Positions 1 through 36,533 of a stretch of DNA of 36,533 nucleotides are shown here, piece after piece (within the stretch, counting starts at the first letter, position 1; each line of letters opens with the position of its first letter). Below the pieces are notes generated by a model. That model had not been told where the DNA came from. It made no database searches and was given only the letters and a program-made list of their open reading frames with translations. Source of the DNA: a virus; the IMG/VR virus record IMGVR_UViG_3300025913_000014, positions 1-36,533 of that record. One strand, written 5' to 3'. The position numbers and the translations under genes are program-made.

Positions 1-124
1 GCTCCGCAGCTGCTTCGCCCCGTATATAGATTTTCTTGGAAATTTCCATATCCCCGGTAGGATATCAGGCGGGCAGTGTGTCGCACAAGGCCTGATCTGG
101 ACAGGACAGACCAGATATACTATA
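1..124. repeat. Terminal direct repeat, left copy (circular overlap)
   Basis: These 124 bases are identical to 36410-36533. The repeat covers the 5' end of a small regulator gene (start codon complement at 47-49) and its upstream operator. Since it cuts through a gene and has exact ends, it most likely reflects assembly of a circular molecule (replicating, excised or permuted genome), not a physical terminal repeat. Read-through across the junction would settle this. Confidence 0.9.
95..116. promoter_or_regulatory. CTGGTC-family inverted repeat upstream of the Arc-like regulator
   Basis: Arms ATCTGG and CCAGAT are separated by ten bases, about 45 bases upstream of the regulator start codon (complement of 47-49; same gene at 36285-36458). 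The right half shares AGACCAG with the sites at 322-334 and 33524-33536. A TATAGT box (complement of 119-124) lies next to it, but I see no matching -35. It is plausibly an autoregulatory operator for the neighbouring RHH-type protein; the binding protein is inferred. Confidence 0.45.
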
Positions 125-153
125 TGGAACACCAATATTTTATCGACGATGAA

Positions 154-303
154 CTAAATCCCATGCGCTGCGCACCATGCGAGATAGCAAGGAAGGCACT
201 GCTCCGCCGAATAAAGAGCACAAGGCCTCATTTTTAAACGGCACTTCCAATATTTACCGCATGCGCTGCAGAAGTGTTTATGTACGCTGAACTTTCTAGC
301 CAC
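154..303 (-). CDS. Small Cys-rich putative zinc-finger protein
   Basis: A 49-residue protein starting at GTG (complement of 301-303), chosen because AGGAGG lies nine bases upstream; a longer ATG-started frame to 363 would run through the operator at 316-335. Six cysteines (CSACG near residue 12, then C, C and CLPC, ending in another C) suggest a zinc-binding knuckle with an aromatic core (YW, YLAW). I recognise no named family. It follows the lysis cassette at the far end of the leftward genes but appears to have its own promoter and operator, so it may be expressed separately, perhaps from the prophage. Function unknown. Confidence 0.6.
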   Translation of the reverse strand: MARKFSVHKHFCSACGKYWKCRLKMRPCALYSAEQCLPCYLAWCAAHGI

Positions 304-315
304 TGCAGTTATCCT

Positions 316-335
316 CCTGGTCTGGTCAGACCAGG
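316..335. promoter_or_regulatory. CTGGTC operator-like palindrome upstream of the zinc-finger gene
   Basis: The perfect inverted repeat CTGGTC-A-GACCAG lies at 322-334, preceded by an additional CCTGGT half-site. It abuts the AGGAGG ribosome site of the gene at 154-303 and overlaps the candidate -10 box. Fifteen bases (CTGGTCAGACCAGGG) recur exactly at 33524-33538, about 3.3 kb away across the circular junction. Position and symmetry fit a repressor operator. Confidence 0.55.
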
Positions 336-363
336 GCATAACAGGAGTAGCCGAAGTTTTCAA
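335..363 (-). promoter_or_regulatory. Candidate sigma70 promoter for the zinc-finger gene
   Basis: Read on the minus strand, TTGAAA (complement of 358-363) is followed after 17 bases by TATGCC (complement of 335-340). The -35 is good and spacing ideal, but the -10 is weak. The CTGGTC palindrome sits at the expected start site. Confidence 0.35.
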
Positions 364-381
364 GTGGAAATATTGGACTAG

Positions 382-864
382 CTAGACATCGAACGGGATC
401 GGCTGCCACTGGTGGCGGAGGTTCATCAGGTCCACATGCAGGTAGGGACTCAAAACGTTTCCGCTGTTGCCGCTCTCCGCAATCGCATCCCCCCGCTGGA
501 TGCGCTGTCCGGGGGTCACATGGGAGGCCTTAAGATGGGAGTACTTTATCACCCAGGAATCGAACCCGATTAACATCACGAGCTGCAGTATGTAAAGGCC
601 GGCACCTTCCTTTACATTGAGGGGGCTCTCGAAGCGCGACCTGACAACCACCCCGTCAGCCATCGCCCGGACGACGGTCCCGGGTGGGCATTCAAAATCA
701 GTGCCGCGATGTTGCCCGAAACCGTCGGCGGCCTTGATCGGTAGCCAGAACCCATTATCGGGGTCGACGGACCAGTCGTACTGGCGTCCCTTGTCCCCGT
801 AGTAGGCCTTGATCGGCGCTTCAACGGGAGCGAGGAAGCGCACGACGCTTTTTTTTCTTGCCAT
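382..864 (-). CDS. M23-family metallopeptidase (endolysin-like)
   Basis: A 160-residue protein with an M23/LytM fold, which hydrolyses peptide cross-links in peptidoglycan. Visible are the zinc motif HRGTD (His52, Asp56), a conserved DGVV strand, a YSHLKA segment (His110) and a final LHVDL (His143). In typical M23 enzymes the last motif is HxH; here the first position is Tyr141, so one catalytic histidine is absent. There is no signal peptide. It is the last gene of the lysis cassette, after holin and M15 peptidase, which suggests a lysis role; release of the virion or entry are alternatives. Its start overlaps the upstream zinc-ribbon gene by 44 bases at a run of eight A. Confidence 0.85.
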   Translation of the reverse strand: MARKKSVVRFLAPVEAPIKAYYGDKGRQYDWSVDPDNGFWLPIKAADGFGQHRGTDFECPPGTVVRAMADGVVVRSRFESPLNVKEGAGLYILQLVMLIGFDSWVIKYSHLKASHVTPGQRIQRGDAIAESGNSGNVLSPYLHVDLMNLRHQWQPIPFDV

Positions 865-1009
865 CGACCAGGCTGCGATCGGTCCACCCGCATTTTGGAC
901 ATTTCATCTGATACGACGGGCCCGGCCAGACCACGCCGTCGACCTTGACCTTTTTGTCATGAAGCAGGCACCGTTCGCACAGAACCTCGGTCTTCCATTT
1001 CTTACGCAC
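821..1009 (-). CDS. Small zinc-ribbon protein in the lysis cassette
   Basis: A 62-residue basic protein with two cysteine pairs, CERC (residues 11-14) and CPKC (37-40), the spacing of a zinc ribbon, followed by a Lys/Arg-rich tail. The frame starts at GTG (complement of 1007-1009), with GAGGG only a few bases upstream, so the start is uncertain. It lies between holin and M23 peptidase, and its 3' end overlaps the peptidase start in another frame. No enzymatic motif is visible; DNA, RNA or protein binding are all possible. Confidence 0.65.
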   Translation of the reverse strand: MRKKWKTEVLCERCLLHDKKVKVDGVVWPGPSYQMKCPKCGWTDRSLVDGKKKKRRALPRSR

Positions 1010-1023
1010 ATTCCCTCAAATGG

Positions 1024-1296
1024 TTAACCGATTTGAGTCGTTGCGTTGGCGCGCCCATACAGCCCCATTGCTCCGAGAAACGTCAGCGCCATGCTGTAAA
1101 AAGGGCTGGCGACAATATGTCCCCCGGTGAAGTGCTTGTCCGCGAATCCGACGATTGCGAGCAAGATCGTGATGATATCGGACCACATCGTTTTGCTCTG
1201 ATACCAAGGTTTCGTTGGCATGGTTGCATCCTCCTGTAGTTTCAACTTTGAAGCGACGGCTTTACCGGCGATCTTTGCGAAAAAGTTCTCGAACAT
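1024..1296 (-). CDS. Putative holin / small membrane protein
   Basis: A 90-residue protein. The start (complement of 1294-1296) is chosen because AAGGAG lies ten bases upstream and because it follows the stop of the M15 gene by two bases. After an amphipathic N-terminus, two hydrophobic segments are visible at about residues 38-56 and 63-82, separated by a short loop, with a YGRANATT tail seen in small phage membrane proteins. Its place between two peptidoglycan peptidases makes a holin, which permeabilises the inner membrane at lysis, the best guess. Assignment rests on topology and context. Confidence 0.65.
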   Translation of the reverse strand: MFENFFAKIAGKAVASKLKLQEDATMPTKPWYQSKTMWSDIITILLAIVGFADKHFTGGHIVASPFYSMALTFLGAMGLYGRANATTQIG

Positions 1297-1298
1297 GG

Positions 1299-1691
1299 CT
1301 AGTTCAGCTCCTTTAAAACCCACATGTACTGTTGTGGCTTGTTCTCGTCGATATCCACGTGGATGTGATGCGGCAGCAGCTTTGATGGGATGCCCGTGCT
1401 CTGTTTAACGTAAAGCCCGAAGCGCACGAATCCGGCCTTATGCAACCCCCAGAGGATCCGCTCTAAGCTGTGATCATCCTGCACTTGCAGATCAACGGCC
1501 AGCCCAGAAAGGTGCGCCGAGTCAGCCGCGGCGCCATGAAGGCAAGCGTTCTGTTCGGGAGTGCGTTTGCCAGAGGTAATGGTGAAAGGGACGCCGGCAA
1601 CATCCCGGGCACTGTCCAGCATCAGCATCAATCGATCGTCGAGGCCGACGATTAGCGGGTCACGGATTGGATCGAAAAATTTGAACGTCAT
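1299..1691 (-). CDS. M15-family peptidoglycan peptidase (endolysin)
   Basis: A 130-residue single-domain enzyme of the M15 D,D/L,D-carboxypeptidase fold, expected to cut cell-wall peptides. Motifs are SGKRT (residues 40-44), the zinc motif SAHLSGLAVDL (His60, Asp67) and HHIHVDI (His108, His109, His111). The start at the complement of 1689-1691 has GGGAG eight bases upstream; a longer frame to 1790 only adds translation of the upstream gene. The length suits compact phage M15 endolysins. It is immediately followed by the holin-like gene, so it is the leading candidate for the main endolysin. Confidence 0.85.
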   Translation of the reverse strand: MTFKFFDPIRDPLIVGLDDRLMLMLDSARDVAGVPFTITSGKRTPEQNACLHGAAADSAHLSGLAVDLQVQDDHSLERILWGLHKAGFVRFGLYVKQSTGIPSKLLPHHIHVDIDENKPQQYMWVLKELN

Positions 1692-1848
1692 ATTGTTTAC
1701 TCCCGTCCACGAGAATCTCACGCTCCAGCTCATCCTGGGATTTGACCACCAGGCACTGAACGCACTGCCAAGCTGTCCCCATAGGTTCATCCCAAAAAAT
1801 CCTCAATTCGGCGCCGTCACTCTTGCACAGCCTCTTCGGTCGCACCAT
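1660..1848 (-). CDS. Small hypothetical protein with Cys pair
   Basis: A 62-residue protein starting at the complement of 1846-1848, with GGAGG six bases upstream. It has a single N-terminal Cys and a CVQC pair (WQCVQC), followed by an acidic helix, suggesting a small metal-binding or redox-inert knuckle. It overlaps its neighbours on both sides by about 30 bases in other frames, typical of this compact lysis region. I do not recognise a family. Confidence 0.55.
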   Translation of the reverse strand: MVRPKRLCKSDGAELRIFWDEPMGTAWQCVQCLVVKSQDELEREILVDGSKQYDVQIFRSNP

Positions 1849-2389
1849 CGGTGGCCTCCGGGGGCGGCGGTGCGACGTGCCGCCTTCGTCTACTGCCACT
1901 CCGCTTTGAAGGTTTCTCCGCTGTCAAAGTCGTCTTCGGTTTCAGTCCGACGGCGACGCTTATCTTGTCGAAGTCTCTTAACACGAGCCCGCTCAGCGAA
2001 AGGATCGCGACGGCGATCGCGGTCCAAAACTTCCAGCGATTTTCTGAATCGCGCTCGGCCCTGAGTTCTCTCTTCCATAAAAGCTCAACCTTCTTCGCGA
2101 TGCCTGGATTGCCCAGCGAATCCATACCCAGCATTGCTTCGAGACGGGACATCTTGGTTTCCTGGTCGTGGATCCGCTCGATGAGCCCGCCCGTATCTTT
2201 CTCCGTGTCGCCGCGCATCGTCCGATCGACCTCGTCCAGCCTCTCGGCCTGATCGTCCAAGCGATCGTTCTGCACCGTCTCGCCAGCGGTCAGTGCCGCC
2301 AAGCGATCGTCTACGCGCTCGCGCCACTTTCGGTCTTCCTCTCTCTTAAAATGTGTTTCGTTTTCATCCACGCAGACCTCAGTGGGCAC
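1817..2389 (-). CDS. Coiled-coil membrane-anchored protein, lysis region
   Basis: About 190 residues. The N-terminal 110 residues are highly charged with heptad-like spacing (RVDDRLAAL, DDQAERLDEVD, IHDQETKMSRLEAML), predicting a long coiled coil. One hydrophobic helix follows (about residues 118-138), then a basic, Pro-rich tail. This resembles XhlA-type or tape-like accessory lysis proteins and, less closely, spanins; I cannot choose. The listed start is GTG overlapping the upstream stop; another GTG six codons on has a better GAGG site. It lies between the large virion protein and the lysis enzymes. Confidence 0.6.
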   Translation of the reverse strand: MPTEVCVDENETHFKREEDRKWRERVDDRLAALTAGETVQNDRLDDQAERLDEVDRTMRGDTEKDTGGLIERIHDQETKMSRLEAMLGMDSLGNPGIAKKVELLWKRELRAERDSENRWKFWTAIAVAILSLSGLVLRDFDKISVAVGLKPKTTLTAEKPSKRSGSRRRRHVAPPPPEATDGATEEAVQE

Positions 2390-3914
2390 CGGCCTGCTGC
2401 ATGCCCATGTTCGCCGCTTGCGAAAACGCCATGTTGTATTCGGGGTCGCGTTGCATCAGGGTGAAGTGATTGGCGACTATCGATTGCTCTCCGCGCTGCG
2501 CCGCTTGGTTAAACATCGGCATATAGGAGCGCAGTGCGGGGTTCGCCATCATCGTGTCCATGATCCACTCAGAGCCACGGCGACCCGCGATCGATAACGG
2601 CTCGTGGAGCGCCCTGTGGCCCAAGACGGCGCCAAGTCCCATGCCTTCAACGCCTAATCCATGTCCGAGCCCTGCGCCGACCATACCAGCGGCGATCTTC
2701 GATGGCAGGCCCGCCGGATTTTCCGGGGTCGGGCCTTTAAATTGCCGCAGCAGCAGCGGGGTCTCGAGATCTTCGCCCGTCAGGTCCTTTGTTTTGCCCA
2801 AAATGCGCTGCGTCTCGAACTTGCTGCCCACCAAGGCCTTATCAAGCCGGCCCGCAGAGGTATCGGAGGGCAGAATCTCGCCTTCGCGGCGCTCAAGGCC
2901 GAACTTCTTGGCAAAATCCCGTGCGGTGGAGAGCTGCTCCTCAACCAGGCCCATCTGCTTGGCATATTCCGGGTTGTTTTGCTTCAAAACGTCATCTAAC
3001 CCGCCGCGGAGCTTCATCAACCCCTGTTCTTCGAGCGTGGGCTGATAGGTCGGGTCGAAGCGGATACGATTCCAGTTGATGTCCTTGTCGATGTCCCGGA
3101 CAATGGCTTTCAGATTCTGTTCGCTGACCGTGGAGTGAAGGCTCTTAAGCGAGTCCTCCCAAGATCCCAGGGTCTTCGCCGCAGATCCCGCTTCATCGCT
3201 CCGGCCTCCGACCGCATTTCGCGCCGATTTGAGGACGTCAAAGACCGCGTCCTTGGGGATCGCGCCGTCGTTCAGGTAGGGCGAGCTCGAAAGCAATCCG
3301 TCGGCATAGTCGCTCACCCCGGATGCGGCGGTTTTGAATTTGTTGAAGACGTCCGGCAGGCCCTGAGTGAGCTCCTCGACGCTGGCGTCTTTCATCCCAG
3401 GATTTGCCAGCTTCGCAGCAACCGCCTCCGGGCTCGTTGCCATCCCGAGCAATTCCGTCGGCCCGGGCAGCATCTGCGCCACCTTGCCGACCGTGCCTCC
3501 TATCCCGCCACCGATAAGGCCAGCCTTCGCCGCCTCCTCGGGGTTTTTGAGCAAGTCGATATTCGAGATCGCGGATGCAGCTCCCAATCCGGCATTGGCG
3601 AGCACCGGCGACGCCATCATGGCCTCCCCGACCCCTGGGATAGCCAGCGGAGCCATAGCGCCGGTCACCGCCCCTGCTCCATAGGTGATCGGGTTTGCCG
3701 CCTTAGCCTGCGCAGCTTTCTGGTTCCACTCCTCAAGGTTCTGAGAATAGGAGCCAGGAGACACCGCGGCGATCGCCTGCGGGGCCAACGGGAAGTTGTT
3801 TGCAGCCCCGCGCCCGAATGACTCGAGCTGCCCGATCTGCGGCGCGGGCTCATCAGAGAATAGGGACGCGTCTGCTTTTGGAGCTGGAGCGTCGGTAAAG
3901 AGATCAGAGTTCAT
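2379..3914 (-). CDS. Large virion-associated protein (candidate ejection protein)
   Basis: A 511-residue protein starting at the complement of 3912-3914 in an ATGA overlap with the upstream gene. The N-terminus repeats a DLFTDAPAPK / SLFSDEPAPQ pattern, and a Gly/Ala-rich hydrophobic stretch (about residues 80-150, including GLIGGGIGGTVG) resembles membrane-inserting segments of podovirus internal proteins. A charged helical middle and a second Gly-rich patch (about 410-445) follow. Position after the Gln-rich proteins and before lysis matches internal virion or DNA-ejection proteins of short-tailed phages. No enzymatic motif is evident. Confidence 0.55.
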   Translation of the reverse strand: MNSDLFTDAPAPKADASLFSDEPAPQIGQLESFGRGAANNFPLAPQAIAAVSPGSYSQNLEEWNQKAAQAKAANPITYGAGAVTGAMAPLAIPGVGEAMMASPVLANAGLGAASAISNIDLLKNPEEAAKAGLIGGGIGGTVGKVAQMLPGPTELLGMATSPEAVAAKLANPGMKDASVEELTQGLPDVFNKFKTAASGVSDYADGLLSSSPYLNDGAIPKDAVFDVLKSARNAVGGRSDEAGSAAKTLGSWEDSLKSLHSTVSEQNLKAIVRDIDKDINWNRIRFDPTYQPTLEEQGLMKLRGGLDDVLKQNNPEYAKQMGLVEEQLSTARDFAKKFGLERREGEILPSDTSAGRLDKALVGSKFETQRILGKTKDLTGEDLETPLLLRQFKGPTPENPAGLPSKIAAGMVGAGLGHGLGVEGMGLGAVLGHRALHEPLSIAGRRGSEWIMDTMMANPALRSYMPMFNQAAQRGEQSIVANHFTLMQRDPEYNMAFSQAANMGMQQAGAH

Positions 3915-4942
3915 TGTTTTAAGTGGTATTTCTGCGTGATCGGCGACCATTCATAGGTCTTGCCGTCCTTCACTGTCGTCGGGCCAAGCGGTCCCCCGGC
4001 CTGCGTCGTCGCTCCCGGCTGTAAATGGCCCGTCGTGGGCGCGGTCAGCCCAGCTTGTTGCTTCAGGGCCGCATTCGTTGCCGTCGGCAACATGCTCGCA
4101 ATCGGGTGCTCGCCGAGCTGTTTCAGCGCCTCGGCACGTTTGCCTTCCTGCTGGATCCCGATCTCGGCCTTGTGATAGTTGTTCTCGACGATGAGCTGCG
4201 CCTGGTGGAATAGGTTTTCCATTTCCTTGCCGCCAAGATCGGCGGCGACCTTCGACACGGTCTCCACGTTGGCAGCACTCATTTTGGAGAGCGCCGCTGG
4301 GCTGTAGCCAAGCTTCGCGAGCAGAGGAGCGTAGGCTTGACGGCTGACCTGTGATATTTTCGAGTTCGGGTCCATCTTCTCGAGCTCCATGCCCGCGCCC
4401 GTTTCTGCGAGCTTCCCTTTTTGGGCGGTATCAAACGCATCCAGCGCGCCCTGCCTCGCGTCCTTTTCCGATTGGAGCGACTTATCCAGGAAATTTGAAT
4501 CGCGATGCCCGTATCCTCCGGCAATCGCGTCCCCTGCCATCGCCAGAGCGTTTCCGATACCTTGTCCTTTGCTTTTGGTCGCCTGGTCGAGGAGCATCGT
4601 GTAAAGCTCGTTCCGTTTTTCTGGAGTGTACGCGCCATAAAGCTGGCTCCCAGCCCCCTGGGCCTGGGAAAGCACGTCGCTCATGCTGGGCATTGGCGGA
4701 GGCGGCATTCCGGGCAACGACGGCGCAGGAGGACGGGCCATCGGAGGCGGTGCCGCCGGCGCGGGCTGTTGCATAGGCATCGCTGGCCTGGCGATTGGCA
4801 TCGGTGGCGGCGGAGGAATTTGCCCCGCGGTCCTGTAAGTCGTCGAATTGTTGCCGACATCAAAAGAGCTGGCCGGGATCGTGCCTCCAGGTATAGGGAT
4901 ATCCCCTAGGTCTGGCATCACTTCGTCGTCGCTGGTTTTCAT
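3911..4942 (-). CDS. Pro-rich virion protein (candidate ejection protein)
   Basis: A 343-residue protein starting at the complement of 4940-4942, overlapping the upstream stop as TAATG with GGGAGG eight bases before it. Residues 40-90 are extremely Pro-rich (PPPPPM, APAAPPPMARPPAP); a helical Ala/Lys/Glu-rich body follows and the C-terminus ends in a TYEWSP segment. No catalytic motif is visible. It belongs to a block of four consecutive large low-complexity proteins between tail and lysis genes, which in podoviruses usually encode internal or ejected proteins. Confidence 0.55.
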   Translation of the reverse strand: MKTSDDEVMPDLGDIPIPGGTIPASSFDVGNNSTTYRTAGQIPPPPPMPIARPAMPMQQPAPAAPPPMARPPAPSLPGMPPPPMPSMSDVLSQAQGAGSQLYGAYTPEKRNELYTMLLDQATKSKGQGIGNALAMAGDAIAGGYGHRDSNFLDKSLQSEKDARQGALDAFDTAQKGKLAETGAGMELEKMDPNSKISQVSRQAYAPLLAKLGYSPAALSKMSAANVETVSKVAADLGGKEMENLFHQAQLIVENNYHKAEIGIQQEGKRAEALKQLGEHPIASMLPTATNAALKQQAGLTAPTTGHLQPGATTQAGGPLGPTTVKDGKTYEWSPITQKYHLKQ

Positions 4943-6297
4943 TAGCAAGCCCTCCCGCCACGCCACATTCCATCGGACCTATGAGCCGTCAATGCCTGCA
5001 GGACCGTTCTCACGTCGTCGGGATGAATCTTGGGGGCGTTTCCTTGTGGTAAATGTGCGATGAACGCTGCCAACGCATGTGGATTGCCCGCTGCAGAGCG
5101 CGGGACTACGACCTCACCAGGAGAAAGCCGAGCGGGAATGACATCGTTCGCTGGATGATCTCCGGGAAGGGGCGCCTTACCGGGCACAACTCCACCGTGC
5201 GATAGCATGCCGTTCCAGGACGAGCCGGTATTCGCGTTGGTATTGGTCGCAGGGGTGCCCTGCTGCTTCATAGCGTTTGCGGCATTTTGGTTGCTGTATT
5301 GGTTCGCCAGAACCTGCCCAAGCCCACCCACAAGCTTTCCGTTCGTCGCGGCTTGGTCTGTGTAGCCCTGCTGGTAAAGATTCGATTGAGGAACGGCGAG
5401 GCCAGCCATTGCGCCCGCTTTTTGAAGCTGATCACCGAATATCTGCTGTGGCAGGGCGGCGTTATATTGCGCCTGCTGGTTCCGAATGCCGGTGTTTAGC
5501 TGATTGAATTGATTTGCCATGTCGAGGTTGGACGCCTGGGCGAGATTTCGTCCCTGCACGTTCATGTTCGACTGATTCTGAGCGTTTTGCGCGTTGTATC
5601 GATTGATCGCGTCCATTGCTTGCGCGCGCTGAGCTTGCTGCGTGTAGTCTTGGGACGTAATCTGCCCACCAAGCTGGGCCGATTCAGCGATCGCCTGCAG
5701 GGCGCGTTGCTCGGCTGCCGCCGCGGCGTTGACAGAGGAGTTCGCCATATTCGCATTCCCGGAGTAGGCGTTCGCAAGCTGCGCCGCCGTGGTCATGTTC
5801 GAGTTGAGCGCGCCACGCTCGGCGGCGTTTTGCAGAATCGCGCCGGTCTGCCCCTGCATCTGAGTGTTGGCCTGATTGGTGGCATCGTTCATCGCTGCCC
5901 GGAACTCGGCATCATTCCCGTTTTGGTTGGCGATGTCCTGCATCTGTGAAAGCGCGGCCATCTCCGCATTTCGCGGGGCCTGGTCGAGGTTGATATTCGT
6001 GAACTCCGACGGCTTTTGGAGGAATGTGGAATAGGCCTCCGGCGTGAGAACCCCCTGCTGGACCAAAGGCTCGAGAACGAGCTTCATGTCCTGTGCTGTG
6101 GGTACAGGGATGGCGGCGATGGCAGCCTGGGCCTTTTTCAGGGCCTCAAGCGCTTCTTCGCTTACGTTACTCCCAAACATCCCGCCGATCATGCCGCCTG
6201 CCGCGGATCCGACTGCTGACCCTACAGGTCCCCAATAGGAGCCGACGACACCTCCGGCAGCACTTCCATACGATGCGTTAGTCGCTGAGCTGGACAT
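4942..6297 (-). CDS. Gln/Asn/Ala-rich virion protein with GGVVPG motif
   Basis: A 451-residue protein. Residues 10-45 are Gly/Ala-rich and hydrophobic (GSAAGGMIGGMFG), like a membrane-active segment; the centre (110-330) is dense in Gln, Asn and Ala with long helical character. Near residue 370 comes the block GGVVPGKAPLPGDHPANDV followed by LSPGEVVVPRS, which I know from internal/ejection-type proteins of various podoviruses. The start is at the complement of 6295-6297, with AAGGAG upstream. It most likely forms part of the ejection apparatus. Confidence 0.65.
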   Translation of the reverse strand: MSSSATNASYGSAAGGVVGSYWGPVGSAVGSAAGGMIGGMFGSNVSEEALEALKKAQAAIAAIPVPTAQDMKLVLEPLVQQGVLTPEAYSTFLQKPSEFTNINLDQAPRNAEMAALSQMQDIANQNGNDAEFRAAMNDATNQANTQMQGQTGAILQNAAERGALNSNMTTAAQLANAYSGNANMANSSVNAAAAAEQRALQAIAESAQLGGQITSQDYTQQAQRAQAMDAINRYNAQNAQNQSNMNVQGRNLAQASNLDMANQFNQLNTGIRNQQAQYNAALPQQIFGDQLQKAGAMAGLAVPQSNLYQQGYTDQAATNGKLVGGLGQVLANQYSNQNAANAMKQQGTPATNTNANTGSSWNGMLSHGGVVPGKAPLPGDHPANDVIPARLSPGEVVVPRSAAGNPHALAAFIAHLPQGNAPKIHPDDVRTVLQALTAHRSDGMWRGGRAC

Positions 6298-6306
6298 AGA
6301 TTCTCC

Positions 6307-7845
6307 TTAGAACGTGTGTCGTCCGCCGCCAGGGCTCGGTACGGTGCCGCCCGGGCCGCCCGGAGGTGCAAGGTACGGAGGTCCACCGCCATCGCCAAGT
6401 CCTGGGCCTGTTCCAGGAGCGGGCGGCGGCGTCGCCGGCGGCGGCGCGGGATTCGGATATGCGGTGTTCGGCATTCCAAGCCACGATCCCAACGTGTGGA
6501 TATCGTTGAGGTAGCTGTCGAGCTGGAGATCGTTCATTTGCGGCAGAGCGCTCTGGTCGTTCATCAATGTGTCGTACAGCGCCTGCGTGGCGGCTTTTGA
6601 ATCAAACGACCCGTATCCTTGCGGGACCTGGAACTGCTGACCAAGCTGCGTCGGCGCTGCGACCGCGCTTTGACCCAACAGCTGATTAAGAGCTTGCGCG
6701 TCTGCCAACTCTTGAGGCGTCATTACGTTTTCGAGTCCTGGCGTGTTGAGCTGCTTCGGAGCGTTGTAAAACTGCGCGAGCATTCCTGGCGCGACCCCCG
6801 GGAATCCGTTCCCGAGCATGTTTTGGAAGATCCCGCCGCCCGTGCCGTAGGGATTCAGCGCCTGCAGCGTTCCCGACGGATCGATGTTCGATTGGACCCA
6901 GTTTGGATAGGTGTTCTGAAGCGGTTGTCCTGCCGCAAGCGCGGCGATCGTATCCGCAATCGTCTGGTTGTAATCCTTGGCTTTGCCAACAGCGCCTTGA
7001 AGTTCCTGGTTTAGCTTGTTCTGGAACGAAGGAGCCACGCCTCCCTGCCCGAGGAACTGGTTCTGAAGAGACGACTGCGTTGCAGCAGCCTCTTTAGCAG
7101 CGTTTTGGGCCGCAGTATCGAGCCCTTGCTGTGTCGAGCTGAGGTAATCGGTCAGAGAGCCGAACGGTTTGGCGGCGTCGGACACCTTGGTGAAATTGTT
7201 GGGGTCCTCCTGAAGCAAGAGAGAATCCAGCGCCGTCACTCCTTGGGTGGGGTTGGCTCCGTTTGCGCCTTCGGCCTGTTGCAAAAGTGTCATCAGACCG
7301 GGGGTTCCCTGGTTGACGAGCGAGGCCTGCTTTTGGGCGGCCAGGACCTTTCCCTGGAGATCGGAATAATCCTGGGTATGGCTGAAATCCTGGGGGCCGC
7401 CATAGCTGGCGTTGAACATTTTCTGGAAAGCGGCCACGTCATTCGGGTTCTGAACGAATTGTCCTGGAGTTTGCGCGGCCCGTGTCGCCACGTCGGAGTT
7501 CAGCGGCACTCGTGCACTTTCAATCTGCTGCCCAAAATTCTGTTGGGCCTGCTGAATGCCCTGATTGGCGGTGTTGTACTGGCTCTGGAGGTTTCCGGCG
7601 ATCGTATCCGCAACGTTGCCGGCTTGCCCAGCATTCGCGTTGAGATAGCTGGAGATGTTCTGCCACGGGGCAGAAGGAGCGGCTCCCGGCGCCGAGGCTG
7701 TATTCGTCGACCCGGTCCCAGAGGAAGACGACGCAGTAGGGCCGCTCGTCCCTTGAAGCGTGGGGATTTGCGGCACAGCTGGAACTTGGTTCTGCTGTTG
7801 CCCCTGCTGGGTTGTGTCTTGCTGATCCTGTGGTAAAAAGGCCAT
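6307..7845 (-). CDS. Gln-rich virion protein (candidate ejection protein)
   Basis: A 512-residue protein with a Gln-rich N-terminus, Ser/Thr/Ala linker (residues 35-60), a helical Gln/Ala/Asn-rich body and a strongly Pro/Gly-rich C-terminus (PPPATPPPAPG, GGPPYLAPPGGPGG). AGGAG precedes the start by seven bases. It is the first of the low-complexity block after the tail genes; composition and position suggest an internal or tail-associated virion protein. No family-defining motif is seen. Confidence 0.55.
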   Translation of the reverse strand: MAFLPQDQQDTTQQGQQQNQVPAVPQIPTLQGTSGPTASSSSGTGSTNTASAPGAAPSAPWQNISSYLNANAGQAGNVADTIAGNLQSQYNTANQGIQQAQQNFGQQIESARVPLNSDVATRAAQTPGQFVQNPNDVAAFQKMFNASYGGPQDFSHTQDYSDLQGKVLAAQKQASLVNQGTPGLMTLLQQAEGANGANPTQGVTALDSLLLQEDPNNFTKVSDAAKPFGSLTDYLSSTQQGLDTAAQNAAKEAAATQSSLQNQFLGQGGVAPSFQNKLNQELQGAVGKAKDYNQTIADTIAALAAGQPLQNTYPNWVQSNIDPSGTLQALNPYGTGGGIFQNMLGNGFPGVAPGMLAQFYNAPKQLNTPGLENVMTPQELADAQALNQLLGQSAVAAPTQLGQQFQVPQGYGSFDSKAATQALYDTLMNDQSALPQMNDLQLDSYLNDIHTLGSWLGMPNTAYPNPAPPPATPPPAPGTGPGLGDGGGPPYLAPPGGPGGTVPSPGGGRHTF

Positions 7846-7854
7846 TTGCTCCTC

Positions 7855-8256
7855 CTAGAGCACGACCAACGTGATCGTGTACGTGTGCGTACTGGTCAAC
7901 CCGGAAATCCCGGTGATCGAAATCGTCGTCCCTGAAAATGTCCAAGACACTCCACACGCACTGGTGAGCGCCGCCGTGTATGCAGCCTGATCGGTGACCT
8001 GCCCGACGAGAATTGCCTGTGGGGTGTGCTTCAGGGTTGACTGGAACGAAACGGTGTTGTTCGCGGCTGCGGCCCCGGCGCGCAACGAAAAGTTGTAGAC
8101 CTGCGCGTCGAGGTTGTCCGATGGCGTGAGGTTCTTATTGAGAATGTTCCAGATAATTTCCGTGAACGAGTTCAGGTCCGATATGAAGCGCGTGAACCAG
8201 TCTGGGCTGCCCGGATAATTTTGTTTTTGAAATCGCTGAATTGTCGGGAGCTTCAT
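7855..8256 (-). CDS. Small virion-associated protein
   Basis: A 133-residue protein starting in a TAATG overlap with the tail nozzle-like gene. The N-terminal half is helical with several aromatics (DWFTRFISDLNSF), and the C-terminal half is a beta-rich, Ser/Thr-rich domain ending in hydrophobic VVL. That plan fits a small tail or fibre-attachment protein, but I recognise no family. Its tight coupling to the preceding tail gene supports a structural role. Confidence 0.55.
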   Translation of the reverse strand: MKLPTIQRFQKQNYPGSPDWFTRFISDLNSFTEIIWNILNKNLTPSDNLDAQVYNFSLRAGAAAANNTVSFQSTLKHTPQAILVGQVTDQAAYTAALTSACGVSWTFSGTTISITGISGLTSTHTYTITLVVL

Positions 8257-10772
8257 TAGTGCATCCTCGTCGACGTGATTTCATATTGCGCCGTGGCACC
8301 AGCCAGCACGAATTTTCTAAGGGCTTCGTTTTGATTGATAAATACGTTGATCCAATGTGCTCGGGCCTTTTCCTGTGGTGTGAGCGCCGCCAGCGGTTGG
8401 AGGTTGAACCCGGTGCCACCAAACGACTCGGACCCAAACGGGACATCGCCAAAGCCGAGGAGGATCGGGGTAATCGAAAGGTCTTCCAGATATGGCGACA
8501 GGTCGCTAGAAATCTGCCCGGTAAGTGTTCGGGCGGTAAGCTGGTCAACCTCAAAATTCAGCATCGTGAAGTGCTTCAGATAGAGCGGGAACCCACCATG
8601 CGCAGGGGCATATCCGGCGGTGCAGTTAATCGGCTTGTAGTAGGCGGCAGGCCCCGGGGTCCACTGAATGTTGTCGGCGACGGTTAACGTCGTGGAATTG
8701 ACGATCGTCAAAATTACTGAAGTGGTCGGCAGATTCGGATGCGCGGCGTTTGGTTGAGCCAGGGAATAGCCCACCACTGCTCGAGCCGTCGAGTCGACTG
8801 TAACGGTGTATGTGGTCCCCGAGACGGAAAAGTTGGTGATCGTGCAGGCGAAGGAATCGTCGGCATAGTCCATCACCGTGTACGCCTTGCGCTCCTGTAC
8901 AAGCTGCGCCGATCCGACCGAGCAGAAATAAAGTTTGTTGTCGTTCGGATTCACGACGCCGCCGGACACGGTGCGATCCCAGCGCGTCCATGCTTGAGTG
9001 ATGTAGTTGTAAACCCACTCTTGGGTCGGAGACGTATCGGTCGATACGGAAGGACACGCAAACACATATTTGCGGTCGGCGGGGTATGCCACCCCGTAGC
9101 TCATCGTCGAGAAGTTGGTGATGTTCAGGAGCGGCAGTAGCTGGTCTTCAATCGGGAACGAAAGGAGCTGCGGCTCCGATTGATTGATCGTGACGATCCC
9201 TTGGTTCGTGAAAGCGTAGATCGAATTGTTTAGCACCACGGCGCTTTCCGGGACGCTGACAATAGTGTCCGGGTACGCGACGGTGACAACGAGATTAGAC
9301 GGAGTGTCGCCGGTAACGCGAAAGACGCCGTCGGCTTTTAGGACGTAAACAGCGTCGGTCAGCGGCAGTACACGATATCCAGCCTGGTCCGCGGCTCCGA
9401 CCGGCAAAAGATTAACGAGCGGCACTGCTTCGGGTTGCCCCACCTTGGATATCGCCAAGCCGTTCTGCTGCCGGGTATTCGTCGACGCGTAAGTGGTCCC
9501 GGACGACGGGATAACGGGCGAGTAGGCTCCACCTCGCGAGCTGGTAACCGTGAACACGGCGCCGCCGATCGCACGTTCCTCCAAAAGAATCTGGCCCGGA
9601 AGCTGCTGATATCCCGAAATGTAATACGCATAAACGAGGGAGTTGGACCCGTACTGGTTGATGCAAGCGACGAGATTTCGCGCGGTTGCGTCAATGTTTG
9701 TCGCGGGGGTCGAAGTATTGTCGACCTTAAACTGCGCCAAGGCCGCGTTCTGCGCCACAGCGCCGGTAAACGTGAGCGTTGTAGCGCCGCTCGTGATGAC
9801 AAACGTGTCCCCAACCTGAACGCCGCTCGGAGCGCCCTCGGAAATCATCGTGACGTAAGCGCGCTGCTTCGAGCTGATGTTCAGATAGAACATCATGTTT
9901 TTCCAGTAACACATGTCGACGGCAAGCGGTGGCTGGTCGTTCGTCTGCAGCGGTCCCTGCTGCGTGTTGTCGGAGTACAGGTAGGCGCCTTTCAGGTTGT
10001 CCGGCGTTTGATCGGTATAGGTCACGGACAATGCGGCGATTTGGCCGGCGGTCAGATTGGCTTGGCCCACGAGCTGGAACTGAACGCCAGCCACCACGGA
10101 GGTGTCATTGGTTTGAGCGCTTCGATAGAGTTGCCAGAAGTAGGACGTTGATAGTCCCGATGGGACCGTAAACGTCACGTCAACATTGCGGCCCGCGCCT
10201 GCGGTATTGGTCACATTGATAAGCTGAGAGGGATCTCCCAAGACCGTGTTATTGTTGGCGTCGATGTAGCCCCACACGATCTGGTAGGCAACATTCGAGT
10301 TGTTGTTAAACCAACCAGTGACCCCTGACACTGCACCAACGCCATCGAGCGCCTTGACTCCACCGGCGAGGTACGGGGTTCCCGTGACCGAATCAATCTT
10401 GAACACGCCGGTCGACGTCGTGAAGTAGAGGTTTGAGTTGACACCCTCGACAGCGTGGATTTTGTTGGCTCCGCTCGGCGGGATATAAGACCCGCTATAG
10501 CTCGTCCAACTTGGATTCGACGGGTTGCTGCTTGCGTCGTAGGCCATGACGCTGCCGTTTGTGGCGAGCATACGGCCCTGGTAAACGTAGAGATTGTCTC
10601 CGCTGCCGGCAAACGCAAAGGTTCCACCCACCGGGTTAAACCCGCGCCGGATTTCGATGACGTCTTTTTTATCCACCACGCAGTTGTCGGCCTGCACAAG
10701 ACCGCCCGCCTGAACGGACAGCTTGTTAGTGTTGGTCTGGACGCCAGTCGCTTGTAGGACCGTGGTCAGCAT
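8256..10772 (-). CDS. Tail nozzle / tubular-B-like structural protein
   Basis: An 838-residue protein, nearly all beta and rich in Ser/Thr/Asn/Val. It begins with an AGGLVQADNCVVDKKDVIEI segment and RRGF, followed by repeated strand-turn units (NLYVYQGRML, NSNLYFTTSTGVF, DAVYVLKADGVFRV, YAFTNQGIVTI) that resemble blades of a beta-propeller as in podovirus nozzle or stabilisation proteins. Around residues 320-380 lies an insertion similar to the 176-residue protein encoded at 13774-14304. It lies directly after the adaptor-like gene, as expected for tail tubular protein B. Assignment is by size, order and repeat pattern. Confidence 0.65.
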   Translation of the reverse strand: MLTTVLQATGVQTNTNKLSVQAGGLVQADNCVVDKKDVIEIRRGFNPVGGTFAFAGSGDNLYVYQGRMLATNGSVMAYDASSNPSNPSWTSYSGSYIPPSGANKIHAVEGVNSNLYFTTSTGVFKIDSVTGTPYLAGGVKALDGVGAVSGVTGWFNNNSNVAYQIVWGYIDANNNTVLGDPSQLINVTNTAGAGRNVDVTFTVPSGLSTSYFWQLYRSAQTNDTSVVAGVQFQLVGQANLTAGQIAALSVTYTDQTPDNLKGAYLYSDNTQQGPLQTNDQPPLAVDMCYWKNMMFYLNISSKQRAYVTMISEGAPSGVQVGDTFVITSGATTLTFTGAVAQNAALAQFKVDNTSTPATNIDATARNLVACINQYGSNSLVYAYYISGYQQLPGQILLEERAIGGAVFTVTSSRGGAYSPVIPSSGTTYASTNTRQQNGLAISKVGQPEAVPLVNLLPVGAADQAGYRVLPLTDAVYVLKADGVFRVTGDTPSNLVVTVAYPDTIVSVPESAVVLNNSIYAFTNQGIVTINQSEPQLLSFPIEDQLLPLLNITNFSTMSYGVAYPADRKYVFACPSVSTDTSPTQEWVYNYITQAWTRWDRTVSGGVVNPNDNKLYFCSVGSAQLVQERKAYTVMDYADDSFACTITNFSVSGTTYTVTVDSTARAVVGYSLAQPNAAHPNLPTTSVILTIVNSTTLTVADNIQWTPGPAAYYKPINCTAGYAPAHGGFPLYLKHFTMLNFEVDQLTARTLTGQISSDLSPYLEDLSITPILLGFGDVPFGSESFGGTGFNLQPLAALTPQEKARAHWINVFINQNEALRKFVLAGATAQYEITSTRMH

Positions 10773-11740
10773 TAGCCGAAGATCCCTCCAGTACCGTAAT
10801 TCATGATCCCGTCGTAGCCGGAAAGTGTCTTAGGTGTGCCTTCCACGCGCGGGGTGAGAATCGAATTGATCAGGACCTTGGCCTCGGCGATATCGTCGTC
10901 CGCTTCCTTGAGCATGTTTACGTCGCCAATCCCGGAGAGCAGCGCCTTTTTTCCGAGCGCAGATAAATACGGGAACGCCTCATAGGGGATTTGCGGGATC
11001 GGGGTTGTCATGGACGGTGCCGCCCAATAGTTCTGCGCCACGCTTGTCCAAAACGTCGTCGAGAATGCTGATGGCACAGTGATCGTCAGCACGAGCCCGT
11101 TCACGTTCGTGATCACAACGTCGTCGGCGATCGAGTTAAACGGGGGCAGGTTGTTGATGATGTCGAGCGTCGTTGACGTAGACCAGGAAGTTGGAACGAA
11201 CGAAAGCGTGATCGTTGAGGCGCCCTGGTTAAAGCTGGTGATCTGACCGCACGAGGTGCTGAGGACCAAATTGCTCGGGCGCCGCTCATATTTCATCAGA
11301 AGCTGATACGCGACATAGTTGGACATCTGCGGCGGGTAAAGCACCACGTTGAAGTCCTGGAGGTAATATCCGAGCGCAAAGGATCCCGGGCCGCAGGGTA
11401 GAAACGGCGACTTTATGTCCTCCGGCTCGTACCGCACCAAGTAAAGGAGGTTCCCGCTTGCATCCTGCAGGGCGACATCACGCAGAGCGTGGCCCACGGC
11501 GCGATAAGGAATCGGATATGCGTTCTGACTCGCTGCGATTTGCGTCGCCAGCGAGGTAACCCAATACTCCTCCTTGAGCGACTTCACCAACGGGATTACA
11601 CGCTTCCGCATCATGTCGTCGAGAATGGAGGCGACGTTCGCCGAGCTATAAAGCGTCGCCGTGTTAGGGATGACCGCTTGTAGCTTGATGAGGCTGACGA
11701 TCGAGTCAACCGTTACGGCTGCGCCGAGAGATACGACCAT
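10772..11740 (-). CDS. Tail adaptor / tubular-A-like protein
   Basis: A 322-residue protein. The N-terminal half is helical (SILDDMMRKRVIPLVKSLKEEYW), with a central LLYLVRYEPEDI segment, beta-rich parts containing LYPPQM, and a C-terminal helix (ALGKKALLSGIGDVNMLKEA) before a Gly-rich end. Helical bundle plus beta insertion, size and location just upstream of the nozzle-like gene suit the portal-to-tail adaptor of short-tailed phages (tubular A or gp4-like). Homology is inferred; no unique motif proves it. Confidence 0.55.
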   Translation of the reverse strand: MVVSLGAAVTVDSIVSLIKLQAVIPNTATLYSSANVASILDDMMRKRVIPLVKSLKEEYWVTSLATQIAASQNAYPIPYRAVGHALRDVALQDASGNLLYLVRYEPEDIKSPFLPCGPGSFALGYYLQDFNVVLYPPQMSNYVAYQLLMKYERRPSNLVLSTSCGQITSFNQGASTITLSFVPTSWSTSTTLDIINNLPPFNSIADDVVITNVNGLVLTITVPSAFSTTFWTSVAQNYWAAPSMTTPIPQIPYEAFPYLSALGKKALLSGIGDVNMLKEADDDIAEAKVLINSILTPRVEGTPKTLSGYDGIMNYGTGGIFG

Positions 11741-11749
11741 ACTGGCCTC

Positions 11750-11965
11750 CTAGGCGTGTGCCTTCATCATTTCTTCGAGCTCCTCGGGGGTTGGCAGACT
11801 CGCTTCGTCGCTTTCCGGCTCCTCGGCAGCATCAGGTTTTCCCTGGGGGTGAATCGAAATCTCAACCACGACAGGCCGCACCTTTTTATCGTCGTAATCG
11901 TCCATCGCACCACCGAGCTCGTCCATCAAGCCTTCGTCCATGTCGTACTGTTCTGGACCTTTCAT
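11750..11965 (-). CDS. Small acidic hypothetical protein
   Basis: A 71-residue protein starting at the complement of 11963-11965, eight bases after AAAGGAGG, in an ATGA overlap with the 53-residue gene upstream. It is rich in Asp and Glu throughout (DMDEGLMDELGGAMDDYDD, TPEELEEMMKAHA). Such small acidic proteins among virion genes can be chaperone-like or assembly factors; nothing in the sequence decides it. Confidence 0.65.
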   Translation of the reverse strand: MKGPEQYDMDEGLMDELGGAMDDYDDKKVRPVVVEISIHPQGKPDAAEEPESDEASLPTPEELEEMMKAHA

Positions 11966-12123
11966 TGTTCTGCCTCCTTTGGCTGATCTGATTCGTCTGT
12001 CTCCTCGAATGTGCAACCGGGCAACTTTAATTTCTCTTGTTCCACCGTCGGTCCCCAGTCACCGGAAAATGCCATTCGATAGCTTTGCCCGTCTGGCTTT
12101 GTGACGATCAAAATGTGAGCCAT
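11962..12123 (-). CDS. Small hypothetical protein, 53 residues
   Basis: The reading frame from ATG (complement of 12121-12123) to TGA (complement of 11962-11964) has AGGAGG six bases upstream and ends in an ATGA overlap with the next gene, which supports it strongly despite its length. The product begins MAHILIVTKPDG, contains a GDWGPTVEQEKLKL stretch and ends in an acidic tail. It may act with its acidic neighbour. Function unknown. Confidence 0.7.
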   Translation of the reverse strand: MAHILIVTKPDGQSYRMAFSGDWGPTVEQEKLKLPGCTFEETDESDQPKEAEQ

Positions 12124-12132
12124 TGAAACCTC

Positions 12133-13764
12133 CTAAAACATTGGGTTCGTGCCGACGCCCAATGCGTCATCCACAAAGCCCGCACATGCGATGTCAAAGA
12201 CCACGCTTGTCGCGCCCGTGTTCGATAGCTTCAGCCCGTAAGTAGCCGGGGATAGAACCTGACCTGCTATGCGCCCCCCGCCGTCGTTGGGTCGCCTGTC
12301 CATGTACACATTGCCGCCGGTATCCGTAACGTCGGTGGAGTTTGCCGTCCCACCCGCGGCCCAATTCCAACGAATGTGCGACAGGTTCGCTGGGATATTG
12401 GTCGATCCTGTGCCCGATGAATAGGTGTAGGTGAGCGAGGTTGCGCCGCCGGTTGTTGCGACAAGAGTCCCGTTCATTGGTCGGGCGTTCCCTGCGCACG
12501 TATTGATGAACAACGTCATGTTGCCGGCTTGGATGAAATTCAGGATGTCGCCCGTAGCGCTCGAGAAATCTCCGTTTCGGATCATGCCGAGGTAAACCCA
12601 TCCGTTCGACCCGAAGTTAGAATTGAGCGTCGCGTAATTCGCTTGAAGCGGGAGGACCGTGTCACCGACGGCAATTACGTCCGTCGAATCCTGCGACTTG
12701 ACTCCGTAAATCGCATACCAGGTGCTAGTCGCTTCCGAAAGTCCGCTCCGCAGTCCAGACTGTTTTGTGCCGGTTAATACTGCGTTCCGTGTGATGTTGA
12801 AGGTCGTGTAAGTCGTGTTGTTCGTGGTTCGGAGTTCGCCATCGCGGAATAGAAGAGTTACGTCGCCAGATGTTCCGGTGACAATCCCAGCTTCAATGGC
12901 AACAGTCGTAATGCTTCCGAATTGGAGGACGGGTCGCCGGTAGTTAAACAGATTCGCTAGATATCCAAGGATAGTCGTGGTTATCGTCGAGGACGCAACG
13001 GGAATGCCGTTTGAGTCGGAGACAAGCGCGCGGCTGGCTGTTATTGCTGCCGCCTCCACGATTGCACCAGCGGACGACTGCATAACGCGGTTATTGTTCA
13101 ACGCCGCGATTGAGTTGGTGCCGCCAAGAGCGATTGTGATCGGGCTTGTCCCGAGACCTGTGCCACCACGTGCCACGGGCAGAGGATCGCTCGCCGTTGT
13201 AAGAAAGCCGGAGGCGTCGGTAGTGACCACCTTCGTCGCGGACATTGCCGCAAGCTTTGACACGGCGATTGCTGCCGCCGCGTTGATTGCTACGTTTGAG
13301 ATTGAGCCGGCTGCATAGTCTGCAGCGACCAGCCCCGTATCGGGGAACTGGTTCAGGACAAAATAATTCGTCCCATCGGAGCAGATGATCCAGGTGCCGA
13401 AGTTCCGACTGAGGACCTTGTCCGCAGCCGTTCCGTCAATCGTTTGTGAGCCTGGACGGTGGAGTGTAATGTTGCGCGTCGCCGCGGCACCCGAGATGTC
13501 CTTCACGATCAACCACATATTTGTGGCAGGTGCCGGAAGATTGATCGTTATCGCTATCGACGACGTTGTGACCAAGTACGTTTTGCCCGAGACGCCAGTC
13601 TGCGGAGTTGCCGTCACCGAAACGGGCTGCATGAAAGCCGGAGCCGACGCCACATTCGCCGCGATCGCGACAAGGTATGGAGTAAGGCCCGTGGCCCAAT
13701 TCGGTTGATCCCCGGGGTCAGGGATGGTGTAGTTAACCCCGCCTAGCGTTACGCTCTCGGCCAT
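12133..13764 (-). CDS. Tail fibre protein
   Basis: A 543-residue protein, Ala/Thr/Ser/Asn-rich. Residues 95-140 carry LHRPGSQTIDGTAADKVL and a WIICSDGTNYF turn, a pattern common in trimeric fibre shafts, and residues 195-215 carry PVARGGTGLGT, the GGTG repeat typical of phage tail fibres. The C-terminal third is a beta-rich putative receptor-binding domain with aromatic turns. It lies between small virion genes and before the adaptor gene. Host-range determination is the expected role. Confidence 0.75.
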   Translation of the reverse strand: MAESVTLGGVNYTIPDPGDQPNWATGLTPYLVAIAANVASAPAFMQPVSVTATPQTGVSGKTYLVTTSSIAITINLPAPATNMWLIVKDISGAAATRNITLHRPGSQTIDGTAADKVLSRNFGTWIICSDGTNYFVLNQFPDTGLVAADYAAGSISNVAINAAAAIAVSKLAAMSATKVVTTDASGFLTTASDPLPVARGGTGLGTSPITIALGGTNSIAALNNNRVMQSSAGAIVEAAAITASRALVSDSNGIPVASSTITTTILGYLANLFNYRRPVLQFGSITTVAIEAGIVTGTSGDVTLLFRDGELRTTNNTTYTTFNITRNAVLTGTKQSGLRSGLSEATSTWYAIYGVKSQDSTDVIAVGDTVLPLQANYATLNSNFGSNGWVYLGMIRNGDFSSATGDILNFIQAGNMTLFINTCAGNARPMNGTLVATTGGATSLTYTYSSGTGSTNIPANLSHIRWNWAAGGTANSTDVTDTGGNVYMDRRPNDGGGRIAGQVLSPATYGLKLSNTGATSVVFDIACAGFVDDALGVGTNPMF

Positions 13765-13773
13765 AAAGCCCCC

Positions 13774-14304
13774 TTAGATACCGTGCGAGATCAGCGTCGG
13801 TACGTCCTGCGATCCACCCGTGAGATTTGCACCAGACACCGAGCCGTGCGCCGAAATCGCCAACGTGCCGAGGTTTCCGAAAGCGCCCGGAACAAGCGCG
13901 GTGATCGTCACGATGGCTGCAGCGGATGTCGCGACTACCTGCTTATTGAGGGTCGTGTTCGCGTTGATACAGGCAGCCAGATTTGCGGCGGTCGCCGTAT
14001 CGCTGGCTCCGATTAAGAACTGGACGGCTCCCGACGGAGAGGCTTTCCCGGTCAACACAGTCCCGTTAACCGTGACGGTGTCATTGGCGACAAACGCGGA
14101 GAGGGTGATTGTGCCGGAGGCCTGAACGACGGTCGTCGAAACGTAAGCCTTCGAGGCGGTAATGCCACCCGCCATTCTGCGGAAGTAGTCACTGATCGCA
14201 TTGAGCAAGGTCACCGGCGATTGCCGGGACAAAAGGAATTTGTCTTTTACTGCCTGTGCGGACTCCTGAGAAGTAACGATGATGCTGAAAACGCTGTTAG
14301 CCAT
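13774..14304 (-). CDS. Virion protein with beta module shared with the nozzle-like protein
   Basis: A 176-residue protein following the major capsid gene and its downstream hairpin. The first 45 residues are helical (AVKDKFLLSRQSPVTLLNAI); the rest forms a beta-rich module with DTVTVNGTVLTGKAS, then DTATAANLAACINA. The last segment closely parallels DATARNLVACINQ in the 838-residue nozzle-like protein. Position suggests a head decoration, head-completion or tail protein. AGGAGAG precedes the start. Confidence 0.6.
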   Translation of the reverse strand: MANSVFSIIVTSQESAQAVKDKFLLSRQSPVTLLNAISDYFRRMAGGITASKAYVSTTVVQASGTITLSAFVANDTVTVNGTVLTGKASPSGAVQFLIGASDTATAANLAACINANTTLNKQVVATSAAAIVTITALVPGAFGNLGTLAISAHGSVSGANLTGGSQDVPTLISHGI

Positions 14305-14320
14305 TGGGCACTCTCCTTAA

Positions 14321-14370
14321 GAAAATCCCGCCTACCCTGCCCGGCCCAAGCAGCAGGCCGGGGAGGTAGG
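14321..14370 (-). terminator. Strong hairpin downstream of the major capsid gene
   Basis: On the minus strand a two-part stem, CCTACC/GGTAGG outside and CCCGGCC/GGCCGGG inside, with two-base bulges on both sides and a nine-base loop, lies within 60 bases of the capsid stop. Only TTTTC follows, so it may be a partial terminator or a 3' stabiliser that sets capsid mRNA above that of downstream genes. Confidence 0.6.
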
Positions 14371-14381
14371 TCGGGTCCTGA

Positions 14382-15674
14382 TTAGTTCGTGGTGTTCGTG
14401 ATGTTCTTGAACTGCACGCACCGGGCAGGCGCAGTCTCAATGAAGAGGCTGGTGTCCGAGACGAGCCGGGTTTCATACCCGAGAGAGTTCTGCAGCATGA
14501 CGAAGTACTTATCCGGGTCTTCGACGCCGGGGTTGAACGCGAGCTCAACCGAGCCGATCCGTTTCCAGCGCTTCTCAAGGTCAGGCACGAGGTGAGCCTG
14601 GTTCGTCTTGATGTACCCGTGGGGCACAATGACGAGCGGGCCGTTCGAGCTCATGAACTCGATTTCTTCTGCGCCATTGCTCAAGCGCGCCGAAGAATCG
14701 CCGGTGTAGCGTCGGAGTCCGGCCTGGTCGTTCAGCAGGTTCGCCCAAGTGGGCGGGCTGACGAACAAGTGCGCCTTCTCCATCAAGCCTTTGGCAACCG
14801 CGACCGCGACGCCTTCTTGGACCTTACCGAAGGTCAAGGGGGCGTTGTTACAGTCGAACTGGTTACCGGCCCAGAGCGAATACAGCGTCGAGTCGATTCC
14901 GTACAACGTCCCGGTGTTCGACGCAACGGCAGCAAGGCCAGGGAACTCAACGGTTTTTGCGCCCGCCCAATAGATGGTCAGGTTCGTGCCGGACAGCGCG
15001 TTAAGCGCGGTGATTCCGGTAGCAGTACCCGTGACCGTAATGGTCGAGGACGTCGGCGTGGTCGCGTTGTAGCTGACAGCCGAGATCGTGAAGATCGCGT
15101 CTGCAGCGGAGCTGACCAACGAGGCGCCGTTGTAGAAGTTGATCGTCGCGTTTTCCTTGCCAGCGAAGAGTCCGGCAGCCATGTCCTGAACGGGCACGGT
15201 TTCGGAGGTTGCGCTGTTGTTGGTGAACGCGGCGGTGCCGGTGCTTCCCATGCCGACCGATCCGTAGAGCAACTCGGATTCGATGTAGCCGGTCTCGGAC
15301 TCGACCATGTTGGTGATCAGAAGTTCGAGCGCATCTTCCACTGCCTGGTCCTTCGAGGCGGTGCGGATGATGGCATCGACGCCGATCTGCCCGCGGAGCG
15401 CGAAGAACATGGACTGGAGTTGGGCGTTCTGCATGGTCATCGCCACGCTGTTGTTCAACGTGAGCGGGAGGGTCGAGGAGCTGTTACCGAACGTGATCCC
15501 CTGTTCGTTCGACAAGATCACCGGCTGGTTGTAATGCGCGCCGATGCGATCCTTTTTGGAAAACTTCGACATCTTCAGAACTTTGGCGAAGGCCGGAACA
15601 ACGTTGACGACCGAGTCCGCATAGCGTTCTTTCGTCAAGCCGTTGAGTGTGGCAAGGGTATCTGCAGCAGCCAT
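14382..15674 (-). CDS. Major capsid protein
   Basis: A 430-residue protein. The N-terminus (TLATLNGLTKERYADSVVN) and the NQPVILSNEQGITF segment follow the pattern of podovirus-type HK97-fold coat proteins. A Thr/Ser-rich beta insertion (about residues 180-250, including STITVTGTATGITALNAL) could be an Ig-like or I-domain-like surface domain. The C-terminal half has MEKAHLFVSPPTWANLLND and the closing LFIETAPARCVQF strands. It follows the scaffold gene after a 156-base leader with two structured RNA elements, and AAAGGAG precedes the start. The gene order portal, scaffold, capsid supports the call. Confidence 0.8.
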   Translation of the reverse strand: MAAADTLATLNGLTKERYADSVVNVVPAFAKVLKMSKFSKKDRIGAHYNQPVILSNEQGITFGNSSSTLPLTLNNSVAMTMQNAQLQSMFFALRGQIGVDAIIRTASKDQAVEDALELLITNMVESETGYIESELLYGSVGMGSTGTAAFTNNSATSETVPVQDMAAGLFAGKENATINFYNGASLVSSAADAIFTISAVSYNATTPTSSTITVTGTATGITALNALSGTNLTIYWAGAKTVEFPGLAAVASNTGTLYGIDSTLYSLWAGNQFDCNNAPLTFGKVQEGVAVAVAKGLMEKAHLFVSPPTWANLLNDQAGLRRYTGDSSARLSNGAEEIEFMSSNGPLVIVPHGYIKTNQAHLVPDLEKRWKRIGSVELAFNPGVEDPDKYFVMLQNSLGYETRLVSDTSLFIETAPARCVQFKNITNTTN

Positions 15675-15740
15675 GATGAGTCTCCTTTAAGGTTATTCGG
15701 AGCCCCACACGGCATTCCGTACTGCGGTACTTCGTCTCAA

Positions 15741-15823
15741 CGGGTAGAGTCGCTTTCGCGGTTGCTCATCCGGGTCCTACGTTTTGCTGGGTAGAGGCGC
15801 CTTGCGGCGGTAGCTCATCCAGC
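15741..15823 (-). ncRNA. Tandem structured RNA element in the capsid gene leader
   Basis: Two hairpins on the transcribed strand, at 15786-15823 and 15741-15772. Each has an outer stem (GCUGG/CCAGC; CGG/CCG), a 2x3 internal loop AU/UAC, a GAG/CUC stem, a 4x1 loop (CUAC/C; CAAC/A), an inner stem (CGCC/GGCG; CGC/GCG) and a GNRA tetraloop (GCAA; GAAA). Loop bases are conserved while stem lengths and pairs differ in compensating ways, which argues for selection on RNA structure. It lies 67 bases upstream of the capsid start codon. It may control capsid translation, bind protein or stabilise mRNA. I do not recognise a described RNA family. Confidence 0.7.
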
Positions 15824-15830
15824 GAAAGCT

Positions 15831-16826
15831 TTATTTCCTACCCAACCTTTCGTCGCGCCGATTCAGCCATTCGGTCATGGACATCTTCCCGTTGCCCTTG
15901 GCAGGCTCCGACGACGTCGGCTTCGGTCCCGGTTTCGGGGCGAGGCCCTTCGCGCGGAGCTTTTTTAAATCCGCTTTCCTGAGCAGCTTGACGTACTCGT
16001 TGGGTGCCGACGCGAGAATCCTTTCCTCGTATTGATCGTCGGTCTCATTCGCCGCCTTCGGGGGCAGCAGGAACTTGGACTGAAGGTCCACAAGCTCCTG
16101 TCGAATCTGCCCAGCAATGGCTGGCATATCAGCTGGTTGTCGCGCTTTGGCGGCAGCCTTGACGTAATCGGCGAAGCGGCGCACCACATAGGAGGTCTTC
16201 GGTAGCCGTTCAGCATCGATGGCCTCTGCGATCGTCTTCTCCCAATACGCACGACGCTGAGCAATCAGCGTGTCCATCTCCTGTTGCTTCCGCTCGTTTT
16301 CCGCGCGCTCTTTCTCAGCCTTAAGGCTGGCGAGCTCGGCTTTGGTTTGCATCGCCTCGCGCTGCTCGGGCGTCATCCGCTGCTCTTGGATCATCGTCCA
16401 CACATATTCTTCGGCCAGCTTGCGGACGTCGTGTCCAAGCGCGGGGTTAGAAAGGACCTTCCACGGATCCTTTTTCAAAGCCTCGATGAGCTGCCCGGTT
16501 TGGGCGGTGGTCATGTCGAGGTCTTTCTTCAGCTTTGCGGCGAGCTGCATCCGCTTGTCCGCTTCCCGGCTCTTAAGCTCGGAAGCAATAATCCGCTCCC
16601 TGGCCTTTATCGGGAGCTTTTCCCAATCCTCGCCGAATTGCGCGGCAAGGTCGGCCTCTAGCTGGTTAGCCGGCTTTTTAGCTTCCGGGGCCTTCCCATC
16701 CGTTCCTTCAGCCGGCTTTTGAGGGTCACCGGCTGGAGCTGCTGGCGCTGCCGGCGCCTTCGGGTCTGCAGGTGCAGGCGCTGGCGGCGTTGCGGGTGCT
16801 GGTGCTGGTGTGTTGGGTGTAGACAT
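15831..16826 (-). CDS. Capsid scaffolding protein
   Basis: A 331-residue protein starting at the complement of 16824-16826, with AAGGAG five bases upstream. It has a Pro/Ala-rich disordered N-terminus (residues 1-55), a long charged helical middle (ADLAAQFGEDWEKLPIKARE; KAELASLKAEKERAENERK as a coiled coil) and a basic C-terminus (KPGPKPTSSEPAKGNGKMS), the usual plan of scaffold proteins that bind coat protein through a positively charged end. It sits directly upstream of the major capsid gene, as in most tailed phages. Confidence 0.75.
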   Translation of the reverse strand: MSTPNTPAPAPATPPAPAPADPKAPAAPAAPAGDPQKPAEGTDGKAPEAKKPANQLEADLAAQFGEDWEKLPIKARERIIASELKSREADKRMQLAAKLKKDLDMTTAQTGQLIEALKKDPWKVLSNPALGHDVRKLAEEYVWTMIQEQRMTPEQREAMQTKAELASLKAEKERAENERKQQEMDTLIAQRRAYWEKTIAEAIDAERLPKTSYVVRRFADYVKAAAKARQPADMPAIAGQIRQELVDLQSKFLLPPKAANETDDQYEERILASAPNEYVKLLRKADLKKLRAKGLAPKPGPKPTSSEPAKGNGKMSMTEWLNRRDERLGRK

Positions 16827-16834
16827 ATTTCTCC

Positions 16835-17590
16835 TTAGTTCCTGTCCTGGCCCTCGCCGTTGGGGGTGCATTTAAGCTGTATCCCGCCGGTCGTCGGGCC
16901 GATAACGTTCAGTCGAATCCAGGTGTAATCAAACGGCCCGAAATCCCACATCGATGCAGCGCCGCCGAGCGTATAGCTCAGCATCGTCACGCTCGAAATA
17001 GCGACGTTGTATGGCGTCGTCGTCAGGTCGTTGTAATTCGTTCCGTTGTTCGATACCTGCCACTTGAAGCTCGGGGTTCCTGTAATAGCAAGAGGCGCCA
17101 ACGTGTAGGTCCTCGCCGTGTTTGAGCTGGTAATCACAATGCCGACGCCAGCGATGGCGCCCGTGCTCGTGAGCGCCAGCTTGAAGCTGCTCCGATCGAC
17201 GGGGATCACGTAATACGTGGTCTGGTTAACCAGCGGCGAGACGGTTTGGGTGCTCGACGAGTAAAGAACGGGCAACGCGATCATTCCCGTCTGCGTCGGG
17301 TCCAGCGACGTGAAGGTATTGGTCGCAGAGATGACCGCCGAGTTCAGCGTAATGTTGGAGTCGGAGAAGTTCGTCGTCACGATCGTCGCGCTCGTGTAAA
17401 CGCACTGCATGGCAAGCGTGTCGACGTGCGCGTTGTTCGTCTGGAACGCATACGTTGTGCTGTAGGCCAGAGCCGATTCATTTGCGATTGGCTTTTGCCA
17501 CGTCGGTGTCATCCACGCGTAAGCGAGGGTCGCGACTCCAGTGAAGATGGCAACACCTGTGAGGGCAGCTCGTACAATTTTCTTGAACAT
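16835..17590 (-). CDS. Signal-peptide-bearing virion-region protein
   Basis: A 251-residue protein. It starts with a classical signal peptide: basic MFKK and R7, a hydrophobic core (about residues 8-23) and LAYA before a likely cleavage at 25/26. The mature part is beta-rich, Thr/Ser/Asn-rich, with PSFKWQVSNNGTNYNDLTTT and a TWIRLNV strand near the C-terminus, reminiscent of Ig-like or carbohydrate-binding modules. Export is odd for a gene between portal and scaffold, so it may be displayed on or outside the host, or the hydrophobic N-terminus may serve virion assembly. No family recognised. Confidence 0.6.
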   Translation of the reverse strand: MFKKIVRAALTGVAIFTGVATLAYAWMTPTWQKPIANESALAYSTTYAFQTNNAHVDTLAMQCVYTSATIVTTNFSDSNITLNSAVISATNTFTSLDPTQTGMIALPVLYSSSTQTVSPLVNQTTYYVIPVDRSSFKLALTSTGAIAGVGIVITSSNTARTYTLAPLAITGTPSFKWQVSNNGTNYNDLTTTPYNVAISSVTMLSYTLGGAASMWDFGPFDYTWIRLNVIGPTTGGIQLKCTPNGEGQDRN

Positions 17591-19663
17591 TTACATTCCT
17601 CCTGCGGTTGGGTTCGGGCCGCCCATCGGGTTTTTCGGCATATTGGGCTGGTGTACAGCTTCGGCTGCATGCTGCGCCGGGTTCGTCGGGTTTGTCACGT
17701 TGGACGCACCAGGACCGCCGCCGGCACCAGCCGGTGGAGCCCCTGCGGGTGGCGGTGGTCCACCACCTGCTGGCGCGCCCGGATTCAAAATGGGCTGATT
17801 CGTCGCACCCGCGATGATCGGGGAAAGCGTCATCAAAAGCTGCTCGTGCTCCTGGATGTGAGCGCTGACCGCATCCACCACCTCGGGCTTGAACCGCGCC
17901 TCAATATTGGCGAGCACCGACGCGTGTTCCTGGATATGCGTCATGTGCAGATCGGTCTTTAGCGCCCGGAGCTGCTCGCCCTTCAGCAACCGCTCGTTCT
18001 CCTCTTTGATCAAAAGTAGCTGGCTGGATAAGCCCTCGGTCGCCTGCTCCAGCGATCCCGTTTCAAGGACCTGCAGGTATTGGTTGGCGTCGATCTTTCC
18101 CTTGGTCAAAAGGTCCTGCGCGATCTGCAGCTTCCCGGACGTGGTCCGCGCGAGCGGGTTATTGACCTCGGCGGTAACGCGATCGATCTCCGAGATGTCG
18201 TCGCCGGTAAACTCCGGCAGGTATTGCACGTTGCTCTTGCCGACGATCGAGATCAGGCGCGGTGCCTGGGCGTAGTTTTTCAGGATATCGAGCAGGCCAG
18301 TACCAGAGGACTCTAAGAGCCGTGTATACGCCTGCTGAAAGCTGGACATGAACTGAAGCGACTGCGACGCGACAAGTGCCAGGGCGGCTCCCGATTCGAG
18401 TGACGCCTCCGGCTGGCCTCGCACGACGCTGTTCACGCCAGAGATGGTTTCCATCTGAAGGATCAGGTGATCAATGTGTTTAAAGATTTCGGCGGGGGTG
18501 GAGGTGAGCTGCAATACCGACGGCTTTGTGTCGACTCCCGGCTTGGCGTCATACTCGACGATCTTGAGACCGCCGTGCAGCGCGGAGTACTCAATCCCGG
18601 AGCCCTTCGCAACGAGAAGGCTCTGCACACCGAACATCGCCTGATTGCTGGCGATGATCGAATAGAGCATGTTGATGTTTTCTTGGATCGGAAGCAGGTC
18701 ATAGGCGACGGTGTAGCCGAACACGGTGCCGTGCTGTTCCCGCGGAGCAATGCGGTGTAGGACCTTTTTGTGCGGGAGCGGGCTGTCGATCAGAACGACG
18801 TCGGCGTTATCGATGAACTGTGCAAGGCGTCCGTCGGGCAAAATCGCCGATCGCTTGTGGATAAAGGTGTACAACGCTATCTGGTCATTTTCCGTCTCGA
18901 ACACGGGATGCCCGATCCGTTGCCGGCGCATGTTGGACATCGCGCTCGAGGCCGATAGAATTTCCTTTTCATACTGCGGGAATTTGGCGGCGAGGTCCCA
19001 GCGGCTGACCCACTGCGTTGTCACTTTCCAGGGACACTTGTCGGGCGATCCCATTGTGAAATCTTTGGCAACGTCCATCGGCGCGTAAAAATTGAAGGTG
19101 ACGTCGCCCTGCTTCATGGCGCCGGTCGGCTCACCGGTTTCCTCGTCGGTCTCGGCTGCTACGTCCTCGCCGAGCATGGCGTCCCAGAGCATTTCAAACT
19201 CTGCTTCGCCGAAGATAAGCGACAGCTCGGCGGTGTCCTTGGTGTAATCCTCCATGTCCTTCTCGCCGAGGTAATACTCCAAAACCTGATCGCCCACCTT
19301 GGTCTGCGCGAGCGATTTAAAATCCGCGTTGGCGGCGCGAGCCTTAAGGTTGGGCCGGGAGTTCGTCACGTTGTTCAGCATGTGGCCCATGATGTTGGCG
19401 AAATGGTTGACCTGGGCGAGCACGAACTGGTTCTTGTCACCGGCTTGGCGTAGGCGGGCGTTGTCGATGCCGCCGAGGTAATAATTTTTATAGCAGCGCT
19501 TCCAGGTTGAGAGCCTGCCCGAGCGTTCGATGTAGGAGCGATAATCCTCCATGCGCTTGAAGCACTCGTTGACGAACTCGCGCCCTTGCTGCAGGGCAAA
19601 ATAGTCCTGGATCCCGGAGTAAACCTTCTGCTCGGTCGATGGGACGGCGGGCGCGCTTGCCAT
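17591..19663 (-). CDS. Portal protein
   Basis: A 690-residue protein, the expected size of a podovirus head-to-tail portal. It begins with helices (YFALQQGREFVNECFKRMED), then a beta-rich wing with WDAMLGED and KCPWKVTTQWVSRW, a long central helix region (YDLLPIQENINMLYSIIASN), and SGVNSVVRGQPEASLESGAA followed by LQFMSSFQQAYTRLL, typical of portal stems. The C-terminus is Pro/Gly/Ala-rich (GGGPPPPAGAPPAG). It follows the large terminase and two small genes, as in many phages. It forms the dodecameric DNA channel. Confidence 0.8.
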   Translation of the reverse strand: MASAPAVPSTEQKVYSGIQDYFALQQGREFVNECFKRMEDYRSYIERSGRLSTWKRCYKNYYLGGIDNARLRQAGDKNQFVLAQVNHFANIMGHMLNNVTNSRPNLKARAANADFKSLAQTKVGDQVLEYYLGEKDMEDYTKDTAELSLIFGEAEFEMLWDAMLGEDVAAETDEETGEPTGAMKQGDVTFNFYAPMDVAKDFTMGSPDKCPWKVTTQWVSRWDLAAKFPQYEKEILSASSAMSNMRRQRIGHPVFETENDQIALYTFIHKRSAILPDGRLAQFIDNADVVLIDSPLPHKKVLHRIAPREQHGTVFGYTVAYDLLPIQENINMLYSIIASNQAMFGVQSLLVAKGSGIEYSALHGGLKIVEYDAKPGVDTKPSVLQLTSTPAEIFKHIDHLILQMETISGVNSVVRGQPEASLESGAALALVASQSLQFMSSFQQAYTRLLESSGTGLLDILKNYAQAPRLISIVGKSNVQYLPEFTGDDISEIDRVTAEVNNPLARTTSGKLQIAQDLLTKGKIDANQYLQVLETGSLEQATEGLSSQLLLIKEENERLLKGEQLRALKTDLHMTHIQEHASVLANIEARFKPEVVDAVSAHIQEHEQLLMTLSPIIAGATNQPILNPGAPAGGGPPPPAGAPPAGAGGGPGASNVTNPTNPAQHAAEAVHQPNMPKNPMGGPNPTAGGM

Positions 19664-19905
19664 TAGTTGTATGCCACCTTCGGGCGCAACAGCGTGAACT
19701 CTTCCTTGATGCCCGGGTGATCTTTGTGGATTCGTTCACGGAGCTTCCCGTATTCGCGTCGCATGTCATCGCGGGTCGCGCGGGGGGCGAGGCGACTTAA
19801 ATAGGTCACGGTCTTGTCGGCACCGACGAGCGCACCGATGAGGATGTACCCGTTGCGGCTGCGGGTAGGCATGAACATCCGAAATTTACCGTAGGTTATC
19901 GTCAT
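19663..19905 (-). CDS. Small basic hypothetical protein
   Basis: An 80-residue protein between terminase and portal genes, ending in a TAATG overlap with the portal start. It is basic with a helical centre (DDMRREYGKLRERIHKDHPG) that looks a little like a J-domain-type helix including HKDHPG, but the HPD motif is not present. Function unknown; a packaging accessory is possible from position alone. Confidence 0.6.
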   Translation of the reverse strand: MTITYGKFRMFMPTRSRNGYILIGALVGADKTVTYLSRLAPRATRDDMRREYGKLRERIHKDHPGIKEEFTLLRPKVAYN

Positions 19906-20119
19906 TCGATTGCCTCTTGTCGTGCTCAGCTTGGTGGACGGCGTTTAGCTTCTCTAGGCCGACCATCCGTTGATCCGGCGCCTGCTTGATGTCCTTCACC
20001 GCGGCTAAATATTCGGGGTTGCCCATGACGCTGGCCGTGAAATGCAGCGAGCCGTGGTCCAGATGGCCGGCCTTGTCTGCGGACTCGTGCGAGCATCCGT
20101 CGTGGTGGCAGGGGATCAT
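19886..20119 (-). CDS. Small His/Cys-rich hypothetical protein
   Basis: A 77-residue protein starting in an ATGA overlap with the large terminase stop. Its first 30 residues contain CHHDGC and a further cluster of histidines (SHES, GHLDHGSLHF), likely a zinc-binding knuckle; the rest is helical and charged. Coupling to the terminase gene suggests a packaging or head-assembly accessory, without direct proof. Confidence 0.6.
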   Translation of the reverse strand: MIPCHHDGCSHESADKAGHLDHGSLHFTASVMGNPEYLAAVKDIKQAPDQRMVGLEKLNAVHQAEHDKRQSNDDNLR

Positions 20120-21588
20120 TCGTTGCTCCCGTTCAAAAATGGGTTGGAGTCCGTGATCGCCTTCTCCATTGCCTGAGTGGATTGCGGGCGTCGATCGTTG
20201 AGCCAGTACTGCGTCGCCGGGTCAAACCCGTGCGTCAGCGGCACAGGGTTGTGCGCCACATCAACGTTTCGGATGCAGTAGATGAAGGAGGCGAGCGCAT
20301 CCATGTGGCCTAGGGCGCTGGTCCGCGCAAATTCGTTTTTCTTCGCGTTCCAGATGCCGTCCCGGAGTGTCTGAATCAGGAGCTTGCATCTGGGGTGAAT
20401 CTTTACGCGCCCCGAGTTGACCCACATGCGCGCAACGTTCACCATCGCCTGCAGCGTGTCCTTGGTCGTCGGGTTAATCGTGAGCTTGTGAAGCGTGGTC
20501 ATATCGGATAAAAGAATCTGGTTGTCGTTGTCGCCGGTGCGCCGGTAGACCTTGGCGCTCGGACCCCAGCGCAGCTCCTCCTTCATCTTGATTTCCTTGG
20601 CGAGGTCATCCGTGGTCCACTCTCGGCCTTGCCGGGTGATCTCGTCTGCAAAGTGGATGGTGGCGGTCGTGAAGTTATAAAAGGCAAGATGGCCGACGGT
20701 TTTGTCGACGGTGCCGGTGTCGAGGCTGAAGTATTTGTCCCAGAAAGGGAAAAGCGGATCGCTTTCGTCGTACTCTTGGATGAATGGGTGCGAGCTCGAG
20801 GAGGTTTCATGGGCTCGCCATTCCGGGATGATCATCCGGGACTCGTCAATAACCCACTCGCAAAGGTACTCGCGTCGCCACGCCAGCGGGTCTTTGCACC
20901 GCCGCTTCATCTCCTCGATCTTGTCCAACGGGATATCGGATTGATAGATGTCGAACGTCGCCGTGCAATTCTTTTGCTTGGCAACGTCGTAATACGTTTT
21001 AAAGGGATGGTTCGGGGTGTCGGGTGGCGTGGTGAGCATGATCGTGCGCGCCTTCATCTTCGAGCGCAAAAACATGGGGTTCAAAATATGTTCAACAACA
21101 TAGTCCAGCGGGTAGCTCGCGTCCTCGTCGCCGAAAAACGCGGCCTCGTCGATCAAAACCAATATGACGTTGTGGATACCGCGGAGGTCCTTAATGTGGC
21201 CCTTCTCGGCTGCGCACAGGTGAACGTTTACTCCCGTGGGATACTCGAACACGCTGTCCTGCGTGTTGTATTTCGGAAGGAAGGGTTCGGGGCAATCTTC
21301 AAGGACGGTGTCAAAGGCAGGGCGGACGATGGTGCGGAGCTTCTTGAGTGTGCTCGAGAGGATGAGGATGTTCGCGTTACTGGCCTGCCGCGCGAGCTCG
21401 TTCGCCACGACTGATCCAATAAAGGTCTTCCCGAATCCGCGCGAGCAGACGATCGGAAACGGCTCCTCGGGAGGAGCTTGGCGAATCGTGTCGTACACCA
21501 TCCGCTGCTTGGGCTGCAGCTTATAGCGAAGACGGCCGATCTTCCACGCTTGCTGGGTCGCTAGGTCTTGTCGTTCCGCTGTTTCCAT
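20116..21588 (-). CDS. terL: Terminase large subunit
   Basis: A 490-residue DNA-packaging motor. The ATPase domain has a terminase-type Walker A, SRGFGKT (residues 49-55), and Walker B LVLIDEA (143-149), with TTPPDTPNH at about 210 as a coupling motif. The C-terminal nuclease domain starts at YFSLDTG (about 276), with the acidic strand expected for a RNase H-like fold, and an ALGHMDALASFIYC helix near 435. It overlaps the small-subunit candidate by 68 bases in another frame. This is one of the surest calls in the window. Confidence 0.92.
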   Translation of the reverse strand: METAERQDLATQQAWKIGRLRYKLQPKQRMVYDTIRQAPPEEPFPIVCSRGFGKTFIGSVVANELARQASNANILILSSTLKKLRTIVRPAFDTVLEDCPEPFLPKYNTQDSVFEYPTGVNVHLCAAEKGHIKDLRGIHNVILVLIDEAAFFGDEDASYPLDYVVEHILNPMFLRSKMKARTIMLTTPPDTPNHPFKTYYDVAKQKNCTATFDIYQSDIPLDKIEEMKRRCKDPLAWRREYLCEWVIDESRMIIPEWRAHETSSSSHPFIQEYDESDPLFPFWDKYFSLDTGTVDKTVGHLAFYNFTTATIHFADEITRQGREWTTDDLAKEIKMKEELRWGPSAKVYRRTGDNDNQILLSDMTTLHKLTINPTTKDTLQAMVNVARMWVNSGRVKIHPRCKLLIQTLRDGIWNAKKNEFARTSALGHMDALASFIYCIRNVDVAHNPVPLTHGFDPATQYWLNDRRPQSTQAMEKAITDSNPFLNGSNE

Positions 21589-21919
21589 TGTCCTCTAACT
21601 CTTTAATGAGCTTCCAAACCTCGTCGGCCTGGAGCTTCGATTGCTCGGGATCCCACGTTGGCTTCGTGATCTCCACCATCTCCGTCGGCTTGCCCATGCC
21701 ATACGCCAGGGCCAGCTTCAGTGCCTCAAACTGCAAATTCTCATTCGGGCCAATCTCCACCACGCGCCCGTTGTACTCGCGGAACGTGTGCCCTTTGCCC
21801 TCGGCAACGTCGAGCAGCTTCTGGATACCCTTCTGCTCGCACCACTCGCGGATGATCTGGTTCCGACCGCTGCCTTTCGGTCGGCCCTGTCCGAGCCTAT
21901 TTCCCGGCTGAAAGGGCAA
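21521..21919 (-). CDS. Terminase small subunit-like protein
   Basis: A 132-residue protein with an N-terminal FQPGNRLGQGRPKGSGRN segment, a Gly/Pro/Arg signature shared by DUF5681-type and small-terminase-like phage proteins, followed by helices (QIIREWCEQKGIQKLLDVA) and FEALKLALAYGMGKP. It immediately precedes the large terminase gene and overlaps it, the usual place for the subunit that recognises phage DNA. It lacks an obvious separate HTH, so the assignment is by context and N-terminal signature. Confidence 0.65.
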   Translation of the reverse strand: MPFQPGNRLGQGRPKGSGRNQIIREWCEQKGIQKLLDVAEGKGHTFREYNGRVVEIGPNENLQFEALKLALAYGMGKPTEMVEITKPTWDPEQSKLQADEVWKLIKELEDNGNSGTTRPSDPASVEDRPSSL

Positions 21920-23108
21920 GCGGGCCCTCCTTCACTGCCTTCTGGCCTGTGAACATTTCCCAGCGCTTTACGATCACGTCGCAATATCCCTCGTCGAGCT
22001 CCATTGCAAAGCACCGACGGTTAAGCTTTTCGGCGGCGATCAACGTGGATCCAGACCCGCCGAACAGGTCCAGGACCACGTCGCCCGACTTCGAGCTGTT
22101 GGTGATCGCGCGCATAACGAGCTCGACGGGTTTCATAGTGGGATGCAGACGGTTGGCGGCTGGCTTGCGTTCGTGCCAGAGCGTGGATTGCTTCTTGTCG
22201 CCGTACCAAGGATCGGACTCGCCCTTCACGTAGGCGTAGAAGATGGGTTCGTGCTGAAACTTATAGCGCCCGAAGCCCCAGGCAAATGTGTTCTTGGCCC
22301 AGATGATCTGGCAACGGACAACGAAGCCGGCAGCTTCGAGCGCTGTTTGGAACTCCCGTTGAAAGGAGCTCGGATGGCAGACGTACAAGCTGGCGCCGTC
22401 TTTGCAGGTCAATCGATACGAAGTAAAAGTGCTAGTGAGAAAGGAAAGGAAATCTTCGGCTGACATCTTGTCGTTTTTGATCTTGAGCTTCTCGTCGGTG
22501 TAGCCTTCATAATCGACGTTGTAGGGAGGGTCGGTAAAAACGAGATCGGCTTTCACTCCATCCATCAACCGTTCAAGCGCACCCAAATCGGTGGCATCAC
22601 CACAATGGAGCCGATGCACTCCAAGGATGTATGTATCTCCGCGCTGGGTGGATGGACTGGCCGGTTTTTCCGGCACCTCGTCATCGTCGCACTCGCCCTG
22701 CTTGCCCTCAAAATCGATCAGCTCTTTCAGCTCGAGCTCATTGAACCCGGTGAGGTTCAGATCGAAGGAGCCGTTGTCGAGATCAACGAGCAGCTCCTTC
22801 AGCTTGGGGATGTCCCATTCGCCGGTGATCTTGTTCAGCGCAATGTTCAGCGCCTTCTCGTGCGGCTCGTCGAGATCCACAACGCTGACCTCGAAATTCG
22901 TGTCGCCACGCTCCAGCAGCACCTTGAACCGCTGATGCCCGCCGACGAGATTGCCGGAGCGTTCGTTCCAGATCAAAGGTTCGACCGAATCAAAAATGGC
23001 GATCGACCGCTTGAGCTGCTCGTACTGAGCATCCCCCGGTTTAAGATCCTTGCGCGGGTTGTACGGCGCAGGATTGATTTGCGACTGGTTGATCGTTTTT
23101 ATGCGCAT
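21897..23108 (-). CDS. ParB-like domain / DNA methyltransferase fusion (beta class)
   Basis: A 403-residue protein. Residues 1-110 form a ParB/Srx-like domain (NPAPYNPRKDLKPG; VGGHQRFKVLLERG with GGHQR at 56-60). Residues 165-400 form an amino-methyltransferase with catalytic DPPY (193-196) preceding the SAM-binding FGGSGST (349-355), the motif order of the beta class that makes N6-methyladenine or N4-methylcytosine. LHPTMKPVEL is also present. No restriction partner is nearby, so protection of phage DNA or epigenetic control is likely. The start is at the complement of 23106-23108, directly after a terminator's T-run and without a visible ribosome site. Confidence 0.88.
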   Translation of the reverse strand: MRIKTINQSQINPAPYNPRKDLKPGDAQYEQLKRSIAIFDSVEPLIWNERSGNLVGGHQRFKVLLERGDTNFEVSVVDLDEPHEKALNIALNKITGEWDIPKLKELLVDLDNGSFDLNLTGFNELELKELIDFEGKQGECDDDEVPEKPASPSTQRGDTYILGVHRLHCGDATDLGALERLMDGVKADLVFTDPPYNVDYEGYTDEKLKIKNDKMSAEDFLSFLTSTFTSYRLTCKDGASLYVCHPSSFQREFQTALEAAGFVVRCQIIWAKNTFAWGFGRYKFQHEPIFYAYVKGESDPWYGDKKQSTLWHERKPAANRLHPTMKPVELVMRAITNSSKSGDVVLDLFGGSGSTLIAAEKLNRRCFAMELDEGYCDVIVKRWEMFTGQKAVKEGPLALSAGK

Positions 23109-23157
23109 AAAAAAAACGCTGGCAGTGTAGGGGTGTGGCCCCACACGGCCAGCGTTT
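23109..23157 (-). terminator. Intrinsic terminator abutting the methyltransferase start codon
   Basis: On the minus strand the arms AACGCTGGC and GCCAGCGTT enclose a second stem GTGT-GGGG/CCCC-ACAC, followed by a run of eight T. The ATG of the methyltransferase follows the last T with no gap. Termination here would separate the early/middle genes from the packaging and virion genes unless antiterminated. Confidence 0.85.
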
Positions 23158-23190
23158 CGCTTACGATTATTCCGAACGACTTAAAAAGAG

Positions 23191-23400
23191 CTACTCGTCG
23201 CCGACGCCAACCTCAGTGATCTGGTTCAGGCCGACCATCAGCTTGCACTTCGCTATGTCAACGCGAAGCGAGGCCATGATGACGCGCCACTGTTCATGCT
23301 CCTCTTCCAGCTTTGCCATCCTGGTCACAAGCGTTTTTGCGGACGCTCTGGTCTCAAAATAGGAGGCCAGCGCCGTGAAAAAACGTGCCAGTAAATTCAT
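23191..23400 (-). CDS. Small hypothetical protein
   Basis: A 69-residue protein with an amphipathic aromatic N-terminus (LLARFFTALASYFETR) and a charged helical centre (AKLEEEHEQWRVIMASLR), ending GVGDE. It overlaps the upstream gene by four bases (ATGA). It is the last gene before the strong terminator at 23109-23157. The N-terminal helix could be membrane-associated; no family recognised. Confidence 0.6.
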   Translation of the reverse strand: MNLLARFFTALASYFETRASAKTLVTRMAKLEEEHEQWRVIMASLRVDIAKCKLMVGLNQITEVGVGDE

Positions 23401-23639
23401 CGTCTAAGCTGCGACACGATCGCATCCTCAATCTTGGAAAGCGTGATCGGGAGAATGTCCCGTTCGGTGATGACCTTGCGCTCTACCACGTTGTCGTTCT
23501 CAATGGTCACGCGCTCGACGGCGTACTGCACCAGCGATGCCGGCATAAGCTTCAGACGGAAAAAAACCTCCCGGACAACGGGGAGGGTAGCGGGTGGTTC
23601 GACGGGCGATGTTTGCGGCTTAATTGGTTTTTGACTCAT
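23397..23639 (-). CDS. Small hypothetical protein
   Basis: An 80-residue protein with a Pro-rich N-terminus (PIKPQTSPVEPPATLPV) and a mixed alpha/beta remainder (RVTIENDNVVERKVITERD). It is coupled by four-base overlaps to the genes on either side, forming a three-gene unit with the KTSC gene. I recognise no family. Confidence 0.6.
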   Translation of the reverse strand: MSQKPIKPQTSPVEPPATLPVVREVFFRLKLMPASLVQYAVERVTIENDNVVERKVITERDILPITLSKIEDAIVSQLRR

Positions 23640-23890
23640 GCTTTTATCTCAATCGGCGGCGTCACCTTTTTGATCGCGAAGTTATAAAAATTGCCCTTCG
23701 ACGGCGCGCACTTAAAATCAATCCACGTCTGCGGATACACGGGCCAGTGCTGCACGATCTTTCCGTTCTTAAACCCAACCTCGAGCCGAGACGAAACCGG
23801 ATCGTAATCGGCGTACATCAGCCACTTCGAGTGCTCGAACCCGATCTTCTCTTTCCCGACCGGCGACGCTTGTCCCTGCGCCGGTTTCAC
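23636..23890 (-). CDS. KTSC-domain protein
   Basis: An 84-residue protein fitting the KTSC domain, a small fold named after a lysyl-tRNA-synthetase C-terminal domain and common in phages. Visible are the YDPVSSRLEVGFKNGKIVQH strand pair, WPVYPQTWIDFKCAPSKGNF and the closing FAIKK. The domain is thought to bind nucleic acid or protein, but its phage role is unknown. It lies in the small-gene unit between two terminators. Confidence 0.75.
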   Translation of the reverse strand: MKPAQGQASPVGKEKIGFEHSKWLMYADYDPVSSRLEVGFKNGKIVQHWPVYPQTWIDFKCAPSKGNFYNFAIKKVTPPIEIKA

Positions 23891-23893
23891 GGC

Positions 23894-24211
23894 TTACGCG
23901 GGACCGAGAACGGGCGATCCCTTTTCCGCTTCTAACGGGCCCACCGTAATCTGATCCGCGGGCGCTGCGTCCGGCGTCGCTTCGGGCTGCTTGGGTAGCT
24001 GCGCTCTGATCTGTTCCGCTCGCGCTCGCGTCCCCGACTTCATGCCTTCGATCCAGTTTAAGCAGCGCGACAGGTCCTTCACGTCGCCGATACCCTTAAC
24101 GGTAACCTGACCTAGGAAAGCTTCGATCTTGCTCAGGGTCTCGACGTTCTGCTCCATCGCGAGCATCTCCTGAAGCATCTGCGGGACTTCGATCTTTGCC
24201 TCTTCACTCAT
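23894..24211 (-). CDS. Hypothetical helical protein between two terminators
   Basis: A 105-residue protein if started at the complement of 24209-24211, where AGGAG lies seven bases upstream. The frame extends in phase 23 codons to an ATG at 24278-24280 that directly follows a terminator T-run and has no ribosome site, so I prefer the inner start. The product is helical (QMLQEMLAMEQNVETLSKIE) with a Pro-rich C-terminus. No family recognised. Confidence 0.6.
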   Translation of the reverse strand: MSEEAKIEVPQMLQEMLAMEQNVETLSKIEAFLGQVTVKGIGDVKDLSRCLNWIEGMKSGTRARAEQIRAQLPKQPEATPDAAPADQITVGPLEAEKGSPVLGPA

Positions 24212-24280
24212 GTGCTTTCTCCTAGCTTGATTCCTTGCCATAGCGGCGAATACCCGACGGACGTCCTGCTTTTTTGACAT

Positions 24281-24305
24281 AAAAAAACCTCACCTTTCGG
24301 CGAGG
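24281..24305 (-). terminator. Intrinsic terminator with GAAA loop
   Basis: On the minus strand a seven-pair stem CCTCGCC/GGTGAGG (one G-T pair) closes a GAAA tetraloop and is followed by seven T. It lies about 80 bases after the stop of the HTH gene at 24386-24646. As at 23109-23157, an ATG (complement of 24278-24280) directly follows the T-run. Confidence 0.85.
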
Positions 24306-24385
24306 GCAACGGGCCCGCGATCCACACGATCGTTGGATGTTTTTTGCATTCTGGCTATTAGTCTAAAGCCAAAACGAAATTTCCC

Positions 24386-24646
24386 TTACTCCTTTTTTGT
24401 GACATATTGTGACAACGCGCGAATCCGCTGCAGAATCTTCCGAAGGTTGTCATGGGTGATGCCCAAACGCTGCGCCGCGATCTTCTGCGGCAACTTCCTT
24501 CGCTCCACCAACACGTACACCAGCCTGTTGCGCCTCTCGTTGTATGGCCGCGTCACGGGCGTTTGCCTATGTTGCAGTAATCCTTGTCGCAACGATCGGG
24601 GGCCAATGCTGCTCGTGTGCCGTCTGAGTACCGGGGAACAGAGCAT
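24386..24646 (-). CDS. Small HTH (sigma-region-4-like) DNA-binding protein
   Basis: About 86 residues, strongly basic. Residues 38-80 (NERRNRLVYVLVERRKLPQK, then IAAQRLGITHDNLRKILQRI) read as a helix-turn-helix of the sigma-70 region 4 or Trp-repressor type. The listed ATG lies four bases beyond the upstream stop with no strong ribosome site, so the N-terminus is uncertain. A late-gene activator or antiterminator role is tempting since two terminators follow, but this is inference. Confidence 0.6.
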   Translation of the reverse strand: MLCSPVLRRHTSSIGPRSLRQGLLQHRQTPVTRPYNERRNRLVYVLVERRKLPQKIAAQRLGITHDNLRKILQRIRALSQYVTKKE

Positions 24647-24649
24647 CCG

Positions 24650-25933
24650 CTAGTCCATAGCGTTGAGAACGCCAGCAGAACGAGCAAGCCAATATGCCGC
24701 AAGGAAATCACCTCCGTTCAGTCGTGAGTCAGCCTGCGCGCCGCTTGAGCCAACGTCAAGCGATCGCAGGTTTCGTTGCCAGAAGAAATCTTGTGCGCGC
24801 ACGGCCCACCGCGGGAGCGGCTGGTTCGCCATATACTTCCCATTCCACAGAACGGGTTTGTATTGCCATCCATTGATGGGATGCAGGCTTGCATAATTGT
24901 CGCGGCCAGGATTGAACTGCTTATCGGCCAGCGTAAACTCGGAGAGGACCTTCAGCGTCAGCGGTCGTATGTCGGGGTGATGTTCTTGGAGTGCAAAAGC
25001 GCACAGGGCGAGAACCCACACGTTCCCGTCCTTCAGCGCCATATCTTGGACACGACGCAGGCCGGCGCGGTAACTATCGTGCGGTGCCCCGGTGGTCGTG
25101 TCCGCCAAGATCGCCAAGTGAATCGCGGCGCGGTGCGTGTCGTTGGCATTGTCTAACCACCATAGCTTGACCTTCGGGTAACACGCGAGCGTCCCGTACT
25201 TTTTGAAAAGATCTGAGTAGGCCTTTGCGAACGCGCCGCTGCGACACACAGTAGCTCCGGCTGCATAGATTGCAAGCGCAAGACTAATCCGCAGTGGGTC
25301 CGTTTTCCATCCTTGCTCCAGTGCGCCATACGTCGTCGGCGCCCCGTTAGGACCAACCAGGGAATGGTTGTGCTCGAGGAGTTCCAGCGCCAATCCACCG
25401 AGCAGTTGAGCGCACACCGGCTGCAGGGTTGGAGGCCCCCACTTCCAGGTTGCGTAAATACCGAGCAGATGGCCTGTAGCCGAGTCGTTGGAGGCATCGT
25501 CTTGCCACGTTTTAAGGTCATCGGCTACACCGCGGATAAGACGCGGCTTGAGCTCGCCGTGGATGGTTTGGTGGAGCTGCATTCCTTTGACGGATTGCAC
25601 AAGGTCGTCGTAGGTGGTGGAGTTCTTGTCTGCGACGTACATAAGGCGATAGCGTAATGCGAGCATTGCTGAGTAGACGCCGTGCCAGATTGCCTGATCG
25701 CCCGTGTCCAGCGGGGAACCTGTGGGGAGTGGGATGCGATGAAGAAGCACCTGACCATCGCACCCCCAGAAGCTGCCGACAAGATCCTGATAAAACTCAA
25801 GCTCCAGGTCCGATAGCTTCTTCGGCTCTTTGGGAAGCGCGGGTCGGTCGAATGGTGGGAAGGGATCATTAAGCTTGTTGAGTGCATCTGCTCCACGGAT
25901 AGCCACCGCCTTTATCGATTCAATTAGTCCCAT
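24650..25933 (-). CDS. Large hypothetical protein, possible (alpha/alpha) toroid fold
   Basis: A 427-residue protein with regularly spaced helices. Motif-like segments are TGDQAIWHGVYSAMLALRYR (about residues 76-95), LKPRLIRGVADDLKTWQDDA and ASNDSATGHLLGIYATWKWG. The paired Asp/Trp/His-rich helices suggest an (alpha/alpha)6 toroid, a fold of glycoside hydrolases and polysaccharide lyases, though no family is certain. It has no signal peptide and lies among middle genes, not virion genes, so a depolymerase on the tail is less likely than an intracellular role. GGAGC precedes the start. Confidence 0.6.
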   Translation of the reverse strand: MGLIESIKAVAIRGADALNKLNDPFPPFDRPALPKEPKKLSDLELEFYQDLVGSFWGCDGQVLLHRIPLPTGSPLDTGDQAIWHGVYSAMLALRYRLMYVADKNSTTYDDLVQSVKGMQLHQTIHGELKPRLIRGVADDLKTWQDDASNDSATGHLLGIYATWKWGPPTLQPVCAQLLGGLALELLEHNHSLVGPNGAPTTYGALEQGWKTDPLRISLALAIYAAGATVCRSGAFAKAYSDLFKKYGTLACYPKVKLWWLDNANDTHRAAIHLAILADTTTGAPHDSYRAGLRRVQDMALKDGNVWVLALCAFALQEHHPDIRPLTLKVLSEFTLADKQFNPGRDNYASLHPINGWQYKPVLWNGKYMANQPLPRWAVRAQDFFWQRNLRSLDVGSSGAQADSRLNGGDFLAAYWLARSAGVLNAMD

Positions 25934-26311
25934 TCACAATTGCTCCCGAAATAATATTGTTCCGTCGTCGTCGCGTCCGTGGTACTCAAATCGCCGGCGC
26001 TTCACCTGCACCGTATCGAGCGGCGCCGTTCCTTCCAGCTCGAGCGATGCTCGCAGGCTCGGCATCATCGCGAAGTCCATATAAGGTGGCGGCGGCAGAC
26101 GAATAACGCGTGTCTGCGTCCCGCCGTCGGCTGTGATGAACCTAGCCAGCCCATCCTGCGCCGGCTGCCAGCGCGCGTACCTCTGCGCCTCTTGAGGATC
26201 CCGACAAGCAATCAGCCGAAACAGGTCCGAGCCGTGACGATGAAGTAACTCCGGCACGTACTCGGAAACCTGCTCGGTCTGGTTGCATGACAGGCATGCG
26301 TAATAGATCAC
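25934..26311 (-). CDS. Hypothetical protein with N-terminal CxxC
   Basis: A 125-residue protein starting MIYYACLSCNQ, with a single CxxC pair and a His-containing helix (ELLHRHGSDLFRLIACRD), followed by a beta-rich C-terminal half. It is linked by ATGA overlap with the 151-residue gene upstream. The Cys pair may bind metal with His or the later Cys. Function unknown. Confidence 0.6.
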   Translation of the reverse strand: MIYYACLSCNQTEQVSEYVPELLHRHGSDLFRLIACRDPQEAQRYARWQPAQDGLARFITADGGTQTRVIRLPPPPYMDFAMMPSLRASLELEGTAPLDTVQVKRRRFEYHGRDDDGTILFREQL

Positions 26312-26763
26312 CCTTCGTTTGGCTTAAGGATGTCCTCGATCCGAACGTCGTCGTCCCACTGGTCGATGAAGAATCGATCCGAGCAGCCGTTAATCCGCCC
26401 GAAGAGAATCGGGTCCTTCACGTTGATGATATGCGCCACCTCGAAGGTGTCGAAACATTGCCGACCCTGCGCGGTTTCGAGACTATCCAGCACGTTCGCT
26501 GGCGGGACCTCCGCGTACTGACCGACGGGCGTAAAGGCCAGCGTTTTATAGTCGCCGCCCTTCCGCGTATCTCGCATCAGCTTCTCGTTGAACGCCGCGA
26601 TTTTTTCCGGGCGCACAAAACGATAATGCTCATACGCAATCGCCATCTTTCGCTTTCGGAGCGAGAGCTCCTTAACCTTCGCGCCGGCGGCGGTAAAGCC
26701 GAGACGCTCAAGCCTGTCCTGCACTGCTGGTTCTTTTATCTCCACGGCGATTGTCCTCCCCAT
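26308..26763 (-). CDS. Hypothetical protein, 151 residues
   Basis: A mixed alpha/beta protein with a basic N-terminal half (KVKELSLRKRKMAIAYEHYR) and a C-terminal acidic part (FFIDQWDDDVRIEDILKPNE). I see no catalytic motif I can name. It overlaps neighbours at both ends (28 bases upstream, 4 downstream). It lies in a string of middle genes of unknown role. Confidence 0.55.
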   Translation of the reverse strand: MGRTIAVEIKEPAVQDRLERLGFTAAGAKVKELSLRKRKMAIAYEHYRFVRPEKIAAFNEKLMRDTRKGGDYKTLAFTPVGQYAEVPPANVLDSLETAQGRQCFDTFEVAHIINVKDPILFGRINGCSDRFFIDQWDDDVRIEDILKPNEG

Positions 26764-27176
26764 GCTTGTTGATTTGCAAACTGCTGAAGCCCCTGCGCTT
26801 GCTGATTGGCGAACCCAAGTCCCAAAGCACTCCCCGCGAGTCCATTAGGAAAACCTGAGATGGTCCCGCTAAGTCGGTTGACCATATCGGCAAACCCGCT
26901 GTCACGAAAGTCTTGCGGAGACATCTCCGCACCTCCCGTTTTTAAGTGCTCCATCGTTCGGTCACCCTTCTCCAAGTCCTTCATTAAATCCACGACCTTC
27001 ATCGGCGCCTCCCATTTACATCGTGTTTCCATGTGACCTGCCATCAGCGTCTCGTAGCTGTACTCAAGCCCGCATGGGTGGCAGCGCATCGCCATCTTGT
27101 TGACCAGTACGTCGAGCAAGCCTCCGCAAAAATAGCAGCCGGCTCTACGAGTCCACGCTGAAGGCCCGAGTGCCAC
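26736..27176 (-). CDS. Zinc-ribbon protein with Gln/Gly-rich tail
   Basis: A 146-residue protein. CYFC (residues 14-17) and CHPC (32-35) make a two-knuckle zinc ribbon, and MAGHMETRC adds further possible ligands. The second half ends in a repeated Gln/Ala/Gly stretch (FANQQAQGLQQFANQQAWGG) that is an internal duplication of FANQQA. The start is GTG (complement of 27174-27176), two bases after the previous stop's last base region, with only a weak ribosome site, so the start is uncertain. Confidence 0.6.
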   Translation of the reverse strand: MALGPSAWTRRAGCYFCGGLLDVLVNKMAMRCHPCGLEYSYETLMAGHMETRCKWEAPMKVVDLMKDLEKGDRTMEHLKTGGAEMSPQDFRDSGFADMVNRLSGTISGFPNGLAGSALGLGFANQQAQGLQQFANQQAWGGQSPWR

Positions 27177-27179
27177 TTC

Positions 27180-27398
27180 TTACTGCGCCCACCACAACCG
27201 TTCGGCAAGCGCGCGGAACTCACACTGCTCACCTTTTTTCAGGCCCTTCGACTCGAGCCACTCAACCGTTTCCTTCGCCAGGTTCACAAGCTCCACGTAT
27301 CGCTGGCGGGTGACCGGCGGCGTTGGCGCCGCGAGCGTACCCCGCGGATAGTCGAGTGCGTTAACTGCTTGAACCGCTTCCATTGGTGCGTCCGGCAT
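27180..27398 (-). CDS. Small hypothetical protein, 72 residues
   Basis: The start has AAGGAG eight bases upstream. The product has a Pro-rich linker and a helical C-terminal half (RYVELVNLAKETVEWLESKG; ALAERLWWAQ). No family recognised. It overlaps the Cys-pair protein gene upstream by 38 bases. Confidence 0.6.
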   Translation of the reverse strand: MPDAPMEAVQAVNALDYPRGTLAAPTPPVTRQRYVELVNLAKETVEWLESKGLKKGEQCEFRALAERLWWAQ

Positions 27399-27606
27399 TT
27401 GATTTCTCCTTTACCGTCTTGCTGACTGTCTCGTAATCTCCGTTGTGCAAAAACGTGTCGAGGTCCGCGCGGCACATTGGGACGATCGCACCCATGTTCA
27501 GCGTGTAGCGCGTGAGGCTTTCAACACACTCGCCGCAGTACTCGCCGCGCAGACCCTTAATTCGCAAGCTTGTACCCAAACGTGCCCAGCTCCCGGCAGA
27601 CGTCAT
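27361..27606 (-). CDS. Small Cys-pair protein downstream of the VRR-NUC gene
   Basis: The credible part is GEYCGECVESLTRYTLNMGA, followed by a Cys and a charged tail. The start is unclear: the listed ATG (complement of 27604-27606) has a poor ribosome site and overlaps the nuclease gene by 50 bases, while TTG or CTG codons near 27570-27555 would start right after the nuclease stop. Likely a small zinc-binding protein. Function unknown. Confidence 0.45.
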   Translation of the reverse strand: MTSAGSWARLGTSLRIKGLRGEYCGECVESLTRYTLNMGAIVPMCRADLDTFLHNGDYETVSKTVKEKSNAGRTNGSGSSS

Positions 27607-27994
27607 CCCAAGACTCGGCGAAGAAGGCGGCGGATCCAGCTTTCCGAGCCTCGTCGATGAACTGGATTTGTGCAGTCCTTCGGACACCACCTGGGCGCTT
27701 TACTTCGATAAAAAGTGGGATCGACAGCGCCCGTCCATCGGGACCGAGTGCGCAGGCGAGCGGAAGGTATCCGATCAGGTCTGGGATTCCCGGCGTGTTC
27801 GGCTGAACCTTGCCGCCAACGGGGCAGTTGATCCTCCATAGCTTTATTCGCGCGGTGAACCACAACCGCGTCACGATCTCCCGGAGCACGTGCTCCTCTT
27901 TCAGTACTGGTTGCCATACCGCTCCTTTCAGCTCCCACTTTTCGTCCTTCCGCTTTCGCAGTCGGAACTTGCCCTGCTTCCACCACTGGCTCAC
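27557..27994 (-). CDS. VRR-NUC domain nuclease
   Basis: A 145-residue protein with the PD-(D/E)XK-type VRR-NUC signature: GIPDLIGYL (residues 69-77) with the catalytic Asp, IEVKRPGG (96-103) with Glu and Lys, and RRTAQIQFIDEARKAGSAAF with the conserved Gln. Stand-alone VRR-NUC domains are common in phage replication modules and are thought to act as structure-specific or Holliday-junction-type nucleases. It lies with the replication and recombination genes. Confidence 0.85.
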   Translation of the reverse strand: MSQWWKQGKFRLRKRKDEKWELKGAVWQPVLKEEHVLREIVTRLWFTARIKLWRINCPVGGKVQPNTPGIPDLIGYLPLACALGPDGRALSIPLFIEVKRPGGVRRTAQIQFIDEARKAGSAAFFAESWDDVCRELGTFGYKLAN

Positions 27995-28134
27995 CGACGG
28001 AACTGCGTGATAATGGCCCAGACTGAGAAGACGACGACGCCAACCGCTATGGCGAGCGCGCTCAGCTCAATCTCTTGCAGCGTGGTGAGCTGCAGGCGCG
28101 GCGTATTCAATAGCCCGGTGAGCCACGTGATCAT
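27991..28134 (-). CDS. Small single-span membrane peptide
   Basis: A 47-residue protein (start at the complement of 28132-28134, ATGA overlap with the gene upstream). It has an amphipathic N-terminus, a hydrophobic helix (about residues 25-43, ALAIAVGVVVFSVWAII) and a basic end. It could be a small inner-membrane protein affecting lysis timing or exclusion; nothing decides it. A longer frame to 28299 is only out-of-frame reading of the neighbour. Confidence 0.65.
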   Translation of the reverse strand: MITWLTGLLNTPRLQLTTLQEIELSALAIAVGVVVFSVWAIITQFRR

Positions 28135-28301
28135 CGGTAGACCTTCTCGCAATCGCACTCGGCCTTCTCCACCGCCTCGTGTAGCTTGCGCAGCTCCTGC
28201 TGAACGTAGGCCTCCGACGCATACTCCGCGCCGAACCACAGCCCCGAGTCCTCTGCTTGTCGGGCCACAAAGCGCTTCAGCCGTCTCAACGCCACACACA
28301 T
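28131..28301 (-). CDS. Small hypothetical protein, 56 residues
   Basis: The frame from ATG (complement of 28299-28301) to TGA (complement of 28131-28133) exactly bridges two neighbours: it starts in a TGATG overlap with the winged-helix gene and stops in an ATGA overlap with the membrane peptide gene. The product is helical and charged (QQELRKLHEAVEKAECDCEK), with a CDC pair near the end. Tight coupling on both sides makes it a real gene; function unknown. Confidence 0.7.
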   Translation of the reverse strand: MCVALRRLKRFVARQAEDSGLWFGAEYASEAYVQQELRKLHEAVEKAECDCEKVYR

Positions 28302-28591
28302 CAGATAGCCATCCGCATCTGCCCGTCGTTATCGTGTGGCGTTACCATCCACACCGCTTCATGTCGTTGCGTCCGGGGCTCCCAGCGCTCCCCCGCCTCG
28401 TGAATCACACCCATCTTTGCCAGCTCCGTGATCCGCGGACGCACGACATAAACGTGTTTGCCAACGCGGTCTGCAATTTGAGTCGCGCCCATCTTGCCGC
28501 CGTGCATCAAGACATCCAGCACCTCGCGTTGCCGCGGCCCAAGCTCGGCCAGCGTTCGTATCCAGCTATCAAGCTGCGCGCGTGTGGACAT
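28301..28591 (-). CDS. Winged-helix DNA-binding protein
   Basis: A 96-residue protein. LGPRQREVLDVLMHGGKMGA, followed by TQIADRVGKHVYVVRPRITEL and AKMGVIHEAGERW, is a clear winged helix-turn-helix (about residues 15-70): helix, HTH, then a two-strand wing. Similar proteins act as transcription regulators or DNA-binding accessories in phage replication modules. It is coupled by TGATG to a tiny membrane peptide gene upstream. Confidence 0.75.
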   Translation of the reverse strand: MSTRAQLDSWIRTLAELGPRQREVLDVLMHGGKMGATQIADRVGKHVYVVRPRITELAKMGVIHEAGERWEPRTQRHEAVWMVTPHDNDGQMRMAI

Positions 28592-28689
28592 CAGCGCCTA
28601 GTCAGCTTCCAGTAAATGATCAGCGGCGACAGCACTGCGAAGGCGATCAACGCCACCACAACGTTCGCTGCAAATTGCCACGGTTTCAT
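28591..28689 (-). CDS. Tiny single-span membrane peptide, 32 residues
   Basis: ATG at the complement of 28687-28689; TGA overlaps the next start codon as TGATG. The product has a hydrophobic helix (residues 6-27, containing NVVVALIAFAVLSPLIIYW) and ends KLTRR. The upstream site (GGGGG) is weak, but coupling to the winged-helix gene and the membrane profile support it. Role unknown. Confidence 0.6.
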   Translation of the reverse strand: MKPWQFAANVVVALIAFAVLSPLIIYWKLTRR

Positions 28690-28719
28690 AGTGAAACCCC
28701 CGATGTTAAACCCGTGTTT

Positions 28720-29601
28720 TTAAACATGGCCGTTCTCCTTCGGCATTCGCTTGGCAAAAGCCAATTTCGACACCATTTCTCGCACTTCTGCGGCTGTCGG
28801 CAGGTCCTCTTCCTTGGGATTCGGCGGCTGCGGGCGAGGCGGGGCATATTGCGGCACACCATAGGCCGGCTTGTTGTCGTATTTGCCCTCCATCACCTTC
28901 ACGTGGTTTGTGTCGTTGGCGATCAGCCAGTCAAAGTCCGCGATCCACCCGCGATCGGATTGGCCCTGGCAGAACTTGGAGGCAGCGACCCGGCGAATCA
29001 CCAGGCGCCAATATTCGAGGTTCGGGCGCTCAAGCCAGCGCAGGCGTATCTTGGCGCGGCGTTTGTCAGTCAGCGCTGTGACCTTCGGTAAAGCGCCGTT
29101 GTTGCCGTTCCAGGCCTCTTGAAGCTCAAGATAGGGGATCACGGGGCGGGGCGGCGTTTGTACCGCCGCGTCGCCTTGTAGTGTCTTTTCTTCTAACTTC
29201 TGACTTCTAACTTCTAACTTCTCTTGCGGGACATTGGCTGGACTCGGCTGGGACATTTCCGGGACATTGGTATGTTCCCGCTGCCAACGCTTCCGCGTTC
29301 TCTCGTACTCGCGCACCTTTTCTTCGCGGACGATGCGCCGGGACATGATCGTGACGCTGCCGCCCGTGCTTGTGATCTCGGCCACCTGGCACAGCTCCTC
29401 CAGCAAGCCGGCAAGCACCTCCTGGGTGACCCCGTGCTCAAAGGCCATCGCCGGCAGGGTACGCGTGTAGACCCCGCGCTGGGGTGCGTTCCAGCAATAG
29501 CAGAGGATGTCGATCCAGGCTGCCTTTGCCAACGGAGAGAGACGCCTGGTATCAACTAACCAGGCGTCCGGGAAAAACTGCATGAACGGTAACTTTGCCA
29601 T
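28720..29601 (-). CDS. DUF1376-type replication protein (helicase-loader/initiator-like)
   Basis: A 293-residue protein starting at the complement of 29599-29601, with GAGGG upstream. The N-terminal domain (PFMQFFPDAWLVDTRRLSPL, AAWIDILCYCWNAPQRG) matches DUF1376-like winged-helix domains of phage replication initiators. A Gln/Glu/Lys linker (about 130-160) contains a heptanucleotide minisatellite. The C-terminal part (RLRWLERPNLEYW; WIADFDWLIANDTNHVKVME) resembles the helicase-loader ends of such proteins, whose last conserved block is FDWLI with a downstream Lys. Likely role: recruiting host helicase to the phage origin. Confidence 0.7.
   Translation of the reverse strand: MAKLPFMQFFPDAWLVDTRRLSPLAKAAWIDILCYCWNAPQRGVYTRTLPAMAFEHGVTQEVLAGLLEELCQVAEITSTGGSVTIMSRRIVREEKVREYERTRKRWQREHTNVPEMSQPSPANVPQEKLEVRSQKLEEKTLQGDAAVQTPPRPVIPYLELQEAWNGNNGALPKVTALTDKRRAKIRLRWLERPNLEYWRLVIRRVAASKFCQGQSDRGWIADFDWLIANDTNHVKVMEGKYDNKPAYGVPQYAPPRPQPPNPKEEDLPTAAEVREMVSKLAFAKRMPKENGHV
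29191..29218 (-). repeat. Four 7-bp tandem repeats inside the replication gene
   Basis: Four copies of TTCTAAC (second copy TTCTGAC) read on the plus strand; on the coding strand they give a Lys/Leu/Glu/Val/Arg/Ser/Gln stretch (KLEVRSQKLE). This kind of repeat is a recurrent low-complexity insertion. It stays in frame because four units of seven bases lie in a linker that tolerates change. Confidence 0.7.
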
Positions 29602-29642
29602 CAACACCCTCGGCCTAAGCCGAGCCCCCAACCCTTAATTTC

Positions 29643-29738
29643 TTATCGGCAGACGACTTTGAGTACGCAGTAGATCACCGCGCAACGGAACAGCAACTCA
29701 AAGATGGCCTCCCAAAATGACTCCGGCTTTTTAAACAC
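29643..29738 (-). CDS. Tiny single-span membrane peptide, 31 residues
   Basis: GTG start (complement of 29736-29738) with AGGAG seven bases upstream, TAA at the complement of 29643-29645. The product MFKKPESFWEAIFELLFRCA, then VIYCVLKVVCR, has one hydrophobic helix with three Cys. It resembles the other tiny membrane peptides of this region in size and layout. Role unknown. Confidence 0.6.
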   Translation of the reverse strand: MFKKPESFWEAIFELLFRCAVIYCVLKVVCR

Positions 29739-29828
29739 GAGAGTCTCCTATTCCCGAAATCTGCGGCCTCCCAGCGTCTATCCTGAAGCGCCCTTTCGAG
29801 CCTTTGTGTTGCCCGCCGGGAGGCCAAA

Positions 29829-30002
29829 TCACAGCGGCGTACCTTGGTCTGTGTGGTCCTTGCTCTCGAAAATGAGCTTTGCCACGTGCGCGCGGGCCTT
29901 CACATCGGCCTCGCGCTTTGCGTTGATCTCATTGGCGTGGCACTCCCAGCAGGCCGTGCCAGCGACCGACACCTCGTTCTTGCCGCACTTCACGCACTTC
30001 AC
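29829..30002 (-). CDS. Small zinc-ribbon protein, 57 residues
   Basis: GTG start (complement of 30000-30002) overlaps the lipoprotein gene's stop as GTGA, with GGAG seven bases upstream. CVKCG (residues 3-7) and CWEC (18-21) form a zinc ribbon, followed by a helix rich in Ala, Lys and Glu. The frame ends at the complement of 29829-29831. Likely a DNA- or protein-binding accessory of the replication module. Confidence 0.7.
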   Translation of the reverse strand: MKCVKCGKNEVSVAGTACWECHANEINAKREADVKARAHVAKLIFESKDHTDQGTPL

Positions 30003-30127
30003 TTGGCGTCTCCGCCCATCCGTAATAAGCCCATCGTTCCGGGCTCGCGCGGCTTTTCATCTTTTTCTTGGGTACACGCCGTCAGCAGGCTACTCAGCAC
30101 TAACACCGTCAGAGCTATCCGCTTCAT
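29999..30127 (-). CDS. Small lipoprotein
   Basis: A 42-residue peptide starting at the complement of 30125-30127: basic MKRI, hydrophobic core, then the lipobox LLTAC (Cys17), so a mature lipopeptide of about 26 polar residues (TQEKDEKPREPG). GGGGG lies upstream. Its start overlaps a coiled-coil gene in another frame. Small lipoproteins in phages can be outer spanins or exclusion/entry blockers; the location in early genes, far from the lysis cassette, favours the latter, by inference. Confidence 0.65.
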   Translation of the reverse strand: MKRIALTVLVLSSLLTACTQEKDEKPREPGTMGLLRMGGDAK

Positions 30128-30305
30128 GAAAACCCCCAGTGCCCGTCCCCAGACGATCCCTCTTGATCTGAAGGTGCTGCAGCCTGGTTCGGAGCTCGTG
30201 TTCCCGCTCGAGGAGCTTCGCCTGTTCGGCATGGAGCCCCTCGAGCTGTTTATGAAGCATCGCCATCTCGTTGTTGATGTCCTGTAGCGAGGGCATATCC
30301 GACAT
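30090..30305 (-). CDS. Small coiled-coil protein
   Basis: A 71-residue protein starting at the complement of 30303-30305, two bases after the stop of the SSB-like gene. Residues 8-50 form a heptad-rich coiled coil (EMAMLHKQLEGLHAEQAKLL, EREHELRTRLQHLQIK). There is no membrane segment. Its 3' end overlaps the lipoprotein gene by 38 bases in another frame. Function unknown. Confidence 0.6.
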   Translation of the reverse strand: MSDMPSLQDINNEMAMLHKQLEGLHAEQAKLLEREHELRTRLQHLQIKRDRLGTGTGGFHEADSSDGVSAE

Positions 30306-30307
30306 GC

Positions 30308-30697
30308 CTAGAAGTTCTCGTCTTGCGCGCCGGCGGTTGCCCGCTGCCGAACCGCGAGAATCTCCTTCATGCGCGCCACCACGTTGCCCTTGGATGGACC
30401 CTTTTCGATCTTCTCGTGGACAATCGTCGCCTCGATCTCCTTGCCGAGGCACCAGGAGGCGTCAAAGTCGAACACCCCCGGCTCCTCTTCCGGGAAGCCA
30501 AGCGCGCGGCATAGCGGCGCCATCAGCCAAACCATGAAGCGCTCGGTGTACGGCATCTCCTCGCCATCGACGTTGGCGGCGAACTTGAAGGCGTAATAGG
30601 CATACCCGCCCTTGGTCTCGCCCTTTTGCGGCACGTCAATGACTTTGAAGTGAAACGTCCCTTGCGGGAACAGGTCCCCGTTGGTATCGAGTCTCAT
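30308..30697 (-). CDS. SSB / DUF669-like protein of the recombination module
   Basis: A 129-residue beta-rich protein: FHFKVIDVPQKGETKGGYAY, then YAFKFAAN and FMVWLMAPLCRALGF, followed by EIEATIVHEKIEKGPSKGN. This ordering matches DUF669-type phage proteins that accompany Sak4-like ATPases and are thought to bind single-stranded DNA. It starts directly after the ATPase stop. Probable partner for annealing or strand invasion. Confidence 0.65.
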   Translation of the reverse strand: MRLDTNGDLFPQGTFHFKVIDVPQKGETKGGYAYYAFKFAANVDGEEMPYTERFMVWLMAPLCRALGFPEEEPGVFDFDASWCLGKEIEATIVHEKIEKGPSKGNVVARMKEILAVRQRATAGAQDENF

Positions 30698-31777
30698 TTA
30701 GGCCACCTTCTTTTTGGCATGCGGCGCGCCATTGGTTTTTACGGCAGCATCAGCCGTGCGTTCCTGCCCGATGTGGTCGAACTCGCCCGAGCGGAGCCGT
30801 TCGAGGCCCTTCTCGAGGATGTGGAGCTGCATGTTCTCGATCGCGGTCTTGCTGGCGGTGCCGAAGAGCGCGTTAAGGACGTCCATGCGCGCGTTCTTCT
30901 GCTCGACCGACATGCCCGACCAGCGGCGGTCAATTTCGTTGTGGAGGTTTTCGATGGCGATGTCTTTTTTCTTGCCGTACTCGAAGCGGCTATCCGGCGA
31001 GTCGGGGTGGAACAGGTCATCGCTGGATCGCTGCGTATCAACACCCACGTGCTCGCCGCCCAGGTTTAGCATCTGGACGTGCGGCAGAAAGGTCTCGAAC
31101 GTCGGCTTGTCGAAGCATTTACCGTCGAGCTGGCTGAAACGATCGCCCAGGACCCACGCGCGCGGGATAAGGAACCCGGTGTTGGCCTCGGCGACCTTTT
31201 CCATTTCGACCAGGAGCGACGGCTCATACGCGAGGTTTTTCTCGGTCGACATCCGCGTCCCGGTTTTGATCAGCTCTTTTTTGCCGCGGTCGTTCGTCTC
31301 GTGGTCCCAGGTATCCTGCGACCGCCCGCAGACGATGACGTGCAGCTTGCAGTTGAGGTACTCGTCGGTGAAGGCGCTCCATTCCTTTTTGATCACGGCC
31401 CAATCCTGGAACTCGACATAGTCGAGGCCCTTTTTGCGCTTATAGGCCTCCATGATTTCCTTCCAAACGTGCGTCACGGAGTCGATGATCAGGATGTCGG
31501 CGACTTGCTGCGCCTCGCGCAGGACCGTAATCAGGTCCGAGAAGGCTCGGCTCTTGGTGGTCAACAGCTCCACCCCCGCCGGCTTGTACAGCGTCGGCAG
31601 GACGTACTCCGACCCGGTCTCCGTATCGAAGAACGCGATCGGCTTTTTAGACTTGATTGCTTTGTGAAGGCCGAGGGCGACGAGGGAAGATGTATAGGTC
31701 TTCCCGGATTTCGCGTCCCCGTAGATTCCCATCTTGAGGTAGCTCTGTTTCATTTGGGCTGGTTGTAGTAGGCTCAT
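30698..31777 (-). CDS. Sak4-like RecA-fold ATPase (phage recombinase)
   Basis: A 359-residue protein with Walker A GIYGDAKSGKT (GDAKSGKT at residues 20-27), DTETGSEY (about 51-58) and Walker B ADILIIDSV (93-101), a RecA/RadA-core NTPase of the Sak4 or AAA_24 type used by phages for single-strand annealing. Regions after 220 are helical and charged. The start has AAGGAG about nine bases upstream. It forms a module with the SSB-like protein and VRR-NUC nuclease. Confidence 0.82.
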   Translation of the reverse strand: MSLLQPAQMKQSYLKMGIYGDAKSGKTYTSSLVALGLHKAIKSKKPIAFFDTETGSEYVLPTLYKPAGVELLTTKSRAFSDLITVLREAQQVADILIIDSVTHVWKEIMEAYKRKKGLDYVEFQDWAVIKKEWSAFTDEYLNCKLHVIVCGRSQDTWDHETNDRGKKELIKTGTRMSTEKNLAYEPSLLVEMEKVAEANTGFLIPRAWVLGDRFSQLDGKCFDKPTFETFLPHVQMLNLGGEHVGVDTQRSSDDLFHPDSPDSRFEYGKKKDIAIENLHNEIDRRWSGMSVEQKNARMDVLNALFGTASKTAIENMQLHILEKGLERLRSGEFDHIGQERTADAAVKTNGAPHAKKKVA

Positions 31778-31961
31778 TTTTTTGTACTCCTTCGTTCAGG
31801 ATAGACGCGTCGATGTTCAACGCGGCACACATCTGCTGCAGTTTTTCGATTGCGGGGAGCATCTCGGCAAAAGCCGATCGGCGCCCTTCCTCAAAAGCGG
31901 CCTTGTACATATCGCGCATGGCGTTGAGCTGGGGATTCAGCGCTTCAAGCAGGCTCACCAT
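31647..31961 (-). CDS. Small helical protein overlapping the ATPase start
   Basis: About 104 residues from ATG (complement of 31959-31961), which lies in an ATGGTGA junction with the stop of the 35-residue gene. The first 60 residues are a plausible helical protein (SLLEALNPQLNAMRDMYKAA; FAEMLPAIEKLQQMCAAL). The last 43 residues read the ATPase start region out of frame, an overlap of 131 bases, so the tail may be free to vary. No family recognised. Confidence 0.55.
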   Translation of the reverse strand: MVSLLEALNPQLNAMRDMYKAAFEEGRRSAFAEMLPAIEKLQQMCAALNIDASILNEGVQKNEPTTTSPNETELPQDGNLRGREIREDLYIFPRRPRPSQSNQV

Positions 31962-32062
31962 TGCGCGCGCTCCTTCTTGCGGCGTTCTTCTTGCCAAATT
32001 TCGATCTGCTCTTCGGCGGCGTCCCAAAGCTCCTGCGGCCCAAAATCAAGCGGCTCGGACAT
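31955..32062 (-). CDS. Tiny acidic/charged protein, 35 residues
   Basis: ATG (complement of 32060-32062) with AAGGAGG six bases upstream; TGA at the complement of 31955-31957 overlaps the next gene. The product MSEPLDFGPQELWDAAEEQI, then EIWQEERRKKERAQW, is one amphipathic helix. Strong ribosome site and coupling support it. Function unknown. Confidence 0.6.
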   Translation of the reverse strand: MSEPLDFGPQELWDAAEEQIEIWQEERRKKERAQW

Positions 32063-32303
32063 GGCGAACCTCCTTGCCACAGCTCTTGGCGTAGGTGCAA
32101 ACCTCGGGGATCGGGCACCCTTCAAAGTCCGTGTTCTCGTGGATCCACTGCGCCAGGTCGACCAGGCACCCATCGCATTCGGGGTACACGTTCCATTCGA
32201 GCCCGTTGTGTTCGTGGCAGAGCTCGCAAAGGCAGTCGGGCGAGTGGTTGTCATTTGCGTAATGCGGCGTGTCGCAAAGCAGGCTCCGGCAGTTGTGGCT
32301 CAT
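32046..32303 (-). CDS. Cys-rich putative zinc-binding protein, 85 residues
   Basis: Start at the complement of 32301-32303, with GAGGAGG five bases upstream and ATGA overlap with the gene before. Ten or so cysteines and histidines occur in clusters (CRSLLC, CLCELCHEH, ECDGC, GCPIPEVC, SC), suggesting two or more zinc sites. The composition is unlike any neighbour. No family recognised; DNA or protein binding is likely. Confidence 0.65.
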   Translation of the reverse strand: MSHNCRSLLCDTPHYANDNHSPDCLCELCHEHNGLEWNVYPECDGCLVDLAQWIHENTDFEGCPIPEVCTYAKSCGKEVRHVRAA

Positions 32304-32437
32304 ACGGCCTCCTCGGCCAGCGGCATTACGGTGGGGATCCCGCCGCGCTTCACCATCTCGGCGACCCAATACATCACGCCTTCCTTGGTGCTGCATACAG
32401 CCGAAACTCCGCATCCGCTGACTAAGTAGGTTTTCAT
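32300..32437 (-). CDS. Small hypothetical protein, 45 residues
   Basis: ATG (complement of 32435-32437) with AAGGAGG five bases upstream; the TGA overlaps the next start as ATGA. The product MKTYLVSGCGVSAVCSTKEG, followed by VMYWVAEMVKRGGIPTVMPL, has two short strands and a helix. Strong translation signals on both ends make it a credible gene. Function unknown. Confidence 0.65.
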   Translation of the reverse strand: MKTYLVSGCGVSAVCSTKEGVMYWVAEMVKRGGIPTVMPLAEEAV

Positions 32438-32446
32438 AAGGCCTCC

Positions 32447-32722
32447 TTAAGCTGCCTTCCCAAGCCCCTGCTTTTCCTTGATCAAAATGAAGGCGTACAG
32501 CGCGCGCGGGCGAACCCGCGTAAGCGTCCCGATCTTGAATCCTGGCAGCTTGCCTTCATTCACCAGGTTGTAGGCGGTCGAGCGACCGCACTTCAGCTTG
32601 CCGGCGACGTCATCCATCTCCATCGCGTCAAGGTCCGACATCACTTCCTCGATGGGCATCTTGGCGACCTGCTCCAAAATCTCTCTTACTAGCCCGCCCT
32701 CTTTCGTTTGCTTCCTTGCCAT
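32447..32722 (-). CDS. Excisionase/AlpA-like HTH regulator, first gene of the leftward operon
   Basis: A 91-residue protein starting at the complement of 32720-32722, with GGAGG five bases upstream. DDVAGKLKCGRSTAYNLVNE followed by GKLPGFKIGTLTRVRP is a MerR/excisionase-type HTH with wing (about residues 37-73). As the first gene after the operator-controlled promoter, it may be the excisionase, an early regulator, or both. It is separated from the integrase, so its role in excision is inference. Confidence 0.7.
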   Translation of the reverse strand: MARKQTKEGGLVREILEQVAKMPIEEVMSDLDAMEMDDVAGKLKCGRSTAYNLVNEGKLPGFKIGTLTRVRPRALYAFILIKEKQGLGKAA

Positions 32723-32798
32723 CTTGGCCTCCTGTTCCATCTGGTCCGGCTAATCCATCCGTTGCGTCTGACGCCGTTTCGTGGTATCCTGTGGCCTG

Positions 32799-32880
32799 AA
32801 GTTGTCCACCTTGCGGCGTATCGTTCGGTTGTACAACTTCTGGCCTTTCCTGTACATGTTTTACCATGAGTTGATCAACT
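32799..32880. promoter_or_regulatory. Three AAGTTG-type operator sites in the divergent control region
   Basis: GTTGTACAAC (32828-32837) and AGTTGATCAACT (32869-32880) are perfect palindromes; AAGTTGTCCACCTT (32799-32812) is a near match with the same half-site. Their centres lie roughly 27 and 42 bases apart. The third lies between the -35 and -10 boxes of the leftward promoter, as a lysogenic repressor would require. The likely binder is the RHH-like product of 32945-33172 or the HTH protein on the other side. Confidence 0.7.
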
Positions 32881-32886
32881 TGTCAA
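32858..32886 (-). promoter_or_regulatory. Leftward early promoter with embedded operator
   Basis: On the minus strand a perfect -35 TTGACA (complement of 32881-32886) is followed after 17 bases by TAAAAC (complement of 32858-32863). The palindrome AGTTGATCAACT fills the spacer. This promoter would drive the leftward genes from the HTH regulator onward, and a bound repressor would occlude RNA polymerase. Confidence 0.65.
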
Positions 32887-32944
32887 GGGAAAAAAGAGGC
32901 TATTTTGGACCTAATAGACCGTGTGCGCGGAGGTAGACGATAAA

Positions 32945-33172
32945 ATGGCTAGAAAAGACCCCGTATTTAGACCGCAAATTAGCGCTGAAATGAGCGGCAG
33001 AATCGCGGATCGGATGGCTTTGGAGCGATATACGGGCTCCAGGCAGTCGTGGGTTGAAGGCGTAATCCTTCGCTATTTGGACGGGCTATTGGTGGAGGTG
33101 CCGCGGGATGCGGACGTCAGGGCGGTGCGTGTAAAGCACCAGGGAAAAGATGAGCACCGAAAAGCAGGCTGA
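32945..33172 (+). CDS. Putative ribbon-helix-helix repressor of the lysogeny operon
   Basis: A 75-residue protein starting at 32945, with GGAGG eleven bases upstream. A basic N-terminal strand (VFRPQI), helix (SAEMSGRIADRMALERY) and second helix (SRQSWVEGVILRYLDG) fit the Arc/CopG/MetJ-type plan. It is divergent from the early operon and faces the three operators, so it is my candidate for the lysogeny repressor; no classic CI-like gene exists in the window. A weak rightward promoter, TTGTCA and TATTTT 15 bases apart, lies upstream. Confidence 0.55.
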   Translation: MARKDPVFRPQISAEMSGRIADRMALERYTGSRQSWVEGVILRYLDGLLVEVPRDADVRAVRVKHQGKDEHRKAG

Positions 33173-33449
33173 GGCCGTACTCCAATTTTTGTCCCCGCGG
33201 CTGCGGGAAATACTGCGCCGCGTCGCTGAGGCTGATCGCCGCGACGCGCTGCAGGAGCTGGCCTGGTTAATTGAGGGTTATGCGAAAGGCAAACTGCAAG
33301 ACGCCGGCGACTCTCTCCCGGCTACTCCACGTGTATCTTTAAACGATCTTCCGAATGTAAAACTTGTTGAGCAGGTCCGTGTTCGTCAAGTGCGACCTGT
33401 AGTTGCTGAAGTAGACTCACCGCAACCGACCGAGGATAGCGGCGAGTGA
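33150..33449 (+). CDS. Small helical protein, 99 residues
   Basis: Overlaps the upstream gene by 23 bases, with GGGAAAAG before the ATG. The N-terminal 50 residues are helical (AVLQFLSPRLREILRRVAEA; RRDALQELAWLIEGYAKG), the rest is Pro/Val-rich and flexible. It may be a partner of the neighbouring regulator. No family recognised. Confidence 0.6.
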   Translation: MSTEKQAEAVLQFLSPRLREILRRVAEADRRDALQELAWLIEGYAKGKLQDAGDSLPATPRVSLNDLPNVKLVEQVRVRQVRPVVAEVDSPQPTEDSGE

Positions 33450-33522
33450 TCCACCTACCCCCCTCGTAAGATTCAATTTCAATGAATCCCTCTCCCATGA
33501 ATGCCCCCTCCGCGCCTTGGTG

Positions 33523-33537
33523 CCTGGTCAGACCAGG
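33523..33537. promoter_or_regulatory. CTGGTC operator-like palindrome in the lysogeny operon
   Basis: CCTGGTC-A-GACCAGG is a perfect inverted repeat with a one-base centre, about 90 bases before the arm-domain gene at 33626. Fifteen bases match those at 322-336. The 33450-33625 stretch has no convincing gene of its own, so a promoter or operator here would control the arm-domain protein through the integrase. Confidence 0.55.
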
Positions 33538-33625
33538 GAAGGCGACAGGGTTGGTTTATACTCCATTTGGCCTAAGAAAATCAAGGGTCTTCTGGACCCT
33601 ATGGAAATACTGGAGGGGACAAGAA

Positions 33626-33871
33626 ATGGCATGGATACAACAAGTCAGACGGAAAGATGGCAGCGCGACGTATTGGGTCAGAGATAAGCGGAACGGGCGA
33701 CAGGTGAGCATATTCGGAGGTGTAACCCGCGGAGAGGCTGAGCTTAAACTGGAACAGTATGAAATCCGCCGGGACTTGGAAAAGGAAGGGTACGACGATC
33801 GGTACGAGAACGCTTACGACACGGACAGATTTATGGAGCGACTAAAAAGACGAGGAGGAGGAATCGGATGA
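33626..33871 (+). CDS. Stand-alone integrase-type arm DNA-binding domain
   Basis: An 81-residue protein starting at 33626, seven bases after GGAGGGG. It begins MAWIQQVRRKDGSATYWVRD and continues with ...VSIFGGVTRGEAE and an EIRRDLEKEG helix. The phage integrase starts MAWIDKRKNYRLRDRIGGKN and continues with VTIVRNLGVWKGAADNW and an EYKKALAQG helix: the same layout of strands then helix, with MAWI, the (K/R)xxxG turn and the helix in register. This is the arm-site-binding domain without the catalytic part. It may compete for arm sites or act as a directionality factor. Its ATG-coupled partner is the next gene. Confidence 0.65.
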   Translation: MAWIQQVRRKDGSATYWVRDKRNGRQVSIFGGVTRGEAELKLEQYEIRRDLEKEGYDDRYENAYDTDRFMERLKRRGGGIG

Positions 33872-34512
33872 AGCAAGGCAAAGAGATCGTGGGATTTGAT
33901 TTTCAAGTAATCCCGCTGAACGATGCAGTGAACATGGTGATGGCAGGCGACGGGAACTATTCGGAGCTGAAGGCGAAGCTGCTCGACACTCTGCCGACAC
34001 TCGAGGCAGAACAAGCATTTACCTTCGGGCTCCCGAATGGGAAAGAGGTGCCGGAGGATCAACGCCGAGGAATTTGCACCGCGCTAAACATTTGCATGCG
34101 CAAAGCTGGACACGCATGGCGCGCGACGTATTCAAGCTCAAAGCGACTCTTTGTGGTTGTGCCGAAAGGCAAGATCGCAATCGTGCGCGGGAGCTACAAG
34201 AAGCGCACTCCTCCCACCGACCCAGGGAACGGAAAGATGGAGGATGGACGCGCCGAGCGAGAAATAGAGTCGATGGTCATTGAGGCCTCGCGCATTTTCA
34301 AGGTAACGCCGGAGCAAATTCAAAAGGGCATGGGTCGAGGCAAAGCCGTCAGAAAAGCGATCTGCGCGGTTGCCTATGCGCGCAATGTTGCACCGCGGAT
34401 CATCGCGCCGCACGTTGGCATTTCCGAAGGAGGCGTGAAGTTCAACGCCAAGCAGAACACAAAGTTCGCAAAAACCGAGATCGAAAAACTCACGCAGTTC
34501 TATAGGAGGTAG
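33868..34512 (+). CDS. Protein with DnaA-domain-IV-like C-terminus
   Basis: A 214-residue protein, starting in an ATGA overlap with the arm-domain gene. The N-terminal half is mixed, including RRGICTALNICMRKAG and RLFVVVPKGKIAIVRG. The C-terminal 80 residues (IESMVIEASRIFKVTPEQIQ, then GRGKAVRKAICAVAYARNVA, then IIAPHVGISEGGVKFNAKQN) follow the helix order of the DnaA origin-binding HTH domain, without the ATPase part. It may bind phage DNA as an origin or integration accessory. Confidence 0.55.
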   Translation: MKQGKEIVGFDFQVIPLNDAVNMVMAGDGNYSELKAKLLDTLPTLEAEQAFTFGLPNGKEVPEDQRRGICTALNICMRKAGHAWRATYSSSKRLFVVVPKGKIAIVRGSYKKRTPPTDPGNGKMEDGRAEREIESMVIEASRIFKVTPEQIQKGMGRGKAVRKAICAVAYARNVAPRIIAPHVGISEGGVKFNAKQNTKFAKTEIEKLTQFYRR

Positions 34513-34514
34513 GT

Positions 34515-34868
34515 ATGTCAATGTGGAGGGGCGCCGGATATCCAGTCTCAACAAAGGTGCAGCATCGAAACGGGTACATCAAAGTGAAGATCGAGGGCCA
34601 AGACGGAAAACCAAAATGGGAGGCCGAATCTCGCCGCGTGTGGGAGCTCCAAAGGGGGCCGCTTTCACCGGGAGATCGAGTCTTTCACATTGATGGCGAT
34701 CGCACCAACAACAGAATTACCAACCTCGCGAAGGTTCACTATAACGAGGTGAAGTTCGTGTTCCTGAAACAATCGCGGGTGCTGTTCATGCCCAAAACCA
34801 AGGAGGCAAACCGTGGCGTGGATCGACAAGAGAAAAAATTACAGACTGCGGGACAGAATCGGCGGTAA
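34515..34868 (+). CDS. HNH_3-type endonuclease-like protein
   Basis: A 117-residue protein with AGGAGG upstream. RRVWELQRGPLSPGDRVFHI, followed by DGDRTNNRITNLAKV, fits the HNH_3 family of small homing-type nucleases: the usual HHIDG is here FHIDG, so the first His of the pair is replaced, while the Asn pair and NL are kept. The C-terminal 18 residues overlap the integrase start in another frame. It may be a free-standing homing endonuclease or domesticated DNA-binding protein. Confidence 0.7.
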   Translation: MSMWRGAGYPVSTKVQHRNGYIKVKIEGQDGKPKWEAESRRVWELQRGPLSPGDRVFHIDGDRTNNRITNLAKVHYNEVKFVFLKQSRVLFMPKTKEANRGVDRQEKKLQTAGQNRR

Positions 34869-36000
34869 GAACGTCACCATTGTCCGCAACCTAGGCGTCT
34901 GGAAGGGCGCGGCTGATAATTGGCTGGTGGAGTACAAGAAGGCCCTGGCACAGGGGTTTACCTTCACGCCGCCGATCGTCGTGGCGGACATAGAGAACTT
35001 TTTGAAGGCCAGACGTGATGGCCTCGATGCGCCCGATATGGCGCGCCGGATCCCGATGGAGGAGATGGTGGACCTCTATGTTCAGCATCACGGCCCGTCG
35101 GTGAAGGGGTTTAAGGAGTATCACGAGGCTAAGGCGAATGGGCATGGCAAGAGCAGGACCGCCTATTACGGGTTTTGCTGCCAGATGAACCAGATTAAGC
35201 GCTGGTGGGCCGGCAAAATGTCCGACGAGATCTCGAAGCTCGACGTGCGCGACGTTCTGGCAGGCTATACCAGCGTCGGCTCTCACATGAAGCTTCTCGG
35301 CAGAATTGGAAGGCTCTTTCGGGCCTTCGCTGAATGGAACGAGGAGGGCAACATCCTCCCGTTCAAAGTGCGCCTGCCAGCGCACAACCCGGCGACGAAG
35401 TGGCGTAAGGAGATGAAGCCGGCCCAAAAAAGGGAGCTGCCAGACACCAGGGTGCTATCTCCAGAGGAATGGACGCATTTCCGTAAATTCCTCAAATCGC
35501 GCACCCTGGCTATTTGTGAAATCGCATTGAAGCGCTTCCTGCGGATAGCGGACATCAGGAAGATCAGCCAGCTCAAGATCGTGCAGGGCCAGATCCGTGG
35601 GCTGCAAGAGAAGACCGGGGAGGCGTTCAGCGTCCCGGTACTTGCCGAGCAACCTACCGGGTACGACTTCACGAACTTTAAGCGGGAGTTTCACGCGGCG
35701 CAGGTCGCGGCTGGGATGGATTGGCCTGCAGATCACCCGCTGCATTTCTCGGTGAAAGACCTCCGGCGCACGGGCGCCACCTGGGCCTACATCGAAACGA
35801 AGGACCTCGTAGGAGTCAGCGAAATGCTCGGGCACAGAAACATTAAAACGACGATTCGATACCTCAACATCACGCATGCCGACAAGGCGCGGATTGCCCG
35901 GGCTGTCGATAAAATCGCCGATCAACTATGGGGCAAGGCGCCCCGCGGTGGAGCGCCGGTGGAGCATACGTCGGGAGCCCGCAAAAAGTTGAGCACCTAA
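34813..36000 (+). CDS. int: Tyrosine integrase
   Basis: A 395-residue site-specific recombinase. The N-terminal 50 residues form an arm-binding domain (MAWIDKRKNYRLRDRIGGKN); core-binding helices follow to about 200. The catalytic domain shows Arg244 in RFLRIADIRK, a Lys near 267 (QEKTGE), Lys315-x-x-Arg318 in FSVKDLRRTGATW (Lys at the usual His), His341 in MLGHRNIKTTIRY and nucleophile Tyr350. It overlaps the HNH-like gene by 56 bases and lies directly before the tRNA-Val and the repeated TGGAC motifs, so integration at a tRNA-Val is likely. Confidence 0.92.
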   Translation: MAWIDKRKNYRLRDRIGGKNVTIVRNLGVWKGAADNWLVEYKKALAQGFTFTPPIVVADIENFLKARRDGLDAPDMARRIPMEEMVDLYVQHHGPSVKGFKEYHEAKANGHGKSRTAYYGFCCQMNQIKRWWAGKMSDEISKLDVRDVLAGYTSVGSHMKLLGRIGRLFRAFAEWNEEGNILPFKVRLPAHNPATKWRKEMKPAQKRELPDTRVLSPEEWTHFRKFLKSRTLAICEIALKRFLRIADIRKISQLKIVQGQIRGLQEKTGEAFSVPVLAEQPTGYDFTNFKREFHAAQVAAGMDWPADHPLHFSVKDLRRTGATWAYIETKDLVGVSEMLGHRNIKTTIRYLNITHADKARIARAVDKIADQLWGKAPRGGAPVEHTSGARKKLST

Positions 36001-36160
36001 TGGACAATGTGGATCAACTGGAATGCGATTAAACCGCTTATTTTGCACCTTTTACCGTCGGAGAGAAGGGTCGGGGATTCGATTGCCCATGTCAAGGGCG
36101 CGTCCTTCCGTCGGTGGCGCGCTTGCTAGGGGAGCACTGGTGGAGCAAATTCTAAAAAAA
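36001..36160. other. Intergenic region between integrase and tRNA-Val
   Basis: No gene is supported here. Near the start AGTTGA (35987-35992) and TCAACT (36014-36019) are the two half-sites of the early operator, 21 bases apart, around an ATGGAC (36000-36005). They could be accessory protein sites in attP. The stretch ends with an A-run that, on the minus strand, is the T-run behind the tRNA. Confidence 0.45.
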
Positions 36161-36236
36161 TGGTGCCCGGTACAGGGCTCGAACCTGTGACCTCCACAAT
36201 GTCAATGTGGCACTCTACCAGCTGAGCTAACCGGGC
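36161..36236 (-). tRNA. tRNA-Val (GAC), with encoded CCA
   Basis: On the minus strand the acceptor arms GCCCGGT and ACCGGGC pair, D-arm AGCTCAGCTGGTAGAG, anticodon stem CCACA/TGTGG around loop TTGACAT (anticodon GAC), T-arm ACAGG-TTCGAGC-CCTGT, discriminator A and encoded CCA. Seven T follow the CCA end. All stems look intact, so it could be functional. Next to an integrase, it is likely also the attP core, with the 3' half of a host tRNA-Val gene rebuilt on integration. Confidence 0.93.
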
Positions 36237-36257
36237 GCATGACGTCTATCCTACTAA

Positions 36258-36283
36258 AATGGACTGGATGGACGCATTGGACA
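36258..36283. repeat. 9-bp-phased TGGAC repeats beside the tRNA
   Basis: ATGGAC at 36259 and 36268 and TTGGAC at 36277 recur every nine bases, and another ATGGAC lies at 36000-36005 on the other side of the tRNA. Short direct repeats flanking a tRNA-based core are typical of integrase arm-type sites. Whether this integrase binds them is not known. Confidence 0.5.
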
Positions 36284-36284
36284 G

Positions 36285-36458
36285 TTATTTGTGGCGCCGT
36301 TTCCCTGTGACCGGGTCGAGGTTGTACATCTTGTTCAGGCAGTCGTTAACCATGAACGAGAAGTTGCCCTGGTACTTTTCCTCAGCCAGTTCCTCTAGGT
36401 TTTTAAGGCGCTCCGCAGCTGCTTCGCCCCGTATATAGATTTTCTTGGAAATTTCCAT
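36285..36458 (-). CDS. Small Arc-like (ribbon-helix-helix) regulator
   Basis: A 57-residue protein from ATG (complement of 36456-36458) to TAA (complement of 36285-36287), read into the tRNA. MEISKKIYIRGEAAAERLKN, then LEELAEEKYQGNFSFMVNDC, then LNKMYNLDP: an N-terminal strand and two helices in the Arc/CopG order. GGGG lies about six bases upstream of the start. Its 5' end and upstream CTGGTC-type inverted repeat lie in the circular overlap, so the copy at bases 1-49 is only the start of this gene. It may autoregulate and control the other CTGGTC sites. Confidence 0.7.
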   Translation of the reverse strand: MEISKKIYIRGEAAAERLKNLEELAEEKYQGNFSFMVNDCLNKMYNLDPVTGKRRHK

Positions 36459-36533
36459 ATCCCCGGTAGGATATCAGGCGGGCAGTGTGTCGCACAAGGC
36501 CTGATCTGGACAGGACAGACCAGATATACTATA
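36410..36533. repeat. Terminal direct repeat, right copy (circular overlap)
   Basis: Exact copy of bases 1-124. This copy completes the small Arc-like regulator gene at 36285-36458, which the left copy holds only as its first 49 bases. It also repeats the operator-like inverted repeat of 95-116 at 36504-36525. Confidence 0.9.

Follow-up and report, generated by a model that had tools for sequence, protein, structure and literature searches.

Twin covarying hairpins and a conserved RBS hairpin in the major capsid leader of a small P22-like phage group: a probable switch for shell-protein synthesis

Outside a few model systems, little is known of the post-transcriptional means by which tailed phages balance and time the synthesis of capsid and scaffold protein. 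The space between the scaffold-like and major capsid genes of one uncultured phage raises this question anew (IMG/VR record IMGVR_UViG_3300025913_000014, positions 1-36,533; ‘the window’ below is this whole stretch of 36,533 nucleotides). A first-pass annotation had noticed two tandem RNA hairpins there: do they form, and what might they do for the capsid cistron? The leader is probably a built-in switch that times shell-protein synthesis. A compact conserved leader of this kind, in which a recognition hairpin present twice is joined to a hairpin that closes the RBS, would make the ratio-and-timing question directly testable.

The phages that carry the leader are a small uncultured P22-like group. 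The portal protein has matches to P22_portal and PHROG 156, the terminase to Terminase_6N. The gene upstream of the capsid is presumed to encode the scaffolding protein, a label given by position and composition only; no family match was found for its product. The predicted structure of the capsid protein was uninformative (pLDDT 30). Scanning IMG/VR with the capsid protein yielded two relatives with the leader (Table 1), and these three phages, of limited diversity, are the base for the comparisons that follow. The scaffold-like proteins (15831-16871 in the window, L093 11521-12576) have diverged, at 55-70% identity; their C-termini end in a near-invariant basic tail, KMSM(T/S)(E/D)WL..RD.RLG.K, which may bind coat protein or RNA. 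The gene between portal and scaffold-like gene (16835-17590, minus strand) encodes 251 aa; its counterparts in the relatives encode about 470-480 aa (L091 10077-11486, L093 10064-11509). The L091 counterpart resembles the gene that follows the capsid gene (13774-14304), which suggests shared repeated domains.

Table 1. Leader elements, flanking genes and relatives (positions are those of the window unless a record is named)
Feature	Positions or record	Strand	Sequence or remark
Major capsid gene	14382-15674	-	PHROG 14242 ‘major head protein’, E 2.9e-8; order terL-portal-scaffold-capsid
Long-range helix, 3' strand (proposed)	15640-15647	-	CUCAACGG; in capsid codons 10-12; CUCAA(C/U)GG in all three phages
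RBS-sequestering hairpin	15664-15725	-	core GCCGUG UGGG G CUCC [13 nt] GGAG A CUCA U CAUGGC (15713-15670)
Long-range helix, 5' strand (proposed)	15736-15743	-	CCGUUGAG; its CCG doubles as the H2 3' outer strand
Hairpin 2 (H2)	15741-15772	-	CGG AU GAG CAAC CGC GAAA GCG A CUC UAC CCG
Hairpin 1 (H1)	15786-15823	-	GCUGG AU GAG CUAC CGCC GCAA GGCG C CUC UAC CCAGC
Presumed scaffolding protein gene	15831-16871	-	upstream of capsid, between portal block and capsid; Ala/Pro/Lys-rich N-terminus
H1 orthologue, L001			UUCGG GC GAG CAAC CGGC ACA GCCG U CUC UAC CCGAA
H1 orthologue, L083			CUGG AU GAG CAAC CGGC CCA GCCG U CUC UAC CCAG
Extra ORF, L083/L093 phage only	L093 12577-12789	+	up to 70 aa, GTG start, inner ATG at about codon 22
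Relative L001/L091	IMGVR_UViG_3300045391_001131		capsid 87% identical
Relative L083/L093	IMGVR_UViG_3300045884_000038		capsid match is the first 38 residues, at the contig end

The hairpins share the minus strand with the scaffold-like and capsid genes and thus lie on the transcribed strand, where the annotated anatomy of two tandem hairpins in the capsid leader was confirmed, coordinates included. From the outside inwards, H1 consists of an outer stem GCUGG/CCAGC, an internal loop AU/UAC, a middle helix GAG/CUC, a second internal loop CUAC/C, an inner stem CGCC/GGCG and a terminal GCAA; the corresponding parts of H2 are CGG/CCG, AU/UAC, GAG/CUC, CAAC/A, CGC/GCG and GAAA. The gap between them is 13 nt, and 66 nt separate the end of H2 from the capsid AUG (15674). 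The tandem pair precedes the homologous capsid gene in all three phages, and the six copies define a hairpin motif of 32-38 nt: outer stem (3-5 bp), inner stem (3-4 bp) and terminal loop vary, and a core, GAG-CWAC...CUC-URC, is present in six of six. The middle helix, part of this core, is invariant, and the second internal loop, CWAC/N, conceivably a C-loop, reads CAAC in five copies and CUAC in one. The first reads AU/UAC in four copies, GC/UAC in L001 copy 1 and AU/UGC in L001 copy 2. The two hairpins of the window do share their internal loops as annotated; across the phages, AU/UAC varies, in both L001 copies. GNRA loops, also claimed, are no general feature of the motif: H1, with a 4-bp inner stem, ends in GCAA in the window and in a triloop in each relative (ACA or CCA); only H2 keeps a GAAA loop, on a 3-bp inner stem, in all three phages. 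The conserved unpaired bases of the motif are those of the internal loops.

A single sequence is not enough to establish such hairpins, and their reality emerges from comparison among relatives. Taken alone, the window's leader folds no better than its shuffles (z = -0.41), and H2 is absent from its minimum-energy fold. Set against 28-48% identity between the three phages at 4-fold degenerate sites (capsid, portal, scaffold and terminase), H2 is 91-94% identical, H1 67-83%, the spacers 27-57%, and the block before the Shine-Dalgarno (SD) sequence 76-81%. When the six copies are aligned, 94.2% of cells pair, as against 82% in shuffled and 30-61% in slid controls, and the folding z is -3.5. Double changes occur in five pairs (nine cells), giving a covariation score that none of 500 shuffles matched; aligning the three leaders instead gives four pairs with double changes, a result equally high in 5 of 500 shuffles. 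The stems of H1 carry compensatory changes among the three phages (column-shuffle z = -3.2). H2 alone is too conserved to score (z = -0.85): its outer stem and middle helix do not vary between orthologues, and its inner stem changes from C-G to U-A in L083. The compensatory stem differences first seen between the two hairpins of one phage are in this way upheld across six copies and three phages and, judged by this covariation across independent sequences, the leader is a conserved structured RNA. Orthologous copies share features that paralogous copies lack; the duplication is therefore older than the divergence of the three phages, each of which retains both copies.

One might still suppose that the repeat acts as DNA, as a protein-binding direct repeat or the remnant of a mobile element, since two direct repeats 44-49 bp apart are indeed present. 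Compensatory stem changes disfavour this, as do conserved G-U pairs in the hairpin over the SD described below, the strict link to the RBS and the absence of other copies from the phage records; we regard a DNA-level role as scarcely credible.

Attachment to the capsid gene is also seen where the neighbourhood has changed. The L083 phage has an additional ORF, at most 70 codons long and with no Pfam match found, between the scaffold-like gene and the hairpins; H1, H2 and the SD hairpin still directly precede the capsid gene. The annotated picture of a functional duplicated RNA, capsid-linked and with conserved unpaired bases, is supported. The distance to the upstream gene is short throughout: H1 starts 4-7 nt past a stop codon in all three phages (7 nt past that of the scaffold-like gene, at 15831, in the window), so a terminating ribosome would overlap H1.

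That geometry invites an explanation by coupling or attenuation with no dedicated factor, in which the ribosome terminating upstream would cover H1, the copies would re-pair, and the capsid-to-scaffold ratio would be set accordingly. The short distance, kept even with a different upstream ORF, speaks for it, as does the identical core, by virtue of which H1 and H2 strands are interchangeable. The distance may equally reflect compact packing, however, and strand swapping does not require the fixed unpaired CWAC and UAC, which are left unexplained; we judge such coupling unlikely.

An element of mRNA processing or stability could also be imagined, the hairpins marking an endonuclease site or protecting a processed capsid mRNA at its 5' end. 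Short stable hairpins in mid-operon, directly ahead of the most abundantly needed product, would suit such a role. The interrupted helices of 3-5 bp, with their sequence-specific internal loops, are nevertheless unlike RNase III substrates, and the motif is more specific than a stability hairpin requires; we consider this quite unlikely.

The best clue to mechanism is one that the first-pass annotation missed: a conserved hairpin downstream of the pair that sequesters the start of the capsid gene. It buries both the SD sequence GGAG (15685-15682) and the AUG (15674-15672), by pairing GCCGUG (or GCUAUG) with CAUGGC and CUCC with GGAG, with further pairs between. All 17 pairs are kept in the three phages (51 of 51 cells, none broken), and the alignment has a column-shuffle z of -3.57 (2 of 1000); the single sequences give -3.3, -1.3 and -1.2. 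Four changes are pair-compatible and one-sided (C-G/U-G, G-U/A-U, G-U/G-C and G-C/G-U). That no double changes are seen is attributable to the AUG-side strand, which is fixed by the needs of the RBS and of coding; it weakens the evolutionary argument for this hairpin a little. In full-length folds of the three phages, pairing reaches about 98-100% for the SD and 97-100% for the AUG. Among 15 other starts in the window, AUG pairing is about 0.1-0.6, apart from one doubtful GTG start at 1.0. Pairing of both SD and start codon is conserved, as in an RBS-occluding leader. An alternative third hairpin, CGGA...UCCG (GCC/GGC becoming GCU/AGC in L083), has a low predicted probability and competes with the better-supported SD hairpin.

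A longer-range pairing may complete the closed state. The segment CCGUUGAG, which overlaps the end of H2, is invariant in the three phages, and its UUGAG part is dispensable for H2 in two of them. Pairing of 15736-15743 with 15647-15640 (CUCAACGG, within the capsid coding sequence) has a predicted probability of 0.76-1.0 in all three phages, and the resulting 8-bp helix is the longest perfectly conserved one in the aligned leader plus 60 coding nt. A helix equally long arises in about 8% of shuffled alignments, so that this one falls short of significance by itself, and recoding the start of the capsid gene with synonymous codons does not make it stand out. Our hypothesis is that it would enclose the SD hairpin, which would account for the invariant UUGAG after H2. 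As the helix takes up the 3' strand of H2 (CCG), it excludes the outer stem of H2; this sharing of CCG is seen in three of three phages, for a helix itself weakly above chance.

From these elements a mechanism can be proposed. The reading that we favour, with moderate confidence, is that the RNA serves the major capsid cistron, within a late P22-like operon, as a structured 5' leader that would control capsid translation. The RBS would be closed by default by the conserved SD/AUG hairpin; the twin hairpins would serve as the recognition module, read through their internal loops; and, less securely, the helix between CCGUUGAG and capsid codons 10-12 may complete the closed state. Formation or binding of H2 would then withdraw a strand from the closing helix and favour an open RBS. 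Because H2 competes with the closing helix, any factor that bound the twin hairpins would, on this topology, act as an activator of capsid translation. Folding energies count against this reading: imposing H1 and H2 on the full leader costs 5-13 kcal/mol, energies alone preferring other pairings for H2, and the twin hairpins would require help from a bound factor, from kinetic folding or from tertiary contacts. The putative factor would most naturally be a phage protein, for instance, at a guess, the scaffolding protein from the adjacent upstream gene, in which case capsid protein would be made only once scaffold is present. That a head-assembly protein opens the RBS by binding is likewise a guess. 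For a capsid gene, on which late infection makes heavy demands, such strong default closure is odd.

A different perspective makes the loop a negative one: excess capsid (or scaffold) protein would bind the twin hairpins and keep the RBS shut, in the manner of RNA-phage coat proteins acting on the replicase hairpin. The leader does precede the capsid gene, two identical sites would fit a dimeric or oligomeric structural protein, and a default-closed RBS could be the repressed state. On the other side, the suggested topology, with H2 set against the closing helix, points to activation. Feedback repression seems to us rather unlikely. The boldest version of the favoured reading, in which a duplicated internal-loop hairpin responds to scaffold or capsid as the head-assembly protein and thereby switches a closing helix that takes in capsid codons, would make the leader the founder of a new family of RNA operators; we put it forward tentatively and with more doubt than conviction. 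If true, it would mean that a dsDNA phage times synthesis of its shell protein via a dedicated RNA switch.

Parts of the architecture are familiar. Guanidine-II (mini-ykkC) riboswitches carry tandem, near-identical short hairpins in the 5' leader before a translational expression platform. Kissing between the P1 and P2 loops has been described (PMC9300104). The likeness lies in two similar hairpins upstream of a translational platform; the difference lies in recognition, which uses the terminal loop ACGR and kissing in guanidine-II, whereas the fixed bases of the capsid leader are in two internal loops. No ACGR terminal loop was found in either hairpin of the three phages (GCAA, ACA or CCA in H1, GAAA in H2), and the terminal loops vary and do not complement one another, which argues against loop-loop kissing of that kind. 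A metabolite or ion riboswitch of two small aptamers would explain why near-identical tandem hairpins with conserved loops precede an SD-sequestering hairpin; with no Rfam match found, with terminal loops of this sort, and with the motif confined to a single structural gene in one small group of phages, it is very unlikely.

A second comparison is with RNA phages. The coat operators of MS2, Qbeta and PP7 are single hairpins that contain the RBS and are recognised through a bulged A and the loop; the coat proteins repress by way of the replicase hairpin. In both cases a phage hairpin with unpaired bases sits at the RBS region of a phage gene; the capsid leader differs in that it belongs to a dsDNA phage, has its hairpin in duplicate and keeps the RBS in a further hairpin downstream. 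P22 offers a third comparison, with the gene order portal-scaffold-coat and autoregulation by its scaffolding protein, a post-transcriptional control that acts on the scaffold gene itself. The order is alike, and so would be the post-transcriptional control of a head gene; the leader element described here sits on the coat gene instead.

A fourth is HK022 put, a cis-acting RNA of about 70 nt downstream of early promoters, with two long-stemmed stem-loops and a triplex (PMC9378689). Like the capsid leader it is a cis-acting phage RNA with two stem-loops, and on the strength of the similar size the hairpins might act on RNA polymerase as a processive antitermination element of the late operon. 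The leader hairpins, though, are two copies of one motif, placed inside a structural operon, at a late gene and against its RBS; the stem architecture of put differs in its long stems and RNA triplex, and the conserved SD hairpin would go unexplained. We hold this to be highly improbable.

How widely is the motif distributed? A covariance model of it, a search that the annotation had proposed for related phages, finds exactly two copies in each of the three phage records, with pairing conserved, and none elsewhere in them; the motif is therefore specific to the capsid gene. In Rfam 15 no match at or above the gathering score was found for the leader, and elsewhere in the window only a tRNA was; the annotation's remark that it knew of no matching family holds at the Rfam level. 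The sole leader match, to InvR on the other strand (15 bits against a gathering score of 60), is at chance level. Scanning IMG/VR for the tandem pattern returned only the two known relatives, and no further real copies came from searches of IMG/VR by capsid and portal or from collections of phages and plasmids. A portal search of genome contigs found no prophage relative, and a pattern scan of the same contigs no real copy among the matches listed. In CP017838, a distant relative whose capsid is 23% identical, the leader is AT-rich and lacks the motif.

Other motif matches in IMG/VR and the genome contigs (the matches listed), screened for stems, gave no convincing tandem pair; the best single match, L142, is inside a Lon protease gene, and all were taken as chance. 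A 44-nt likeness to H1 in Ensifer plasmids (E = 0.1) lies within a large open frame (994 aa) and scores 21 bits with the covariance model, as against 52-54; it was rejected. Matches in T7-like Klebsiella phages are a mere 26-nt RBS-like stretch (E 0.5). An open-access literature search, incomplete in its coverage, found no description of the element. As the broader scans gave no further copy, the element would be young, narrowly distributed or diverged past the search patterns. The twin-hairpin motif is a new one within a familiar architecture, and the leader thus adds an unnamed RNA motif.

Two further loci in the window bear on the phage itself. Near the end of the window, a tyrosine integrase gene (34813-36000, plus strand; PF00589, PHROG 1) stands beside a complete tRNA-Val (gac) gene (36161-36236, minus strand), probably a prophage arrangement with its attachment site at the tRNA, which makes the phage likely temperate. 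Upstream of the terminase, a gene at 21897-23144 (minus strand) encodes a ParB-like N-terminal domain fused to a DNA methyltransferase (PHROG 498, E 1.5e-149).
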